The notes under the pieces are model-generated. The model searched no databases. It saw only the letters and a list, made by a program, of their open reading frames with translations, and was not told where the DNA came from. This document shows, one piece after another, positions 1-64,000 of a DNA stretch of 64,000 nt (positions are counted from its first letter, which is position 1; each line of letters opens with the position of its first letter). Source of the stretch: Candidatus Magnetomicrobium cryptolimnococcus (GTDB lineage: Bacteria > Nitrospirota > Thermodesulfovibrionia > Thermodesulfovibrionales > Magnetobacteriaceae); the NCBI GenBank assembly GCA_018606805.1, contig JAGYWI010000004.1, positions 1 through 64,000 of the forward strand, given 5' to 3'. Position numbers and translations under genes: made by a program.

Positions 1-120
1 GTGGATATTTCTTGTAATTTATCTTCACATACCTGCACTGATATTACCCGTTCATTTATTGTAATATTTATCCAATTGTCTATCTTTAATTTTTTGGCTA
101 AGTCCAACACACACTTACAA

Positions 121-366
121 CGGATGTTGGCTAAATTTCAAAAAAAAGACAATACAACCCCTTAATTTTTAATCATTTTTTAAAAATAGTAGTGTCTACA
201 TTAAAATTATCCTTATTAATTAAACACTTACCGTAATAATAGTTTAAAAAAATCTATTCAAAAAAGTCAAATAGTAGTGTCTACCTAAAATCATTTTAAA
301 ATGGTATAAAGTATTGATTTATATAGATTATTTTAAAAATCATATAAAATTATTAGCCAACATCCG
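121..366. repeat. 14-bp inverted repeat pair enclosing direct repeats
   Basis: CGGATGTTGGCTAA at 121-134 is the exact reverse complement of TTAGCCAACATCCG at 353-366. The arms enclose about 220 bases of A+T-rich sequence containing two copies of a 15-mer. This could be a decayed miniature mobile element or a protein-binding region. No transposase is visible. Confidence 0.55.
185..284. repeat. Two direct copies of a 15-mer
   Basis: AATAGTAGTGTCTAC occurs at 185-199 and again at 270-284, a spacing of 85 bases. Both copies sit inside the inverted pair of 121-366. Confidence 0.6.
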
Positions 367-441
367 CTAAAATCATAAAAAATAGTATAAGGTATTGATT
401 TATATAGATTATTTTAAAATTTATACAAAATTATTAACCAA
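303..441. repeat. Direct repeat of 58 bp with 81-bp period
   Basis: Positions 303-360 and 384-441 are close copies that share the core GTATTGATTTATATAGATTA followed by TTTTAAAA and a TTATTA(G/A)CCAA end. The first copy ends inside the right arm of the 14-bp inverted repeat. The function is unknown. Confidence 0.6.
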
Positions 442-590
442 AACCAATTATAAAACACAGATATTGGAGCATTGTCCATTAGTTCATTTTTACTGTTTTA
501 AATTTCTTCTCTAACTAAAAAAGAAAACATTGACTCTATAGGTAACACACCTACACCTTTTAAAACTCTCTGTCTATCAGATGAAAACCA

Positions 591-1226
591 TCATAAACTT
601 CTTAATCTGTCTATTTCTTCTTTAATATCGGTTATCACTTCAGTATTATATATTTTCTTTTTATTTCCCTCTTTAACAGAAGTAATATAAAAAACCTTGC
701 CACCAAAATTTTTTGAAAAATCTGTGTGAGTCTTTTCTTGCAAAGAACGCTCTATAAATATATTAGGTATATGTGATACTTCAGTTATAGGTTTTATTTG
801 AAGCCCTATATATTTATTATTTATTTCTACATAAAAATCAACATTATATAAACGATCCCATTCATCAGGGGCAGGTTCAATTTTTACATTTAATTCTTTT
901 TCTAATTGGCCATAAATAGTAGTTATTTCAGTTGTATAACCATCATATGTTCTATTAATTACCATATCAAACATATAATCTATACAATCTATCTCTGTTA
1001 TTTTTTCAACTTCAGAGACTATCACCTCTGTAATCTTTATATATAACTTTCTCCCTAATTCTTCTATATCCTCTTTTGATTTAACATTTTTAAAATAGTA
1101 TTCAGCCCATTCTTCTTTATTTTTCGGAGTACACCTCCTAATCGCCTCAGATACAGCACCCACATTTCGTTTGAAATTAAGTTGAAATCTATTCATAACA
1201 CTATTTAATATCCATTCTTTAGCCAT
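591..1226 (-). CDS. MjaI-family type II restriction endonuclease
   Basis: The 211-residue protein looks like the MjaI family of type II restriction endonucleases (family prototype cuts CTAG). The N-terminal segment with NRFQLNFKRNVGAVSEAIR and the following KNKEEWAEYYF are the most recognisable parts. The ATG start follows an AAGGAT-like site and overlaps the end of the upstream methyltransferase gene by 8 bases, so the two are probably translationally coupled. The product would cut unmethylated DNA in the cytoplasm. I cannot place catalytic residues with certainty. Family assignment is by recognition, and CTAG specificity is inferred. Confidence 0.8.
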   Translation of the reverse strand: MAKEWILNSVMNRFQLNFKRNVGAVSEAIRRCTPKNKEEWAEYYFKNVKSKEDIEELGRKLYIKITEVIVSEVEKITEIDCIDYMFDMVINRTYDGYTTEITTIYGQLEKELNVKIEPAPDEWDRLYNVDFYVEINNKYIGLQIKPITEVSHIPNIFIERSLQEKTHTDFSKNFGGKVFYITSVKEGNKKKIYNTEVITDIKEEIDRLRSL

Positions 1227-2514
1227 AAGTACTATCCTTTTTAAGGTTTATATAAGTCAAAAATCTAGCTTTGTGCTTGTAATTTATAGACACCTCCACA
1301 TCAACAAGAGCGTTTTTTATAAGATGAGCATTAATGAATGTCCTATTTTTCAAATACAAATAACATAATAAATTATTTTTCTCATCATATTTATTTTCAT
1401 CAAATTTCACAAAAACTTTTTTCCCACGCACTGTATCAGTAAGATATTTAATAGCCGCTTCTTTTTTATCTTGCTTTTCACGTATACCTATTAAGCGAAT
1501 ATTGACATTATCATTTAAAACTAATAGTTCTGGAGATATTATATCTATTACGGTGTAAAGTACTTCTCTTTTTGAATTACTATCAATTTTTGAACCATAG
1601 GTTAAGATTTTTGGGTCAATATTTTTATCTATCCTTACAGTATCCCTAAAAATATAGGGCAGCTTGCTTATTCTATCCTGAAAATTAATATTAAACTTAT
1701 CCTGCATTATAATATTATAATTTCTTTCTAATAACGGATTTTCAGCTAATTTTGACTCAATTATAGGTATAAAATCCTTATTTATCTCATAACCAAGAGA
1801 GTGTCTGTTAAGGTTTTTAGCTACTAAACTAGTAGTACCACTTCCAAGAAATGGATCAAGTACGGTATCACCAACAAAACTAAACATCTTTATTAACCTT
1901 CTTGGTAGTTCTTCAGGAAACATAGCAAGATGTTTACCTTGCCGCTGGCCGGGGAAATTCCAGTGTCCATAAAAATATAGATTCCATTCCTCTTTAGTAA
2001 GCTTTGATAACTCTTTTATATCCTTGGATACCGCTGGAGGATTACCCGGCTTTTTAAATATTAGTATGAACTCATAATCTATTTTAAGCATACCATTTCT
2101 TGGGTAGGGATAAGAGCCCATGATGCTAGCCCCACCGCTTGTATTACATGTGGTAACCTTTTGCCAAATAATCGCACCTATATAGTCTAAGCCTATTGCT
2201 TCACAAAATTTTATTATCTCCGTCCTAATAGGTATAACCTTATATCTCCCATAATACGTAGAACGAGCAAACTGATCACCAACATTAATACATAATCTAC
2301 AGCCATCATATAAAACCCTAAAACACTCAGCCCACACCAAATTCAAATTATTAATATACTCTTCATATGAATCGTTGTAGCCAATCTGATTTTTATCCCC
2401 ATAATCTTTCAACTGCCAGTAGGGAGGCGAGGTTATAATTAAATGGACAGTTTCATCGGGCACTTCAAGCATATATCTTGAATCCCCTATTATTACCCTA
2501 TGTGAAGTGTTCAC
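1219..2514 (-). CDS. Site-specific DNA methyltransferase (N4-cytosine type) with SNase-like C-terminal domain
   Basis: The N-terminal two thirds form an amino-methyltransferase: TSPPYW is catalytic motif IV of the N4-cytosine/N6-adenine class, and DPFLGSGTTSLVAKN is the S-adenosylmethionine motif I, placed after it (beta-class order). The last ~90 residues resemble a staphylococcal-nuclease fold (NIRLIGI, then KKVFVKF, then LLCYLYLKNRTFINAHLI). Two of three catalytic residues expected for SNase appear changed (Glu43 to Gln, Arg87 to Asn), so the tail may only bind nucleic acid. I chose the GTG at 2514, just past the lpxI stop; a TTG at 2541 would overlap lpxI. It pairs with the endonuclease gene downstream and protects host sites. 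Confidence 0.85.
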   Translation of the reverse strand: MNTSHRVIIGDSRYMLEVPDETVHLIITSPPYWQLKDYGDKNQIGYNDSYEEYINNLNLVWAECFRVLYDGCRLCINVGDQFARSTYYGRYKVIPIRTEIIKFCEAIGLDYIGAIIWQKVTTCNTSGGASIMGSYPYPRNGMLKIDYEFILIFKKPGNPPAVSKDIKELSKLTKEEWNLYFYGHWNFPGQRQGKHLAMFPEELPRRLIKMFSFVGDTVLDPFLGSGTTSLVAKNLNRHSLGYEINKDFIPIIESKLAENPLLERNYNIIMQDKFNINFQDRISKLPYIFRDTVRIDKNIDPKILTYGSKIDSNSKREVLYTVIDIISPELLVLNDNVNIRLIGIREKQDKKEAAIKYLTDTVRGKKVFVKFDENKYDEKNNLLCYLYLKNRTFINAHLIKNALVDVEVSINYKHKARFLTYINLKKDSTYG

Positions 2515-2522
2515 GTTAAAAC

Positions 2523-3341
2523 CTATATAGAAACCCCACAAATAGTTATCTTTGCGGCATTTGCTTCTTGTATAATTCTATCTTTTTGCACAAGCAAGGT
2601 ATTTTCTGCCTCTACGGCTAAAACGCGTGCCCCTACTTCTTTCATAACATAGATTGTATCTAAACCAACAACAGGAAAATCAAATCTCTTATCCTGTTGT
2701 GGTTTACTCACCTTAACAACAATAGCCCCACCTCCGGCAAGCTGACCACCACGTCTTATCGCCTGGTCTGTCCCCTCTATCGCCTCAATAGCCATAACCG
2801 CCTTTCTCTTAACAACCACCGTCTGCCCTATATCAAGCCTACCCATTTCCTTCGCTATCCTATAACCATACTCTATGTCCATCTTTTCATGCTCGGCAAG
2901 CCCTTTTTTCGTAATTGTGCCGGCAGGGGCTAATATTTTACTAGTAAAATCAGTCACTTCACGCACTCGCATCCCTTCTTCTTGAATCAAGCTGATAAAG
3001 GCATTCATTATTGTATCATCATTTCTATTAATCAAGCGAAGGAGCACTGACACCGCCTTAAAATCCGGCCGCACGCTACCAACCGTATAAAGCAATGTCT
3101 TAGGCACCTTACCACCAAGTACTACATCAGTAACACCAGCCTTTTTTAATGCCTTCAATATATGACCAACCTTACCAACGTTTATCTCTTGAAAATCATC
3201 TGCTAACTCTTTTAATAACCCATCCACCGCTATTGGCAAAAGCCCTATGACAAACACCTCATACCCTTGCGCCTTAGCCTCCTGAATAATTATCCGTGGA
3301 AGGCCTCCCATGCCAGCTAAAAGTCCAAGCTTTCCGCTCAT
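2523..3341 (-). CDS. lpxI: UDP-2,3-diacylglucosamine pyrophosphatase LpxI
   Basis: LpxI (formerly DUF1009) hydrolyses UDP-2,3-diacylglucosamine to 2,3-diacylglucosamine 1-phosphate in lipid A synthesis and replaces LpxH in many bacteria. The 272-residue length is typical. The N-terminal GLLAGMGGLP, the GTDQAIRRGGQLAGGGAIVVK block and KPQQDKRFDFPVVGLDTI are family landmarks. The start overlaps the lpxA stop by 4 bases, indicating coupling within the bamA-to-lpxI operon. The lpxB gene that often follows is absent; a restriction-modification pair follows instead. Confidence 0.93.
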   Translation of the reverse strand: MSGKLGLLAGMGGLPRIIIQEAKAQGYEVFVIGLLPIAVDGLLKELADDFQEINVGKVGHILKALKKAGVTDVVLGGKVPKTLLYTVGSVRPDFKAVSVLLRLINRNDDTIMNAFISLIQEEGMRVREVTDFTSKILAPAGTITKKGLAEHEKMDIEYGYRIAKEMGRLDIGQTVVVKRKAVMAIEAIEGTDQAIRRGGQLAGGGAIVVKVSKPQQDKRFDFPVVGLDTIYVMKEVGARVLAVEAENTLLVQKDRIIQEANAAKITICGVSI

Positions 3342-4123
3342 AGCTTTCTGGTAATACCCCTTTTATTATGTACTAAAAAGTTAATCAACTTAGAAACATG
3401 CTCAGACGGCGGCAACTCATTTTCTATTTTAGTAATTGCCTCCTTAAGGGTTAGCTTATCACGAAAGATTATCTTATATGCGTTTTTCAGATTACGTATA
3501 TCTTCCTCATTAAAGCCATGTCGTCTAAGCCCTATAACGTTTGGGCCGTATAGTCTAGCCCTTGGTCCTGAGGCTATCATATAAGGTGGAATATCTTGTC
3601 CAATCCCGCTAAAGCCACCAACCATAGAATATGCCCCTAGACGTGTAAATTGGTGAACGGCAACCAGTCCACCTATAATCACATGGTCTTCTATCACAAC
3701 ATGCCCTGCCAACGTAGCTACATTTGCCATTACATTATGACTACCAAGTTTACAATCATGTGCTATGTGCACGTATGCCATTATGTAGTTATCATCGCCT
3801 ACTTCTGTAATACCATCCCCACTAATAGAAGCCCTATGAATTGTTGTATATTCACGGATGATGTTTTTATTACCGATTTTAACCTTAGTTTCACGCCAAT
3901 CATATTTTAAATCCTGCGGTGGTAACCCTACACTTGCAAATGGATATATTGTACAATCCTCACCAATTTCAGTATTACTTTCAATGATAATATTGGAAAT
4001 CAGTCGTGTACCGCTTTTGATTTTAACCCCACTGTGTATTATACAATATGGTCCAACTGAAACGTTTTCGCCAAGCTCAACCCCATCCTCTATAATTGCC
4101 GTATTATGTATGGACGTTTCCAT
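3338..4123 (-). CDS. lpxA: UDP-N-acetylglucosamine O-acyltransferase LpxA
   Basis: Catalyses the first step of lipid A synthesis, moving a 3-hydroxyacyl chain from ACP to UDP-GlcNAc. The 261-residue protein starts with left-handed beta-helix hexapeptide repeats. The catalytic His is in YVHIAHDCKLG (His122, equivalent to E. coli His125), and the C-terminal helical part contains GPNVIGLRRHGF, a typical LpxA segment. It lies 6 bases after fabZ and overlaps lpxI, in the usual fabZ-lpxA order. Confidence 0.95.
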   Translation of the reverse strand: METSIHNTAIIEDGVELGENVSVGPYCIIHSGVKIKSGTRLISNIIIESNTEIGEDCTIYPFASVGLPPQDLKYDWRETKVKIGNKNIIREYTTIHRASISGDGITEVGDDNYIMAYVHIAHDCKLGSHNVMANVATLAGHVVIEDHVIIGGLVAVHQFTRLGAYSMVGGFSGIGQDIPPYMIASGPRARLYGPNVIGLRRHGFNEEDIRNLKNAYKIIFRDKLTLKEAITKIENELPPSEHVSKLINFLVHNKRGITRKL

Positions 4124-4129
4124 CTCCCC

Positions 4130-4564
4130 CTATAACTCCTTCTTCTCAGTAACCATTGCAGTAAACTCTGCCTCTGACACCACAGCACCGTCCACAGAGG
4201 CCTTTCCTGAAAACTTCCACACATTACCGCGCTTGTGCAACACCTTAACTTCAATCAACAGCTGATCCCCAGGCACCACCGGCTTCCTAAACTTAGCCTT
4301 TTCTATACTCATAAACAAAACCGTATTACCTTTCATGCCAGATTGAAAAGCCAAAATCCCTGACACCTGTGCTATCGCCTCTATAATCATAACCCCCGGC
4401 ATCACTGGATTACCGGGGAAATGGCCTTGAAAAAACGGCTCATTCATCGTTACATTCTTAATCCCCTTTGCACTTTCACTATCAATCAACTCCACTATCC
4501 TATCTACCATCAAAAAAGGGTATCTGTGAGGCAGAATATTCAATATTCCAACCGTATCAAGCAT
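4130..4564 (-). CDS. fabZ: 3-hydroxyacyl-[ACP] dehydratase FabZ
   Basis: Dehydrates 3-hydroxyacyl-ACP in fatty acid elongation and competes with LpxA/LpxD for that substrate, which explains its place in the lpx operon. The 144-residue hot-dog protein has LPHRYPFLMVDRI at the N-terminus and the catalytic GHFPGNPVMPGVMIIEA with His48 and Glu62. It is preceded by lpxD with a short spacer and followed closely by lpxA. Confidence 0.96.
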   Translation of the reverse strand: MLDTVGILNILPHRYPFLMVDRIVELIDSESAKGIKNVTMNEPFFQGHFPGNPVMPGVMIIEAIAQVSGILAFQSGMKGNTVLFMSIEKAKFRKPVVPGDQLLIEVKVLHKRGNVWKFSGKASVDGAVVSEAEFTAMVTEKKEL

Positions 4565-4620
4565 CTATCATAACCTCCAGAATTTATTTACACACCTGCA
4601 AAACTTAAAAAAAAAACACT

Positions 4621-5679
4621 CTACAAACTGTCAGGCTTTTTATCTTTTAATTCATTCAATCTGCCTTCAAGTTCTTCAATCTTTTTGCTAAGCTCAGGCA
4701 GGCGATAAAAATAAGCAAGTGCCCTCTTATGTTTTATATGGTGCACAGCGGGTGAGCCAAAGTACACCCCCTTGGCAACATTTCCCATAACACCGGACTG
4801 AGCACCTACAATAGTGCCAGATTCTATTTTCGTATGGTCTGCAACACCAGTCTGACCAGCAAGTATAACACCATCGCCTACTTCCGAGCTGCCGGCTATA
4901 CCAGTTTGTGCTACAATTATCGTATGAGCACCTATTTTTACATTGTGCGCTATTTGCACAAGATTATCTATCTTTGTGCCATAACCTATAACTGTTTTCC
5001 CAGTAGTCGCCCTGTCTATGGTTACACCTGCACCTATTTCTACATTATCGGCTACTTCCACCGTGCCAACATGCGGAATTTTAATATGGGCACTGCCGTC
5101 AAATTCATACTTAAAACCATCCGCACCTATTACCGAATTTGCATGGATAATTACTTTATTACCAATACTTACATTTTCACGCACAGTAACATTAGGATAA
5201 ATAATACAATCTGCACCTATTTTAGTATTACTACCTACATATACCCCAGGGTGTATTATAGTTCTATCAGCAATACTCGCTCCTGCGCATATATAGACAT
5301 TTGGATATATCGTAACATCCTTGCCAAGTGACACATCTTCCTCAACATAGGCGCCTTCCATAATGCCCTTTGGTACGTACGGCTTATTATGAAACACATC
5401 AAGGAGTTTACCAAAGGCTAGCAGTGGATTTTTAACTATAACCTGACTTTTCCCTTCCAATTCTATCGCTTTTGGTTCTATCGCTTTTGGTTCTATCTCC
5501 TTAGACACTAAAAAAGCCACTGCCCGTGTTTTAAGCAACAACGCAATATGTTTAGGACTACTAAGGTAAGTAATCTCATCCTCTTTAGCGTCTTCAATAC
5601 CAGCTACACCATTTATCAACACCTGAGCATTACCTACAACATAACCACCAACCAGTTCAGCTATTTCTCTTAAGAGCAT
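4621..5679 (-). CDS. lpxD: UDP-3-O-acylglucosamine N-acyltransferase LpxD
   Basis: Adds the second 3-hydroxyacyl chain in lipid A synthesis. The 352-residue protein has an N-terminal uridine-binding domain (about 1-105), a long left-handed beta-helix of hexapeptide repeats (about 110-320) containing the active-site region NLVQIAHNVKIG, and a C-terminal helix (LPELSKKIEELEGRL). An in-frame 15-bp tandem duplication in the N-terminal domain gives IEPKAIEPKAIE, which is unusual. The start is 4 bases after the skp stop. Confidence 0.95.
   Translation of the reverse strand: MLLREIAELVGGYVVGNAQVLINGVAGIEDAKEDEITYLSSPKHIALLLKTRAVAFLVSKEIEPKAIEPKAIELEGKSQVIVKNPLLAFGKLLDVFHNKPYVPKGIMEGAYVEEDVSLGKDVTIYPNVYICAGASIADRTIIHPGVYVGSNTKIGADCIIYPNVTVRENVSIGNKVIIHANSVIGADGFKYEFDGSAHIKIPHVGTVEVADNVEIGAGVTIDRATTGKTVIGYGTKIDNLVQIAHNVKIGAHTIIVAQTGIAGSSEVGDGVILAGQTGVADHTKIESGTIVGAQSGVMGNVAKGVYFGSPAVHHIKHKRALAYFYRLPELSKKIEELEGRLNELKDKKPDSL
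5461..5497. repeat. 15-bp tandem duplication inside lpxD
   Basis: TTCTATCGCTTTTGG is repeated exactly at 5461-5475 and 5476-5490, followed by a partial third copy. It adds five residues in frame to LpxD between the N-terminal domain strands. Confidence 0.8.
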
Positions 5680-5683
5680 ATTT

Positions 5684-6199
5684 TTAATTGCCAGAGTTGA
5701 CCTTTTTGATAACCTTATCCGTCAAATCTACCTTATCACTTGCATAAAGGAGCATACCGCTTTCCAGTATATAAGTGTATCCCTCATCTTTAGCTATTGC
5801 CGTTATAATATCCTTAATTTCAGTCAATATGCCACTTGTAAGCTCTGTCTCCTTTTTCCTAACTTCCTCCTGAGCATCAGAAGCCACACGCCTAAAGTCA
5901 CTAACTAACTTCCTTAAATCATCCTCTTCCGTTTTTTTAGCGCTATCTGAAAGGGCAGTAGCCTTTTTCTTTAACGTATCACGTTTACCTTCTATTTCCT
6001 TTGTCTTGCTATCTATAGATGACTGCTTGGACTTTATAAACTGTTCAAGATCAGCCTTTGCCCGCTTACCCTTAGTTGATTCATTTAGTACCTTCTGTAC
6101 ATCCACAAAACCTATCTTTAGGTCCTCACTTTCTGCCCTGCTAAAGCTAAATGCAAATAACACTGCAAAGGCTGCTACAAATACTATTAACTTTTTCAT
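5684..6199 (-). CDS. skp: OmpH/Skp-family periplasmic chaperone
   Basis: A periplasmic holdase that escorts unfolded outer-membrane proteins to BamA. The first ~22 residues are a signal peptide (MKKLIVFVAAFAVLFAFSFSRA). The mature part begins with LKIGFVDVQKVLNES, the Skp/OmpH hallmark, and continues as a long lysine-rich coiled coil with a C-terminal return strand (EGYTYILESGMLLYA). The 171-residue length fits the family. It lies between bamA and lpxD, the standard arrangement. Confidence 0.9.
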   Translation of the reverse strand: MKKLIVFVAAFAVLFAFSFSRAESEDLKIGFVDVQKVLNESTKGKRAKADLEQFIKSKQSSIDSKTKEIEGKRDTLKKKATALSDSAKKTEEDDLRKLVSDFRRVASDAQEEVRKKETELTSGILTEIKDIITAIAKDEGYTYILESGMLLYASDKVDLTDKVIKKVNSGN

Positions 6200-6274
6200 T
6201 ACTTCCTCCTTACAACTACTTTACTTTTTTATATGTTTTTCTTAATTATGCACAACACATAGGCGCATTTTTAT

Positions 6275-8536
6275 CTAAAACAGGCTACCAAATGAAAATT
6301 CAAACCTGCCCTGCGATTCATCATCATCCCCTTTGTTTAATAAGTAGCCATAGTAGATACGAATTGGACCAAAGGGCGAAATCCACGAAAGTCCAGGGCC
6401 AGTCGTATATTTAAAATCAGTAGCATCCTCAATATCGTCAAAAGAGTGTCCCATATCAACAAACCATATTCCCTTTAACTTAACCTCTGGAAATATTGGA
6501 AACGTAAAATCATTGTTAAAAATCAACTCCTTCATACCACCAATCCTAGTCCCTTCCTCATCAACAGGTCCAGCGTTACCAAAACCAAACCCCCTCACCG
6601 TCCCCAAGCCACCGACGTAAAATCTCTCATACACAGGATATTTCCTACCAAAAAGCGGCGTTGCATACCCTACCCTTCCCCGTATACTATACGTTGTATT
6701 CCAAATAACCGGAAACACCCATAATGAGTCAAGCTCCGTCTTAAAGAAATAATTATCACCACCAATACCGGCATAAGTAAAGTTCAACGAATTACGAGAC
6801 CCCTTTTGCGGGTCTATATAGTTATCTCTCGAATCCCTCGTTATCGTCGGCGTTATAGCACTTGTTACAGCCGTACCTATCTGGTCCTTTAAAAGGCTCG
6901 AAGCCGTATCATCTACGTCGGATACTGTAACTCGCTCTAACTTATACATAATACCGGTAGACCAATCGCTTCTAAAGCGCTTTGTCAATGATGTGGCAAA
7001 ACCAGTAGCCCTTTTCTTATATTCTATATATTCCTTTTCCAAACGATACACACTTGAAGAAAAACTTAATGGTTTATCAAAAAGCCATGGTTTCATGTAA
7101 TCAATTTCAAACAAAGAAGTCTCACCACCAATTTCAGCACTGACTTTTAAATATTCACCAGAACCAAAGAGGTTTTGCTGCGTAAGAGAGACCATCCCTA
7201 AAAGCTTATCAACCGAACTATATCCACCACCAATGCTTATATAACCGGTAGATTTCTCCTTTACCTTTATATCAAGGTCTACCTTGTCTGAGTTTGGATC
7301 AGGCTTAGGACTTACAGTTACATCTTCAAAAAACTGCAAATTATTTATCTTTTCGTAGCTTCTCTTAATTTTAGAGCTATCATACTTTTCCCCTTCATCT
7401 ATTACTATCTCTCGACGAATAACCTTGTCTTTTGTCTTAGTATTACCAGTAATTTCTATACGTCCGATATGGTATATTTTTCCTTCCTCTACATTAAGGG
7501 CAAGCTTAACCGTATCAGTCCCCTGCACTGGTTCAAAATCCGGCGTTACCGACACTGTTGCATAACCCCTTTCAGAATAATACTTATTAATACCATCAAT
7601 ACTCTGTGTTAAGAGCTTTTTACTAAAGATGTCCCCTGCCTTCACCTTCAAAAAAGGCAGCAACTCACTTTCAGGAAACGCCGAATAACCCTCAAGCCGT
7701 ATGTCTGCAACTTTAAATTGCTTGCCCTCCATCACAGTAAAAGTAACCTCAAGCCCTTTTTTGTCTTTCATCAATGTGATATCCGGCTCACTTACTTTAA
7801 TATTGATGAAGCCGTTGTCAAGATATAAATCCTGAATTTTTTGAATATCCTGCTCTATATCCTCACGCTTAACATACCCTGAGCCGGTTATAAACGAATA
7901 AAACCGCCATTTAGCAGTATTGATAGCACCTTTTATCTTACTATCTGAAAGGTTTTCATTACCATTGATATTAACCTTCTTGATCTTTATCTTACTACCT
8001 TCGGTAATTTTAAAAGTCAAGCTAACCTGTCCTTCCTTTACCTGCCTAATGATGGGAAAAACCTGCGCTTCATAGTAACCACTTTTTTCATAGTAGTCTT
8101 TTAGCTTTTGCACATTATCTTGAACAAGCGTAGTATCAGCAATAGCCCCCCTTGAAATGGTTAACTGCTCTTTTAACTTGTCCTCCTCTACCTTATCATT
8201 GCCATAAAATATGATGTCAGCAACAGTAGGTTTTTCCTGTAAAACATAGGTAAGCTTGAGTCCTCCCTCAAAAAAATCTGTTTCCACTTTTACGTTATCA
8301 AAATACCCCATATCGTAAATGTCTTTTATATCTTTGGAGATTTTCTCCCTAGAAAGCGGTTCATTAATCTTTTGAGAAATCTTAGACCTAATAGCCCCCT
8401 CTTCTATGCGCTTAAGACCTCTTACTTCTATTACGTTAACTAATGGTTCTTGGGAATAAACACCTTGAGGAATAATTAAAACCAAAAAAAGGAAAACATA
8501 TAATAGATACTGTCCTAACAGTTGACTTCTTCTCAT
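6275..8536 (-). CDS. bamA: Outer membrane assembly factor BamA
   Basis: Core of the machine that inserts beta-barrel proteins in the outer membrane. The 753-residue precursor has a signal peptide ending near VYSQEP, five POTRA domains (about 30-350, the first starting VNVIEVRGLKRIEEGAIRSK) and a 16-strand barrel. The conserved loop-6 motif is GLGTVRGFGFG, and the chain ends in Phe (FEFSFGSLF), the usual C-terminal signal. It is the first gene of the minus-strand bamA-skp-lpxD-fabZ-lpxA-lpxI unit, with an AAGGTAACAAC site before its ATG. Confidence 0.95.
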   Translation of the reverse strand: MRRSQLLGQYLLYVFLFLVLIIPQGVYSQEPLVNVIEVRGLKRIEEGAIRSKISQKINEPLSREKISKDIKDIYDMGYFDNVKVETDFFEGGLKLTYVLQEKPTVADIIFYGNDKVEEDKLKEQLTISRGAIADTTLVQDNVQKLKDYYEKSGYYEAQVFPIIRQVKEGQVSLTFKITEGSKIKIKKVNINGNENLSDSKIKGAINTAKWRFYSFITGSGYVKREDIEQDIQKIQDLYLDNGFINIKVSEPDITLMKDKKGLEVTFTVMEGKQFKVADIRLEGYSAFPESELLPFLKVKAGDIFSKKLLTQSIDGINKYYSERGYATVSVTPDFEPVQGTDTVKLALNVEEGKIYHIGRIEITGNTKTKDKVIRREIVIDEGEKYDSSKIKRSYEKINNLQFFEDVTVSPKPDPNSDKVDLDIKVKEKSTGYISIGGGYSSVDKLLGMVSLTQQNLFGSGEYLKVSAEIGGETSLFEIDYMKPWLFDKPLSFSSSVYRLEKEYIEYKKRATGFATSLTKRFRSDWSTGIMYKLERVTVSDVDDTASSLLKDQIGTAVTSAITPTITRDSRDNYIDPQKGSRNSLNFTYAGIGGDNYFFKTELDSLWVFPVIWNTTYSIRGRVGYATPLFGRKYPVYERFYVGGLGTVRGFGFGNAGPVDEEGTRIGGMKELIFNNDFTFPIFPEVKLKGIWFVDMGHSFDDIEDATDFKYTTGPGLSWISPFGPIRIYYGYLLNKGDDDESQGRFEFSFGSLF

Positions 8537-8642
8537 GTTGTTACCTTCTTATATTAGAAATTATCAAATTTATGAAGTACTATAATATAATTTTTTCTTT
8601 TATCATGTAAATAAAAAAAAAAGAAAAAAAGAAAAAAAGATT

Positions 8643-8755
8643 GCGGGGGAAAAACCTTTTAGATAAAAGGTGCGTAGGCGCACTCCCCACCCCCGCTCTC
8701 CTATTTCCTTAACTTAATGGCGTTATCCCCCCGCACCCTTTTCCTAAAACTTTTA
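8643..8755. repeat. Dispersed palindromic repeat, unit A plus reversed piece of unit B
   Basis: Positions 8643-8700 hold a GC-rich unit (CGGGGGAAAAACC, then AAAAGGTGCGTAGGCGCACTCCC, ending in CCCCGC) that recurs near 30703-30764 and, reversed, near 31086-31160. Positions 8731-8755 resemble the reverse of a second unit (CCTAAAACTTTT). The unit lies between the divergent bamA and glgP genes. Confidence 0.7.
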
Positions 8756-8757
8756 TA

Positions 8758-8787
8758 TTGACATGCTTTTTACAAACATGGTTAGAT
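8758..8787 (+). promoter_or_regulatory. Possible promoter of glgP
   Basis: A perfect TTGACA at 8758-8763 is followed after 18 bases by TTAGAT (8782-8787), a weak -10. It lies about 50 bases before the chosen glgP start and after the palindromic repeat. Confidence 0.3.
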
Positions 8788-8839
8788 ATTTACTCATCAT
8801 AATAAATTAACTTAATAATTATTGAAGGAGAGGAAGACA

Positions 8840-10552
8840 GTGTCTATTTTGGAAAAGTATACAGAAGAGCCGAAAGTAGCTTATTTTTCAATGGAAATAG
8901 GCTTAAAGGACGATATACCAACATATAGCGGAGGTCTAGGAATACTAGCAGGCGATACTATAAAATCAGCCTCAGACTTACACGTACCACTTGTTGCCGT
9001 TAGCCTTATATACAGGAATGGATACTTTACCCAAGACCTCGATGATACAGGTTATCAGCTTGAAAGACCTGTTATATGGGACCCGGCTAAGTACATGACT
9101 CTAGCTCCGGAAAAGATAAGCGTACAGATAGAAGGCAGAACGGTGTATGTACAGGGCTGGATTTATTTCGTTGAAAGCCTAAGAGGGGGTAATCTGCCGG
9201 TAATATTTCTTGATTGCAACATACCGGAAAATAGCGAGCAAGACAGAGAGCTGACAAACTATCTTTATGGAGGCGGCAAGGAATACAGGATAAAGCAGGA
9301 GCTTATTTTAGGGGTTGGTGGCGTTAGGATGCTTAAAGCCCTTGGCTTTACCATAAAAAGATACCACATGAATGAGGGGCATGCCTCTTTTCTAACCCTT
9401 GAGCTATTGCATGAGTTCAAAAAGGATATAGAATCGGTCTGGGACGAATCCCTCGTTTGGAACTATGATATAGTTAAAGAACGGTGTATATTTACAACAC
9501 ACACACCAGTTGAAGCAGGACATGACAAGTTTAGTTATGAGCTATATAATCAGGTAGCAGGCGATTATTTCCCTGAAAAGGTTCTAAGGAGTCTTGCAGG
9601 ACATGAGGAGCTAAATATGACACTCCTTGCCCTTAATCTTAGCTACTACATAAATGGTGTTGCCAAAAAGCACGGTGAAGTATCGCAAAACATGTTCCCC
9701 GGCTATAGGATTAATTCTATTACAAACGGCATACACTCATACACATGGACATGCAATAGTTTTAAACGCCTTTATGACAAGTATCTGCCAGGTTGGGCAA
9801 ACGAGCCAGAAATACTCGTAAGGGCAGAAACCCTGCCAAGTGAAGAGATATGGAATGCACATATGGAGGCTAAGCGCAAGCTAATTGATCACGTCAACTC
9901 CGTATCCGGCTTAAACATGCGGCACGACATATTGACAATCGGCTTTGCACGCAGGTTTGCTACCTATAAACGTGCTAATTTGCTATTTTCAGATTTAGAC
10001 AGGCTTGTAAACATAACCGCTGGTAAGGTTCAATTCATCTTTGCTGGTAAGGCACATCCTAAAGATGAGGGTGGAAAACAGCTTATTAAAAATATTATTA
10101 GTTATTCAAAAGAGTTGAAAGATAAGGTTAAGTTATTTTTCTTGAAAAACTACAAAATGGATGTTGCCTTAGACCTAGTGTCAGGCGTGGATATTTGGCT
10201 TAATAATCCACTAAGACCACTTGAGGCATCCGGCACAAGCGGCATGAAGGCATGCCATAATGGAGTACCTAACTTTAGCGTCCTCGATGGTTGGTGGATA
10301 GAAGGACACATTGAAAACGTAACCGGTTGGTCCATAGGACCGGAGGCAAAGGAAATCATGCCCGATGAAAACATGAATCGGATAGATGCTGAGGACCTAT
10401 ATAATAAACTTGAAAAGGTAATCATTCCAACTTATTACAACGATAGAAACAAGTGGATTTGGATAATGCAAAACACCATAGGCAAGAACGCCTACTACTT
10501 CAACACACATAGGATGATGCGCCGTTACATAACAGAGGCTTATATTAGATAA
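8840..10552 (+). CDS. glgP: Alpha-glucan (glycogen/maltodextrin) phosphorylase, short form
   Basis: Releases glucose 1-phosphate from glycogen-like glucans using pyridoxal phosphate. It is the short type of about 570 residues: N-terminal VAYFSMEIGL and PTYSGGLGILAGD, then the C-terminal signature EASGTSGMKACHNGVPNFS, whose Lys should carry the cofactor. I prefer the GTG at 8840 because the ribosome-binding site AAGGAG (8825-8830) lies upstream of it; a TTG at 8822 would place that site inside the gene. The gene converges on ogt and the two overlap by 13 bases at their 3' ends. Confidence 0.92.
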   Translation: MSILEKYTEEPKVAYFSMEIGLKDDIPTYSGGLGILAGDTIKSASDLHVPLVAVSLIYRNGYFTQDLDDTGYQLERPVIWDPAKYMTLAPEKISVQIEGRTVYVQGWIYFVESLRGGNLPVIFLDCNIPENSEQDRELTNYLYGGGKEYRIKQELILGVGGVRMLKALGFTIKRYHMNEGHASFLTLELLHEFKKDIESVWDESLVWNYDIVKERCIFTTHTPVEAGHDKFSYELYNQVAGDYFPEKVLRSLAGHEELNMTLLALNLSYYINGVAKKHGEVSQNMFPGYRINSITNGIHSYTWTCNSFKRLYDKYLPGWANEPEILVRAETLPSEEIWNAHMEAKRKLIDHVNSVSGLNMRHDILTIGFARRFATYKRANLLFSDLDRLVNITAGKVQFIFAGKAHPKDEGGKQLIKNIISYSKELKDKVKLFFLKNYKMDVALDLVSGVDIWLNNPLRPLEASGTSGMKACHNGVPNFSVLDGWWIEGHIENVTGWSIGPEAKEIMPDENMNRIDAEDLYNKLEKVIIPTYYNDRNKWIWIMQNTIGKNAYYFNTHRMMRRYITEAYIR

Positions 10553-11004
10553 TTTTCTAAAGAAAGAAGCCTCCTTTTGATGTCAACCCCTGCTATAAAG
10601 CCATGAAGGCTGCCATCGGAGCCAATGACTCTATGGCATGGGTAGATTATCGGAAGGGGGTTTTTCTTTAGTGCCTGCCCCACAGCCCTTGAAAGCCTCG
10701 ATGAGCCAAGTTTCTCTGCTACCCATTTATAACTTCTCACTTCACCATAAGGGATTGTCTTTATAATGTCATAAACCTTCATATTAAAATCTGTGGCATG
10801 TACAAATGATGTTTTTAAATCAAACAAAGAGCGTTTTTTTGTAAAATACTCTTTAAATTGCGTTTTAATACGCTCACTACAAGCAGTTTTTTTAATACCT
10901 ACAGGCTCTTTAAAAAGCACAAAGACTAATGAATCATCTTCAGTAAATAATAAATATATTGGGAGTGGAAAATTTGGAAAAATAAGTAAATCAAAAGCAC
11001 ACAT
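10540..11004 (-). CDS. ogt: Methylated-DNA-[protein]-cysteine S-methyltransferase
   Basis: A suicide repair protein that takes the alkyl group from O6-alkylguanine onto its own cysteine. The 154-residue protein ends with the conserved DNA-binding and active-site part: PYGEVRSYKWVAEKLG, SRAVGQALKKNPLPIIYPCHRVIG with acceptor Cys123, and a C-terminal helix. The N-terminal domain is poorly conserved, as is usual. It lies directly downstream of the TOPRIM-like gene (1-base gap) and may be read through from it. Confidence 0.9.
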   Translation of the reverse strand: MCAFDLLIFPNFPLPIYLLFTEDDSLVFVLFKEPVGIKKTACSERIKTQFKEYFTKKRSLFDLKTSFVHATDFNMKVYDIIKTIPYGEVRSYKWVAEKLGSSRLSRAVGQALKKNPLPIIYPCHRVIGSDGSLHGFIAGVDIKRRLLSLENYLI

Positions 11005-11005
11005 G

Positions 11006-11698
11006 CTACAAATCTATCACATTTTTTATCTCGGCACAAAAATCCACAAAACACCGCAAACTATTTAAATGATTAGATTCAGTACTTAACCTCTTTTTCA
11101 GTTCCTCTAAATAGGCCTCACTTTGTACTTCTTTAGAATTATTTTTAGAATAGCTTATGTTTCTTGCTTGAAACATAGCCTTAAGGTATTTCAAATGGTA
11201 ATATGCTATAGAGTATTCATATCCTTTAGGCTTTTTCATCAATTCAGGATCATACAATGATACATTATAAAACCGAGCATACTTTAAAAACTCATGATGG
11301 TTTTGTATATTTCTGCTATATACTTTACGATTTCCCAAAAACCATGTCTCAAGACAACAATTTTGCACAAATATTTCTAATTTAGCTTTTTCAAGACTAA
11401 CGCCATTTACATTTAATACTTCAAATATCTCCTTTTGTCGTTCCTCCAAGGATATTTCTTCAGCATCCAAACAAATAACTAAATAATCATATTTACCATT
11501 TTCATTAATGTCATCAATAGCACGGAGCATATCATCATAAATAGAAGGAATACCATCAGAACTAAAAATATAATAATTATTATTTACAGCACTATAAAAA
11601 TCATCCACTTTTGTTAACTTAGGCACTAAATGACTAAGCCAAGCTGGATAAACAGCAGGTTCTGTACTTTTTCCTTCAACAAGAAAATAAATATTCAC
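11006..11698 (-). CDS. TOPRIM/RloB-like putative nuclease of an ATPase-linked pair
   Basis: The 230-residue protein starts with IYFLVEGKSTEP, like the EGxxTEP motif of RloB-type and TOPRIM-related proteins, with Glu8 as the candidate first acidic residue. YLVICLDAEE (Asp78) matches the second acidic motif, with DAEE in place of the classical DxD. The C-terminal half is helical and unassigned. It begins with GTG sharing one base with the ATPase stop (TAGTG), so translation is coupled. With the ATPase it resembles split OLD, RloA-RloB and PARIS-like defence pairs. The nuclease role is inferred. Confidence 0.6.
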   Translation of the reverse strand: MNIYFLVEGKSTEPAVYPAWLSHLVPKLTKVDDFYSAVNNNYYIFSSDGIPSIYDDMLRAIDDINENGKYDYLVICLDAEEISLEERQKEIFEVLNVNGVSLEKAKLEIFVQNCCLETWFLGNRKVYSRNIQNHHEFLKYARFYNVSLYDPELMKKPKGYEYSIAYYHLKYLKAMFQARNISYSKNNSKEVQSEAYLEELKKRLSTESNHLNSLRCFVDFCAEIKNVIDL

Positions 11699-12804
11699 TA
11701 GCTCTTTATACCTCCCTTGTAATCTGCTAACTGTATAAGTTGCTTAAAAGCCTCATGATGAGATTTACCTAAATTGTATTCACTTGCATCTTTTGTATAA
11801 ATATCTCCACCCTTTCTATAAACGATTTTCCAATATTTCATTTCAATAGCATTAATAATATAAGGATGATGACTTGTCATAATAAACTGCATATCTCTTT
11901 CATCAAAAGTTATAAGCAAATTCAATACAGAATCAATACAGTTAATCCCTAAACTATTTTCAACTTCATCAATCAATATGACAGTATCATAAGTAATCAA
12001 ATATAGCTGGCTGATCATAACTAATGTTTTAAACATTCCAGATGATATATCATCCTGTAAAATCCAGTCAGAAACTCCTTTCTCCTTTATCATAAAAGAT
12101 ATAACATATTGAGAACTATTAGACTGCTCACTTATTTCTAATTTAATATCTTGCACTTGGTCAAATATTTCAACAAAATTTCTTTTTATTTTATTAAAAA
12201 TACTATGTTGTTCTTTATATAAAATATAAAGCTTATATAAAAGCGGTAAATTATATTTCAAAACACTTTCTGATGTTACATACATTTCTAAATATTTAGG
12301 AGGAACAATTGATACAGTAAAACGACCTGTTTTTAAGTTAAAATTCTTTGGTATTCCGTAAAATCCCTCAAATGCTGATTTAATACTTTCCTCTTCATTT
12401 AAAAGACTAATAATACTCATGTGCGATGGTAGTTTTGGTGTTTCTTTCCCTTTATAAATTATTTTATTACTTATACGATTAATAAGACGTTCGTCATTTA
12501 AATATAAGTTCTCATAAGCTATTCTTTCTGGGAAATCAGGTGGTATATTAGTTCCAACATATTCAAAAGACCCCTCCCATAAATAAAACATACCTTTACC
12601 ATTACTGATTGAAAATTTAACCATCCACTCCACACCACTAATAGACTTTCCATTGGCTATATCTTTTAAGTCCATTAAAGCCTTTAATATAAGCGTCTTG
12701 CCAACCCCTGACGCTCCAACAAGCAAGTTTAAATCCGAAAATTTTATCGGTTTTATACAAAGCCCTGTTGCTTTGTTCGTGTAACTAAATTCATGTATCT
12801 TCAT
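11698..12804 (-). CDS. RecF/OLD-like ABC-type ATPase of a putative defence pair
   Basis: The 368-residue protein has a Walker A GASGVGKT at 30-37, a degenerate signature SSGMFKT at 254-260, a Walker B VILIDE at 275-280 and an H-loop SHHP at 311-314. This is the layout of AAA_15/AAA_21 ATPases that act as sensors or motors in OLD, RloA and AriA proteins. Between Walker A and the signature is about 200 residues of unassigned sequence. It is coupled to the TOPRIM-like gene by a TAGTG junction, and the pair is separated from lptE by a strong hairpin. Base composition is visibly more A+T-rich than leuS or bamA, suggesting acquisition. Confidence 0.75.
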   Translation of the reverse strand: MKIHEFSYTNKATGLCIKPIKFSDLNLLVGASGVGKTLILKALMDLKDIANGKSISGVEWMVKFSISNGKGMFYLWEGSFEYVGTNIPPDFPERIAYENLYLNDERLINRISNKIIYKGKETPKLPSHMSIISLLNEEESIKSAFEGFYGIPKNFNLKTGRFTVSIVPPKYLEMYVTSESVLKYNLPLLYKLYILYKEQHSIFNKIKRNFVEIFDQVQDIKLEISEQSNSSQYVISFMIKEKGVSDWILQDDISSGMFKTLVMISQLYLITYDTVILIDEVENSLGINCIDSVLNLLITFDERDMQFIMTSHHPYIINAIEMKYWKIVYRKGGDIYTKDASEYNLGKSHHEAFKQLIQLADYKGGIKS

Positions 12805-12851
12805 AGTTTAACACCTCAACCAACTAAAATAAGAATATTATTGATAATAGT

Positions 12852-12955
12852 CTGCGAGTCAAAAGTTTTTGAAGGGGGAGTTTGAGGGGGGAAAACTTTT
12901 TTCAAAAAGTTTCCCCCTCAAAAATCCTTTAAGTTTTCCCCTCAAAAATCCTTTT
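12852..12955. repeat. Intergenic hairpin and direct repeats between lptE and the ATPase
   Basis: GAGGGGGGAAAACTTTTTT and its near complement AAAAAGTTTCCCCCTC form a hairpin at 12884-12919, and a CCCCTCAAAAATCCTTT segment is then repeated directly. The left part (GTCAAAAGTTTTTGAAG) is a diverged relative of unit B at 16132. It could end leuS-lptE transcription, but the usual U-run is not obvious. Confidence 0.6.
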
Positions 12956-12971
12956 TCTTAAATCAACAACA

Positions 12972-13457
12972 TCAATATGCTAAGTTTGAAATAAGCCGTT
13001 TAGAAAGCACCCTAAGGGCTTCTTCCTCTCTAATCTCTTTTGCTGCTGTCAAGGGGTTAATCTTTTCCGAATACTCTGGCGATTTATATGACTCTATAAA
13101 AGGCGACATCATACCCTTTATCTCTTTTATCTTTTCATCTCCACGTCTTAATACAAAATCCCCAGTTATCACTATCTCATACTCTACAGCGTAATCAAGC
13201 TTTTCTGAAAGTATCCTTGTAGTAAAATCTGTAATCGTGCCATCAATAACGTTTTCGGATTGGTCAGTTACCGTAACACCTCGCTTCATAAACTCCTCAG
13301 TAAGCACAAAGTAGAGTTTATCCTCAAGTTTTGGCTCTGTTGTTGCATTTACAATCTTTCCAATACGCACACTGTCAAAATTAAGAGTTTCCGTCCCAAC
13401 AATCTTATAACCACAGCCAAATAATAAAATAAATATTAGTAATAAAGATTTTTTCAT
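12972..13457 (-). CDS. lptE: LPS-assembly lipoprotein LptE-like
   Basis: A small outer-membrane lipoprotein that plugs the LptD barrel for LPS export. The 161-residue precursor has a lipoprotein signal, MKKSLLLIFILLFGCGYKI, with lipobox Cys15. The start of the mature protein (CGYKIVG) is typical of LptE in this kind of genome, and the rest (VRIGKIVNATTEPKLED, then LLTEEF-like helices) fits the LptE fold. It directly follows leuS, as lptE does in E. coli and many others. Sequence conservation in this family is low, so context carries part of the call. Confidence 0.82.
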   Translation of the reverse strand: MKKSLLLIFILLFGCGYKIVGTETLNFDSVRIGKIVNATTEPKLEDKLYFVLTEEFMKRGVTVTDQSENVIDGTITDFTTRILSEKLDYAVEYEIVITGDFVLRRGDEKIKEIKGMMSPFIESYKSPEYSEKINPLTAAKEIREEEALRVLSKRLISNLAY

Positions 13458-13464
13458 TTTCTAC

Positions 13465-15990
13465 TCACTTTACAACTATATTTACAAGCTTACCACGGGC
13501 AACCAGCACCTGCACTACCTTCTTATCCCCTACGTGCTCCTTAACCTTATCAAGCGCAAGCGCTATTGTCTTTAGCTCGTCATCAGAAAGCCCCACTGTA
13601 ACCATCGTCTTAGCACGCACCTTACCGTTTATCTGTACAACTAGCTCAAACTCCTCTTCCTTTGCAGCCGCTTCATCCCACTTAGGCCACTGCTGCAAAA
13701 ATATACTTTGTGTATTTTTAGTAAAGCCGCCCCTTAGCCAAAGTTCCTCAGCCATATGCGGGGCAAACGGGCTTATCAAAAGCACCAAGTTTTTAAGTGC
13801 AAAGGCATACACTGCCCAATCCTTATCATTTGACGGAGTACTAAATGCGGTAACCTCGTTTAAAAGCTCCATAAGGGCGGCTATTGCCGTATTAAAGTGA
13901 TAGTCCCTTTCGATTGAATCTGTAACCTTTTTAATTGTTTGATGGGTTTTTCTAAAAAGAGCTCCACCATTTGTAATATTGTCAGTATTTATAATAGATA
14001 GTTTATCAGCATTATTTGTAACCTGCCCCCACAGCCTATTTAAAAACCTGTTAGCCCCTTCAACCCCCTTATCAGCCCATTCGATGTCCTTTTCAGGAGG
14101 CGCTGCAAATAGGGAAAATACCCTTGCCGTATCTGCCCCGTATTTTTGAATAATATCATCCGGCGTTACCAGGTTTTTCTTCGATTTAGACATCTTTTCA
14201 ACCCTGCCCCTTTCAACAGGCTTACCACAATGCACACAAAGGCAACTACTCCTCACCTCATCTGGAAATAACCACCCGTGCTCAGGACACTTTAATGTTT
14301 CCATACAAACCATACCTTGCGTTAAAAGCCGCAAAAAAGGCTCCTCAAAGTTAAGTAACCCTATATCTTTAATGACCCGTGTAAAAAACCGCGAGTACAG
14401 TAAATGTAAAACAGCATGCTCCACACCACCAATATATTGATCTACTGGCATAAAGTACTCTATGTTTGCCCGATGAAGGGCATCTTCCTCTTTTTTTGAA
14501 CAGTAACGGATGAAATACCATGAAGAATCAACAAATGTATCCATCGTATCAGTGTCTCGGCGTGCTGGTCCCTTACATATTGGACAGGTGGTATTTATAA
14601 ACCTCTCATCATTAAGAGGAGAGCCACCCTTTCCAGTAAGCTCAATGTTTTCAGGCAACAACACCGGAAGCTCTTCAACAGGTGCTGTAGTAATGCCACA
14701 GTCTTTACAGTAGATAGCAGGAATAGGCGTGCCCCAGTAACGCTGCCTTGAAATTCCCCAATCCCGCAACTTATAATTTATCTTCCCATTACCAACGCCT
14801 TTTTCTTCAAGATACTTTACAATTGATTCTATAGCCGTTCTATTTTGAAGGCCACTAAATTGCCCACAATCCACCAACACCCCATCACCTTCATAAGCTT
14901 CACTAAGTATAGACAAGGCACTTGCCTCTGGCAATACAACCTGCCTTATTGGAAGAGCATATTTTTTAGCAAACTCAAAATCTCGCTGGTCGTGTGCAGG
15001 CACTGACATGATAGCCCCTGTACCATATTCCATAAGCACAAAATTTGCCACATACACTGGAATCCGTTCACCATTTACGGGATTTATACAATACCTGCCT
15101 GTAAACATCCCTTCCTTTTCTTCCTCTTTACCATATTTAGCAACCAATCCTTGAAGCCTTTCAGTATCAACGCTAAGGAGTTTACTGTATGGGTGTAGCG
15201 GTGAAAGACATACAAAGGTTGCACCAAAAAGTGTGTCCGGACGGGTTGTAAATATACGTATCTTTTCCCCAGCCCCATCTATTATTTGAAAATCTACCTC
15301 AGCCCCATAGCTTTTACCAATCCAGTGTTTTTGCATAGTCCGCACATGCTCAGGCCAACCAGTCAAGGTATCACACCCTTTAAGCAGGTCTTCAGCATAT
15401 TGCGTAATTTTAAAAAACCACTGTTCAAGCTCCTTTTGCACTACAGTTTCATCACAACGCCAGCACCGTCCGTCAATTACCTGCTCGTTAGCCAGCACCG
15501 TAACGCAGGAGTTACACCAGTTAACTAAGGACTTCTTTTTATAGGCAAGCCCCCGCTCAAACATTTTAATGAAAAACCACTGATTCCACTTGTAATACTC
15601 CGGCTCACACGTGGCAAGCTCACGTTGCCAGTCATAGCTGACACCCATTTTCTTAATCTGGGCTTTCATATATTGGATATTTTCAAGAGTCCATTTCTTA
15701 GGGTCTATACCATGGGCAATTGCAGCGTTTTCAGCAGGCAATCCAAAGGCATCCCAGCCCATCGGGTGTAGCACGTTATAGCCTCTCATCTTTTTATATC
15801 TAGCGATGACGTCTCCAATAACATAGTTTCTAATGTGCCCCATATGAATCCTGCCCGATGGATAGGGAAACATCTCAAGACAATAAAATTTTTGTTTATT
15901 AGGCTCAACTACAGTATTATCAATACCCTGTTTTTCCCAAAACTGCTGCCACTTTGCCTCAATAGCAAGGGGGATGTATTTTTGTTCCAA
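13465..15990 (-). CDS. leuS: Leucyl-tRNA synthetase
   Basis: Charges tRNA-Leu. The 841-residue class Ia enzyme shows the HIGH-type motif in [15 protein letters not shown], the KMSKS motif in [10 protein letters not shown], an editing (CP1) domain with [16 protein letters not shown] and a zinc-like Cys-rich insert (CKDC...CPIC). The C-terminal [10 protein letters not shown] anticodon-binding region is present, so the gene looks complete. It is the first gene of a two-gene unit with lptE 7 bases downstream. Confidence 0.97.
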
Positions 15991-16131
15991 AGTAGTCCTC
16001 CATATAAAGAATAATCTGACTGCAATTATGATAAAACACCAAGTAAGAGAAAGTAAATAGAATGAAAAACGCTCTTGTAGGGCTTCAATAGTTAAAAATG
16101 TAGTAAAGGGTAAATGAATAACTACTATAAT

Positions 16132-16172
16132 TGCAGGTCAAAAGTTTTAGGAAGTGCGTAGGCGCACTCCCG
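16132..16172. repeat. Dispersed repeat unit B
   Basis: This 41-bp element (TGCAGGTCAAAAGTTTTAGG followed by AAGTGCGTAGGCGCACTCCC) matches the reverse complement of 30767-30807 at all but about two positions. A diverged copy is at 31014-31050. It lies in the 246-base gap between the divergent leuS and PP-loop genes. Confidence 0.8.
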
Positions 16173-16236
16173 TCCGTTCTTTTCTTTTTTTTCTTCTTAA
16201 CTTTTTTTTTCTTCTCAAATAGTCTACAATATACAA

Positions 16237-17283
16237 ATGGCTAAAGCGATAGCACTATTATCAGGCGGGCTTGACAGCACATTGGCGATACTTACACTTT
16301 TACAGCAAAATATAGAGGTAGTTGCCATAACCTTTTTGACTCACTTTGGCTGTGATGCAGGTAATAGTTCGTCGTGTTCGAGCAATCCATTTAAGCATGC
16401 TGCAAAATTTAATTTTGAAGTTAAGTTAAATCACCTATCAGATAAGTTTATAGACATTGTTAAAAATCCGAAGTACGGTCATGGCAAGAATATGAATCCG
16501 TGTATTGATTGCCGCATATTGATGCTGAAAGAGGCAAGGGCATACATGGATACGATAGGGGCGGATTTTATTGCAACAGGAGAGGTGGTTGGCCAAAGGC
16601 CGATGAGCCAGAGACGGGAGCTTTTTCCTTTTATTGATAGACAAGCTGGCGTTGAGGGGTTGGTGTTAAGACCATTAAGTGCTAAATTATTGACGCCTAC
16701 TATTGCTGAGATTAATGGGCTTGTGGATAGACAAAAACTACATGCCTTTAACGGCCGTACGAGAAAACCGCAGATGAAGTTGGCAGAGGAACTTGGCCTT
16801 TGTGAATACCCATCGCCGGCAGGTGGGTGTCTTTTAACCGATCCGCTGTATTCCTATAGATTAAAAGAGTTGCTTACGTATGAGCCGCAGCCGGAGGTAC
16901 GGGACATTAATCTATTAAAAGTGGGGAGGCATTTTCGGCTTTCTGGTGAGATAAAGGCTATTGTTGGCAGAAACGAAAGGGAAAATGAAACCATTGAGAC
17001 TATGGTTAGAGATGGTGATCTCTTGATGTATGTACCGGACTTTGGTAGTCCTTTTACGCTGTTGTCCGGGGTTTTATTGTTTAATAATGGCAGAAACGGT
17101 ATAATTAGCAATTGTGCTCGAATTACAGCAAGATATTCTGATGCCAAGGGGCTTTCTTTGGTTAATGTAAAGGTTTTGCAGGCGGATAAGGGTGAATTTG
17201 CTAATTTAACAGTAGAACCTGCCGATAGTGAATTAATAGAGTCTTGCAAGGTGGTGCCTCAAAATGCAAAGAAAACCTCTTAG
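16237..17283 (+). CDS. PP-loop ATPase with NFACT-R-like (DUF814) C-terminal domain, putative tRNA thiolation protein
   Basis: The N-terminal half is an adenylating PP-loop domain (LLSGGLDSTLAI) with a cysteine-bearing segment NPCIDCRILML, like MnmA/ThiI-type sulfur transferases. The C-terminal part, with LLKVGRHFRLSGEIKAIVGRNERENE, resembles the RNA-binding NFACT-R (DUF814) domain. Such fusions are often labelled tRNA 2-thiouridine enzymes. The 348-residue protein probably modifies RNA, but the exact base is unknown. The 3' end overlaps xseA by 20 bases. The ribosome-binding site is weak. Confidence 0.75.
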   Translation: MAKAIALLSGGLDSTLAILTLLQQNIEVVAITFLTHFGCDAGNSSSCSSNPFKHAAKFNFEVKLNHLSDKFIDIVKNPKYGHGKNMNPCIDCRILMLKEARAYMDTIGADFIATGEVVGQRPMSQRRELFPFIDRQAGVEGLVLRPLSAKLLTPTIAEINGLVDRQKLHAFNGRTRKPQMKLAEELGLCEYPSPAGGCLLTDPLYSYRLKELLTYEPQPEVRDINLLKVGRHFRLSGEIKAIVGRNERENETIETMVRDGDLLMYVPDFGSPFTLLSGVLLFNNGRNGIISNCARITARYSDAKGLSLVNVKVLQADKGEFANLTVEPADSELIESCKVVPQNAKKTS

Positions 17284-18655
17284 TTTATATGAATTTAACC
17301 TCCTTATAAAAGAAGTTATAAGTTACTCGCTACCGGATACATTTTTAATAACAGCAGAGATAGCCTCTTTAAATGTAGATGTCAAAGGGCACTGCTATAT
17401 GGCATTAGTTGAAAAGGATGAAAACACGATAAAGGCACAAATGGATGCCCGTATTTGGGCGTCTTCTTATAAACTTATATTAAAGGACTTTGAAACAGCA
17501 ACAGGCGTTACGCTTTCAAAGGGGCTTAAGATTTTGATAGAGGCATCTATTAATTTTCATGAAAGGTATGGCCTTTCACTTACAATAAAAAACATAGACC
17601 CAACATATACGCTTGGCGAGATGGCAAGACGCCGGCGCGAAATTATCGAACGGCTTACTAAAGAGGGACTTATAGATAAAAACAGGGCAATTCCCATGCC
17701 ATTAGTGCCGCAGCGGATAGCCATTATATCGTCTAAAAATGCAGCCGGATATGAGGATTTTGTTAAACATATTAATCTAAACACCTATGGATATGTCTTT
17801 TACATTAAGCTCTTTGAAGCCATTATGCAAGGAGATCGGGCGGAGGCTTCCATATTGAGCGCCCTTGACGCTATAGAGGGTAAGCGTGAGGAGTTTGATT
17901 TAGTGGTTATCGTGCGCGGAGGCGGGGCTACTACTGATTTGGATTGTTTTGATAGCTATAATATTGGCAAAAAAATAGCTCTACTATCACTGCCAGTAAT
18001 GGCTGGCATTGGCCATGAGCGAGACTACACGGTCGTTGATGAGGTTTCGCATGTGCGCGTAAAGACACCGACGGCTGGTGCTTCTTATATTATAGAAATA
18101 GTAAAGGGTTTTGAAGACCGGTTAAATACCATTAGTGTTAATCTACTGAATGCCACTAGACGATTAAACGAAAGCCTTCTGCGTAATCTTGTAGCTTTGA
18201 CTACGGCGCTATTTAGTGCTGCAAATACTACGGTTACTAAAAATGCCTATGTTTTAGATGGTTACCGTAAACCTATACTTTATGCAAGGCGTTTGCTTTT
18301 AAGTAAGTTAGCTGATTTAAAAAACCTGCTCTACAGGCTGTCATCATCATCAAATGTGCATATTGCAAGTAACGAGGGCTATCTTAATGAAACCGTTCGC
18401 AGGCTTATAAGGGAACCTGCTCAGTTACTCCGTAAGCAGGAAGAGCGCCTACAGTTGATGATGGAAAAGCTCACTTTTATGGAACCAAAAAATATGTTGA
18501 AAATGGGCTACACGATTACCTATCATAAAGGGAAGGCTGTTAAGTCGGTAGAAGACATAGAAGTACATGGCAAGGTTACTACAGTATTTAAAGATGGCTC
18601 TATTGACAGTGAAGTGTTGGCAGTGCAAAAAGAGGTTTTAAAACAGTATGGATAA
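17264..18655 (+). CDS. xseA: Exodeoxyribonuclease VII large subunit
   Basis: Catalytic subunit of exonuclease VII, which degrades single-stranded DNA to oligonucleotides. The 463-residue protein has the N-terminal OB fold (LITAEIASLNVDVKGHCYMALVE), the catalytic domain with IAIISSKNAAGYEDF, VIVRGGGATTDLDCFDSY and GIGHERDYTVVDEVSHVRVKTPTAGA, and a long C-terminal coiled coil that binds XseB. It overlaps the upstream PP-loop gene by 20 bases and xseB by 8 bases. Confidence 0.95.
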   Translation: MQRKPLSLYEFNLLIKEVISYSLPDTFLITAEIASLNVDVKGHCYMALVEKDENTIKAQMDARIWASSYKLILKDFETATGVTLSKGLKILIEASINFHERYGLSLTIKNIDPTYTLGEMARRRREIIERLTKEGLIDKNRAIPMPLVPQRIAIISSKNAAGYEDFVKHINLNTYGYVFYIKLFEAIMQGDRAEASILSALDAIEGKREEFDLVVIVRGGGATTDLDCFDSYNIGKKIALLSLPVMAGIGHERDYTVVDEVSHVRVKTPTAGASYIIEIVKGFEDRLNTISVNLLNATRRLNESLLRNLVALTTALFSAANTTVTKNAYVLDGYRKPILYARRLLLSKLADLKNLLYRLSSSSNVHIASNEGYLNETVRRLIREPAQLLRKQEERLQLMMEKLTFMEPKNMLKMGYTITYHKGKAVKSVEDIEVHGKVTTVFKDGSIDSEVLAVQKEVLKQYG

Positions 18656-18971
18656 TAAAGAAATGAAAAAGGGCATGTCCTACAGCGAGGCTATTAAGGA
18701 AATAGAGCTGATAGTGCATGAGATAGAAAGAGAGACGATAGAGATAGATACGCTATCGTCTAAGGTAAAAAGGGCTGTGGAGTTGATAAAGGACTGTAAG
18801 AGAAAGCTGCGAAAGACTGAGGCAGAGTTAAATAATGTATTAGTGGAATTTGAGCAAGACGATAAGGAGGGGGAAAAAGTAGCGGAAAAAGCCCCTCAAG
18901 AAAAACCTCAACGGCAAACAAAAAAAAGTACGCCCAATTCAAGTCTATTCAAATTCGACGATAGCGATTAA
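18648..18971 (+). CDS. xseB: Exodeoxyribonuclease VII small subunit
   Basis: Small helical partner that forms the exonuclease VII holoenzyme with XseA. The conserved part is residues ~8-70 (SYSEAIKEIELIVHEIERETIEIDTLSSKVKRAVELIKDCK). The tail beyond ~75 is charged and Lys/Glu/Gln-rich and makes the 107-residue protein longer than the usual 60-80. It overlaps xseA by 8 bases. Confidence 0.9.
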   Translation: MDNKEMKKGMSYSEAIKEIELIVHEIERETIEIDTLSSKVKRAVELIKDCKRKLRKTEAELNNVLVEFEQDDKEGEKVAEKAPQEKPQRQTKKSTPNSSLFKFDDSD

Positions 18972-19051
18972 TAGCATATAAAAGTTAAAAATATGTTATA
19001 ATTTTGCGATTTAACTAAAGATGAGAAATATCAAAAGATAGGCAGGCTTAA

Positions 19052-19768
19052 ATGGCGTTAGAAATAAAAGGAATAATGGTAAAAGCACTACAATTGAATA
19101 TGGACCCGAATATGAGTTTTGAGGATAACTACTACGAGTTACAACAAAAGGTGGGCTCTTCGTTTTTTGACTGCTCAAAGGTACTTATAAACACAAACGA
19201 CTTGCAAATAACGGAAACGGAGCAGCAGAGGCTTGAAGAACTTTTATTGAAGCACAACGCAAACATACTTGGCTATAGGACAGCACCAGCACACGAAAAT
19301 GGTAAGAAGAAGGCCTGTTGTGAAGAGGAAGAAGAAAGGAAGCCCCGATACGAGCCCCGATACGAGCCCCGATACGAGCCCCGATACGAGCCCCGATACG
19401 ATGAAGAGAAGAAACCGCGATACCTCGAAGGTGAGATAAAGGAAAGAAGGCAATTAAAAACCATAAACGGGACGTTAAGGGGTGGGCAAAATCTCGAGTA
19501 TAATGGTGATGTGTTGATAATCGGCAGTGTGAATCCCGACGCCTACGTGAAGGCCTCAGGTAATATAATAGTAATAGGGACGCTTCGTGGAGTGGCACAT
19601 GCGGGCTTCAAAGGTGATGAGGACACTGTTGTTATTGCAATGAAACTGAAACCACAGCAGCTTCGCATAGCAGGGTATGTTGCACGCTCGCCGGATGATG
19701 ATGAGCTAAATGATTATCCGGAGAAGGCTTTTGTTAAAAATAATACGATATACATAGAAAAAATCTAA
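19052..19768 (+). CDS. minC: Septum site-determining protein MinC
   Basis: Inhibits FtsZ assembly away from midcell when brought to the membrane by MinD. The 238-residue protein has an N-terminal FtsZ-interacting domain (about 1-80) and the C-terminal beta-helix dimerisation domain (GGQNLEYNGDVLIIGSVNPDA, then GNIIVIGTLRGVAHAG). The linker is unusual: five exact 12-bp repeats encode PRYE-type units. The order minC-minD-minE is conserved, with 15 bases to minD. Confidence 0.95.
   Translation: MALEIKGIMVKALQLNMDPNMSFEDNYYELQQKVGSSFFDCSKVLINTNDLQITETEQQRLEELLLKHNANILGYRTAPAHENGKKKACCEEEEERKPRYEPRYEPRYEPRYEPRYDEEKKPRYLEGEIKERRQLKTINGTLRGGQNLEYNGDVLIIGSVNPDAYVKASGNIIVIGTLRGVAHAGFKGDEDTVVIAMKLKPQQLRIAGYVARSPDDDELNDYPEKAFVKNNTIYIEKI
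19342..19401 (+). repeat. Five exact 12-bp tandem repeats in minC linker
   Basis: GCCCCGATACGA is repeated five times without a mismatch at 19342-19401 and codes for five PRYE-like units (the last reads PRYD). Exact identity suggests recent slippage or expansion, and the copy number may vary between strains. Confidence 0.95.
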
Positions 19769-19783
19769 AGAGGGTAGAGGATT

Positions 19784-20566
19784 ATGTCAAGGGTAATTGT
19801 TGTTACATCCGGCAAAGGTGGGGTCGGTAAAACCACTCTAACGGCAAACCTTGCAACAGCGCTGGCATCGTCGGGCAGGAAGGTGTTAGCCGTAGATGCG
19901 GATATTGGGCTGAGGAATCTTGATATGATTCTGGGGCTTGAAAAGCGAATAGTGTATGACATTGTTGATGTGATAGAAGGCGCTATAAAGGCAGATAAGG
20001 CTCTTGTCAAAGATAAACGCGGATTTCCACTATTTTTGTTACCTGCTGCTCAAACCAAGAACAAAGATTCGGTTTCACCAGAGCAGTTGACGGCGGTTAT
20101 TAATAGCATAAGAGATAGTTTTGACTACGTATTTATAGATTCACCTGCTGGCATAGAAGGTGGCTTTAAAACAGCATCAACGCCAGCCGATGAGGCTATT
20201 GTTGTAGTTAATCCGGAGGTGTCTTCCGTGAGGGATGCTGACAGGATTATCGGTCTTTTAGAATCTATGGGCAAGGAAAACATTAAACTTATTGTAAACA
20301 GAATAAGGTACCAACAAGTAAAAAGGGGAGAGATGCTTTCCGTTGATGATATTGAGGAAATCTTGCATGTAGAAAAGATTGGCATTATACCTGATGACGA
20401 AAAGATGGTTGATTATACAAACAAGGGAGAGCCGATAGTCTTATCGAAAGCCTCAAATACGGGTAAGGCTATAATGAACATAGCAGAAAGGTTGGAAGGC
20501 TTTGAAGTGCCTTTTACGGAGTTGACAGAAAGTAGAGGGTTTTTGGATCGCCTTTTTGGGAGGTAA
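19784..20566 (+). CDS. minD: Septum site-determining ATPase MinD
   Basis: Membrane-cycling ATPase that recruits MinC and is displaced by MinE. The 260-residue protein has the deviant Walker A GKGGVGKT at 10-17, the switch regions DADIGLRNLD and FIDSPAGIE, and a C-terminal amphipathic membrane-targeting helix (ESRGFLDRLFGR). It lies between minC and minE with 2 bases to the latter. Confidence 0.97.
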   Translation: MSRVIVVTSGKGGVGKTTLTANLATALASSGRKVLAVDADIGLRNLDMILGLEKRIVYDIVDVIEGAIKADKALVKDKRGFPLFLLPAAQTKNKDSVSPEQLTAVINSIRDSFDYVFIDSPAGIEGGFKTASTPADEAIVVVNPEVSSVRDADRIIGLLESMGKENIKLIVNRIRYQQVKRGEMLSVDDIEEILHVEKIGIIPDDEKMVDYTNKGEPIVLSKASNTGKAIMNIAERLEGFEVPFTELTESRGFLDRLFGR

Positions 20567-20568
20567 TA

Positions 20569-20820
20569 ATGATGGCTTTTTTCAGTTTTTTTAGAAGGGA
20601 TACATCTTCCAGTATAGCAAAAGATAGGTTAACGATGGTTCTTTCATACGAAAGGAAGGGATTGCCTCCTAATTTTGCAGAGGCGCTTAAGGAAGATATG
20701 GTTTCTGTTTTTTCTAAATACCCGCAATTCGATGCAAAGGGTATAGAGGTTGAGTTTCAAAATAATCAAAAAAGTGATGAGCTATGGATTAGCATACCGT
20801 TTATTAAAAAAGCTAATTAA
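20569..20820 (+). CDS. minE: Cell division topological specificity factor MinE
   Basis: Stimulates MinD ATPase and drives Min oscillation. The 83-residue protein has the N-terminal membrane-binding stretch MAFFSFFRRDTSS, the anti-MinCD region IAKDRLTMVLSYERKG and a C-terminal topological domain. It directly follows minD. Confidence 0.93.
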   Translation: MMAFFSFFRRDTSSSIAKDRLTMVLSYERKGLPPNFAEALKEDMVSVFSKYPQFDAKGIEVEFQNNQKSDELWISIPFIKKAN

Positions 20821-20918
20821 CAAACACTTAAAACGTACAAAGTATTTCACTTCTTTAAAACCCATAAAAGACTGGTAAATCGGCTTAAGGGGTATTTTTT
20901 TTACGGAGATATGTTGGG

Positions 20919-21761
20919 ATGTTAAAAGAAGCGCTTATGACAGCACTGGTTGCTGCCTACAAGGCAGGTGAGGCTATTAATAGTGTATACGATAGTGCTG
21001 ATTTCGAGGTGGAGCTTAAGGAAGATAAGTCGCCGCTTACCCTTGCCGATAGAAGTTCCCATAATGTTATCCTTAAAGAGTTGGCGCAATTTAATAATAA
21101 GTATAATTGCCAACTCTTAAGCGAAGAGGGTAAGCTTTTTCCATACAATGAACGAAAGGACTGGCAATGTTTTTGGCTGATAGACCCTCTTGATGGCACT
21201 AAGGAGTTTATTAAGCGAAACGGTGAGTTTACCGTAAATTTAGCCCTCATACATAATGGAGTGCTCGTTATTGGTGTTGTCTATGCACCAGCTATGGGCT
21301 GCTGTTACTTTGCCTGTAAAAACGCTGGCTCTTTTAAACTAAATAGTGTAGAGGTAATTGAGACACGAAATAATTCGTGGGATATTCTTATTAAAAACTC
21401 TAAACAGCTACCTTTATTACAATCTACGAATAAACCATTCACAGTAGTAGGCAGCCGTTCACACGGGAGTGAATCGTTTGATGAGTTTATACAGGCGTTA
21501 CGCTTAAAGTATGGGGAAATAGAGCTGATGAGTGCCGGTAGCTCTTTGAAACTCTGTCTGGTTGCCGAAGGCGCTGCCAACATATACCCACGATTTGGTC
21601 ATACTATGGAGTGGGATACTGCTGCTGGGCACTGTATTGTAAATGAGGCGGGCGGCACAGTTGTAACTATAGATACAGGGAAACCGCTCGTTTATAATAA
21701 AGAAAATCTACTAAATCCGTGGTTTATTGTTAAAGGAGGAGCACCTCCACAATGTCATTAA
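20919..21761 (+). CDS. cysQ: 3'(2'),5'-bisphosphate nucleotidase, CysQ-like
   Basis: Member of the inositol monophosphatase superfamily that removes the 3'-phosphate from PAP, a by-product of sulfate assimilation. Metal-binding landmarks are LLSEEGK, the DPLDGTKEF motif and WDTAAGHCIVNEAGG near the C-terminus. The 280-residue length fits. It is separated from minE by about 100 bases and stands before the cobalamin cluster. Activity on other phosphomonoesters is possible. Confidence 0.88.
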   Translation: MLKEALMTALVAAYKAGEAINSVYDSADFEVELKEDKSPLTLADRSSHNVILKELAQFNNKYNCQLLSEEGKLFPYNERKDWQCFWLIDPLDGTKEFIKRNGEFTVNLALIHNGVLVIGVVYAPAMGCCYFACKNAGSFKLNSVEVIETRNNSWDILIKNSKQLPLLQSTNKPFTVVGSRSHGSESFDEFIQALRLKYGEIELMSAGSSLKLCLVAEGAANIYPRFGHTMEWDTAAGHCIVNEAGGTVVTIDTGKPLVYNKENLLNPWFIVKGGAPPQCH

Positions 21762-21767
21762 GTTAAG

Positions 21768-21862
21768 GAAAGAGAAGAGCGAGTGTTTCTGGGGTTCAAG
21801 GGGCGCCGCCCCTTGGGCGGGAGTGTGAGGACAGCGCCCTCACTGTGTATTTGTTTCCTTAT
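21768..21862. repeat. Palindromic intergenic repeat (family 3)
   Basis: Contains GGGGCGCCGCCCC and, toward the right, GACAGCGCCCTCACTGTGTA followed by TTTGTTTCCTTA. The right part is the reverse complement of 40692-40730 with few differences, and the left part (GTTTCTGGGGTTCAAGG) matches 40731-40750 reversed. So the same unit occurs in the gap after cysQ and after the sensor kinase. Confidence 0.75.
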
Positions 21863-21878
21863 TATTTTTAATGATGGC

Positions 21879-21903
21879 TTGCAAACATAATTTGTTTTGG
21901 TAT
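21879..21903. repeat. 25-bp intergenic element, copy 1
   Basis: TTGCAAACATAATTTG followed by TTTTGGTAT. Related copies are at 25191-25215, 40790-40814, 46346-46370 and, reversed, at 46272-46296 and 51017-51041. All lie between genes. Confidence 0.75.
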
Positions 21904-21917
21904 CTTTTTTTCTTTGC

Positions 21918-21947
21918 TTGCTTTTTATATTTTTTTTATGATATGCT
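21918..21947 (+). promoter_or_regulatory. Promoter of the cobalamin operon
   Basis: TTGCTT at 21918-21923 and, after 18 bases, an extended -10 TGATATGCT (TATGCT at 21942-21947). Transcription would begin near 21954, exactly at the start of the riboswitch fold. Confidence 0.5.
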
Positions 21948-21952
21948 TTTTT

Positions 21953-22117
21953 AAATTAGGAAGAGAGGTGAGATTCCTCCGCTGCCCAGCAGCCGTAAGG
22001 GGAACGAAAGCCCAGCGTATTAATAGCCACTGTTTCTTTAGAGAGATGGGAAGGCGGGTAAGTAGGTGATTTATTAGCCCCTAGCCGGAATACTTAAAAT
22101 TCCTCTAGGGAGGGTAT
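21953..22117 (+). ncRNA. Cobalamin (B12) riboswitch
   Basis: Conserved blocks appear in the right order: GGTGAGATTCC, GCTGCCCAGCAGCCGTAAGG with GGAACGAAAGCC, then GCCACTG, GGGAAGGCGGG, an AGTAGGTGA segment and the final AGCCGGAATAC. This is the adenosylcobalamin/hydroxocobalamin riboswitch core, with a somewhat diverged B12 box. In the expression part, CCCTAG (22079-22084) can pair with CTAGGG (22105-22110), which abuts the ribosome-binding site GGGAGGG (22108-22114), so control is probably at translation initiation. It precedes the corrin operon and should shut it off when cobalamin is plentiful. Confidence 0.92.
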
Positions 22118-22159
22118 ATGGTTTGTCGTTATTCCTCTGTTGTGTGTCCTATCTTATGA
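22118..22159 (+). CDS. Possible 13-codon leader peptide after the riboswitch
   Basis: The best ribosome-binding site behind the riboswitch (GGGAGGG, 22108-22114) serves an ATG at 22118, not the cbiG start. That frame codes MVCRYSSVVCPIL and stops at 22157-22159, overlapping the cbiG-J ATG at 22156 as ATGA. The cbiG-J ATG has no good site of its own. This suggests that the riboswitch controls the leader and cbiG-J is translated by coupling. Expression is untested. Confidence 0.45.
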   Translation: MVCRYSSVVCPIL

Positions 22160-23634
22160 AAACAGCTATAGTTGCAATCAATGAGCGTGGTGCTAAGCTT
22201 GCGGCTTTTATTGCAAATGGTATAGGTGGCAGCCTCCGTGTAAAGGGTACGGACTTTGATTCGTTAAGTGCTTGGGTAGAGAGTAATTTTAACGAATATG
22301 AAGGGTTTGTCTTTGTTATGTCTTTGGGGATAGTTAATAGGGTAATAGCCCCGCTAATCAAGAGTAAGTACACTGACCCTGCCGTTACTGTCATTGATGA
22401 AGTTAGTAGATATGTCATAAGCGCACTTTCGGGGCATGAAGGTGGGGCTAACAGGCTTGCCTATTTAGTAAGTTCAATTACGGGGGCGTCTCCGGTTATC
22501 ACAACAGCGACTGAGGCTAATAGGGTTTACTTGTGTGGCGTTGGGGCGCGGAAGGGAATTTCTAAAGGCAAAGTTATAGAGGCTATTACTGAGGCAGCAT
22601 CGTTAGTTGGGATAACCACTAAAGATATTAGGGGTGTGGCCACGGCGTGGATAAAGGACAAGGAAGCTGGCATTATCGAAGGTGTACAGGAGTTAGGGCT
22701 TTATCTTAGATTTATGCCAAAGGCGCTTATCCAGTTTTATTATGAAAGACAAGCTCGGAGGTCGCCTTTGGTTTACAAATATATAGGGGTTCATGGCGTG
22801 TGTGAAGCCTGTGCAGTGTTAGCTGGTAGACATCCGGTGATAGTGTTAAAAAAGACCGTGTTTGACGGCGTAACGGTTGCTATTGCAAGGGAGAGGCTTA
22901 TAGAAGAGGAGGAAAATGGCGCTATCCTTATACTTGGTGGCACGAATGAATCGCTTTTAGAAGCCCAGCGCCTTTTAGACTCTGGTGTGCGGTTTTATAT
23001 ATCAACGGCTACGGAGTATGGGTATGACCATTTTTTGGATAAATTTCCTGGCAATACTGTTATGGAGCGTTTTACGGAGGAAACCCTTACGTCGTTTATT
23101 ATACACAATAGAATAACGAAGGTTATTGACTGTACGCACCCTTATGCAGAGGTAATTACGCAGGTTGCGCAGGTAGTGTGTAATAGGCAAAACGTGGAGT
23201 ATGTATTAAGGGAAAGGAAGGGTTTGACGTTAGATGAAAATGGGCATTATGAAAGACTAGTTACGGTGTCTTCACTTGAAGAATCCGGGAGGGTTTTGGT
23301 GCATCTTGGGCTTAAGCGCCCTCTTTACACAACAGGCAGCAAAGACCTTAGTTTTATGAAACACCTCATAAGCCTTGAAAACGTTTATGTGCGTGTTTTA
23401 CCATTTGAAGAGTCAATAGAAGCGTGCGTAAAGGCTGGTATAAAGCGCAGTAACATTATAGCCATGCAGGGACCTTTTACGGAGGAGTTGAATGTTGCCA
23501 TGATAAAACAGTATGGAATTGATGCGGTTATAACAAAGTTAAGTGGAGATACCGGGGGGTTTAGTGAAAAGCTGAATGCTGCTAAAACCTGTGGGGTATG
23601 GTTAATTGGATATAAGCAGAGAGGAAATAAGTGA
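22156..23634 (+). CDS. cbiG: Fused cobalt-precorrin-5A hydrolase (CbiG) and cobalt-precorrin-6A reductase (CbiJ)
   Basis: Two anaerobic corrin-ring enzymes in one chain. Residues ~1-255 are CbiG: SLGIVNRVIAPLIKSKYTDPAV, then ALSGHEGGANRLAYLV and the C-terminal CbiG_C part (FDGVTVAIAR marks its end region). Residues ~265-492 are CbiJ/CobK: ILILGGTNESLLEAQRLLD, VIDCTHPYAEVITQV, TTGSKDLSFM and ITKLSGDTGGFSEKLNAA. I chose the ATG at 22156; a TTG at 22123 is the alternative. It is the first gene behind the B12 riboswitch, and its stop overlaps the cbiF GTG. Confidence 0.9.
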   Translation: MKTAIVAINERGAKLAAFIANGIGGSLRVKGTDFDSLSAWVESNFNEYEGFVFVMSLGIVNRVIAPLIKSKYTDPAVTVIDEVSRYVISALSGHEGGANRLAYLVSSITGASPVITTATEANRVYLCGVGARKGISKGKVIEAITEAASLVGITTKDIRGVATAWIKDKEAGIIEGVQELGLYLRFMPKALIQFYYERQARRSPLVYKYIGVHGVCEACAVLAGRHPVIVLKKTVFDGVTVAIARERLIEEEENGAILILGGTNESLLEAQRLLDSGVRFYISTATEYGYDHFLDKFPGNTVMERFTEETLTSFIIHNRITKVIDCTHPYAEVITQVAQVVCNRQNVEYVLRERKGLTLDENGHYERLVTVSSLEESGRVLVHLGLKRPLYTTGSKDLSFMKHLISLENVYVRVLPFEESIEACVKAGIKRSNIIAMQGPFTEELNVAMIKQYGIDAVITKLSGDTGGFSEKLNAAKTCGVWLIGYKQRGNK

Positions 23635-24386
23635 GCAAAGTGTATTTTATAGGTGCAGGACCTGGAGATGTGGAGTTAATTACGGTAAAGGGTAAGAGGC
23701 TTCTTGAAGCGGCAGATGTGGTGATTTATGCCGGCAGCCTTGTAAATCCAGAGCTTGTCCTAAATATCAAGGCACAAGTGTACGACTCGGCATCCATGGT
23801 ATTAGAAGAAATCATGACGCTTATGGAAGCGGCAATTAAAGATAATAAAACCGTTATAAGACTGCACACCGGTGATACGGCTTTTTATAGTGCCATATCC
23901 GAGCAAATCGAAGTACTGAGGGAGCGTGGCATTGACTACGAGGTAGTGCCCGGGGTTTCTTCAGCACAGGCCTGTGCTGCCGTACTTGGGCAGGAGTTTA
24001 CTATACCAGAAGTAAGCCAAACGATTATCTTTACAAGGCTTGAAGGTAAGACGCCAGTGCCAGAGCGTGAGAGCCTACGGGAGCTTTCACAACACGGGGC
24101 AACTATGGCTATTTTTTTAAGTGTTGGCATGGTAGAGCGTGTGCGGGCGGAGCTTTTGGAGGGTTACAAGGAAGAAACGCCGGTAGCCGTTATAGAAAGG
24201 GTAACGTGGCCTAATGAGCGGGTTATACGCTGTCGGCTTGGAGACTTGGTTGAAGCGGTACAAAGCGCTGGCATCCAAAAAACAGCTATAATCTTAGTTG
24301 GTGAGGCTTTGTGGGCATCGCTTCAAAATACTGATAGAAAATCGAAGTTATACAGTAAGGATTTTAGCCATGGATATAGAAAGTAG
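23631..24386 (+). CDS. cbiF: Cobalt-precorrin-4 C11-methyltransferase CbiF
   Basis: Methylates C-11 of the corrin ring with S-adenosylmethionine. The 251-residue protein starts with the tetrapyrrole methylase loop VYFIGAGPGDVELITVKG, followed by VIYAGSLVNPELV, RLHTGDTAFYSAISEQ and GVSSAQACAAVLGQEFT, all CbiF/CobM landmarks. It begins with GTG in a GTGA overlap with the cbiG-J stop and overlaps cbiH by 17 bases. Confidence 0.95.
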   Translation: MSKVYFIGAGPGDVELITVKGKRLLEAADVVIYAGSLVNPELVLNIKAQVYDSASMVLEEIMTLMEAAIKDNKTVIRLHTGDTAFYSAISEQIEVLRERGIDYEVVPGVSSAQACAAVLGQEFTIPEVSQTIIFTRLEGKTPVPERESLRELSQHGATMAIFLSVGMVERVRAELLEGYKEETPVAVIERVTWPNERVIRCRLGDLVEAVQSAGIQKTAIILVGEALWASLQNTDRKSKLYSKDFSHGYRK

Positions 24387-25128
24387 AGGAAAGTTGTTTA
24401 TTGTTGGAACTGGTCCAGGGGCTTTGGCGCATATAACACCAGCAGCCCTTGATGCTATAAATGTATCAAACATAGTTGTGGGCTTTACAACCTACGTGGA
24501 GTTAATAAGGAAGTTGCTTACAGGTAAAGAGGTGATAACCACCTCTATGACGGAGGAAAAAAAACGTGTTGCTATAGCTATAGAAAAGGGGATTGATGGT
24601 AATGTTGTGTCCCTTGTGTGTGGAGGAGACCCCGGGATTTATGCCCTTGCCGGACTGGTTTTAGAAATGCTTAGCCAGTATGAAGGTAAGGGGTTAGAGC
24701 AATTGGATGTGGAGGTTATAGCCGGAGTACCTGCCCTTAATAGCTCTGCCTCAAGGCTTGGAGCACCACTTATGCACGACTTTGCAGCCATTAGCCTATC
24801 CGATAGGCTTACACCGTGGGAGCTTATAGAAAAACGGCTCTCACATGCAGCAGAGGCTGATTTTGTTATTTGCATTTATAACCCAAAAAGTAAGGGCAGA
24901 AAAGACCACCTTGCAAGGGCTATAAATATACTCATGCAATATCGTGCACCAAAAACACCGGTTGGGGTCGTTAAAGGCGCTACAAGGGAAAATGAAAGCG
25001 TCGTGTTAACAACATTAGGCAGTGTGCCTTTGGATGAAGTAGATATGCACACAACGTTAATTGTGGGTAACTCAAACACCTATGTGTACAAAGGATGGAT
25101 GATTACACCAAGAGGCTATAGAATTTAG
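24370..25128 (+). CDS. cbiH: Cobalt-precorrin-3B C17-methyltransferase CbiH
   Basis: Methylates C-17 and drives ring contraction. The methylase loop KLFIVGTGPGALAHITPAA opens the protein, followed by VVGFTTYVELI, VCGGDPGIYALAGLV, GVPALNSSASRLGAPLMHDFA and FVICIYNPKSKGR, typical of CbiH/CobJ. I chose the ATG at 24370, preceded by TAAGGA, rather than a GTG at 24298 that would run deep into cbiF. The 252 residues fit the family. Confidence 0.94.
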   Translation: MDIESRGKLFIVGTGPGALAHITPAALDAINVSNIVVGFTTYVELIRKLLTGKEVITTSMTEEKKRVAIAIEKGIDGNVVSLVCGGDPGIYALAGLVLEMLSQYEGKGLEQLDVEVIAGVPALNSSASRLGAPLMHDFAAISLSDRLTPWELIEKRLSHAAEADFVICIYNPKSKGRKDHLARAINILMQYRAPKTPVGVVKGATRENESVVLTTLGSVPLDEVDMHTTLIVGNSNTYVYKGWMITPRGYRI

Positions 25129-25223
25129 AAGAAAGGATATTTTGAGGGGGAATCCCCCACATGGAAATCCATACTTTACTCATTATTTTTTTGCAAACAT
25201 AATTTATTTGAGTATATATTTTC
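25129..25223. repeat. Gap in the corrin operon with two hairpins and the 25-bp element
   Basis: Contains GAGGGGGAATCCCCC, a short perfect palindrome ATGGAAATCCAT, and a copy of the 25-bp element at 25191-25215. It interrupts an otherwise overlapping gene series between cbiH and cbiA, and could change cbiA expression or mRNA stability. Confidence 0.6.
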
Positions 25224-26597
25224 ATGACTATTAAAGATAACATAAAAAAAAGGTATGCCTTTATAATTGGCGGTATAAATAGCGGTTGCGGGAAAACTAC
25301 TGTAACCCTTGGGTTGATTGCAGCATTGAGGGGGCGGGGCTATGGGGTACAACCCTTTAAGTGTGGACCGGATTATATAGATACAGGGCTTCATGGATTA
25401 GTGGCAGGGGTTAACTCAAGAAACCTTGATGTATGGATGTGCGGGGATGGGTATGTAAAAAATGCCTTCTTAGAAGCCGCAGCACAGGCTGATATTTCAA
25501 TTGTAGAGGGCGTTATGGGGTTTTTTGATGGCGGGGGGGCTTCAACGGCTTATTTATCAAGACTTTTGGGGCTTCCTGTTGTTTTAGTTATGAATGCTAA
25601 AAGTATGGCTCAAAGTGCTGCCGCCATAGTTAAGGGGTTTGAGACATTTGAAAAGGATACTAAGATAAATGGCATTATTTTAAATAATATTGGAAGCAGC
25701 CGACACTTTGCACTCATAGAAGATGCTATAAAGGCTGTCTCTAACATTAAAATACTAGGGTATATTCCAGTAAATGTAGACATAGCACTCCCGCAAAGAC
25801 ACTTGGGATTACACACAGCCGAGGATAACCCACTTAAAGAGGAAAGTTTGCAACGGCTTGTCGGTCTCATTGAAGACCATGTGGATATTCCAGCGCTTCT
25901 TGAAATAAGTAAAGTAGATAACTTGGTAGTAACAGTAAATCCAGCGCTTGCTACTAATACTAACGATAAAGTTAAAATAGCAATAGCCCGTGATGCTGCC
26001 TTTTGTTTTTACTACGTAGATAATCTTGAACTTCTAAGACGAGGTGGAGCTGAGCTTAGATTTTTTAGTCCAATCAGCGACAGTGGACTTCCAGATGGTG
26101 TTAATGCCCTATACCTTGGCGGTGGCTACCCTGAAAACTACGCCAAAGGGCTTTCAAAAAATCAACCCATGTTAAACTCTATTAAAGAGTTTATAGAAAA
26201 CGGTGGGGTTACATATGCCGAGTGTGGCGGCTTTATGTACCTAACAAAGGGCATAAGGGATTTTGACAATAACTACTATCCAATGGTTGGCATTTACCCG
26301 GTAGAGGCAAAAATGAAAAAAGGGCGCGTTAGTCTAGGTTATCGCCAGTTGACACTTATAGAGGATACCATTATAGGTAAAAAGGCTGATGTGGTTAAGG
26401 GGCATGAGTTTCATTACTCAGATATAGCCCATATGCCAACTGATATTAAAAGAATATATAACGGTGCTGAGGGTACTAATGGCTTTTTAATTAAAAACTG
26501 TCTCTCAAGCTACGTACATTTGCACTTTGCAAGTAATGAAAACATTATACGATGTTTTATAGAAAAAACAAGGGAAAGGTCATGGAAAAACCTTTAG
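25224..26597 (+). CDS. cbiA: Cobyrinate a,c-diamide synthase CbiA
   Basis: Amidates the a and c side chains of cobyrinate using glutamine and ATP. The 457-residue protein has the N-terminal dethiobiotin-synthase-like ATPase (IIGGINSGCGKTTVTLGLIAAL, FKCGPDYIDTGLH) and a C-terminal class I glutamine amidotransferase with nucleophile Cys in YAECGGFMYLTKGI, plus a late GHEFHYSD. It follows a repeat-bearing gap and overlaps cbiC by 16 bases. Confidence 0.95.
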   Translation: MTIKDNIKKRYAFIIGGINSGCGKTTVTLGLIAALRGRGYGVQPFKCGPDYIDTGLHGLVAGVNSRNLDVWMCGDGYVKNAFLEAAAQADISIVEGVMGFFDGGGASTAYLSRLLGLPVVLVMNAKSMAQSAAAIVKGFETFEKDTKINGIILNNIGSSRHFALIEDAIKAVSNIKILGYIPVNVDIALPQRHLGLHTAEDNPLKEESLQRLVGLIEDHVDIPALLEISKVDNLVVTVNPALATNTNDKVKIAIARDAAFCFYYVDNLELLRRGGAELRFFSPISDSGLPDGVNALYLGGGYPENYAKGLSKNQPMLNSIKEFIENGGVTYAECGGFMYLTKGIRDFDNNYYPMVGIYPVEAKMKKGRVSLGYRQLTLIEDTIIGKKADVVKGHEFHYSDIAHMPTDIKRIYNGAEGTNGFLIKNCLSSYVHLHFASNENIIRCFIEKTRERSWKNL

Positions 26598-27202
26598 CAA
26601 TAGAAAAGGAAAGTTTTGAAATTATAAAGGAGGCTTTGAAAAAAGAGCACTCAGCCCTAGAACTTCCAATAGTGCAGCGAGTGATTCATGCAACAGGGGA
26701 TTTTGAATTTGAATACCTTTTGAAATTTCAACAAGATGCCATCACTCAAGGCATACGTGCTATCAGGGCTAGTAAGGCTATCTTTACAGATGTGCGCATG
26801 GTGGAAATCGGTATAGATAAGCGGCTTTTAAGGCATTTTGGGATTAACACCTATTGCCACATAGCAGATAACGACATAGTTGAGGAATCGTCAAAAAGTG
26901 GTTTAACCCGTGCGGAGTTATCAGTAGCAAAGGCGCTTAATCGCCCAAAAGACGCCATCGGCATTGTAGCAATTGGCAATGCCCCAACAGCACTACTAAA
27001 ACTCCTCGAACTTATAGAGACTAACCCACACATAACCCCAACACTTATTGTGGGTGTTCCCGTTGGATTTGTCAAGGCTTCTGAATCTAAAGAGCTGCTC
27101 TATAACTCCAGTTTGCCTTATATTACCTGTCTTGGTACAAAAGGTGGAAGCCCCGTGGCTGTTTCTATAATTAATGCACTTTTAAAATTGGCGGTACTAT
27201 AG
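26582..27202 (+). CDS. cbiC: Cobalt-precorrin-8 methylmutase CbiC
   Basis: Moves the methyl group from C-11 to C-12 to give cobyrinate. The catalytic His lies in the conserved IVQRVIHATGDFEF. Further landmarks are IFTDVRMVEIGI, ITPTLIVGVPVGFVKASESKE and GTKGGSPVAVSIINALL. I use the ATG at 26582 with GGGAAAGG upstream; an ATG at 26552 lies inside cbiA without a site. It is followed by cbiK after 1 base. Confidence 0.95.
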   Translation: MEKPLAIEKESFEIIKEALKKEHSALELPIVQRVIHATGDFEFEYLLKFQQDAITQGIRAIRASKAIFTDVRMVEIGIDKRLLRHFGINTYCHIADNDIVEESSKSGLTRAELSVAKALNRPKDAIGIVAIGNAPTALLKLLELIETNPHITPTLIVGVPVGFVKASESKELLYNSSLPYITCLGTKGGSPVAVSIINALLKLAVL

Positions 27203-27203
27203 A

Positions 27204-28022
27204 ATGAATGAAAGAAAATTAAAAAAACCACCACTTAAAGAAAGCGCTGCTATAGTGATAGCGGCCTTTGGTACGACAACCAGTGGAAAGCTTGCCTACG
27301 AGCGCTTTGACCAAAGGATAAGGGAGGAATTTCAAGAAAAAAAAATAGTGTGGGCATATACGTCTGAAATAGTGCGCCAAAAGATGGGCCTACCCAGCCT
27401 CCAACAAGCCTTTGCCACAATAGAGGCGGAAGGATACAGAAAGGCAATCGTACAGCCCCTGCACATATTTCCAGCAACTGAGTACAATGAGCTATCGGAG
27501 CTTTGCTACAAATATCCTAATATTCGGGTGGTTATGGGTGAAACCCTACTACACCGCTGGCAGTTTGTACATGAGGTGCTCAAAATAGTGGAGGCAGACT
27601 TCCTCCCTGTAGGTGAAGGGGTTAATCTACTTGTAGCGCACGGCACACCTATGTGTGCTGACCCTGCGAATATTATATATCAGGGATTATACACCTATTT
27701 ACCCCAAAAGTACGAAAACGTATTCCTTGCAACTGTAGACGGTATGCCAGATAGGGAAGTTGCACTTAAAAATCTACCAAGGGCCAAAAGGGTACGGCTA
27801 CTGCCATTTATGTACCTAGCTGGCATACATGTTGAAAAGGACCTGCTTGGTCCAAGTGCGAGTTTTAAGACAGCATTAGAAGCCCTTGGGTTTGAAACCG
27901 ATTGGCCAGTTGTAACTAACGGCAATGAACGGCTAGTAAAGGCCCTAGGGCTTTACGATGAAGTATGGCAGTGTTTTGTTGAACGTATAAAGCGTGCCCT
28001 TACACTTATGCAATATTTTTAA
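27204..28022 (+). CDS. cbiK: Sirohydrochlorin cobaltochelatase CbiK
   Basis: Inserts cobalt early in the anaerobic cobalamin route. The 272-residue protein begins IVIAAFGTTTSGKLAYERFD and has the metal-handling segments VQPLHIFPATEYNEL and LLVAHGTPMCADPANIIY, which carry the two His expected at the active site. No signal peptide is seen, so it is cytoplasmic. Its presence, with no CobNST-like gene, supports the early-cobalt pathway. Confidence 0.93.
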   Translation: MNERKLKKPPLKESAAIVIAAFGTTTSGKLAYERFDQRIREEFQEKKIVWAYTSEIVRQKMGLPSLQQAFATIEAEGYRKAIVQPLHIFPATEYNELSELCYKYPNIRVVMGETLLHRWQFVHEVLKIVEADFLPVGEGVNLLVAHGTPMCADPANIIYQGLYTYLPQKYENVFLATVDGMPDREVALKNLPRAKRVRLLPFMYLAGIHVEKDLLGPSASFKTALEALGFETDWPVVTNGNERLVKALGLYDEVWQCFVERIKRALTLMQYF

Positions 28023-28045
28023 GAAAAAACAAAGGAGGAGAGGTT

Positions 28046-28795
28046 ATGAATAGTTACAAAACGTTTTTTTTAGGAATAATTGTTTTTTTCCTTCTACCTG
28101 TAAATGCAGCCTACGCAATGCACATATCAGAAGGGATATTGCCATTAAAATGGGCGCTTATATGGTTTATAGTAGCAATGCCATTTGTTGCCTACGGGTT
28201 GTACCAATTAAATAAACTATCAAGCGTGGATATATCGTTTAAGCCACTTGTAGGTCTAATGGCGGCAGTGGTTTTTATAATATCATGTATGCCAATACCA
28301 GTACCAACGGCTGGTACATGTTCGCATCCATGCGGAACGGGTTTATCGGGAATACTTGTAGGACCTGCTATTAGTGTACTAATTACGGCCGTAGCACTTT
28401 TAATCCAAGCACTATTCCTCGCCCACGGTGGATTAAGCACATGGGGTGCTGACATAGTGTCTATGGGAGTTATGGGCTCTTTTGCAGGATTTTTGACCTT
28501 TAAGGTGTTAAAAAGGTTAAAGCTAAATATAGTAATAGCTGGTTTTATGGGCGGACTTTTTGCAGACTGGGCTACGTATCTAACAACATCTGTGGAACTT
28601 GCCTCCGGCATAAAAGGGGATTCTCCATTTCTACCGCTTTTTTGGAAGATACTCCTTGCCTTTATCCCAACGCAGCTGCCACTTGGGATTTTAGAAGGAG
28701 CCATGACGGCAGGTATGGTTGTACTTTTGTATAAAAAGCGCCCAGATATTCTTGTAAAAATGCGTATACTAAAACCTGAGGAGGTGGCTATATGA
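28046..28795 (+). CDS. cbiM: Cobalt ECF transporter substrate-binding subunit CbiM
   Basis: Membrane S-component that captures Co2+. A signal peptide (to about residue 24, NAAYA) precedes MHISEGILPLKWA; the new N-terminus with Met-His is the known metal-binding start of CbiM. About seven hydrophobic segments follow, with SCMPIPVPTAGTCSHPCGTG in the middle. A very strong site, AAAGGAGGAGAGG, precedes the ATG. It overlaps the CbiN-like gene by 4 bases. Confidence 0.95.
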   Translation: MNSYKTFFLGIIVFFLLPVNAAYAMHISEGILPLKWALIWFIVAMPFVAYGLYQLNKLSSVDISFKPLVGLMAAVVFIISCMPIPVPTAGTCSHPCGTGLSGILVGPAISVLITAVALLIQALFLAHGGLSTWGADIVSMGVMGSFAGFLTFKVLKRLKLNIVIAGFMGGLFADWATYLTTSVELASGIKGDSPFLPLFWKILLAFIPTQLPLGILEGAMTAGMVVLLYKKRPDILVKMRILKPEEVAI

Positions 28796-29106
28796 TAAAA
28801 ACCTGCTATATAGTGTTATATGTTGTAGTATATATAAGTGTTCTATGTAGCCAAGCAGTACCGGCATTTGCAGAGGAGTCTCAAAAATGGACGGGGGTTG
28901 ATGAATCGGTTGTGGAAAAGGTAGCTATGGAGCACGGAAGGCAAGCAAGAGAGCCATTTATCAACACAGACCAAGGGGACTTACTTCTTTTTGTATTTCT
29001 GTTAGCAGGGGCTATCGGCGGGTTTGTCGCAGGGTATTCATGGAGAAAGCTTATTGAAGAGGGCAAAAAATCTGCACTGAAAGTGGTTAATGGAAACACT
29101 ATTTGA
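28792..29106 (+). CDS. CbiN-like small subunit of the cobalt transporter
   Basis: The 104-residue protein has an N-terminal signal or first membrane helix ending near VPAFA, a short extracytoplasmic part (WTGVDESVVEKVA...ARE) and a C-terminal membrane helix (GDLLLFVFLLAGAIGGFVAGY). CbiN has the same two-helix layout, but the sequence is not classical CbiN. It sits between cbiM and cbiQ and overlaps both, so it is very probably the auxiliary subunit. Confidence 0.75.
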   Translation: MIKTCYIVLYVVVYISVLCSQAVPAFAEESQKWTGVDESVVEKVAMEHGRQAREPFINTDQGDLLLFVFLLAGAIGGFVAGYSWRKLIEEGKKSALKVVNGNTI

Positions 29107-29842
29107 AAATCTAAAAAGAGGGCATGGCTTATCTATGCTCGATGTCAGGGCAAAGATAGCCATAGCCCTTGTGCTTTTAGTAATGAATATGAGCTATAAG
29201 GGGTTTGTTTTTCCTTTAATGATGTTCTTAATATGTTTATACTTGTGTTTGATAATAAAAATACCCATTAAAATCTTCCTATTGAGGTTTTCTGAGCCAC
29301 TATTTATAGTCGTGGTTATACTTATTCTGAAGGTTTTTACAGCCGGCAATGAAGTACTTTTTTCTGTAAAAATAAACGGTATAAACCTTATTGCTCATAA
29401 AGATGGATTAATGGAAGGACTAACCATAGGTAGCACAATTGTTGGTGGTGTCTCTATAGTGGCAGCATTAGGGTTTTCTACCACATTTACTGAACTGATG
29501 GCGGGGCTTTCTTGGTTTAGAGTACCAAAGGGCTTTATTGAAATATCTCTGATAGCCTATAGGTACATATTTGTACTATTAGAAGATGCAATGGTAATAT
29601 ATAACGCCCAAAAAAACCGTCTTGGCTACACAACAATAAAGGTGGGTTTGAGGTCTTTTGGTACGCTTGTCGGTTCTTTGGTTTTAAAAGCCTTTGAAAA
29701 TAGTCAAAACATTACTATATCAATGCTCCAACGTGGGTATGATGGCAACCTACCACTAATTAAACAAAATAAGCTAAAATCATTGGATATTTTGCTTTCT
29801 TTAGCGTTTTTAAGCGTAATGGGAGCTCTATGGAGCATTTAG
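29090..29842 (+). CDS. cbiQ: ECF cobalt transporter transmembrane subunit CbiQ
   Basis: The coupling membrane subunit that links CbiM to the ATPase. The 250-residue protein has about five hydrophobic segments, with the cytoplasmic coupling region GYTTIKVGLRSFGTLVGSL and the AMLQRGYDG-like SMLQRGYDGNLP typical of EcfT proteins. It overlaps the CbiN-like gene by 17 bases and cbiO by 13 bases. Confidence 0.93.
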   Translation: METLFENLKRGHGLSMLDVRAKIAIALVLLVMNMSYKGFVFPLMMFLICLYLCLIIKIPIKIFLLRFSEPLFIVVVILILKVFTAGNEVLFSVKINGINLIAHKDGLMEGLTIGSTIVGGVSIVAALGFSTTFTELMAGLSWFRVPKGFIEISLIAYRYIFVLLEDAMVIYNAQKNRLGYTTIKVGLRSFGTLVGSLVLKAFENSQNITISMLQRGYDGNLPLIKQNKLKSLDILLSLAFLSVMGALWSI

Positions 29843-30699
29843 ATAAAACTTTACAAATTGTATTGTCTGTCCAAGTAAACTCAATGCGCTATGCAGATGG
29901 TACGCAGGCACTGTCTAATATAAACATAAATATAACATCTGGTGCTTTTGTCGGTCTTCTTGGTGCCAATGGCTCAGGTAAAACTACGCTTTTAAAGGTG
30001 ATGGACGGTTTAATCAAAGATTATAACGGAGCTTCTTTTTTGTACAAAGATGACATTAGACGGCTTTCCCCTAGTGAAATTTACAGAAAGGTTGGGATGG
30101 TATTTCAAAATCCCAATGACCAGTTGTTTGCTTCAACTGTATTTGAAGATGTATCCTTTGGACCAATTAACATGGGATTTGAAACCAAAGAGGTAATCAA
30201 TAGAGTAAATAATGCCCTACAAGCAGTGGATATGATAGAGTGTGCACAAAAGAATATACACAATCTAAGTTATGGACAAAAAAAAAGGGCATGTATTGCC
30301 GGACTTTTAGCAATGGGACATGAAATACTGCTTCTTGATGAGCCAACAGAGGGGCTTGACCCTGTTGGTGAATACAAGATGATGGACATTCTTAAAAAAC
30401 TTAATAAAGAATGTAGGGTTACAATAGTGATGGCAACACACAGTGTTGATCTTATACCACTTTTTCTGGATAGTCTTTATGTATTAAGCAGCGGTTGTAT
30501 AGTGTGTGCAGGCAAACCAGAAGATGTCTTTAGCACACCTCATGAAATGGCAGAGGTTAAATTGCGACTTCCTCAAATAGCCGAACTCTTTTATAAACTA
30601 AAACAGGTAGATAAACTCCCCCTTGGTAAACTTCCACTCACTATTGGTGAGGCAAGAAGAGAAATTGTTGGTTTACTTTCCATTAGGTTAATGAAATAG
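29830..30699 (+). CDS. cbiO: ECF cobalt transporter ATPase CbiO
   Basis: Energises cobalt uptake. The 289-residue ABC ATPase has Walker A LLGANGSGKTTLLK, Q-loop GMVFQNPNDQLFAST, signature LSYGQKKR, Walker B ILLLDEPTEGLDP and the H-loop ATHSVD. It ends the cobalamin/cobalt operon and is followed by a long hairpin region shared with the convergent phaC gene. Confidence 0.95.
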   Translation: MEHLDKTLQIVLSVQVNSMRYADGTQALSNININITSGAFVGLLGANGSGKTTLLKVMDGLIKDYNGASFLYKDDIRRLSPSEIYRKVGMVFQNPNDQLFASTVFEDVSFGPINMGFETKEVINRVNNALQAVDMIECAQKNIHNLSYGQKKRACIAGLLAMGHEILLLDEPTEGLDPVGEYKMMDILKKLNKECRVTIVMATHSVDLIPLFLDSLYVLSSGCIVCAGKPEDVFSTPHEMAEVKLRLPQIAELFYKLKQVDKLPLGKLPLTIGEARREIVGLLSIRLMK

Positions 30700-30731
30700 A
30701 AGAGCGGGGAAAAACCTTTTTTGACAAAAAG

Positions 30732-30785
30732 GTGCGTAGGCGTACTCCCAAACCCCGCCCCCCTTACGGGAGTGCGCCTACGCAC
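30732..30785. terminator. Long hairpin behind cbiO
   Basis: GTGCGTAGGCGTACTCCC (30732-30749) can pair with GGGAGTGCGCCTACGCAC (30768-30785), 18 base pairs with one G-T. It probably ends or protects the cobalamin operon mRNA. There is no clean T-run, so intrinsic termination is uncertain. Confidence 0.5.
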
Positions 30786-30846
30786 TTCCTAAAACTTTTG
30801 GTCTGCAATTTAAGCACATTTCGGTTTGATAGGTAACAAAAAATTA

Positions 30847-30915
30847 AGGGCGAACACATAGGTTCGCCCCTACAAAGATACGTGTATTGTAGGGGCAGAC
30901 CTATGTGTCTGCCCT
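30847..30915. repeat. Inverted pair of REP-like hairpins
   Basis: The two 28-bp arms (30847-30874 and 30888-30915) are inverted copies with about three differences. Each arm is itself a hairpin: GGGCGAAC...GTTCGCCC and GGGCAGAC...GTCTGCCC, flanked by CCTACA. This form, with a translated look of GGGCGAACACA, is a common palindromic repeat in diverse bacterial genomes. Confidence 0.8.
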
Positions 30916-31172
30916 ATGTTCCTTGTAATGCTGAAATACCAAGTTTGTATTGCGTTTTAGTAGTTTGTAAAAAAATCAAGAAGAAAAAACTTGATCATCA
31001 AGTAAAGAGATAACAAACCAAAAGTTTTAGGAAGTGCGTGCGCACTCCCATAAAGGGCGCGGGGGGAAGAACAGGGAGGTGTGCTGCCGCACCTTTACGG
31101 AGGTGCGCCTACGCACCCTGTCAAAAAAGAGTTTCCCCCGCTCTTCTCTTCCCCTTCTTCTCTTTCCTTAAC

Positions 31173-32297
31173 TTATTTAGGTTGTGGAGTAGTTGGAGGA
31201 ACACCTGTTGGTGGTTTTTTACCTTTTGCGTCAGCCTTTTTTATAACCCAATCAGCTATAGCTGGGGCTAGCTCTTTTTGGGACTTTGCACCTACAAATA
31301 CGCCTATATGACCGCCTTTAAACTCATAGAGCTCTTTATCTATGCTGCCAACAACATCGTTTAGCGGTTTTGTTGCTGATGGTGGTACTATGTGGTCGGC
31401 TGTTGCATAGATATTAAGTAGCGGCATTGTTATGTTTTTCAGGTTTACGTTTTTATCGCCTATTTGCAGTGTGCCTTTAAAGAGTTTATTTTCCTGATAC
31501 ATATCTTTGATAAACTGCCTAATAGTATCGCCGGCTTGATCAGGGCTATCGAATATCCACTTTTCCATTCTTAAAAAGTTTATTAGTTTTTCTTTATCTT
31601 CTATAATGTCAAGCATCCCGATATATTTACCGACATTAAGTGTTATTGGCATCAACATAAGAAAGCCGTTATTGAGGAAGTCCCCCGGTATAACTCCGTA
31701 GGTTTCTGCCAATTTATCAGCATTCATGCTTCTTGACCATTTAAGCAAAAGCCCTTCTGGAACGTCAAAATTAACAGGTGTAACAAGCGTAATGAGTCCT
31801 TTAATCTTTTCCGGATAGATTGCCGAATACATTGTAGAAAATGTACCACCCTGACAAATCCCCATTAGGTAGATTTTTTCGTTATTGGTTTTTTCCCGAA
31901 TGAAGTCTACGCAATCGTTTAAATAAACGTTTATGTAATCATCAAGTGTAAGATACATATCTGCCCTACTAGGATAGCCCCAGTCTATTATATATAGGTC
32001 TATGCCATGTTGAAGCAGATTTCTTACGATACTTCTATCTGGCTGGATGTCAAGCATATACTCTTTGTTAACTAAAGCATAGACAATAAGCACCGGTATT
32101 GAGCATTTTACATTACTATTTTTATAATGGTATAAGGTAAGCTTATCTTCCTGAAAAACTACTTCTTTGGGGGCTGTACCTACGTCAATATCAGTAACGC
32201 TAGTCATAGTTTTAGCACCCTTTAAAACCTTCTGGCTTAACTCAATTAATTCCTTGGATATATTTCTTGTATCAAAATTCATGAAAGGCGTATTCAT
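31173..32297 (-). CDS. phaC: Class III poly(3-hydroxyalkanoate) synthase subunit PhaC
   Basis: Polymerises hydroxyacyl-CoA into storage polyester together with PhaE. The 374-residue alpha/beta hydrolase has the PHA synthase nucleophile box GICQGGTF with Cys148, the acid in ATADHIVPPS and the catalytic His in GGHIGVFVG. Length and partner indicate class III (Allochromatium type). The start is 2 bases after the phaE stop. The C-terminal tail is Lys/Pro-rich. Confidence 0.95.
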   Translation of the reverse strand: MNTPFMNFDTRNISKELIELSQKVLKGAKTMTSVTDIDVGTAPKEVVFQEDKLTLYHYKNSNVKCSIPVLIVYALVNKEYMLDIQPDRSIVRNLLQHGIDLYIIDWGYPSRADMYLTLDDYINVYLNDCVDFIREKTNNEKIYLMGICQGGTFSTMYSAIYPEKIKGLITLVTPVNFDVPEGLLLKWSRSMNADKLAETYGVIPGDFLNNGFLMLMPITLNVGKYIGMLDIIEDKEKLINFLRMEKWIFDSPDQAGDTIRQFIKDMYQENKLFKGTLQIGDKNVNLKNITMPLLNIYATADHIVPPSATKPLNDVVGSIDKELYEFKGGHIGVFVGAKSQKELAPAIADWVIKKADAKGKKPPTGVPPTTPQPK

Positions 32298-32299
32298 TA

Positions 32300-33406
32300 T
32301 TATTGCCCCTCCTTCTTAGACTTTTCATTGAGTTTTTTCTCAATTTCCCGTACCTTCTTTTTTAGCTCATAGATGGTCTTATAGACATCATTCATTTCTG
32401 AGCGAACCGGCACTGGCAGATCTACTAAGTACAGCTCTATAAGTTTCTGATTAAGTTGTCTTAACGTAAGTGAAGCCTCAAGGAGGTCTCCCTGTATTTT
32501 AGAAAATTCATCTGTGTTAAATAGTGCAAAGTATTCCTTTTCGTTAATATCAGTCCATATCTTATAAAGTTCGTCATAACTTTTAATGTCTGCCCCTTCC
32601 TTAATCTTTGCAGCAAGAGCCTCTATGACCTTTTCAAGGGCTTTCTCTGATGATTTGTACATTTTGTGTTGGAATACCGTATTTTTGACAACATAATCAG
32701 AATAGGCATCCATTGCTTTAAGCACAATCTCTATTTTTTCTCTGTCTTTGCCAACAGGCGGCACTTTAAAAGCCTTGCCAAAGGTTTCATTAAAAGCAAT
32801 AAACAGGTTATGCAGCATGTTCATATTAGCATCTGGATCAGCGGCTGATGAAATATCAGCAAATGCCGTAAAATTCTTCTGTATAGCCTGTGCCCATGGT
32901 CCTAAGAAATTTTGCGAAGTACCACCCCAGGTTTCAATCAATTTGCTTGTTTGATGGTACATGTCGTTCATAGACTCCGGTGATGTAAAGCCAAAGGATT
33001 TATCCACTACTTCTTTAAACTTAGCCGGGTCTAAAATGTCCTTATATGACTGTGGATCAAAATATGACTGTGGATCAAAGGTTTTCTCCTGTATAGCCTT
33101 AAGCAAAGGTGAGAGGAAATCGTAGAGTTTAATATAGGCATCGAAACCCCTGAACATCTTAGCAGCTGTGTCTTTACCGGTAGCCATGGGGAAATTCTTC
33201 ATCATCCCATCTATAGATATACCCAAAGCCTTAGTCCAGGAGTTATATAAATTGGTAAGTTCAGCAAAGCTGCCACCCCCTCCTTCTTGCGGTTTGATGA
33301 AGGAAAAAATATTCCCTTGATAGTTCTTAACTATTTTCATCCAATTATCAACGAATTCTTGCTGGTTTTTTAGAATGGTGTCAAAAAACGCTGTACTACC
33401 TTCCAT
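32300..33406 (-). CDS. phaE: Class III PHA synthase subunit PhaE
   Basis: Non-catalytic partner that activates class III PhaC. The 368-residue protein is mostly helical, with the family's N-terminal ILKNQQEFVDNWMKIV, NLYNSWTKA and WGGTSQNFLGPWAQ segments, and a C-terminal coiled coil (DVYKTIYELKKKVREIEKKLNEK). An exact 18-bp tandem duplication gives a repeated DPQSY(F/K) unit near residue 117. It is followed directly by phaC. Confidence 0.92.
   Translation of the reverse strand: MEGSTAFFDTILKNQQEFVDNWMKIVKNYQGNIFSFIKPQEGGGGSFAELTNLYNSWTKALGISIDGMMKNFPMATGKDTAAKMFRGFDAYIKLYDFLSPLLKAIQEKTFDPQSYFDPQSYKDILDPAKFKEVVDKSFGFTSPESMNDMYHQTSKLIETWGGTSQNFLGPWAQAIQKNFTAFADISSAADPDANMNMLHNLFIAFNETFGKAFKVPPVGKDREKIEIVLKAMDAYSDYVVKNTVFQHKMYKSSEKALEKVIEALAAKIKEGADIKSYDELYKIWTDINEKEYFALFNTDEFSKIQGDLLEASLTLRQLNQKLIELYLVDLPVPVRSEMNDVYKTIYELKKKVREIEKKLNEKSKKEGQ
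33044..33079. repeat. 18-bp tandem duplication inside phaE
   Basis: ATATGACTGTGGATCAAA occurs twice in a row (33044-33061 and 33062-33079), adding six residues in frame. Confidence 0.9.
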
Positions 33407-33500
33407 GCTAACTCCTCCTAATGGTTTATTTTCTTGTCTGTAAGGACCAGTTAAAAATATCAGCCCTGTCTACCTACGCCCTTCAAACAGCCTGGCAGAT

Positions 33501-33935
33501 TTATTTTTTGCTAATGTCTTTAAACAGATCAAACATGCTTTTAGTTATTTCCTTGCTAAGTTCCATTTGTTTATTCATAGTGTCCTTCCAAGCTTCTTGA
33601 ATACTTTTGCCGCCATCTTCAAATACCTTCAAATTAAACTTTTGCATAGTGTCGCGCAAAAAGGCATTTTCTTTTTTTAACTCTTCTATCTCTTTTAGGG
33701 CATCATCATATTTTTTGCGGGACACAAAGCCCATTTCAGAGTAAAAGTTCATCATCTTTTCAAACATATCCGTCGTAGAGGTAAAGAATCTGTCTTTTTC
33801 CGGTTGCTGAGACCAAAACCGCCTCGCTGCCTCAACCCCATCCCGCTGAACCTTAAACATATAATCTGAAAAGGCTTCTTTAAACATCGGATTATTATAT
33901 AAGCTTAACATTGCCTTCAACAACTCATCGTTCAA
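33501..33935 (-). CDS. Small coiled-coil protein next to phaEC, possible phasin
   Basis: I do not recognise the family with certainty. The 144-residue protein is helical, with a coiled coil in the middle (KKYDDALKEIEELKKENAFLRDTMQ) and an amphipathic C-terminus (MNKQMELSKEITKSMFDLFKDI). These features and its place 94 bases upstream of phaE on the same strand suggest a granule-associated or PhaE-like accessory protein. No signal peptide or membrane segment is present. Confidence 0.6.
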   Translation of the reverse strand: MNDELLKAMLSLYNNPMFKEAFSDYMFKVQRDGVEAARRFWSQQPEKDRFFTSTTDMFEKMMNFYSEMGFVSRKKYDDALKEIEELKKENAFLRDTMQKFNLKVFEDGGKSIQEAWKDTMNKQMELSKEITKSMFDLFKDISKK

Positions 33936-34183
33936 TTTATACTCCTTATTATTAAGTTAATAATTAATAGGGATTCACAAGCTCTGAAACACTCCCAACT
34001 ATCGCACTTGACATAGAAAAGATGTATTAATGTGCCTTTGCCCATTTTATCCTGAACACTTCAATAACTCTATTCTTTTACACAACGTTATAATAATATT
34101 TAATCTATTTAGAAGTCAAGTATCTATAGCCACCCAAGCAGGGCAAACGCATCTTAAATACCGTAGGGGGCAAACTTTACTTC

Positions 34184-34678
34184 CTACTCAGGCAAAAAAT
34201 CATAATCACTCAATTGCTCAAAACTGTATGGGCATATTTCGGGTAAGGTTTTTTTGCTAATGCCTGTTTGGTCTTCAAACATTCTTTTTGCTATAATAAA
34301 TTCTTCTTTTACAACTGTCTCTATATTATAATTTAAACTGGGGCTATTTTTTAACAACCGTTTTATTTCCGCTCTCTGTGTAGTTATCGTTAAATTCCAG
34401 CTTCGTGAACGTCTCTTAGGTTGATACTGCCATTTTAAAAGGTGCATTATTAGTACTGATAATCTACTTGCCAACTTTGCTTTATCTCTCTTACTCATAC
34501 TTTCCAATTCCTCAGCAATATTTTCCACATCTATTGCTGCAAACTTGCCTTGCCTTAATAGTTCAGCGTTGTGTAAACCCCACTGATAAAAATCACGCTC
34601 GTATAACGATTGCTCTGTGTTGATTGTATTGGTCGTGTGTTCTATTGCGTTTTGTTTGTCCATAAAATATTGTAGCAT
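34184..34678 (-). CDS. DUF29 family protein
   Basis: The 164-residue protein belongs to DUF29, known mostly from cyanobacteria and other environmental bacteria, with no settled function. Landmarks are YERDFYQWGLHNAELLRQGKF, ENIAEELESMSKRDKAKLASRLSVLIMHLLKWQYQP, and the later IIAKRMFEDQTG with P..CPYSFEQL. It stands between the PHA genes and the glycosyltransferase gene with A+T-rich flanks. The start follows the repeated MDKQNAIEHTT segment, so an internal start is possible. Confidence 0.8.
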   Translation of the reverse strand: MLQYFMDKQNAIEHTTNTINTEQSLYERDFYQWGLHNAELLRQGKFAAIDVENIAEELESMSKRDKAKLASRLSVLIMHLLKWQYQPKRRSRSWNLTITTQRAEIKRLLKNSPSLNYNIETVVKEEFIIAKRMFEDQTGISKKTLPEICPYSFEQLSDYDFLPE

Positions 34679-34699
34679 AAAATATTTATAAGCATGATA

Positions 34700-36733
34700 T
34701 TAAAAGCAGTGTGCTGATAATTTTATATCCATATCTTTATAGTATTGTGAAGCCTTTTTATGATTTGGAATAAGTTCAAGGCATTTTAAAAGTAGCTCTT
34801 GAGCGTACTTGTATTGTTTCTGATTTAACGATATTTCGGCAAGATGAAAGTAAGCTCCGCCTCTGTGGAGTTTTTCTACATGTTTCCTATCAAGCAAGGC
34901 GTTAAAATATTCAATTGCTTTATCTATCACTCCAGCTCTCTTACACGCTGATGCAAGGGTGTATAATTCATAATTAATTTCATGTTGAAATTTTTGTTCT
35001 TCCTCTAAAAAATAGACTATAGCCTTTTCTATATCACCTATTAAACTGTATGCAAGAGAAAGCTCTCCACGAACGTACATTTCCTCTGGCTCTTCTTCTA
35101 AGGCATTTTTTAGATACTCTATACATTTATCCATATTGCCTTCTAAACGTAATATCCTTCCTATATGAAATTTGGCAATAGCCTTTGGAAATCTGTCGTC
35201 TTCTTTTTCAAAATATAAGAGGGCTTGGTTTATATCTTGTTTTTCTATAAATGTCAGAGCTATTTCAAAATATAGCCATTCTAAGTATCCGTATTCATCT
35301 AAAGTGTTAAATAAGATGTTTAATGACTCATCACGGTGTTTTTTTAGCCTCATGATACGTCCAAGATGAATCTTTATGACAGGTTTGGGATAAAGTTCTT
35401 CTTCCTTTTGCATCTCCTTAATTGCCATATCTAACATATTTTGTTCAATGTATGTAAGCGCCTTATGAAAGTGAATCCACTCAATGGGTGCACCTTTGTC
35501 ATCCACTAAGTTTTCGAACTCTTTTATGGACTCTTCGTATTTTTTTAATTCTCTAAGCCGTACGCCAACGTTATAACTTACAGTGTTTAGGTAAACTGGA
35601 AAGTGTTTTTCACGTTTTTTTGGGTTAATACAAAATTGATGAAGAGGCTCTATGGTTTTATCCCATGTAAAATTTTCTTTTATAAGGGTTCTGGCATTAG
35701 TTTTTAGTGGACTTATATCCTTATAATTTTTTAATATATAACGTATAACTTCTCTAAATAAATATTCGTCAGATGGCTCAACGCACCAACCGGCGTTGTA
35801 CTTATTTATAAGGTCTGCAATATTCATATAAGCACTAGTTATAATGGGCAAACCGCAAGAAAGATAATCAACTGTTTTAAAAGGAGATGAAAGGTGTCTT
35901 TCGGGGCTATCTTTTGATATATCTACGCCGATGCTTGAGGCAGAAAAAATATTAAGCATTTCCTTGTATGATAATAGGGGTTTAAAAGACACCCTATCGC
36001 TTTTTTTTAATATATTTGGTATGTCTATATACTTTCTATTTATATAACAGTTGTATGGAAAGCGTCCACCTATAATATTTAGAGTGCCATAGGAGGCACG
36101 TTCTAACTCATCTATAATTATGTTAAGAAATAAAATCGGGTCTTGCCATGGCCAAAACATCCCCCCCCATACAAATACTGGTTCAGACGGTTGTTCTTGT
36201 AATGGAGGAAGATGAGGATTTGCAGAAATAGGAATAATTCCCATATTATCTACTGTGGTATCCACACCAGCCAACATCAACCATGGGATATAGTAATACC
36301 ATTGACGTTGATTTGAGCAGATGAAATAATCTCCATAAGCTATAGATTTAATTTTGTTTTCTATCTCTAACTCCATAGGTATGCCTTGACTTTGTACCTC
36401 TAATAGATATGATGCTGGTAAATCAAAGGCTATGGGAATATCGCCGACGCTTTTTAAAAGTTCTAAATTACCGTGCCACTCCCTAACAACAACATCTGGT
36501 TTTACTATATTTAAAGTGCGTCTTAGGCTTACTGTAGAGTGCCAATATAGTTCATATGTAGATTTCACAGCATCTGAGCAATCATTATATATTGCCTTTG
36601 GCACGGCGTAACAGACATCGTGCCCTTTAGACTTAAGTCCTTCTCCTATCATCCTTGCCCTTGATGAAGCACCTGTTGTTACATGCTCATCGTGAAAAGG
36701 TATGTCGGTTAGAAGAATTAAAACTTTTGACAT
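34700..36733 (-). CDS. Glycosyltransferase (GT4-like) fused to TPR repeats
   Basis: The N-terminal ~370 residues look like a GT-B glycosyltransferase, with VWGGMFWPWQDPILFLNII, SIGVDISKDSPERHLSSPFKTVDYLSCGLPIITS (acceptor/donor domain hinge) and GWCVEPSD. From ~385 the chain is a run of tetratricopeptide repeats (YEESIKEFENLV, MDKCIEYLKNALEEEPEEM, IDKAIEYFNALLDR). The substrate is unknown. A good ribosome-binding site (GGAGGC) precedes the ATG. It follows the MsbA-like gene and may add sugars to LPS or another surface glycan. Confidence 0.75.
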   Translation of the reverse strand: MSKVLILLTDIPFHDEHVTTGASSRARMIGEGLKSKGHDVCYAVPKAIYNDCSDAVKSTYELYWHSTVSLRRTLNIVKPDVVVREWHGNLELLKSVGDIPIAFDLPASYLLEVQSQGIPMELEIENKIKSIAYGDYFICSNQRQWYYYIPWLMLAGVDTTVDNMGIIPISANPHLPPLQEQPSEPVFVWGGMFWPWQDPILFLNIIIDELERASYGTLNIIGGRFPYNCYINRKYIDIPNILKKSDRVSFKPLLSYKEMLNIFSASSIGVDISKDSPERHLSSPFKTVDYLSCGLPIITSAYMNIADLINKYNAGWCVEPSDEYLFREVIRYILKNYKDISPLKTNARTLIKENFTWDKTIEPLHQFCINPKKREKHFPVYLNTVSYNVGVRLRELKKYEESIKEFENLVDDKGAPIEWIHFHKALTYIEQNMLDMAIKEMQKEEELYPKPVIKIHLGRIMRLKKHRDESLNILFNTLDEYGYLEWLYFEIALTFIEKQDINQALLYFEKEDDRFPKAIAKFHIGRILRLEGNMDKCIEYLKNALEEEPEEMYVRGELSLAYSLIGDIEKAIVYFLEEEQKFQHEINYELYTLASACKRAGVIDKAIEYFNALLDRKHVEKLHRGGAYFHLAEISLNQKQYKYAQELLLKCLELIPNHKKASQYYKDMDIKLSAHCF

Positions 36734-36766
36734 AAAACTTAGCCTCCATTATTGTTTTTCAGGCAA

Positions 36767-38482
36767 CTAACTTTTAGTATATATGTTATAAAGTTTCATA
36801 TATGTTTCATTAATGGTGATAAGCTCGTCATGTTTTCCTATATCTTTAACCATACCGTCTTCTATTACAACGATTCTGTTGGCATTTTTTATAGTAGAAA
36901 GACGGTGGGCTATGACAATAGTGGTTCTATTTTTCATTAATTTTTCAAGTGCTTGTTGAACAAGGGACTCGGACACTGAATCGAGTGAGGAGGTTGCCTC
37001 ATCTAAGATTAAGATAGGTGGGTTTTTTAATATAGCTCGCGCTATTGCTATTCGTTGCCTTTGACCGCCAGATAGATTAAGACCTCTTTCACCTATTACG
37101 GTATCGTAGCCATCGGGTAATTTATCTATAAATTCATCGGCATAAGCCAGTGCTGCTGCTTCCTTTATGCTTTTAAAATCCGCATTTGGTTTACCAAATG
37201 ATATGTTTTCTTTTATTGTATCATTAAAAAGCATAATATCTTGACTTACAATCCCCATAAGACTGCGTAAATCCTCCAGTTTATATTCTCTTATGTCTAC
37301 ACCATCTATTTTAATGGAGCCAGATAGGACATCGTAAAACCTTGGGATTAGGCTTACAAAGGTGGTTTTGCCAGCACCACTTGGGCCAACTATGGCAAGT
37401 AATTCATTTGTTTCTATGTGAATACTTACATTATTTATTACTAATGAAGATGAGGCTAAATAAGAAAATGAAACATTTACAAATGTAATCCCATTTGTAA
37501 ATTTATCAAGTTTTTGTGTGCCTGAGCGCTCTATGTTGGTGTGTAATACGTACTCGATTCTTTCAATAGCGGCATTTATCCTTTGAAGTGAGGTGTAAGA
37601 TTCACCTATTTGCTTTATGGGACTAAACACTAAATATATTGATGTTATAATAGACCCAAAAGCCCCCACCGTAAGAGCCCCATCCATTACACGGTAGCCA
37701 CCATAAAAAAGCACCGTACCAAGGGCAAGCCCCGTCATAATGTCCGTAAGCAATTTAGCTATCTCTTTAGATTTAATAGCGCGACGATTTTGTCTAAAGA
37801 CATCCTTATTTTCGTCTACAAATTTTTTACTTTTGTAATCTGCCCTATTAAACACCTTTATTACCTTAATCCCAGTTATAGATTCTTGTAGACTTTGGGT
37901 AAGTAAGGATAATTTGTTTTGGGCATCAAGGCTTCTGTTTTTAACCTTTTTGCCAAGTTTCTTTGTACTATAGGCAAGTAATGGTACAAGGACTAGGCTC
38001 ATTAGTGTTACATCCCATTTCTGATAAAAAGCTACACCAAGGAGGAGTACTACCTTTGGCACTTCTATAATGGCTGCTCGTATTACCTCTGAAAATAATG
38101 CCTCAAGTAGCGTTACATCGCTTATAACCCTTGATAAAAGCATGCCGGAGGTTTCTTTGTCAAAATACCCGGCTGGCATGTATAGTATATGGTCGTGCAT
38201 CTTATTTCTTGTATCTCTAATTAATGAAAGCCCGGCTGTTTTCATTAAATATTGTTGCCAGTAATGAAAAAAACCCTTAGCTGTAAATAATAGTATTACG
38301 GCAAAGGGGACAAATTGAAAATATGTATATTTTTTTTCAACAAAAATAACATCAAGTGCTGGTTTGACAAGCCAAGCAATGCCACCCGTTAGCACCGATA
38401 CCATAAATCCGCACACTATCGCTATAGTTACTGTACGCCAGTACGGTTTTGTCATTTCAATTAGCTTTTTTGATGTATTCAT
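36767..38482 (-). CDS. msbA: Lipid A export ABC transporter MsbA-like
   Basis: Half-size exporter that probably flips lipid A-core across the inner membrane. The 571-residue protein has six membrane segments in the first ~310 residues and a C-terminal ATPase with Walker A GPSGAGKTT, signature LSGGQRQR, Walker B ILILDEATSSLD and H-loop AHRLST. The next-door LpxL-like acyltransferase, 4 bases upstream, supports lipid A rather than drug export. Confidence 0.85.
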   Translation of the reverse strand: MNTSKKLIEMTKPYWRTVTIAIVCGFMVSVLTGGIAWLVKPALDVIFVEKKYTYFQFVPFAVILLFTAKGFFHYWQQYLMKTAGLSLIRDTRNKMHDHILYMPAGYFDKETSGMLLSRVISDVTLLEALFSEVIRAAIIEVPKVVLLLGVAFYQKWDVTLMSLVLVPLLAYSTKKLGKKVKNRSLDAQNKLSLLTQSLQESITGIKVIKVFNRADYKSKKFVDENKDVFRQNRRAIKSKEIAKLLTDIMTGLALGTVLFYGGYRVMDGALTVGAFGSIITSIYLVFSPIKQIGESYTSLQRINAAIERIEYVLHTNIERSGTQKLDKFTNGITFVNVSFSYLASSSLVINNVSIHIETNELLAIVGPSGAGKTTFVSLIPRFYDVLSGSIKIDGVDIREYKLEDLRSLMGIVSQDIMLFNDTIKENISFGKPNADFKSIKEAAALAYADEFIDKLPDGYDTVIGERGLNLSGGQRQRIAIARAILKNPPILILDEATSSLDSVSESLVQQALEKLMKNRTTIVIAHRLSTIKNANRIVVIEDGMVKDIGKHDELITINETYMKLYNIYTKS

Positions 38483-38486
38483 TATC

Positions 38487-39371
38487 CTATACCCGTTTCC
38501 ATCGCCGATGTATCCACAACCACTGCTCAGGGTTTTCCTTTACATAGTTTTCAACGTATTTAGTAAAATTCTGTGTATCTTCTATCATAGCCATTTGAGC
38601 ATCTTTAGTCTCGGAAAGGTACACCTGCGGATATATTGTTATAACGTGGCCACCTTTTTCCCTTTTTATAAATGCCGGCACAACACTTGCGCCTGTCCTT
38701 CTCGCTAAAAGGGCAGGAAACTTGGTAGTCCACGCCCCTTTGCCCAAAAACTCCACCACATAGCCCTCATCCTTTAACACAGACTGGTCCATCAGTATGC
38801 CAACACACCCATTAGCCTTCAAGGCGGTCATTATTTTTCTAACAGCTCCTTTTTTATATATAACCTCATTTCCATATTTAGCACGTACGTTTTCAACAAA
38901 TGCGTTTAAATAAGGGTTATTTTGTCGTCTAGCAACTACAGAGCTTTTGTCTATTTTTACAGAAAATAAAAGAGCAAGTAGCTCCCAGTTGCCACCGTGT
39001 GCCGTAATTATCAAAACCCCCCTACCCTTTGACTTAGCTGCATGATAGTTTTCAATGCCAACTACATCAATAGAGTCTATTATATCTTGTCCAACCCCAT
39101 AATATATCCTAGCCAGTTCCGAAAAAGAATAGCCAAGATTGATAAAACAGCCTTTAGCTATTTGTCTTGGCGTTTTTTTGCCCCTTTTAAGTGTTAAAAA
39201 ACTATTACTTATATTATTTATAGCAATATTACGTCTTTTTCCCCATAATAAATACAACAAATAGCCTAAAAACCTACCAAGTTGTAACGATAGTTTACGC
39301 GGTAACAAGACAAACGGCAACACTGCTATAGCTAAAAAAACAGCCTCAATTATCCATCTGATTTTCTTCAT
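38487..39371 (-). CDS. Lipid A biosynthesis acyltransferase, LpxL/HtrB family
   Basis: Adds a secondary acyl chain to lipid A at the inner membrane. The 294-residue protein has an N-terminal membrane helix and the HX4E catalytic motif in TAHGGNWELL, followed by GVLIMDQS-like VGILMDQSVLKDEG and VPAFIKREKGGHVITI. It lies between the HD-domain gene and msbA with almost no spacing, so one mRNA is likely. LpxL or LpxM specificity cannot be told from sequence. Confidence 0.9.
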   Translation of the reverse strand: MKKIRWIIEAVFLAIAVLPFVLLPRKLSLQLGRFLGYLLYLLWGKRRNIAINNISNSFLTLKRGKKTPRQIAKGCFINLGYSFSELARIYYGVGQDIIDSIDVVGIENYHAAKSKGRGVLIITAHGGNWELLALLFSVKIDKSSVVARRQNNPYLNAFVENVRAKYGNEVIYKKGAVRKIMTALKANGCVGILMDQSVLKDEGYVVEFLGKGAWTTKFPALLARRTGASVVPAFIKREKGGHVITIYPQVYLSETKDAQMAMIEDTQNFTKYVENYVKENPEQWLWIHRRWKRV

Positions 39372-39884
39372 TTATAACTTCATCCACGAGTAAATCTCCT
39401 CGTGTAGGTTAATGAATCTAAATACAGCCGGATTTTGGCTGCCAAGACGCCTTTTAAAGCGCCCCAGTGCCTCCTCAAACGTTACTACCTTAACCCCAAC
39501 AACTAAATTATCGGCATACGCTACAATCTTTTCTTCAACCGTTTCAGGCAAATAATCCTTTGGCGGCAGCCCCAGTGCCCTTGCTTCATCCATAGTTAGC
39601 CCTGAACCTATGTGTCTTTCTATTATATATAACACCTTTTCATCAAAACCAAGCCCTCTGGCTATCCTAACCCCCTCAACGCCATGCGCTATTCCATGGG
39701 TTTGACTGCGCCCAATATCGTGATACATAGCCCCAAGGCGCAGGGTTTCCATATCCACCTCTACAACTTTAACCGTCATACCTATATCAAGCGCCAATTT
39801 GGTAACTGCTTCCACATGCGCAATAACGTCCAAGGGACAATTGACCTTTTTTAATGTTTCAATTTCAATACTATTTTCTTTCAT
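39372..39884 (-). CDS. HD-domain phosphohydrolase-like protein
   Basis: The 170-residue protein has an HD-type metal-binding pattern: VIAHVEAVTKLALDIG, then LGAMYHDIGRSQTHGIAHGVEGVRIARGLG and VLYIIERHIGSG. It resembles the TIGR00295 group of small HD proteins, whose substrate is unknown. The start overlaps the YkgJ-family gene by 14 bases and its stop adjoins the acyltransferase start. Confidence 0.82.
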   Translation of the reverse strand: MKENSIEIETLKKVNCPLDVIAHVEAVTKLALDIGMTVKVVEVDMETLRLGAMYHDIGRSQTHGIAHGVEGVRIARGLGFDEKVLYIIERHIGSGLTMDEARALGLPPKDYLPETVEEKIVAYADNLVVGVKVVTFEEALGRFKRRLGSQNPAVFRFINLHEEIYSWMKL

Positions 39885-40653
39885 ATTCCTTTTTTAAAAA
39901 CATCGTTGGTTCTTTAAAAAGCACATATTTTAACCATCTAAGGGCAAATTTCTGTAGCTCCAACTCACTTTCCTTTATCATAAAAATGTACTCCTCCTCT
40001 ATATCAAATACGTCAAAGAATCGGCTTTCAAAAACAAAACTTTTAAACGTATCAAGGTCATAACTAGCCATATAAAACATCTTAATACTTTTTTCATCAG
40101 GGTTAACACCAACCCCAACTGTTTTTTTGTTAATAATTATGTCAATCCAATCTTTATTAACATCATCATAGACATCAATCCCTTGCTCCATACGCCAGTT
40201 GGCTATAACCCACTCATTTGGCTCTTTAAAACCTTGACAGTGCTCTTCTTTTAATAAAAAATAAAAATCCCCTCCACTATGAGACTTTAAAGCACCCATC
40301 CCTACCGGATAATACCTGCACGCTACAGGTCTATCATTATAAATCAAACACCCCTCCATCGGTCTTACAAAAACACACCGTCCGTCTTCATTCATATTCA
40401 TCTTTATCATAGGCACCTGCGACTTCGTAAGTATAACCGTTTGCGTATATTTAAGCAGTAGTTCAGAGCTGTTAATGCCAAGATGGTTTTTCATCCTAAC
40501 TATATCATAAGGGGTTAAAAATATATCCAAATCGCCACAACACTTTGTAAAACAACTTACCCCCTTGTGGCAGTTAAAGTGAAATGTATCATTTCTTTTT
40601 AATTGCACAGTTTCAACCGGTGAGTTTGCTAACTTACTAAATACACTTTCCAT
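39871..40653 (-). CDS. YkgJ family cysteine-cluster protein
   Basis: The 260-residue protein has the YkgJ-type cysteine arrangement (GVSCFTKCCGDLDIFLTPYDIVRMK, then GCLIYNDRPVACRYYPVGMG), which suggests binding of zinc or an Fe-S cluster. The C-terminal half is unassigned. It is the first gene of the minus-strand series leading to msbA and the glycosyltransferase. The function of the family is unknown. Confidence 0.8.
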   Translation of the reverse strand: MESVFSKLANSPVETVQLKRNDTFHFNCHKGVSCFTKCCGDLDIFLTPYDIVRMKNHLGINSSELLLKYTQTVILTKSQVPMIKMNMNEDGRCVFVRPMEGCLIYNDRPVACRYYPVGMGALKSHSGGDFYFLLKEEHCQGFKEPNEWVIANWRMEQGIDVYDDVNKDWIDIIINKKTVGVGVNPDEKSIKMFYMASYDLDTFKSFVFESRFFDVFDIEEEYIFMIKESELELQKFALRWLKYVLFKEPTMFLKKEYERK

Positions 40654-40691
40654 AATTATTGTTCTCCATTTATTTTAAAAAATAAGCCACT

Positions 40692-40814
40692 CATAAGGAA
40701 ACAAATACATAGTGAGGGCGCTGCCTTCACACCCTTGAACCCAAAAACACTATTTCATGAGACATAATAAAAAATACTGCCATTATTTTTTGCAAACCAT
40801 TTTTATTTTGGTAT
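40692..40814. repeat. Family 3 repeat followed by the 25-bp element
   Basis: Positions 40692-40750 carry GGAAACAAATACATAGTGAG and CTTGAACCCAAAAACAC, the reverse complement of the unit at 21768-21862 but shorter in the middle. The 25-bp element TTGCAAACCA...TTTTGGTAT follows at 40790-40814. A GAGACATAA-(T/C)AAAAAA stretch before it recurs at 46319-46331. Confidence 0.75.
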
Positions 40815-40817
40815 AAT

Positions 40818-42935
40818 TCATATTTCTATTGTAAACTCTGCTCCATCATCTATATTCTTAACGCTTAATTGTCCTGCCATGTTCTTCTCGATAATAGTTT
40901 TAGACATGTACAGACCAATACCAACGCCTCTCCACTGTTCTTTTGTTGTGAAATAAGGCTCAAAGACACGTTCAATTATATCTGCATGTATGCCTCCGCC
41001 ATTATCCTGTATATGAATAACCACTTTATTCTTGTTTCCATCTGAATAAGTGCTTATCTTTATAATGCCTTGATAATTTTCAGTTTCTAAGGCTTTTCCT
41101 TTTTCCAAAATAGCGTCTTTTGCATTATTAATAATGTTTATCAATGCCTGTTTAAACTCATTAGGGTAGCCGCAGATTGTGAGGGATTTATTGTCTTGCA
41201 GATTTAATTGAAATGTTATATTATTGTTCTTAAACTGATACTCGATTAATTTAATGACTTCTTTGATAACTTCTTTTGTGTCAAAGAGGGCTTTTTCTTT
41301 TGATGGTTTGAAGAAATTCCTAAAGTCATCAATTGTTTTAGACATAAACATTAACTGTTGCCTTACGTTATCTATATTATTATTTAGATATTCCTCACAT
41401 AACTGACCATGTTTATAAGCATCTTTAAGGTCTATGAGGAAAGCGCTTACGGCATTAAGGGGTTGGCGCCATTGATGGGCTATTGCGCCGATCATCTCAC
41501 CCATTGCCGCTAATTTTGATTGCTGGATTAATAACCTTTCTTTTTCTATTTTCTTTTCAGTTTCCTCTTTAACCTTATCCTCAAGGATTCTGTTTAGTTC
41601 ATTGAGTTGTTCAATATAGCGTTTTCGTTCAACCTGCTGCCACATGCCGTTTGCCAGTAGTTCGAGCTGGCGCAGGTCTGTATGGTTGTATTCCTTGTCT
41701 TTATTGCCTACTGCTACAACTGCAGCTATTTTATTGTATGAAAACACTGGTACTACCATTACGCGTCTAAGTTCTACATGGCCTTTAGGATACCCCTTTT
41801 TATATATGTTTGGCGCTGTGTAATCGTTTACAATGATAGCCTTTCTTTGGCGTATAGCTTCTGCCCATATTCCACCTTCTTCTACAATAAAATGCAGCGG
41901 CTTTTCAGGTGTAGTGCATTCTTTCATAACCGATTGCGACCATGAATAGGTATATAAAATCTTTTCGTCTTCGCTTATAAGACCGCAAAACCCTATTTTA
42001 CTCATTGTAAGTTTAATGCTTTCTTTTAACGTGTAATCGGAAATATCGTCTATTGACGCATTAGACATTTGATTTAACGTTACCATTGCTTCAAGACGCA
42101 GCTCATTAATATAATGCTCTTGTTCTACCTGCTTTCGTATACTAATATCTCTAAAGATGCCTTGAATGATTTTTCTGCCGCCAACTACCGTAACGCTAGA
42201 CCTTATCTCAACGGGAATCCTATGTCCGTCTTTGTGCTGAAGGTATACCTCGTTTATTACATCATTTCCCCTATTAACGGCATCGTTGAACACATCGTTA
42301 TAATGCTTAGCCTCTTTTTTAGGGTGCAGTTGTGTTTGGTGCATACCGATGATTTTTTCTTTATCCATGCCAAGCATCTCTTGTGCTTTTTGGTTTGCAT
42401 CAATTAAAATTCCCGTTTGTGCATCTGCAACGATTATGGCATCGCCTGCTGTTTCTACTAATTTGCGATATTTCTCTTCCGAGTTACGCAGTGCTAGTTC
42501 TATCTGCCTACGTTTTTGTCTATTTATAGCCTCTCTTAGTTCTCTTTCTATTGCTGGTGCTAATCGAGAGAGGTTATCTTTACCGATGTAATCATGAGCG
42601 CCGCTTCTTACCATATCAAAAGCTGTGTTTTCATCTATAATGCCTGACACCAAAATAAATGGTATATCAATTTTAGATTCTTTTAATATTCTAAGCGCCA
42701 CGGGGGCGCTAAAGTGTGGCATATTATAATCACAAACGATTATGTCCCATTGCTGCTCTTTAAGGGCTTTCTGCATAGCATCTTGTGTATCAATTACCTT
42801 TGTTGTTACAACGTATCCACTTTGCTTTAGTTTACGGGTAATTAAGAAGGCATCCTGCCTCGAGTCCTCTATTATCATTACATTTAACTTAGCATCTACA
42901 ACTTTATGCTCTATATTTGTCTCTAACGCTTTCAA
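40818..42935 (-). CDS. Receiver-PAS-GAF histidine kinase
   Basis: The 705-residue signalling protein has an N-terminal receiver domain with phospho-acceptor Asp69 (DIIVCDYNMPH), a PAS domain (~150-270, KYRKLVETAGDAIIVADA), a GAF-like domain (~290-430), a linker coiled coil, and a kinase core with the His in GAIAHQWRQPLNAVSAFL, N box IINNAKDAI and GVGIGLYMSK. No membrane segment is seen, so it is cytoplasmic. It is last in the corrinoid-protein operon, 7 bases after the small response regulator, and may read signals relayed by it. Confidence 0.9.
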   Translation of the reverse strand: MKALETNIEHKVVDAKLNVMIIEDSRQDAFLITRKLKQSGYVVTTKVIDTQDAMQKALKEQQWDIIVCDYNMPHFSAPVALRILKESKIDIPFILVSGIIDENTAFDMVRSGAHDYIGKDNLSRLAPAIERELREAINRQKRRQIELALRNSEEKYRKLVETAGDAIIVADAQTGILIDANQKAQEMLGMDKEKIIGMHQTQLHPKKEAKHYNDVFNDAVNRGNDVINEVYLQHKDGHRIPVEIRSSVTVVGGRKIIQGIFRDISIRKQVEQEHYINELRLEAMVTLNQMSNASIDDISDYTLKESIKLTMSKIGFCGLISEDEKILYTYSWSQSVMKECTTPEKPLHFIVEEGGIWAEAIRQRKAIIVNDYTAPNIYKKGYPKGHVELRRVMVVPVFSYNKIAAVVAVGNKDKEYNHTDLRQLELLANGMWQQVERKRYIEQLNELNRILEDKVKEETEKKIEKERLLIQQSKLAAMGEMIGAIAHQWRQPLNAVSAFLIDLKDAYKHGQLCEEYLNNNIDNVRQQLMFMSKTIDDFRNFFKPSKEKALFDTKEVIKEVIKLIEYQFKNNNITFQLNLQDNKSLTICGYPNEFKQALINIINNAKDAILEKGKALETENYQGIIKISTYSDGNKNKVVIHIQDNGGGIHADIIERVFEPYFTTKEQWRGVGIGLYMSKTIIEKNMAGQLSVKNIDDGAEFTIEI

Positions 42936-42942
42936 TGATTAT

Positions 42943-43386
42943 TTACCTAGGAAGTTTATTTAATACAACCCAATAGAAGCCTATTTCTGCGAGTGTTTTT
43001 GAAAATTTTTCAAAATTAACCGGTTTGGCTATATAACTATTGACCCTGAGACTGTAAGCTTCAACAATATCCCTATCTTCAGTTGATGAAGTTAGAACTA
43101 CTACCGGAATTTGTTTTGTCCGCTCATGTGCCCTTATTTTAGCAAGCACTTCCAGCCCGTCTACTTTTGGCAGCCTTAAATCAAGCAGCACTACTTTTGG
43201 CACATTTTTCTCCGATGCTATAGCTTCGTATTTGCCTTGACTGAAAATAAAGTCTAATGCCTCAGCACCGTCTTTAACCCATACCAGCTTGTTAGCAAGC
43301 TTATACTTCTTTAAAGCCCTTATAGCAAGATCAGCGTCTTGTTCGTTATCTTCTACAAGCAGTATCTCTACCTCATTTGAAACCAT
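42943..43386 (-). CDS. Single-domain response regulator, Rcp1-like
   Basis: The 147-residue protein is a lone receiver domain: acidic pocket [11 protein letters not shown], phospho-acceptor Asp69 in [13 protein letters not shown], Thr/Ser in VVLTSS and Lys in [12 protein letters not shown]. The pattern resembles receivers that partner phytochrome-like kinases. It has no output domain, so it probably passes phosphate between the two neighbouring kinases. Confidence 0.92.
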
Positions 43387-43400
43387 TTAAACCTCGTTCA

Positions 43401-44549
43401 TTAGGGCAATGTAAAATAAATCTCAGCCCCCTTATTAACCAACCCCTTTGCCCATACATCACCGCCGTGTTTGGTTATAATTTTCCTTACTATTGCTAAT
43501 CCTATTCCAGTGCCTTCAAATTCATCATCTCCGTGCAGTCTTCTAAAAACACCAAAGAGTTTATTTGAATATTCCATGTCAAAACCAGCACCGTTGTCTT
43601 TTATGTGATATACCTTTTTACCGTTTTCTATATTACATCCTATTTCTATCTTAGCACACTGTGTATTTCTGGTAAATTTAACAGCATTGCCGATTAGATT
43701 TACTATGGCTTGTCGTATCATTGCAGTGTCTCCGTAAGTTTCTGGAAGGGGTTTTATATCAAAATCTATATTCCTTTCTGATATAGTAAATTTAATATCA
43801 TTTATAACTGTCTCTACAATATCATTCATGTCTATCTTAAAGGATTCCAACTCCTTTCTTCCTATGCGGGAAAACGCCAATATATCATCAATGAGCTGTC
43901 CCATTTTATCAGTGCTTTTTCTTATAATATCGAGGAAAGATTTCCCCTCGTCGTTTAGTTTATCTGTATGGTCTTCTAATAACAACTCCGAGTAGCCATC
44001 AATAGCCCTAAGTGGTGCTCTCAGGTCATGAGATACGGAGTAGCTGAAGCCTTCAAGGTCTTTATTAGCCTCCAAAAGTGCTTCATATGTTCTTGCATTA
44101 GATACTGCAAGGGCAAGAACATTTACAATGCTAAGTGCAAGATTAAGGTAGTGATTTTTGTATTCACTAAAGGCAATGCCATCAACTTCTATAATGCCTA
44201 TGGTCTTATCTCTATATTTAATTTTAAGCTTAAACCCGTTGCCTGTTGCTGTCCATGAATAATCGTCTTCTAAGCTGTTAATTATATCTGAAACTGAGGG
44301 TTTTGGAATAACTGAATCCGGAAATAGTGTTACCTCAGCGGGTTTGCCCTCATTTATAGAAACGTAGACTACGCGTGAGGGAGCGCATATAGTTCTAAAT
44401 AGAGTAATAATCTTATCTATTGCCTCTGTCTCAGACATAACCTCTGTAATAGAACCTAATAGCTCAAAACACATGGCATAGTCTGCAAGCTGTTTTTTTA
44501 TTAGCGATAATTCTTCTTTATTGGCAGTATCTGTCATTATTCTATCCAA
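43401..44549 (-). CDS. GAF-domain histidine kinase, phytochrome-like core
   Basis: The 382-residue kinase has an N-terminal GAF-like domain (~20-150) and a kinase core with EGFSYSVSHDLRAPLRAIDGYSELLLEDH, N box QAIVNLIGNAVKFT and GTGIGLAIVRKIITKHGG. No bilin-type cysteine is evident. The start overlaps the UroD-fold gene by 13 bases, showing that it is expressed with that gene. The ligand of the GAF domain is unknown. Confidence 0.9.
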   Translation of the reverse strand: MDRIMTDTANKEELSLIKKQLADYAMCFELLGSITEVMSETEAIDKIITLFRTICAPSRVVYVSINEGKPAEVTLFPDSVIPKPSVSDIINSLEDDYSWTATGNGFKLKIKYRDKTIGIIEVDGIAFSEYKNHYLNLALSIVNVLALAVSNARTYEALLEANKDLEGFSYSVSHDLRAPLRAIDGYSELLLEDHTDKLNDEGKSFLDIIRKSTDKMGQLIDDILAFSRIGRKELESFKIDMNDIVETVINDIKFTISERNIDFDIKPLPETYGDTAMIRQAIVNLIGNAVKFTRNTQCAKIEIGCNIENGKKVYHIKDNGAGFDMEYSNKLFGVFRRLHGDDEFEGTGIGLAIVRKIITKHGGDVWAKGLVNKGAEIYFTLP

Positions 44550-45583
44550 TTAAGCGGATAAACACCCCATTTTTGTATACTATTAGAGATATTATACAAT
44601 ACCTCCTCTGAAACTTGGAATGGTATTTCGCCGTGATTATCTGATAAGATAAATCCTCCGCCTTGGCCAGCCTTTGCAATAGTCTCTTTTATAACGCTTT
44701 CAGTATGCTGAGCACTCCAGCGCCTCATTTCTATGCCGTTTAGATTACCTAAGACTGTCATCTTTCCTTTGCAGGCATTTTTAATCTGCCCAATATCCTC
44801 AAGCACGCTTACGCCCACAACGGCTGTGCCTGTTTGTGCCACTTCGTCAATTATGGAAAGGCACCGGCCTGCTGCAAAATGTGTTGCTACTGGTCCTTTT
44901 ATTTTAGATAGCGTGCTTTTGGCAATCTTATAGCCCGTCTGCAAGTATAGTTCTTTGTTTATTATTGTAGTTGACGATACGGGGTCGAAATAACATATAG
45001 CCGTGCAGCCAGCCTCAAGCTGAGCATTAGCCCATTCAACACAGAACTCTTCATTGAGCTTCATTAGATGTTCAAATAAATCTCTATGCTCATAGAGCAG
45101 CTCTATATACTTATCAAACCCCATTTGCATAACCGGTATGGAAAACGGCGACATAACCACACCGATAATGGGGACTTCATCTGCTACACGTTGCTTCATA
45201 AGGGTTTGAGCCTCTAATGCCTTTGTGAGACACTTGGTGTGTTTAACGAGAGGCAGGGTTAATTTTTTAATATCATCAAATTTTTTGATAAACGGCTCTC
45301 CAGAGTTTGGCGGTCCGTCGTCTCTAAATATAACCTCTCCTCCCCATGCCTCTATTTCTATAGGTGCATAGAAAAACCCATACAGGCAGTCGTTATGATA
45401 TTTATTCCGTAGTCTAACCTGTCCTTCAGCAATATGTCTTGGCGTAGTAAAATATTCTTTAATTGGTAACCCTAACTCTATAGCTCCGTGCATTGTAAAT
45501 AGTAAAAATATTGGCACACGGTCAGGCTCTTTATGTCCAAGAGTGGTTAAAACCCTCTGCATAGACGTCATTTTATCTGACAT
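44537..45583 (-). CDS. UroD-fold methyltransferase-like protein (MtaA/CmuA group)
   Basis: The 348-residue protein belongs to the uroporphyrinogen decarboxylase/cobalamin methyltransferase fold: RVLTTLGHKEPDRVPIFLLF at the start and ATHFAAGRCLSIIDEVAQTG and FILSDNHGEIPFQVSEE at the end. Proteins of this group move methyl groups from corrinoid proteins to thiols using zinc. The usual His-x-Cys and later Cys ligands appear here as His-x-Ala and His, so activity may differ. I use the ATG at 45583, with AAGGAGG upstream; it shares a base with the corrinoid-protein stop (TAATG). Confidence 0.82.
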   Translation of the reverse strand: MSDKMTSMQRVLTTLGHKEPDRVPIFLLFTMHGAIELGLPIKEYFTTPRHIAEGQVRLRNKYHNDCLYGFFYAPIEIEAWGGEVIFRDDGPPNSGEPFIKKFDDIKKLTLPLVKHTKCLTKALEAQTLMKQRVADEVPIIGVVMSPFSIPVMQMGFDKYIELLYEHRDLFEHLMKLNEEFCVEWANAQLEAGCTAICYFDPVSSTTIINKELYLQTGYKIAKSTLSKIKGPVATHFAAGRCLSIIDEVAQTGTAVVGVSVLEDIGQIKNACKGKMTVLGNLNGIEMRRWSAQHTESVIKETIAKAGQGGGFILSDNHGEIPFQVSEEVLYNISNSIQKWGVYPLNWIE

Positions 45584-46242
45584 TAATATGCCTCCTTGGT
45601 TATTTTGCAAGACGTTATACGATGAACGACAGTTATAGCCTCGGATACATTCTTACACATATAATCAGCGCCGACTTCTTTATACAATTCGTTGTCAAAA
45701 TTAAAGGCAGCACCACCTACGACAATCTTTCCTGTAAAATTTGCTTGTTTCAATTTCTTCTTTACCTCTTTGATGCTAAGGGCTGATGGCAGCATAAGTA
45801 TGGATATGAGGATAATTTCTATTTGGTCTTGAATTGTTTTTTCTACAAGGCTATCAACTGTAATTCCATAACCGTAGTCAATTACTTCATAACCGGAAGT
45901 CTCCAGAAAACTGAGCACTATTTTCTTTCCTAAAGTGTGAAAATCTTCTAACACTGCGATGGCCATTTTCGGATGCCTTTTCTTTGATATGCCTTTTGGC
46001 TTTAAAAGGGTTTTTATTACATCATCACATATCTTTCCGCTCATATAGACCTGTGATAAAGAAACGTTGCCAAAAGACCAGCTTTCGCCTATATACTCTA
46101 AAGACGGTGTTATTATATTTTCAACTATCTCAATAGGACTATATTTATCTAACGCCCTTATTAGTATGTCCTTTGCCTGCCTCTTATCAATAGATAAAAG
46201 CGCTTGTGATATTTCAGCGACAAGTTCTTTATATGATGCCAT
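45583..46242 (-). CDS. Corrinoid (B12-binding) protein, MtaC/MtbC-like
   Basis: The 219-residue protein has a helical cap domain (1-90) and a Rossmann-type B12-binding domain with the DxHxxG motif as DFHTLG (Asp100, His102, Gly105), where the His would ligate cobalt. Later ILISILMLPSALS and VVGGAAFN match the binding pocket. I use the ATG at 46242 with AAGGGGG upstream; an earlier in-frame ATG at 46263 lacks a site. It heads the operon with the UroD-fold protein and kinases, so it may act as a methyl carrier or sensor. Confidence 0.87.
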   Translation of the reverse strand: MASYKELVAEISQALLSIDKRQAKDILIRALDKYSPIEIVENIITPSLEYIGESWSFGNVSLSQVYMSGKICDDVIKTLLKPKGISKKRHPKMAIAVLEDFHTLGKKIVLSFLETSGYEVIDYGYGITVDSLVEKTIQDQIEIILISILMLPSALSIKEVKKKLKQANFTGKIVVGGAAFNFDNELYKEVGADYMCKNVSEAITVVHRITSCKITKEAY

Positions 46243-46263
46243 TAAGCATTCCCCCTTTAGCAT

Positions 46264-46440
46264 ATATAGTTATACCAAAACAAATCAGCTTTGCAAAACC
46301 TTATTCCAAAAAATCATGAGACATAACAAAAAAGGCTATTATTTTTTGCAAACCATCTTCATTTAGGCATACATATCTTCTATTAATATTGTATAATTTT
46401 ATTATACAATATTTTTAATATGTTATAAAAAAACATTAGT
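46264..46440. repeat. Inverted copies of the 25-bp element
   Basis: ATACCAAAACAAATCAGCTT at 46272-46291 continues to TTGCAA at 46296, and its inverse TTGCAAACCATCTTCATTTA runs at 46346-46365. Between them is a GAGACATAACAAAAAAGG segment also seen at 40758. The gap lies between divergent operons and carries the kinase operon's upstream region. Confidence 0.65.
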
Positions 46441-46453
46441 GCTTTCTTTTTGA

Positions 46454-46484
46454 TTGACAAAACACATCTTTCAATAATTATCAT
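46454..46484 (+). promoter_or_regulatory. Possible promoter of the AAA-nuclease gene
   Basis: TTGACA at 46454-46459 and TATCAT at 46479-46484, spacing 19 bases, about 30 bases before the ATG. The spacing is longer than ideal. Confidence 0.35.
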
Positions 46485-46513
46485 AGGTTAAGGCCAACGG
46501 TGGAGAACAAATT

Positions 46514-48103
46514 ATGAGGCGTTTTTATTCTTATGGTCCAGTTGACTGTGAGGAGCATTTTTGTGTAAATCGTGGAGAGCTTATAAACCAATGTATGAAT
46601 CAACTGGTTGGGAATTTAAATAAAGGCGGGCACTACTTTACTATATGGGCTCCAAGGCAGACGGGTAAAACTTGGATGATGCGGCAAGTCAAGGATGCTA
46701 TACAGAATCAGTACGGCAATAGATTTATTGTTGGGACTATGTCTATGCAGGAAATTAGCATTACTGAGGAAGACCCTATTGATAATTTCTTGGATAAAAT
46801 TCCTAGATTAATAAAAAAAGTTTTTAATTTTAAAATAGATACACCCAAAGATTGGGAAAGTTACAGTGATATTTTCCTTAAAGATGGTGGATTGTTTAGC
46901 AGTCCTGTTATCTTATTTATTGACGAGTTTGATAAATTACCACCAAAACTTATTGATAAATTAGTTAATCAGTTTAGAGACATGTACCTTGATAGAGATT
47001 CGTATCTTTTACATGGACTTGCCCTGATAGGAGTAAGGGCAGTGTTGGGTGTAGAAAGTCAGAGGGGTTCTCCGTTTAATATACAAAGGGCAATGCACAT
47101 ACCTAATTTTTCAAATGACGAGGTCTTTGAGCTATTTAAACAATATATCGCCGAAAGTGGGCAACAAGTGGACTTGGCAGTAATAGACGATGTATATGAG
47201 GTAACACGAGGTCAGCCAGGGCTTGTTTGTTGGTTTGGGGAATTACTCACTGAAAAGTATAATACGGGGACAACTAACACCATTAACCATGAAATATGGG
47301 ATAATGTATATGACAATGCTCTGACTATAGAGTGGAACAACACTATCTTAAATCTCATCAAAAAAGCTAAGAGCGAGTATCGAGAGCATGTCTACGGTTT
47401 ATTTACAAGAGCAAATGTCCCTTTTAGTATGGATAAAGATTGGTGTAATTACCTTTATATGAATGGGATTATTGATAGGGAAAGTGTGGTAGACGGTAGA
47501 GGTAAGAAATTAAATATATGTCGCTTTTCATCGCCGTTTGTACAGGAACGTCTTTATAATGCTCTCACTAATGATTTGGTGGGTGATGAGTTTCCGCTCA
47601 CAGCGTTGGATTTTTTAGATACCCTTGATGATGTATTTTTACCAGATAGTATAGAGATACCGCCTCTTCTTAGAAGATATAAAGGGTATTTATCCAGGTT
47701 AAAAGATAAAGGATTAAATCCGTGGAAAGACCAACCAAGACGCTCAGGCCTTAGTTATACAGAAGCTGTGGGGCACTTCCATTTATATGCGTGGCTACAA
47801 GAAGCCGTTGGACGCAGATGTGTAATTAGCCCAGAGTTTCCAACTGGCAATGGTAAGGTGGACATACACCTCAGATGTGATGATATAGAGGCGATAATTG
47901 AAGTAAAGAGTTTTAGAAACCTTTCGGATTTGGAAAGCGATAAACATCAAGCTGCCAAGTATGCTAACAGCCTAGGCAGAGATTCGGTTACTATAGCGGC
48001 TTTTGTGCCTTCACACGATGAAAAAGTACATGAGAAGGTCTCCGGTGAAGTGCTGATTAATCGTGTTAAAGTAAGTATAGTTACTATAGGGTGGACTATT
48101 TAA
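46514..48103 (+). CDS. AAA-like ATPase with C-terminal PD-(D/E)XK nuclease-like domain
   Basis: The 529-residue protein has a Walker A APRQTGKT at 46-53, Walker B PVILFIDEFDKL and a winged-helix-like middle. The last ~90 residues read GKVDIHLRCDDIEAIIEVKSF, a PD-(D/E)XK pattern with Asp ~451, Glu ~464 and Lys ~466, followed by KHQAAKYANSLG. This architecture is found in archaea and bacteria as AAA_14-type or DUF1703-type proteins, often linked to mobile DNA. A role in DNA processing or defence is inferred. It is transcribed alone. Confidence 0.75.
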   Translation: MRRFYSYGPVDCEEHFCVNRGELINQCMNQLVGNLNKGGHYFTIWAPRQTGKTWMMRQVKDAIQNQYGNRFIVGTMSMQEISITEEDPIDNFLDKIPRLIKKVFNFKIDTPKDWESYSDIFLKDGGLFSSPVILFIDEFDKLPPKLIDKLVNQFRDMYLDRDSYLLHGLALIGVRAVLGVESQRGSPFNIQRAMHIPNFSNDEVFELFKQYIAESGQQVDLAVIDDVYEVTRGQPGLVCWFGELLTEKYNTGTTNTINHEIWDNVYDNALTIEWNNTILNLIKKAKSEYREHVYGLFTRANVPFSMDKDWCNYLYMNGIIDRESVVDGRGKKLNICRFSSPFVQERLYNALTNDLVGDEFPLTALDFLDTLDDVFLPDSIEIPPLLRRYKGYLSRLKDKGLNPWKDQPRRSGLSYTEAVGHFHLYAWLQEAVGRRCVISPEFPTGNGKVDIHLRCDDIEAIIEVKSFRNLSDLESDKHQAAKYANSLGRDSVTIAAFVPSHDEKVHEKVSGEVLINRVKVSIVTIGWTI

Positions 48104-48463
48104 TCAATAAATAGAGCGGATTCTTCCTGAGTGGCGGTCTAATATTATTATATCAATAGTAGTTTCTTTATCTTTAATAGATGCCCTTATGAATCTGCCG
48201 TGAGTGTTTTCTATTTGCACAGTAAATCCAAACTTATTATAGTAATCCTCAAGGCTTTGGATAGCTTGATTTGTGCCCATCATTTGGCCACGCATTCCGT
48301 AGTTGCACTGGGAAGGTATGTAATCACCGTATGGGGTTATGTTTTTAAAACAACACCCACGCATCAAAGGTTGAGTACACCCATTATCTGGCATTATAAA
48401 CATTATTAATACCGTTAATGCCAAAGATGCTATCCCAAATCCTATGCCTTTTCTAACTAACAC
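48104..48463 (-). CDS. Small exported or membrane-anchored protein with PepSY-like tail
   Basis: The 119-residue protein has an N-terminal hydrophobic helix (GFGIASLALTVLIMFIM), a Cys-rich middle (NGCTQPLMRGCCF and SQCNYGMRG) and a C-terminal part (LEDYYNKFGFTVQIENT, then IIILDRHSGRIRSIY) that looks like a PepSY-type repeat. I do not recognise the family. It follows the sensor kinase gene on the same strand after 19 bases, so it is probably part of that unit, with a periplasmic role. Confidence 0.6.
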   Translation of the reverse strand: MLVRKGIGFGIASLALTVLIMFIMPDNGCTQPLMRGCCFKNITPYGDYIPSQCNYGMRGQMMGTNQAIQSLEDYYNKFGFTVQIENTHGRFIRASIKDKETTIDIIILDRHSGRIRSIY

Positions 48464-48482
48464 AGTAATCCCTTCTACTTTT

Positions 48483-49853
48483 TTATGAAAACCTCACAGT
48501 AAACACCGAGCCTTTGTTAACTACACTTTGTACCTCCACCTCGCCATCCATAACCTCAACAAGCTCCTTCACTATGGAAAGCCCCAAACCCTTACCGGAG
48601 GAGGCCTCTCCTTTATAAAACCGCTCAAAGATTTTCAGCAACTCTGCCTCTGCAATACCACGCCCCGTATCTTTTACAGATATTAAAAACCCCTCTGTTG
48701 AGTACTCTGCCCACGTAATTATAATCTCTCCCTCTTTAGTATATTTTATAGCATTTGAGAGTAAATTTTTAAGCACAATATGCAATTTTTCAGGATAAGT
48801 CTTTACCATCATGGCACGTCCAATTGTCTTTATTGAAAGCCTTTTTTTTATACATAAATTGTTCATAGTCTCCACTATGGATTCAATAAACTCCTTCAGG
48901 TCAATATCAACGGCCTTGCCCTTTTGGAAAAAGCTTGCCTCTGCACGCGTAATATCCTCAATGCCTTCAAGTAGCTCAATTATACGGTGCACTTCTGTTT
49001 TAATGTTGCGAAGCGCTGTGTTTGGGTCTTCTATTATACCGTCTTCGATACCCTCGATGTTACCTTTTATGATTGTAAGCGGGGTTCTTAACTCGTGCGT
49101 AATGTTGGATGTTAGATGCCTTCTTAGGGTATCTTGCCTTGTAAGGGCTTCTATCATGTAGTTAAATGCACCAGTTAGGCGCACTATCTCATCAGTTTTT
49201 TTCGATAAACGCTTCTTAGTTTCCTTTATTTGCGCTGCAAAGGTTAAGTCCCCTTGCGAAAGCCTTTCTGCTTGTTTAGTAAGAAGACGCAGTGGATAGG
49301 ATAGATACGCCGCAAAGAGCACAGCTAATACCAAAGCACCACCTCCAGCTATTAAAAACGACGTCTTTAAAAACCGTTCAACCCTACTGCGAAACTCTTC
49401 CTCCTTAGCTGGCATTAACCCAAGACGTTTCAACGGTCTTGCGTATAATGTGCCTATTTCATTACCGTACACATATAGCGGATACCACGCAAACCCCCCC
49501 ACTCCATTTGGCAGCTCAAACATGGAGCTCATCCGCTTGTACATAGTTGACTTTAGCGAGGGCAACACCTCTGTTGATGCCACTATTTTCATACCGGAAG
49601 AATCCTCCACATAGCTTTCAAAGCCAAGCATAATTCCCCAGTGTAATACCTCTTTTAGGTGCACCATGTCCCAACTTTGATTATTTACATCATAGCTACC
49701 CTCTACACTTGCCATTATCCAGTAGATACGGTCTTCTTTATCCCCGCTGATGAAATCGTTAAAATCATCAATTATTAATTCCTTATACACTACGTTTGAT
49801 ATAAGGGCTGTCAGTATCACTAATATAAATGCAAAAAAAAGTTTAGACCTCAT
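48483..49853 (-). CDS. Membrane sensor histidine kinase, BaeS/CpxA-like
   Basis: The 456-residue kinase has an N-terminal membrane helix, a periplasmic domain (~30-165), a second helix (FLIAGGGALVLAVLFAAYL), a HAMP domain and a kinase core with His in SNITHELRTPLTIIKGNIEG, N box IVLKNLLSNAIKYT and GKGLGLSIVKELV. The start overlaps the response regulator stop by 4 bases. It probably senses a periplasmic signal, and its companions suggest metal or envelope stress. Confidence 0.93.
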   Translation of the reverse strand: MRSKLFFAFILVILTALISNVVYKELIIDDFNDFISGDKEDRIYWIMASVEGSYDVNNQSWDMVHLKEVLHWGIMLGFESYVEDSSGMKIVASTEVLPSLKSTMYKRMSSMFELPNGVGGFAWYPLYVYGNEIGTLYARPLKRLGLMPAKEEEFRSRVERFLKTSFLIAGGGALVLAVLFAAYLSYPLRLLTKQAERLSQGDLTFAAQIKETKKRLSKKTDEIVRLTGAFNYMIEALTRQDTLRRHLTSNITHELRTPLTIIKGNIEGIEDGIIEDPNTALRNIKTEVHRIIELLEGIEDITRAEASFFQKGKAVDIDLKEFIESIVETMNNLCIKKRLSIKTIGRAMMVKTYPEKLHIVLKNLLSNAIKYTKEGEIIITWAEYSTEGFLISVKDTGRGIAEAELLKIFERFYKGEASSGKGLGLSIVKELVEVMDGEVEVQSVVNKGSVFTVRFS

Positions 49854-50533
49854 ATCTCATCAAGACAGCCATTAAACTTATACCCTACGCCATACACGGT
49901 CTTTATAAAACTACCCTCCTTTAGTGGTTTATCTATTTTTTGTCGTATGTTTTTAATATGCGCATCTATGGTTCTATCATAGCCATCAAAATCATAACCA
50001 AGTATGATGTTTACTAATTGAAGACGAGTAAAGATTTGCTCCGGCCTTTCACAAAGACACTTAATCAGTTTAAATTCCGTAGGGGTTAGGTCAACCTTAA
50101 CATCTCCCAAAATAATGTCTCCACCAGATATATCAATAAGCAAGGTCTTATTATTAAAGCTCAATATGGTTTTACCACCCGTTGTACGTCGTAAAAGAGC
50201 CTTAACGCGGGCTACAAGCTCCCGCGGGCTAAACGGTTTTACTACATAATCATCAGCCCCAATGCTTAACCCCCTTACACGGTCATCTTCTTGGCTACGC
50301 GCCGTTAGCATTATTATAGGCACCTGCGAGCTTTCACGTATCAGCTTACAAATCTCCTCTCCGTCTATATCGGGCAATTTTAAATCTAAGATTATTAAAT
50401 CATAACCCTGCTTTAACTGTGCGATAGCCTTAGTACCAGTGCTTGCAACCGTTACACTGTACTTTTCCTTCTTAAGGTAGGCTTCCACTATTGATGCTAT
50501 CTTTTCCTCATCTTCAACGATTAGGATTTTCAT
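49850..50533 (-). CDS. OmpR-family response regulator
   Basis: The 227-residue regulator has a receiver domain with Asp50 in LIILDLKLPDIDG, Thr in IIMLTARS and Lys in YVVKPFSPRELVARVKALLRR, followed by a winged-helix DNA-binding domain (VDLTPTEFKLIKCLCERPEQIFTR, then TIDAHIKNIRQKI). It is coupled to the sensor kinase by a 4-base overlap and is adjacent to the PCYCGC-type gene. Confidence 0.95.
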   Translation of the reverse strand: MKILIVEDEEKIASIVEAYLKKEKYSVTVASTGTKAIAQLKQGYDLIILDLKLPDIDGEEICKLIRESSQVPIIMLTARSQEDDRVRGLSIGADDYVVKPFSPRELVARVKALLRRTTGGKTILSFNNKTLLIDISGGDIILGDVKVDLTPTEFKLIKCLCERPEQIFTRLQLVNIILGYDFDGYDRTIDAHIKNIRQKIDKPLKEGSFIKTVYGVGYKFNGCLDEI

Positions 50534-50535
50534 AA

Positions 50536-50913
50536 TTAATTATTTTTGCCAAATTTACTGTCTATTGCAGCCCTAATTTCAGTAATTGGCTTACCTTCCT
50601 CATGAAGCTTGGCAGCCATCAAGGCCTCCTCCTGACAAATCATACAGTTAGCGCCGTGCTTATCAACAAAGCAACTTAAAAGACTTGTGTGGTCTACGCC
50701 GGGAGTTTCACAGCCACAGTAACAGCGCATCTGTGAAAGTACGGTCGGGTATTTTTGTGCTACCTCATACGCTAAACGAGCGTTGCCACTAAACATTGAT
50801 GGCTCCAGCGTCTTAGGGGTGGTGTTTTGAGCAAAAACTAAACCAGCACTTAAACATCCAATTAAGTACGCTACTACTAAAAGTCTAAAAGTCTTTTGTT
50901 GGAAATTCTTCAT
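50536..50913 (-). CDS. PCYCGC-motif family exported protein
   Basis: The 125-residue protein has a signal peptide (about residues 1-29, ending near VFAQ) and a Cys-rich core MRCYCGCETPGVDHTSLLSCF followed by ANCMICQEEALMA. This is the PCYCGC pattern (PF13798-like) with Arg in place of the first Pro. The role is unknown; cysteines suggest metal binding. It is the first gene of a four-gene unit with the two-component pair and the small exported protein. Confidence 0.8.
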   Translation of the reverse strand: MKNFQQKTFRLLVVAYLIGCLSAGLVFAQNTTPKTLEPSMFSGNARLAYEVAQKYPTVLSQMRCYCGCETPGVDHTSLLSCFVDKHGANCMICQEEALMAAKLHEEGKPITEIRAAIDSKFGKNN

Positions 50914-51016
50914 TATCTCATCCTTTATATAGTTTTTTATGTGAAAACTCTTTAATTTATATTATGTTATCAATGTGAAAAAATTATGAAAATTATAGTG
51001 TTTTTTCGATTGCATT

Positions 51017-51041
51017 ATAACAAAACAAATTAGGCTTGCAA
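51017..51041. repeat. 25-bp intergenic element, reversed copy
   Basis: ATAACAAAACAAATTAGGC with CTTGCAA: reverse complement of the copy at 21879-21903 with about three differences. It lies in the intergenic space before the HicB-like gene. Confidence 0.7.
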
Positions 51042-51092
51042 GGCATTATTACAAATAATAATGAGGAAGTGGAAAATACTGTTGGGGAAATT

Positions 51093-51305
51093 ATGTATAG
51101 ATATGAAATTATCATATATTGGAGTAGTGAAGATGATGTTTTTATTGCTGAAGCTCCGGAGTTAGATGGTTGCATTGCCCATGGCAATACTTATGAAACA
51201 GCATTATTAAATATTAAGGAAGCCATACAACTATGGATTGATACAGCTAAAGAGTTTGGGGACATAATCCCTGAACCAATGGGCTGTAAATTGATAACTG
51301 CATAA
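51093..51305 (+). CDS. HicB-like (UPF0150) small protein
   Basis: The 70-residue protein begins MYRYEIIIYWSSEDDVFIAEAPELDGCIAHG, then TYETALLNIKEAIQLWIDTAKEFG, the partial RNase H-like fold of HicB antitoxins and UPF0150 proteins. I chose the ATG at 51093 because residues before it do not fit and the earlier in-frame TTG (51036) has no site. No HicA toxin is seen next to it, so it is either a solitary HicB-like protein or an orphan antitoxin. Confidence 0.75.
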   Translation: MYRYEIIIYWSSEDDVFIAEAPELDGCIAHGNTYETALLNIKEAIQLWIDTAKEFGDIIPEPMGCKLITA

Positions 51306-51389
51306 TTAATTTTAGAGTTTGCATATGTAATAGGCTTAATGACTCCTAATAATTTTACAATTTTTATTATAAATATATTATATTAATAA

Positions 51390-52217
51390 ATGGGCTATTG
51401 TTTCTTTATAGGTGGATATGATGCCGAAATGGTGGAAATACTAAACATTTTAGTATCTAAAGGCGTTTGCTTTTACGATAAACAATTGTCATGGGGAGCT
51501 GCACTTACAGAATATGAAGAAGAGCTTACCATGTTAGCACCAAATATTATACCAGTATTTATAGAGTTAAATTTAGATTGCCGTTACCCTGAAAACTCAA
51601 TCATCGTAGACCATCATGGGCAAAAAGCAAGTAAATATGCTCAGACTTCAATAGAGCAGGTAGCAACCTTATTAAGAGTAAAGCTAAATAGGCATCAGCA
51701 ATTAATAAGTGCAAACGACAAAGGCCATATAAGGGCAATGATAGCATTAAATGCAACAAATGAGGAAATTGCACAAATAAGGCAAATGGATAGAAAAGCA
51801 CAGGGAGTAACAGAAGAAGATGAAAAAAATGCCGAAATATCTATTAAAAATCATATAGAAATAATTAATGGCAATTGTGCTATAGTACAAAGCCTAACGA
51901 GACACTCTTCCTGTATATTTGACAGAATATACGATAAATTCGATTATGTTTTTATTTATACCCCAAAGGGTCAATTACATTACAGTGGAAAGGGACATAT
52001 TGTACAATATCTTGTAGAATTATATAAAAAACAAAAAACAGATAATAAATCCATTGATTTTTGGTGGGGCGGTAGCCTTCCAGATTATGGTTTTTTTGGA
52101 ACTGATGCTCCTTTAGATAAACAACAAATAAAGCTAATGTTTTATGAAATTCAACAATTGGAAGCTATTAATAGTAAAGAGGAGAGTAAATGTCTGGAGA
52201 AAATGGCAATAGGATAA
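51390..52217 (+). CDS. DHH-type phosphoesterase-like protein of unknown role
   Basis: The 275-residue protein begins YCFFIGGYDAEMVEI and has a DHH-like motif IIVDHHGQ, followed by ISANDKGHIRAM, in the order seen in DHH phosphoesterases (nucleotide or RNA degradation). A GKGHIVQYLVELY segment near the end recalls the GGH part of DHHA domains. I do not know the substrate. No good ribosome-binding site precedes its ATG. It overlaps the next gene by 28 bases, implying joint expression. Confidence 0.6.
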   Translation: MGYCFFIGGYDAEMVEILNILVSKGVCFYDKQLSWGAALTEYEEELTMLAPNIIPVFIELNLDCRYPENSIIVDHHGQKASKYAQTSIEQVATLLRVKLNRHQQLISANDKGHIRAMIALNATNEEIAQIRQMDRKAQGVTEEDEKNAEISIKNHIEIINGNCAIVQSLTRHSSCIFDRIYDKFDYVFIYTPKGQLHYSGKGHIVQYLVELYKKQKTDNKSIDFWWGGSLPDYGFFGTDAPLDKQQIKLMFYEIQQLEAINSKEESKCLEKMAIG

Positions 52218-52834
52218 AATCACAACATATCTTTTTATTTCCTTTTAATATTGAATATATTGACGATGATGCTAACAAAGCAAAAAAACATAAGGCATTT
52301 ATAAATGACATAATAACTGATATTAAAGCTTCAGACTGGCAATATAAAGCGTATAACCCTACCGAGACTGAAAATAATTATAATGAGTTTTTTTATTTCC
52401 ATAAATATGTTCAGAACGTTATCTTTGAAACTAAACAACTCAAGGACATGGAAATATCTCAAGAGAGTGCAATATCATACTATTTTGAAAAAACTAATGA
52501 ACTGAAACAATATGGAGAAATGGTTATTAATATTAAAACTAAAAATATAAACGATGACACATACAAATTACAAGTAAGCAATATATCGTTGAGGTTGTTT
52601 GAAACAGGTATTGGTATTTTAAGTCTGGTGCTTTTAAATTATGAAAAAGAAAATATTGATGATATAATGAGAATAAATGAATTTGGTAGGCGTATATATC
52701 CACAATTTTTAGATGAAAAAGAGGGTATAGACAAAACAAAGTGCATCTTCTTAGCCAATAATATTGCGCTTACATGGAATGGGCGTAAAATGAAAGAGCA
52801 TTTTTATGTAAAGCATTATAACAAAATGTTGTAA
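52190..52834 (+). CDS. Unknown protein coupled to the DHH-type gene
   Basis: I do not recognise a named family. The 214-residue protein starts HIFLFPFNIEYIDDD, has NNYNEFFYFHKYVQNVIFE and a distinctive segment SLRLFETGIGILSLVLLNYEK followed by INEFGRRIYPQFL. The last is reminiscent of long uncharacterised bacterial proteins that carry further sequence, so this may be a shortened version. A good site (AGAGGAGAG) precedes its ATG, which lies inside the DHH-type gene. A hairpin repeat begins just after the stop. Confidence 0.6.
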   Translation: MSGENGNRIKSQHIFLFPFNIEYIDDDANKAKKHKAFINDIITDIKASDWQYKAYNPTETENNYNEFFYFHKYVQNVIFETKQLKDMEISQESAISYYFEKTNELKQYGEMVINIKTKNINDDTYKLQVSNISLRLFETGIGILSLVLLNYEKENIDDIMRINEFGRRIYPQFLDEKEGIDKTKCIFLANNIALTWNGRKMKEHFYVKHYNKML

Positions 52835-52856
52835 ATAGCTTGCGGACCGGTGGGTC

Positions 52857-52917
52857 AAGGGAGGCCTACCTCCCTTGCGTGAGGGGGTTTAAGGGGGAGA
52901 GCAGAGCGCGCCCCCTT
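52857..52917. terminator. Two hairpins between the unknown gene and V-ATPase B
   Basis: AAGGGAGGCCTACCTCCCTT (52857-52876) is a perfect hairpin; AAGGGGG (52891-52897) pairs with CCCCCTT (52911-52917), followed by TTACTTTTTAC. They lie between the unknown gene and the V-ATPase B start and probably end transcription of the upstream unit. Confidence 0.6.
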
Positions 52918-52934
52918 TTACTTTTTACTATTTA

Positions 52935-54236
52935 ATGATAAAAACTTATAATCATATTGAAAAAATCAAGGGAAGTATTGCCCAGATACAGGCAACTGGC
53001 ATTAAACTGGGTGAGCTTGCTCAAATTACGCTTAAAGACGGTCGCACCACGTATGCTGAGGCTATTAAGGTATCAACAGATAGCGTTATTGTGCAAATCT
53101 TTGGTGGTACTAAGGGGGTTTCAACAGATGATCGGGTGCGGTTTTTAAACCGTTTTATGCAGGTGCGCTTTGGGAATTCCATACTTGGGCGCAGGTTTAA
53201 TGGCTCTGCATTACCTATTGATGGTGGGGCTGATGTCTTTGAAAATAGTGTAGACATTGCCGGGCCTTCTTTTAATCCATCGCGGCGCATTATACCAAAT
53301 AGAATGATTAAAACCAATATACCGATGATAGACATGTTCAACACACTTGTTATAAGCCAAAAGATTCCTATATTTTCAATACCGGGTGAGCCCTATAATG
53401 AGCTTTTGGCACGTATAGCAAGTCAAGCGGATTCGGATATTGTCATATTAGGCGGCTGCGGGCTTAAGTTTGACGATTACGAGTTTTTTCGCAGACACTT
53501 TGAGCGCACAGGCGCTATTGAAAAAACCGTTATGTTTATTCATTTGGCCTCAGAACCTGTCGTTGAGTGTATCGTTGTTCCAGATTTATGCTTGGCAGTT
53601 GCCGAGCAGTTTGCTATTAAAAATAAAGACGTACTTGTCCTTTTAACTGATATGACGGCATTTGCCGATTCATTAAAGGAAATCTCTATCTCTATGGAAA
53701 AAGTACCATCAAATCGCGGCTATCCCGGCTCGCTGTACTCAGACCTTGCTGCTCGATATGAAAAGGCGGTTGACATTGAAGAGGCTGGCTCTATCACAAT
53801 AATAGCCGTAACCACGATGCCCGGTAACGACGTAACCCATCCCGTGCCGGATAACACTGGGTATATAACGGAGGGGCAGTTTTATTTACACGGGGGCGTT
53901 ATAGACCCCTTTGGCTCTCTTTCGCGGCTTAAGCAGTTGGTTATGGGGCGGGTTACTCGCAAGGAGCACTCAGACCTTGCAAACGCTATGATACGCCTCT
54001 ATGCTGATGCCAAAATGGCAAGGGATAGGGATTCCATGGGATTTCGTCTTAGTCAGTGGGATAGGAAGCTTTTAAACTATGGCAACATCTTTGAACAAAA
54101 GATGATGGATTTAAACGTCAACTTGGATATTTTAGAGCAGCTTGACCTTGGCTGGAGTATCCTTCACGAGTGTTTTGAAAAATACGAAACTGGCATTAAA
54201 GACACGTGGATTAATGAATACGGGCACTGGAGATAA
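52935..54236 (+). CDS. atpB: V-type ATP synthase subunit B
   Basis: Regulatory nucleotide-binding subunit of the V/A-type rotary ATPase head. The 433-residue protein has the conserved FSIPGEPYNELLARIASQ, LASEPVVECIVVPDLCLAVAEQFA, RGYPGSLYSDLAARYEKA and TMPGNDVTHPVPDNTGYITEGQ. Its sequence style is that of the bacterial E-A-B-D-I-K type. Unusually, no A, E or C subunit gene stands upstream, and no clear ribosome-binding site precedes the ATG. Confidence 0.93.
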   Translation: MIKTYNHIEKIKGSIAQIQATGIKLGELAQITLKDGRTTYAEAIKVSTDSVIVQIFGGTKGVSTDDRVRFLNRFMQVRFGNSILGRRFNGSALPIDGGADVFENSVDIAGPSFNPSRRIIPNRMIKTNIPMIDMFNTLVISQKIPIFSIPGEPYNELLARIASQADSDIVILGGCGLKFDDYEFFRRHFERTGAIEKTVMFIHLASEPVVECIVVPDLCLAVAEQFAIKNKDVLVLLTDMTAFADSLKEISISMEKVPSNRGYPGSLYSDLAARYEKAVDIEEAGSITIIAVTTMPGNDVTHPVPDNTGYITEGQFYLHGGVIDPFGSLSRLKQLVMGRVTRKEHSDLANAMIRLYADAKMARDRDSMGFRLSQWDRKLLNYGNIFEQKMMDLNVNLDILEQLDLGWSILHECFEKYETGIKDTWINEYGHWR

Positions 54237-54240
54237 AAAA

Positions 54241-54852
54241 GTGGCCACGGTTAAATTAAACAAAACGGAACTTAAACGCCAAAAAGAAACGCTTGAGCAG
54301 TTAAATAAATATCTGCCTACGTTACAGCTTAAAAAGCAGCAGTTGCAAATCGAACTTGAGGCGGCAGCTCTTGAAATTAAAGCAATTGACAAACAGATAA
54401 CCGCTATCATAAAAGACATGGAGCCATGGGCAGCGCTTTTTACAGAATATGCTATGGTAGACTTCAAGCGTGCTTTAAACTATACTGCCATTGATAGGGA
54501 AAGCATAAACACGGCTGGCGTTGATGTACCCGTGTTTAAGGCAATTCATTTTCCAACGCTTGAGTACTCTTTTTTTATAACGCCAACGTGGGTTGACGAG
54601 GCTATTGATAAACTAAGAGAGCTTGTTACTTTTAAACAGAAACGGCGTATTATTGAAGAAAAGCGCTCTATTTTAGCTGATGAGTTGCGTAAGACCACCA
54701 TTAAGGTAAACCTTTTTGAAAAGCGCATGATACCGCAGTGCAGGGAAAACATCCGTATTATAAAGGTGTTTCTTGGTGATATGGAGATAGCCTCCATTTG
54801 TAATGCTAAAATAGCTAAGGCAAAGCTTACACACAAAGTGAGGGCTTTATGA
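54241..54852 (+). CDS. atpD: V-type ATP synthase subunit D
   Basis: Central rotor shaft of the V-type ATPase. I chose the GTG at 54241, giving MATVKLNKTELKRQKE, a standard subunit D start, with GGAG 9 bases upstream; an ATG at 54142 would lie inside atpB. The 203-residue protein is a long antiparallel coiled coil ending in KRMIPQCRENIRIIKVFLGDMEIA. The stop overlaps the start of atpI. Confidence 0.93.
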   Translation: MATVKLNKTELKRQKETLEQLNKYLPTLQLKKQQLQIELEAAALEIKAIDKQITAIIKDMEPWAALFTEYAMVDFKRALNYTAIDRESINTAGVDVPVFKAIHFPTLEYSFFITPTWVDEAIDKLRELVTFKQKRRIIEEKRSILADELRKTTIKVNLFEKRMIPQCRENIRIIKVFLGDMEIASICNAKIAKAKLTHKVRAL

Positions 54853-56699
54853 TAGAAAAGATGCTTAAACTCATCTTTATAGCACCGGAGCTTGAAAAAG
54901 ACCGTATACTGAAAGTCTTACAAAGTATAGGGATTGTCGAGATAGAGCGCTATAGCGGTAAGGTTGGTAGCATCAACTATGCCTTAAAAAGGCAACTGGC
55001 GCCGGTAGATAAAGACATCCAATACCAACCGTCTAATAAGGTGCTTGATATATACAATTTTTTAAAACTAAATACGCCAAAAGACATTCAACAAGTTAAT
55101 GCTACATACGAATACGCCAAACACGTTGCTGATACGATTGCAAATATCAAAGAGGCAATGGCAACGCTGCATGTTAACGAAGAAGACATAATTGAACATA
55201 TCAAAACTATCCAGCCATTTGGCAGATTTGATAAACCTTTAATAGACTCACTTGAGACACAAAACAGTAAGGTACGTTTTTGGTTTTGTAAAAAGGGACA
55301 AGAGCCAGCATTTAATGAAGATACCATGTTTTTAGAAATCGGTAATAATAACCAAAACACCTACTACATGACCTTTGGCAATGACGTGCCGATGTGCCAG
55401 TATAAAGAAATCGTAATAACTAAAGACCTAAACGAACTTGAGTTAGAACTTTCCAAAAACAGGGAAAGACAAAATGGATTATTAGCCCAAATCCGACAAT
55501 ATGCACCATACCGTGATATAATATATCGGCTATACCTACGAGAGCTTGATATTATAGCCTTTGAGGAGGCAAAACGGAAGGCTATAAGTGCATTTTCAGG
55601 TCAAATTGCTTTCCTACAGGGGTGGTGTCCAAATAAAGATTTTTTGGCACTTAAGGCTGGTTTAAGCCAAGAGCTTGTGGAAATCGTGGAAGTAACACCT
55701 CTTCCCGATGAAAAACCCCCAACAGTGCTTATAAATAACAAGGTTAGTGAAATGGGCACTATGCTTATTAAGCTATACGATACCCCGTCTGTTACGGACT
55801 GGGACCCGTCAAGCTGGGTATTTTTTGCCTTTAGCGTGTTCTTTGCTATGATAATAGCCGATGGCGGCTACGGCCTTGTGCTCCTTTTTATTATGCTTTA
55901 TTGCAAGATAAAGTACAAACACCTAAAACCAAACGTGAGCAAATTTATAAACCTCTCCATCGTGCTTAGCTCGGTAACCGTTATCTATGGGCTGGCTGGT
56001 GGCGGGTTTTTCAGTTTAAGTGATACCAACCCATTTTTTGGTTGGATTGTGCGTTTACAGTTATTTAATACTGTGGATGTTGCCACTATGATAAATGCCG
56101 CTATAGTGATAGGTATGGCGCACGTAAGTATTGCTTTGATTTTAAAGGGCTTGCGTCTTATCGTGGAATTTAAGGAATATATATTAGCAATTGTTAATTT
56201 TGCATGGATTACTATTATATGGGTTTTTTATGCTTATTATGGTTATGCCCAAACCCCAGATACACCCTATTACGATATAAAGTCAGCACTTGAAAACACG
56301 TTAATTGTTACACTTATAATAGTGTTTTTGACATCAGCCGGCAGCTTCAAAAGTGCTGGCAAAGTTGCCGCCTACGGGTTTTTAGGTATATATAACGGTG
56401 TACAATTTTTTGCAGATATAATGTCATATTTGAGGCTATTTGCCCTTGGCATGACAAGCACACTCTTAGCGCAAACCTTCAATAGCCTTGCAGCAGAGGT
56501 CTGGGGCTATGGGATTTTTGGTATGCTTTTAGGTATAATAATATTTGTGTCTGGCCACACTATTAATATAATATTGAGCATAATGAGCGGCGTAATACAC
56601 GGCTTAAGGTTGAACTTTCTTGAATGGTACAGGTGGTGCTACGATGGAGATGGTCGGGCATTTAAGCCTTTTAGACTTTTAAGCAAAGATAGTACGTAA
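54849..56699 (+). CDS. atpI: V-type ATP synthase subunit I
   Basis: Membrane stator subunit a. The 616-residue protein has an N-terminal cytoplasmic half (~1-310) and a C-terminal membrane half with about seven helices, including DGGYGLVLLFIM, SYLRLFALGMTSTLLAQTF with the conserved Arg, and GHTINIILSIMSGVIHGLRLNFLEWY. It overlaps atpD by 4 bases and is followed by atpK after 13 bases. Confidence 0.94.
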   Translation: MIEKMLKLIFIAPELEKDRILKVLQSIGIVEIERYSGKVGSINYALKRQLAPVDKDIQYQPSNKVLDIYNFLKLNTPKDIQQVNATYEYAKHVADTIANIKEAMATLHVNEEDIIEHIKTIQPFGRFDKPLIDSLETQNSKVRFWFCKKGQEPAFNEDTMFLEIGNNNQNTYYMTFGNDVPMCQYKEIVITKDLNELELELSKNRERQNGLLAQIRQYAPYRDIIYRLYLRELDIIAFEEAKRKAISAFSGQIAFLQGWCPNKDFLALKAGLSQELVEIVEVTPLPDEKPPTVLINNKVSEMGTMLIKLYDTPSVTDWDPSSWVFFAFSVFFAMIIADGGYGLVLLFIMLYCKIKYKHLKPNVSKFINLSIVLSSVTVIYGLAGGGFFSLSDTNPFFGWIVRLQLFNTVDVATMINAAIVIGMAHVSIALILKGLRLIVEFKEYILAIVNFAWITIIWVFYAYYGYAQTPDTPYYDIKSALENTLIVTLIIVFLTSAGSFKSAGKVAAYGFLGIYNGVQFFADIMSYLRLFALGMTSTLLAQTFNSLAAEVWGYGIFGMLLGIIIFVSGHTINIILSIMSGVIHGLRLNFLEWYRWCYDGDGRAFKPFRLLSKDST

Positions 56700-56712
56700 A
56701 TTAGGAGGTTTT

Positions 56713-57156
56713 ATGGCATTTGATATAGGCTCGTTAGGGCCTCCCATGGCAATATGCCTAAGCGCTGTAGGAAGCGCTATAGGGTGTGCAATATCAGGAA
56801 TGGCAACCCATGGTGTGTTGACCAAAACGGACGAAGGGCACGGCAAATACCTCGGCATGTCAGCAGCACCAGCGTCTCAGACTATATACGGGTTTGTTTT
56901 AATGATACTATTAAATAACCAATTGCAGCAAACCCCGCATAACTCACTGGGAATTTTTGCAATAGGCGTCTTTTGCGGCATCGGAATAATGGTAAGTGCC
57001 ATATTCCAAGGTAAGGTTTGCGCCACGGGTGTTTTGGCCTCGCTTAAAAAGCCATCACTATACGCTAAAACCTTCCTTGCCGTTGGTATCACGGAAAGCT
57101 TTGCACTATTTACCCTAATAGGGGGGATTTTATCAATGTCGGTGCTACCTAAATGA
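56713..57156 (+). CDS. atpK: V-type ATP synthase subunit K (rotor ring)
   Basis: Proteolipid of the rotor ring. The 147-residue protein has four membrane helices made by two duplicated halves, the second carrying the ion-binding Glu128 (AVGITESFALF). Gln56 (APASQTIYGF) and Gln99 (SAIFQGKV) fall where the sodium-binding ligands of Enterococcus hirae NtpK are expected, so Na+ coupling is possible. Its stop overlaps the next gene as ATGA. Confidence 0.93.
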   Translation: MAFDIGSLGPPMAICLSAVGSAIGCAISGMATHGVLTKTDEGHGKYLGMSAAPASQTIYGFVLMILLNNQLQQTPHNSLGIFAIGVFCGIGIMVSAIFQGKVCATGVLASLKKPSLYAKTFLAVGITESFALFTLIGGILSMSVLPK

Positions 57157-57716
57157 AAGAACAAGATAGACTACCACCAAATCAACACCTTACAGAGGAT
57201 TTTCCGGTTTTACACGCAGGCAATATCCCAGCTTTTGACAAAGCCACGTGGGACTTCAAAGTAAAAGGACTTGTGGAAAATCCAATTACCATAAACTATG
57301 ACGAATTTTTAAGCCTACCGTCTACTACCGTTACAGCCGACTTTCATTGCGTAACAGGTTGGACAAAGTACGGACTACTATGGCACGGTGTTTTATTTAA
57401 AAGCCTTGCTTCTATTGTAAAACCTATGGCTGAGGCAAAATTTGTGATTGTCGTTGCCGAACATGGATACACTACAAATATGCCACTTGAAACGGCTATG
57501 AATGATGACGTCATCTTAGCATACGAATATGACAAAAAGCCAATAACTCCAGCACACGGCTACCCTCTGAGATTGGTTGTGCCAAAGCTCTATGCTTATA
57601 AAAGTGCTAAATGGGTAAGACAAATTGTCTTTACCGCTGAGGATAAAAAGGGCTTTTGGGAAGTGCGTGGTTATAGCAATAGTGCCGATCCTTGGAAAGA
57701 AGAACGCTACTCGTAA
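57153..57716 (+). CDS. Molybdopterin-dependent oxidoreductase, sulfite oxidase-like
   Basis: A small soluble member of the sulfite oxidase/YedY fold. The molybdenum-ligating Cys lies in TADFHCVTGWTKYGLLWHGV, and LRLVVPKLYAYKSAKWVRQIVF is the typical C-terminal segment. The 187-residue length without a Tat or other signal peptide suggests a cytoplasmic protein. It overlaps atpK in an ATGA and is read as the last gene of the V-ATPase unit. The substrate is unknown. Confidence 0.88.
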   Translation: MKEQDRLPPNQHLTEDFPVLHAGNIPAFDKATWDFKVKGLVENPITINYDEFLSLPSTTVTADFHCVTGWTKYGLLWHGVLFKSLASIVKPMAEAKFVIVVAEHGYTTNMPLETAMNDDVILAYEYDKKPITPAHGYPLRLVVPKLYAYKSAKWVRQIVFTAEDKKGFWEVRGYSNSADPWKEERYS

Positions 57717-57734
57717 AAGAGAAAAAAAAGATAG

Positions 57735-57759
57735 AGGATGAGGGCAGTGCCCTTATCCT
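57735..57759. terminator. Intrinsic terminator between the molybdopterin gene and the half-ferritin gene
   Basis: AGGATGAGGGC pairs with GCCCTTATCCT around a 3-base loop and is followed by TTTTTCTT on the plus strand, with A-rich sequence on the other side. It can end both the V-ATPase unit and the convergent minus-strand unit. Confidence 0.8.
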
Positions 57760-57802
57760 TTTTCTTCTATCTTCTTCTATTTTTTTCTAAATGAGTCTCC
57801 TA

Positions 57803-58048
57803 CTAATTTTTTGATTTTAGTCCACCGAGTTCTGTTTTCAGGTCATTGAGTATTTTTCTTAGCCATATTTCGTGTCCCTTTTCCTGTTCTGCTAGGTTAA
57901 GAAACATAGTTCTTGAAGCATCGCTTGTTGCCTTAGCAACAGCTGACAGGTAAAACTCTCTGGCTGAAATCTCCCTTGGAATTGCCAGAAGCACTATTTG
58001 TATCATTTCTTCAAGTTCGCTTATTCTTGCCTTATTTGCTTTAACCAT
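57803..58048 (-). CDS. Half-length ferritin/rubrerythrin-like protein
   Basis: The 81-residue protein is a helix pair: REISAREFYLSAVAKATSDASRTMFLNLAEQEKGHEIWLRKIL. A first-helix Glu and the ExxH of EQEKGHE match a rubrerythrin-type iron site, but only half of the usual four-helix bundle is present, so it would need to dimerise. Encapsulated ferritins use a similar half-bundle layout, though no encapsulin gene is seen. It follows the cytochrome b5/DUF2231 gene on the same strand. Confidence 0.65.
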   Translation of the reverse strand: MVKANKARISELEEMIQIVLLAIPREISAREFYLSAVAKATSDASRTMFLNLAEQEKGHEIWLRKILNDLKTELGGLKSKN

Positions 58049-58062
58049 TTAATACTCCTTTA

Positions 58063-58770
58063 TTAAGACGGCCAGGTTATTTTTCCGCCGTTATAGGCAA
58101 CGTATGAAATAAATCCTACGTTTAGAAAAATCAAGCTATTGTATATAATATTTAGAAGGCCTTCTTCTATGTATATGTTAGGTATAAGTGTGCGCAGAAG
58201 ACATACGATGATGCTTGTAACGCATAATATGGCGGAAAAGATTATTTTCGCTTTAAATATCTTTGTAAATGTGGTTTCGTAGTTGACCCACCAGCTAAAT
58301 AGTCCGGATAGGATTGCTGGAAAGGTTGTTAGGGTTGCAAATATAGTTGAGTAAAAGGCCGCCCTTTCAAAAGAAACGTCCTTACTTAGTATGTAAATAG
58401 CCTGCATAAGTGCGCTAAAGACGAAAAGCCCCATTGGGTTATGGATTAATACGGGATGGGGATGGAATTTTTTATATAATTGACGGTACTTTTCCTTGAT
58501 ATTAACCTGTAGTTGTATATCTGGTGGAATTTGCAAATCTGGCTCTTTATCTTCAAGTTCTCCGACAAGTGTGACTCGTTTTAATACGTCCTCGCCGTGG
58601 GGAGCCATAACAATATTGGCCGTAAGGTCTTGGCCGGCCTTATGGTTTGCCATGTGAATGCCATTAGCCCATAGTTTGCTTTTACTTACGTCATACACTT
58701 TGCCTTTGTATGCGATATAGGCTGGTTTTCCATCTTTACCGGTGTATTCTTTTAGGTCATCTTTTTTCAA
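58063..58770 (-). CDS. Cytochrome b5-like heme domain with DUF2231 membrane domain
   Basis: The 235-residue protein has an N-terminal cytochrome b5-like domain (~1-75; LKEYTGKDGKPAYIAYKGKVYDVSKSKLW, with possible heme ligands in IHMANHKAGQDLT and APHG) and a C-terminal part of four membrane helices (GLFVFSALMQAIYIL, GLFSWWVNYE, IIFSAILCVTSIIVCLL, FLNVGFISYVAYNGG) of the DUF2231 type. It is likely an inner-membrane redox protein. Its stop lies 14 bases before the half-ferritin start. Confidence 0.82.
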   Translation of the reverse strand: MKKDDLKEYTGKDGKPAYIAYKGKVYDVSKSKLWANGIHMANHKAGQDLTANIVMAPHGEDVLKRVTLVGELEDKEPDLQIPPDIQLQVNIKEKYRQLYKKFHPHPVLIHNPMGLFVFSALMQAIYILSKDVSFERAAFYSTIFATLTTFPAILSGLFSWWVNYETTFTKIFKAKIIFSAILCVTSIIVCLLRTLIPNIYIEEGLLNIIYNSLIFLNVGFISYVAYNGGKITWPS

Positions 58771-58799
58771 GTGTAGACCTCCTTGGATTTTTATAATTA

Positions 58800-59885
58800 C
58801 TATTTCAAAGTCAAAAGCTTATTTTTTAGATCGCTTTCCATCTTCAATAGTTCCTTTTCTACTTCAACGCGCTTATTACGGCCTTCCCTTTGAATATTTA
58901 ATGTCTCTTCAATCGTGCTTATAAGGTCTGCGTTAGTTTTCCTAAGTGTTTCTATGTCAACGATGCCGCGCTCTGATTCCTTGGCAATGCCGGTCATGTT
59001 TGCCTTTAGCATTTCGGCGTTTTTGCGCAGTAGTTCGTTTGTTGTATCGCTTACCTCGCGTTGCAGTTGAAGTGCCTTTTGTTGTTTATAAAGACCAAGG
59101 GCTATTACTATTTGGTTTTTCCAAAGGGGAATTGTATTTAATATGCTTGATTGGATTTTTTCAACAAGCTCTTGATTAGCGTTTTGTACAAGGCGTATTT
59201 GTGGGCCTGTTTGCAGGGCTATGTTTCTACTAAGAAGTAGATTGTGCAGATTTTTATCAAAGCGATTGACCTTTTGTTGTATATCACTTAATGCTTGAGC
59301 CTCCATAGGGGCTTCATTTTCAGCGGCTGCTTTGATTTTTTCTTCTTGCTGGGGGATTATTGTTTCATGGCATTCCTTTACCTTTAGTTTACCAGCAGTA
59401 ATTAAAATATTCAACTCACGGAAATATTCAAGATTTTTTTTATATAAGTTATCAAACATACTAATATCTTTAAGAAGCTCCATGCGTGCATTATCCAGCT
59501 TATCGGTAACTTTATCTATTTGAACGCTGATTTTATCGTATTTAGCAACAAATTTCTTGGCAGAGTCAACGAGTGAGCCAAGAAACGGTATTTTTGAAAA
59601 AAAGCCGCCTTTGGTTGGTGCTAAATTGTCAACGTCCATTTCCTTTACATTTAAAAGTAAGTCTGTCAGCATATCACCAACGTAGCCGCTATCCTTTGAG
59701 CGCACGGTGTTTAGTATATTATCCGAAAATGATGCAATGGACTTTTGTGCACTTACACCATACTGTAGGGTTTCCTGTGCATCGTCAATATTAATCTTGG
59801 CACTGATTTCTTTAATCCGGTTTTTTTCATCATCAGTAAATCCGGTTAAATCCACACTACTATTATTATTTATTAAAGCTTCCAT
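58800..59885 (-). CDS. TelA/KlaA-family toxic-anion resistance protein
   Basis: The 361-residue, mainly helical protein belongs to the TelA family (linked to tellurite resistance in plasmids and to stress clusters). Landmarks are GFFSKIPFLGSLVDSAKKFVAKYDKISVQIDKVTDKLD, YFRELNILITAGKLKV and TIPLWKNQIVIALGLYKQQKAL. I chose the ATG at 59885 because AAGGAG stands upstream; a longer start at 59921 is less likely. It follows a receptor gene and an XpaC-like gene in one unit. Confidence 0.85.
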   Translation of the reverse strand: MEALINNNSSVDLTGFTDDEKNRIKEISAKINIDDAQETLQYGVSAQKSIASFSDNILNTVRSKDSGYVGDMLTDLLLNVKEMDVDNLAPTKGGFFSKIPFLGSLVDSAKKFVAKYDKISVQIDKVTDKLDNARMELLKDISMFDNLYKKNLEYFRELNILITAGKLKVKECHETIIPQQEEKIKAAAENEAPMEAQALSDIQQKVNRFDKNLHNLLLSRNIALQTGPQIRLVQNANQELVEKIQSSILNTIPLWKNQIVIALGLYKQQKALQLQREVSDTTNELLRKNAEMLKANMTGIAKESERGIVDIETLRKTNADLISTIEETLNIQREGRNKRVEVEKELLKMESDLKNKLLTLK

Positions 59886-59907
59886 AGTTTCTCCTTCAGA
59901 AACGTTT

Positions 59908-61005
59908 TTATTTACCTTCAAGTGCCTTTATAATTTTATCCATAACCTTAGCTGATGGCATTTGCATGACCTTTTCAATCTTTTCAGGTATACCAACGAC
60001 CTCAAGCACCTTGGGATTATTCTGTACACCGATTAAACCAGTTCTAAAGCCGTGTTTTTCCCAAGCAAATTGCTGAATCTCTTCATCGCTTAGAATTTTT
60101 ATAAGTTCAGTCCCGGCTGGTGTTAGTGCTATTAACGGGTGTGAGCTCCATATAGTAGGAACCGGATAGAGTATTCTTACCTTTTCCTTTACATTTGGCC
60201 AATAATCTTTATACTTAGTAGCAAATTCAACCATTTGATTTTCATATCCAACAATAAGCGGTTTAGCCCCAACGCCAGTACGCAGGTACTGCTCAAAGAG
60301 GTCCCCCGATGAGGATTCCATATAACCAAGGCGCTTAAAAAATGATAGTATATTAGGCATATGTTTGTCTATTAAGCTCTCATCCACCACGTCTTCATTA
60401 TTTAACAGATTTGCCAAAAGCCCGGCAAATATATTACCTGAATTGCTTTTAACTGGGTCGGTACACATCACGTTAACCTTTCCGTATAGCTCGTTAATAT
60501 TGAGGTCAGACCATTTTTTGCCCTCCATTATGGTCTGTATTAGTCTTGGCATGTCAACAATGTAGTATGTACCGTTGATTTTTTGTACAATGCCAGCTTT
60601 AATAAGACCGGTTTCTTTGCCGGGCTCTTCTGAGCCAACAACAGTGTCCCAGCTATAAAGCACGATAGGGCTATTAAAAATGTTTTCGCTTTTAACCAGT
60701 TTTTTGTTACTTTCTTTAAATATCTCAAGTGCTATCATATTTGAAGGCCACAGAAAATCAATGTTTGTTGTCTTGGTTTCTCTCGCCATTTCAATAGAGC
60801 CGACCTTTGTATAATCTATGATAACCCCGAATTTATCTTTTAATATCTTTTTAAAGTCCTCTGATTCAAGTAAACCCGCCTTTTCACCACCAACGTACCC
60901 TTTTACCACGATTGTCTTTTTTGTCCCTGATGAGGCTACATATATAACGAGCCCTGCTGCTATGATTATAGACAATATAATAATCCCTACCAATTTTTGT
61001 TTCAT
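59908..61005 (-). CDS. Extracytoplasmic solute-binding protein paired with TelA
   Basis: The 365-residue protein has an N-terminal membrane anchor or signal (KLVGIIILSIIIAAGLVIYVA) and a type II periplasmic-binding fold: VVKGYVGGEKAGLLES, IDFLWPSNMIALEIF and CTDPVKSNSGNIFAGLLANLL. No transporter permease lies nearby. Motifs WPSN and the SNSG segment are shared with the VWA-fused receptor two genes upstream, so the two are probably paralogues. I chose the second ATG, 9 bases behind AGGAGG. Confidence 0.75.
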   Translation of the reverse strand: MKQKLVGIIILSIIIAAGLVIYVASSGTKKTIVVKGYVGGEKAGLLESEDFKKILKDKFGVIIDYTKVGSIEMARETKTTNIDFLWPSNMIALEIFKESNKKLVKSENIFNSPIVLYSWDTVVGSEEPGKETGLIKAGIVQKINGTYYIVDMPRLIQTIMEGKKWSDLNINELYGKVNVMCTDPVKSNSGNIFAGLLANLLNNEDVVDESLIDKHMPNILSFFKRLGYMESSSGDLFEQYLRTGVGAKPLIVGYENQMVEFATKYKDYWPNVKEKVRILYPVPTIWSSHPLIALTPAGTELIKILSDEEIQQFAWEKHGFRTGLIGVQNNPKVLEVVGIPEKIEKVMQMPSAKVMDKIIKALEGK

Positions 61006-61023
61006 AAACATCTACCTCCTAAA

Positions 61024-61635
61024 TCAAAGCCCTTCTATTTTTATCGTTTTTTCCAGTAAATCCATTTCTACATCTAAATCCATCAAATCATTATCAAGCA
61101 ACCTTTCATGTTGTTTTATAAAGGTATTTTTAATCGTATCAAGCATCCCTTCAACCTTGCTTAACCGTTTATTAATATCCCCTGAGCTTAAGCCAACAGC
61201 CGCAAGCTCAGCATACTTTTCCACTATGTAAACGGTTGCATCTAAATAATAGGAAAGGAACTGCTTTGCAACCCTAACATCCTTCGGGTCCCTTTGTATT
61301 TCCTTAATGACATTGCGTCCAACAAGACAGATTTCTGATACCTTGTCCTTAATCTCTACCTTTTTTATCTTAGTAATGTAAGAGCCGATAGTATCTATCT
61401 TCTTTGTAGCCTCCCGTATTACCTTATCAACTTCCTCGTTTTGTACCTTTTTTAATGTTACCTCTATTTGTTGCTTTTTCCTTTGGGAAAATATTAAATC
61501 TATAGCTACATAGGCCAATATTGCAACTATTATAGAAAGTATCGGGCTCAGTTTTAAAACAAATAAAAACACAATAAAACTAACCCCTCCTATTAGCCCG
61601 GAAACCAAATGTATAACTAAATTTCTCCTATCCAT
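61024..61635 (-). CDS. XpaC-like membrane protein
   Basis: The 203-residue protein has two close membrane helices (~10-50; GLIGGVSFIVFLFVLKLSPILSIIVAILAYVAIDLIF) and a long helical cytoplasmic part (EVDKVIREATKKIDTIGSYITKI, VEKYAELAAVGLSSGDINKRL). This matches the XpaC family (5-bromo-4-chloroindolyl phosphate hydrolysis), which often neighbours TelA. It lies between the two receptor genes. Confidence 0.8.
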   Translation of the reverse strand: MDRRNLVIHLVSGLIGGVSFIVFLFVLKLSPILSIIVAILAYVAIDLIFSQRKKQQIEVTLKKVQNEEVDKVIREATKKIDTIGSYITKIKKVEIKDKVSEICLVGRNVIKEIQRDPKDVRVAKQFLSYYLDATVYIVEKYAELAAVGLSSGDINKRLSKVEGMLDTIKNTFIKQHERLLDNDLMDLDVEMDLLEKTIKIEGL

Positions 61636-61637
61636 GA

Positions 61638-63209
61638 TTAATTTTGTCCCTTTGCCTTTCGAAAGGCTGTAATTAGATTAGTACGCCCATCAAATACCCC
61701 ACCGCTTGTAAGTGAGGCTATTTCTTTTAGCTGCTTTTCATCAGCTTCACCAAAGAGTATTGAAAATACTGGAATATCAATCCCTGCCCTACGCCAGTGC
61801 TCAGCAAGTGCTTGAAAGTTCCTACCGGTATTTGACTGCCCATCCGTCATAAGGACTATGGCTGGTATGTTGGTTTCAGTGTTTTCCTTTATAATCTTAT
61901 CAAGCGCTATAATTACGGGTGAGTAGATGTCAGTACCGCCTGTTGGTTTCTTTTCGTTTATTTTATTAAAAAGCTCTAAAAGTGCTGTTTTATCATTACC
62001 GTTAACCCGCATAGAGGCAAATGTTCTATCGCTAAACGGTATTACGATGGTTATATCATTTGGTGCGGCTTGAAGAAGATATTTGGAAGCAGTGTCTTGG
62101 AGTAAGAGGGTCTTCATGGCTTCTTTTAACTGTTGCTCACCGGAACCCGCCATGCTGCCTGAAAAATCAAGACAGTAGACAGTTAACGAGGGCTTCCTTA
62201 GTGTAGTTTGATAAAGTGTAAGGGCTTCTTTGATAACCTCTGGAGCTGGCACACGCATAGCTGTAAGGATTTTATCAGTGCTTATGCCCCAGTTTGGGTT
62301 AAAAATGCCTGTATCGGTCTTTGAAGAAACGCCGCTAACGCCTGTCCGTCTACCATAGGATGTGATAGTGTTTTGAGTTTGTTCTGATAAGAGGTAGTCT
62401 TGGAGTTTTTCAAAAAACTCTTCTTTTTTAGGCTCGTTTCTGTGTATATATCCAAGGGGGGAGTCGGACATAGCCGTTGTGTTTTCTATATATATAACGT
62501 GAAGGGGCTCTAAGCCTCGTTTTTCAAGCTCAAGGTTAGTTTCAATGATTAAAGCTTCATAGTTAACCATAGCATCAAAGCCCTCGGGGTGGCTTAAAAA
62601 TAGTTCTTTTAAAAACCCGGAGCTTTCAGAGGAACGATTAACGCCCGAAAATATGAGTTTAATCCGCTCTTTCAAATCAGCCCTGTTGAGGTCTTCTTTT
62701 GTAATGACATCCGGGTTTTCTAAAAGAGCGTATAGCAGGCTTAAGTATAAGGAAGCACCGCTATTTGACTGCGTTGCCGAGGTCATCATAAACTTAAGCT
62801 TCTTTTCCTCTACAAGCTTTAAAATATCTTGAACATTAACCGTTTTATCAATTAAGCCAAGTTTTTGAGCAAGCCCTGCCTTTACACCAAGCACAACCGG
62901 TGAGGTCATTATGGATTTAGCATTTTTCACCTTTTTTTGCTTATCACCTAAAGCTAACCAAAAGCTGTTGGCAGGCCATACGGCATCACCACTTATACTG
63001 TTACTTTCAAGTTCAAGCATGATGTCCACAGAGCCTTTGTAGTGGATTTCAACGTCATAGCCGTTTTTTTTGCCAAACTCCTTTACCAGCTCTTCAAGGG
63101 ATTTATTTTCAGAGCCTGATATTATTGTAAACTTATTAGTTTCAGAGGAGCAGTGGATGGAAAATAACGAACATAGCAATATAAATATTAACATTATATA
63201 ACGCTTCAT
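61638..63209 (-). CDS. Lipoprotein with solute-binding and von Willebrand A domains
   Basis: The 523-residue protein has a lipoprotein-like signal (LFSIHCSSE, Cys20), a periplasmic-binding domain (~25-310, with WPANSFWLALGD, and SATQSNSGASLYLSLLYALL) and a C-terminal VWA domain whose MIDAS residues are in YCLDFSGSMAG, LMTDGQSNTG and a late GGTDIYSP segment. The VWA domain would bind a protein or metal ion; the receptor part would bind a solute. It is first in the unit with the XpaC-like protein, second receptor and TelA-like protein. Confidence 0.85.
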   Translation of the reverse strand: MKRYIMLIFILLCSLFSIHCSSETNKFTIISGSENKSLEELVKEFGKKNGYDVEIHYKGSVDIMLELESNSISGDAVWPANSFWLALGDKQKKVKNAKSIMTSPVVLGVKAGLAQKLGLIDKTVNVQDILKLVEEKKLKFMMTSATQSNSGASLYLSLLYALLENPDVITKEDLNRADLKERIKLIFSGVNRSSESSGFLKELFLSHPEGFDAMVNYEALIIETNLELEKRGLEPLHVIYIENTTAMSDSPLGYIHRNEPKKEEFFEKLQDYLLSEQTQNTITSYGRRTGVSGVSSKTDTGIFNPNWGISTDKILTAMRVPAPEVIKEALTLYQTTLRKPSLTVYCLDFSGSMAGSGEQQLKEAMKTLLLQDTASKYLLQAAPNDITIVIPFSDRTFASMRVNGNDKTALLELFNKINEKKPTGGTDIYSPVIIALDKIIKENTETNIPAIVLMTDGQSNTGRNFQALAEHWRRAGIDIPVFSILFGEADEKQLKEIASLTSGGVFDGRTNLITAFRKAKGQN

Positions 63210-63258
63210 AATATTTTTTCCCCTTTATGTTTGAATATTTCTGATACATAAGCAACAC

Positions 63259-64000
63259 TTATTTTATCTGTATCTTTATGGCATTAGGAACACTTTCTAT
63301 TTTACATGGTGTCATACCAAAGTACTCACCATCTATTTGAACATGTGATACACCTTCAACCTCTATAACTGTATTAGGTGTACACACCGCACTCATAACA
63401 TCCACAAAATAAAGGTGTCTTGACGTAATTATACCAAAGACGTATCTGAGGGTGTCAAGTTTACCGTTTTTTTGGAAAATAACTACATTTAGATTATCAC
63501 TTTCTATATTTGCATCAGGCGATATTATTAAATTGCCACCGTACTTTGCACCATTAGCTGCTATTAACCAGTATCCTGCATAAGACTGACCATTTAGCTT
63601 TATATTTAAAATTGGCTGATGATTACTAAAGGCTTTTAATCCACTGATAACATGGGCTAACCTGCTACTGATTCTCTTTATACGCGTATTTACTCCATAA
63701 ACCACTGCGGCATCAAACCCAATACCTGCCATCATTGAAAAATATCTAACTTTACCGTCTGAATTAGTTATCCGTCCAAGCGTTATATTGTGTGCCTTGC
63801 CATTTATTATTGTATTAATAGCGTTAGTTAAATGCCTATTTAGGCCAATCTCCCTGCCTAAAACGTTTTCACCACCAAAGGGCAGTACGCCAAGACATAC
63901 ATCAGTAAATGCTATACCATTTATTATCTCATTTATGGTACCATCGCCACCGGCTGCTATAATTAACGGATACCCTTCCTTAACCGCTTCTTGTGAGCGG
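63259..64000 (-). CDS. Diacylglycerol kinase-like lipid kinase (partial)
   Basis: The gene continues past the right edge, so its start is missing. The visible 3' part reads, after about position 63999, a nucleotide-binding GGDGTINEIINGIAF, a PFGGENVLGREIGL segment, MAGIGFDAAVVYGVN and a C-terminal VQIDGEYFG. This is the DagK/YegS lipid kinase pattern, which phosphorylates diacylglycerol or related lipids. GGENVLGREIG replaces the more common GTGNDFARALG. It is followed by the VWA-receptor gene on the same strand after ~50 bases. Confidence 0.88.
   Translation of the reverse strand, partial: RSQEAVKEGYPLIIAAGGDGTINEIINGIAFTDVCLGVLPFGGENVLGREIGLNRHLTNAINTIINGKAHNITLGRITNSDGKVRYFSMMAGIGFDAAVVYGVNTRIKRISSRLAHVISGLKAFSNHQPILNIKLNGQSYAGYWLIAANGAKYGGNLIISPDANIESDNLNVVIFQKNGKLDTLRYVFGIITSRHLYFVDVMSAVCTPNTVIEVEGVSHVQIDGEYFGMTPCKIESVPNAIKIQIK

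What the first reader, a model, noticed from the sequence alone, without database searches (positions are those of the whole stretch)
11006..12804. ATPase-TOPRIM pair as a candidate undescribed defence system
A 368-residue RecF/OLD-like ATPase is coupled by a TAGTG junction to a 230-residue protein with an EGKSTEP motif and an acidic DAEE in place of a DxD. The general idea is known (split OLD, RloA-RloB, PARIS), but the second protein is short and its acidic motif differs. The pair is A+T-rich and sits between two housekeeping genes.
Basis: partly seen in the sequence, partly recalled or inferred. Interest (0 to 1): 0.6.

Follow-up and report, generated by a model that had tools for sequence, protein, structure and literature searches.

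The report
Mobile ATPase–nuclease phage-defence gene pair
Two A+T-rich genes make an ATPase and a small nuclease-like protein that travel together between very different microbes, plasmids and phages, and in E. coli prophages they sit in a known anti-phage gene slot, so they are very probably a virus-defence cassette of a known general kind (AbiL/RloAB-like) that has no curated family of its own.

Summary
In detail: an intact 368-aa OLD/ABC-type ATPase overlaps by one base (TAGTG) a 230-aa protein; both are ~29% G+C against an ORF mean of 38%.

The small protein founds a family (about 85 loci, at least 11 phyla) with no Pfam, NCBIfam or PADLOC model of its own. Profile comparison links it to RloB (hhalign 97.5%), more weakly to DUF4276, and the AlphaFold model (pLDDT 97) has a TOPRIM-like strand order. 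DAEE is not an anomaly: D78 is invariant, and position 80 is D in 52 and E in 28 of 80 relatives.

The ATPase lies directly upstream in 83 of 83 loci with enough sequence; its best PADLOC model is AbiLi (40/40 relatives). The pair has no recurring third gene and is rare and patchy (3 of 296 Nitrospirota genomes), broken in two of three other carriers of its own family, and found on plasmids and an inovirus-like episome. In two P2-like prophage lineages it fills the gpA–gpQ slot, a published anti-phage hotspot. Chromosomal copies are not enriched in defence islands.

Best reading: an AbiL/RloAB-like, probably abortive, defence cassette in which the ATPase senses infection and restrains a two-metal TOPRIM nuclease. 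New variant of a known kind; activity and target are unproven.

The parts
11698..12804 (-). OLD/ABC-type ATPase, 368 aa (AbiLi/AriA/PtuA-like); proposed sensor and restrainer
   Evidence: AAA_21 1.2e-14; PADLOC AbiLi 3.5e-20, AbiLi in 40/40 relatives; profile vs PDB: AriA 2e-8, PtuA 1e-6; AF2 pLDDT 88.9, PtuA/Rad50 folds
11006..11698 (-). RloB-related TOPRIM-type protein, 230 aa, GTG start; proposed nuclease effector
   Evidence: hhalign to RloB 97.5%; Pfam RloB weakly in 30/50 relatives; AF2 pLDDT 96.8 with TOPRIM-like strand order; BFVD top match an RloB-like protein, probability 0.99 but E 3e-3
11696..11700 (-). TAGTG junction: ATPase stop overlaps the GTG start of the second gene by one base
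   Evidence: sequence; 1- or 4-base overlaps are usual in relatives
11711..11716 (-). GGGAGG, ribosome-binding-site-like, 10 bases before the TAGTG overlap
   Evidence: sequence
12694..12717 (-). ATPase Walker A GASGVGKT (residues 30-37; G30, G35, K36 invariant)
12085..12624 (-). ATPase residues 61-240: fast-evolving middle lobe, candidate recognition surface
   Evidence: in close relatives amino-acid change is concentrated here while both ATPase core ends and the TOPRIM stay conserved
11675..11677 (-). E8 of EGKSTEP (TOPRIM glutamate), invariant in rows covering it
11459..11467 (-). D78-A-E80, TOPRIM acidic motif D-x-[DE]
   Evidence: D78 80/80; position 80 D 52, E 28
11330..11365 (-). QNCCLETWFLGN (residues 112-123); aligns with the RloB 'SNpcFExW' motif; E117 proposed second-metal ligand
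   Evidence: Q/C/E invariance partly biased by the search pattern
11144..11152 (-). Y183-S-K185; K185 proposed equivalent of catalytic K562 of Bp OLD (inference)
   Evidence: Y183 80/80, K185 79/80; PMC6755086

Best explanation
The pair is a mobile, two-gene anti-phage cassette of the AbiL/RloAB kind. The ATPase, an OLD/ABC-family protein resembling AriA and PtuA, probably forms an oligomer that binds the TOPRIM protein, keeps it inactive and senses an infection cue through its fast-evolving middle lobe (residues 61-240). On sensing, the TOPRIM protein is released or switched on and cleaves nucleic acid by two-metal catalysis (E8, E13, D78, D/E80, E117, K185), most likely RNA such as tRNA, stopping phage replication at the cost of the cell's growth. 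Shown here: strict gene coupling, conserved catalytic-type residues, mobility and loss, placement in a phage-borne anti-phage hotspot, uneven evolution of the ATPase. Inferred: sensing, restraint, nuclease activity, RNA as target, abortive outcome.
For: ATPase directly upstream in 83 of 83 loci with enough upstream sequence, although loci were gathered by the small protein alone. Best defence models: AbiLi 40/40 and AbiLii 41/50 relatives. RloB profile link 97.5%, shuffled controls at most 4%. Two P2-like prophage lineages (gpA only 37% identical) carry the pair between gpA and gpQ, the slot published as an anti-phage hotspot (PMC9122126); other phages hold RT+AlkB or Dcm+ParaMORC3 there. On 7 plasmids, one of them an inovirus-like episome. 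Patchy: 4/19 genomes of its family, two broken; 3/296 Nitrospirota; cross-phylum sister rows. Purifying selection in most close pairs with the ATPase middle lobe evolving fast (Fisher p 4e-8 and 9e-6). Precedents: RloB-type TOPRIM toxin and its AAA partner in neutralisation assays (PMC10440598), toxic F. nucleatum AbiLii (PMC3985639), AriB as TOPRIM tRNase restrained by AriA (PMC12409363).
Against: No member is known to have been tested. Chromosomal copies are not enriched in defence islands. Foldseek finds no significant PDB match to the small protein. L. lactis AbiLii was not toxic in E. coli and F. nucleatum AbiLi did not counteract its partner (PMC3985639), so toxin restraint by the ATPase is not general. 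A few loci have a broken ATPase beside an intact TOPRIM (L008, L037, L038). RNA rather than DNA as target rests on analogy with AriB. dN/dS of the middle lobe is not significantly above 1.
Confidence: 0.66

Rival explanations
1. Same cassette, but the nuclease acts on invading DNA (OLD/Gabija-like or anti-plasmid) rather than on RNA, and protects without killing the cell.
For: The residue set matches the two-metal site of OLD DNA nucleases (E400, E404, D455, D457, E508, K562; PMC6755086); plasmid-borne copies would suit plasmid or phage exclusion.
Against: Two-gene split architecture, AriA-like ATPase and published RloB/AbiLii-type toxicity (PMC10440598, PMC3985639) point to an abortive effector; the OLD-type residue set is largely shared by RNase M5 and AriB.
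Confidence: 0.2
2. A toxin-antitoxin or addiction module whose main role is maintenance of mobile elements, with no anti-phage role.
For: On small plasmids; overlapping two-gene layout; TOPRIM-broken/ATPase-intact loci (6) outnumber the reverse (3).
Against: The asymmetry is not significant (about p 0.08 allowing for gene length, own arithmetic) and ATPase-broken copies survive; many copies are chromosomal; the P2 gpA-gpQ slot is rich in defence cargo (PMC9122126); a 368-aa ATPase with a fast-evolving lobe is elaborate for an antitoxin.
Confidence: 0.12
3. A housekeeping or DNA-repair pair linked to its chromosomal neighbours (ogt, lptE, leuS) in this lineage.
For: The pair abuts ogt by 1 nt and could be co-transcribed with it; Cran1 shows that an OLD-type ATPase can have a cell-cycle role (PMC12796447).
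Against: No recurring neighbour in 30 loci (at most 2 of 120 neighbours per Pfam family); absent downstream of leuS-lptE in all relatives read; absent from 15/19 genomes of the family.
Confidence: 0.02

Closest known systems
AbiL (AbiLi/AbiLii), Lactococcus abortive infection
   Same: Two genes, ATPase then RloB-type TOPRIM; AbiLi is the commonest PADLOC model over the 40 ATPases and AbiLii over the TOPRIM proteins
   Different: AbiLii match is weak and partial (best 4e-7; about 64 of 170 profile positions for the window protein); conserved C-terminal region of about 80 aa not aligned to RloB; phage phenotype unknown
RloA-RloB
   Same: ATPase plus RloB-clan protein; EG..TE, D-x-D and N-x-C-x-E motifs align
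   Different: Pfam RloB does not match the window protein and matches relatives only weakly; no recurrent type I R-M neighbours. The same genome holds a genuine RloB elsewhere (C32:7066-7587)
PARIS (AriA-AriB)
   Same: Split OLD-ABC ATPase plus TOPRIM nuclease; AriA is the best solved relative of the ATPase by sequence (2e-8); AriAB was found through the P4/P2 hotspots (PMC9122126)
   Different: Second protein is not DUF4435 (hhalign 33%)
DUF4276 / HEC-01 pairs
   Same: ATPase + TOPRIM-like partner; DUF4276 weakly matches 29/50 members and aligns into the C-terminal PE...Y.K region
   Different: Below family level; DUF4276 lacks the QNxCxETW motif as such
OLD / Gabija GajA
   Same: OLD-type ATPase plus TOPRIM chemistry; catalytic residues can be matched one to one (inference from PMC6755086)
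   Different: Separate chains, no GajB helicase, shorter

Membership tests
AbiL | ATPase belongs to the AbiLi family | tested here: met
   AbiLi best PADLOC model, 3.5e-20; matches 40/40 relatives
AbiL | Second protein belongs to the AbiLii family | tested here: inconclusive
   3.3e-5 over profile positions 30-93 of 170; 41/50 relatives at E<=0.01, best 4e-7
AbiL | Two adjacent genes, ATPase first | tested here: met
   83/83 loci with enough upstream sequence
AbiL | Abortive infection against phage | not testable with these tools
   needs phage challenge
RloAB | Second protein matches Pfam RloB | tested here: not met
   no RloB match for the window protein at E<=0.01; relatives only weakly (best 2.8e-6). 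Clan-level relation supported: hhalign 97.5%
RloAB | Carried with type I R-M genes | tested here: not met
   no recurrent R-M neighbour in 30 loci; single occurrences beyond the listed families not excluded
PARIS | AriB-type DUF4435 partner | tested here: not met
   no DUF4435 match; hhalign 33%
PARIS | AriA-like ATPase | tested here: met
   AriA best PDB sequence match 2e-8; PADLOC AriA 38/40
TOPRIM fold | Glutamate after strand 1 and D-x-D after strand 3 | tested here: met
   E8 and D78 invariant, position 80 D/E; predicted strands 3-7 and 72-78 end at them
TOPRIM fold | Structural match to a solved TOPRIM | tested here: not met
   no PDB match at E<=0.001; best BFVD match an RloB-like protein, probability 0.99, E 3e-3
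OLD class 1/2 | ATPase and TOPRIM in one chain | tested here: not met
   separate ORFs in all loci read
Anti-phage defence system (functional) | Placement with defence genes | tested here: inconclusive
   P2-like hotspot in two lineages but no enrichment around chromosomal copies

The most novel reading that the evidence does not exclude
A distinct, widespread class of split OLD-ABC/TOPRIM immunity, separate from AbiL, RloAB and PARIS, whose ATPase carries a hypervariable infection-sensing lobe and whose nuclease has its own target, rather than a diverged AbiL.
Probability: 0.3. Interest if true: 0.65.

Novelty: new variant of a known kind. Interest (0 to 1): 0.45.

Why it matters
It defines a family with no curated model (at least 11 phyla including an archaeal bin, plasmids, P2-like and inovirus-like elements) that defence-annotation tools may overlook or lump with AbiL, and it supplies a near-ideal test copy in E. 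coli, a hotspot-borne pair whose phage activity, trigger and nuclease target can be measured directly. The fast-evolving ATPase lobe gives a specific prediction of where infection is sensed, an open question for most ATPase-TOPRIM systems.

Tried and rejected
DAEE as a departure from DxD: rejected. Unusually short second protein: rejected. Defence-island clustering of chromosomal copies: not found, with a within-locus far-gene control (tables list only the commonest 25 families). Conserved third gene or ogt link: none. Simple empty site: leuS-lptE is kept in relatives but its next gene there (holA-like) lies about 51 kb beyond leuS here, so the locus is rearranged and a clean insertion cannot be shown. 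First single-sequence genome scan found nothing. PDB fold search of the small protein gave only weak Rossmann-like matches. Toxin-antitoxin asymmetry of broken copies: 6 vs 3, not significant. dN/dS above 1 in the ATPase lobe: not significant. Idea that Microcystis copies lie between two identical transposases: wrong, the flanks are lepA and an ABC transporter.

Full report
Observation. The two ORFs exist as described: an ATPase of 368 aa (11698-12804, minus strand) and a 230-aa protein starting at GTG in the overlapping TAGTG, preceded by GGGAGG. Both are A+T-rich (GC 0.291 and 0.297; ORF mean 0.382, sd 0.041). Downstream, 1 nt away, is an ogt-type methyltransferase; upstream, after a 167-nt spacer, is lptE, then leuS.

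Family search. The ATPase is AAA_21 (1.2e-14). The small protein has no family of its own in Pfam or NCBIfam. PADLOC's best models are AbiLi (3.5e-20) and AbiLii (3.3e-5, partial). Tblastn found it on seven plasmids of Cyanobacteria, Bacteroidota and Proteobacteria, each with an ATPase ORF (broken in Proteus) directly upstream, and on an unannotated human faecal phage record. A profile scan gave 77 genome loci and 4 viral contigs.

Coupling. Loci were collected by the small protein only. In every locus with enough upstream sequence (83 of 83; six others are cut by contig ends; some are near-identical copies) the ATPase ORF, intact or broken, is directly upstream, usually overlapping by 1 or 4 bases. 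The one later exception is the decayed copy in family relative G001, where the ATPase is gone.

Active site. In 80 relatives E8 is invariant in rows that cover it, D78 is invariant, position 80 is D (52) or E (28), and Y171 and Y183 are invariant, with K185 and R203 in 79. Q112, C115 and E117 are also invariant, but the genome scan used that motif, so this is biased. The AlphaFold model (pLDDT 96.8, pTM 0.91) has strands 3-7, 41-46, 72-78 and 106-112 alternating with helices, with E8 and D78 at strand ends, as in a TOPRIM domain.

Relationship. hhalign of the 50-member profile: RloB 97.5% (E 5.9e-12), DUF4276 80%, DUF4435 33%, the pair's own ATPase 0.2%, column-shuffled controls at most 4%. 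Member scans agree: RloB 30/50 and DUF4276 29/50 at E<=0.01; AbiLii 41/50, HEC-01B up to 23/50. The best viral structure match is an RloB-like protein (probability 0.99, E 3e-3); PDB gave nothing significant. For the ATPase, AriA (2e-8) and PtuA (1e-6) are the best solved relatives by sequence, PtuA and Rad50 by fold, and AbiLi matches 40/40. The same genome also has a genuine RloB elsewhere.

Distribution. In the window's family (the carrier G005 has the contig length of the Magnetobacteriaceae record behind locus L011) 4 of 19 genomes have the pair: intact in the window and G005, TOPRIM frameshifted with intact ATPase in G013, only a C-terminal TOPRIM fragment in G001, each beside different genes. 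In a phylum sample, 3 of 296 genomes match. A tree of concatenated proteins mixes phyla in places, for example Dolichospermum with a Bacteroidales bin (SH-aLRT 100).

Context. In 30 chromosomal loci the four nearest genes share no recurring family (at most 2 of 120), and PADLOC hits are no commoner near than 7-10 kb away (tables truncated to 25 families). In contrast, four viral contigs and one complete E. coli genome carry the pair in P2-like prophages between the gpA replication gene and the gpQ portal gene; one contig is a diverged lineage (gpA 37%, gpQ 80%, pair 92%/80% identical). That interval is the hotspot of anti-phage systems described in PMC9122126; other phages hold RT+AlkB or Dcm+ParaMORC3 there. 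Plasmid pMsip02 is inovirus-like (Zot, DUF2523, major capsid protein) and carries the pair next to an integrase. In the window itself a type II restriction-modification pair lies about 8.5 kb away.

Evolution. Most close pairs show far fewer nonsynonymous than synonymous changes. Among Dolichospermum and Tychonema/Microcoleus homologues, amino-acid change concentrates in ATPase residues 61-240 while the ATPase ends and the TOPRIM stay conserved and synonymous divergence is fairly even (Fisher p 4e-8 and 9e-6); Microcystis pairs are mixed; dN/dS is not significantly above 1. This fits a recognition surface but does not prove positive selection.

Mechanism. By analogy with PARIS, where an AriA hexamer sequesters AriB and releases it as a tRNA-cutting TOPRIM dimer (PMC12409363), and with RloB/AbiLii-type toxins (PMC10440598; PMC3985639), the ATPase most likely senses infection and restrains the nuclease. 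My estimates: defence role about 0.8; restraint and release about 0.6; RNA target about 0.5; abortive outcome about 0.6. The literature already treats OLD-ABC/TOPRIM pairs as a broad class (PMC12839542, PMC10568477), so this is a new variant, not a new kind. No paper naming this subfamily was found in the held library, which lacks most subscription journals.

Noticed in passing
window 12845-12930: Imperfect ~85-bp palindrome in the lptE-pair spacer; related copies at more than 15 places in the genome (best 87-92% identical), REP/MITE-like.
   Followed up: partly
window 591-2541 (-): A+T-rich type II restriction-modification pair: MjaI-type endonuclease (PF09568, 2e-44) and N6_N4 methyltransferase (4e-45), about 8.5 kb from the ATPase-TOPRIM pair.
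   Followed up: partly
window 51390-52834 (+): Two overlapping A+T-rich ORFs (275 and 214 aa; GC 0.33 and 0.28) with no Pfam match; not examined further.
   Followed up: no
G000:C62:67307-68155 and window 12972-15990: leuS-lptE and the following holA-like gene, adjacent in most relatives read, are over 50 kb apart here; the break lies just downstream of lptE where the pair sits.
   Followed up: partly
L006 (LC777725.1): The pair rides on an Acinetobacter pittii plasmid that also carries blaOXA-72 and a yoeB-yefM toxin-antitoxin pair.
   Followed up: no
L182 (pMsip02, Methylovorus): Inovirus-like episome with Zot, DUF2523 and major capsid genes carries the pair beside an integrase.
   Followed up: partly
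L131 and L130 (family relatives G013, G001): Decaying copies of the pair: one with a frameshifted TOPRIM beside an intact ATPase, one reduced to a C-terminal TOPRIM fragment.
   Followed up: yes
genomes G001-G018: DUF4276 proteins are common in this family (up to 5 per genome) but nearly absent from the rest of the order sampled, suggesting a local expansion of ATPase-DUF4276-type systems.
   Followed up: no
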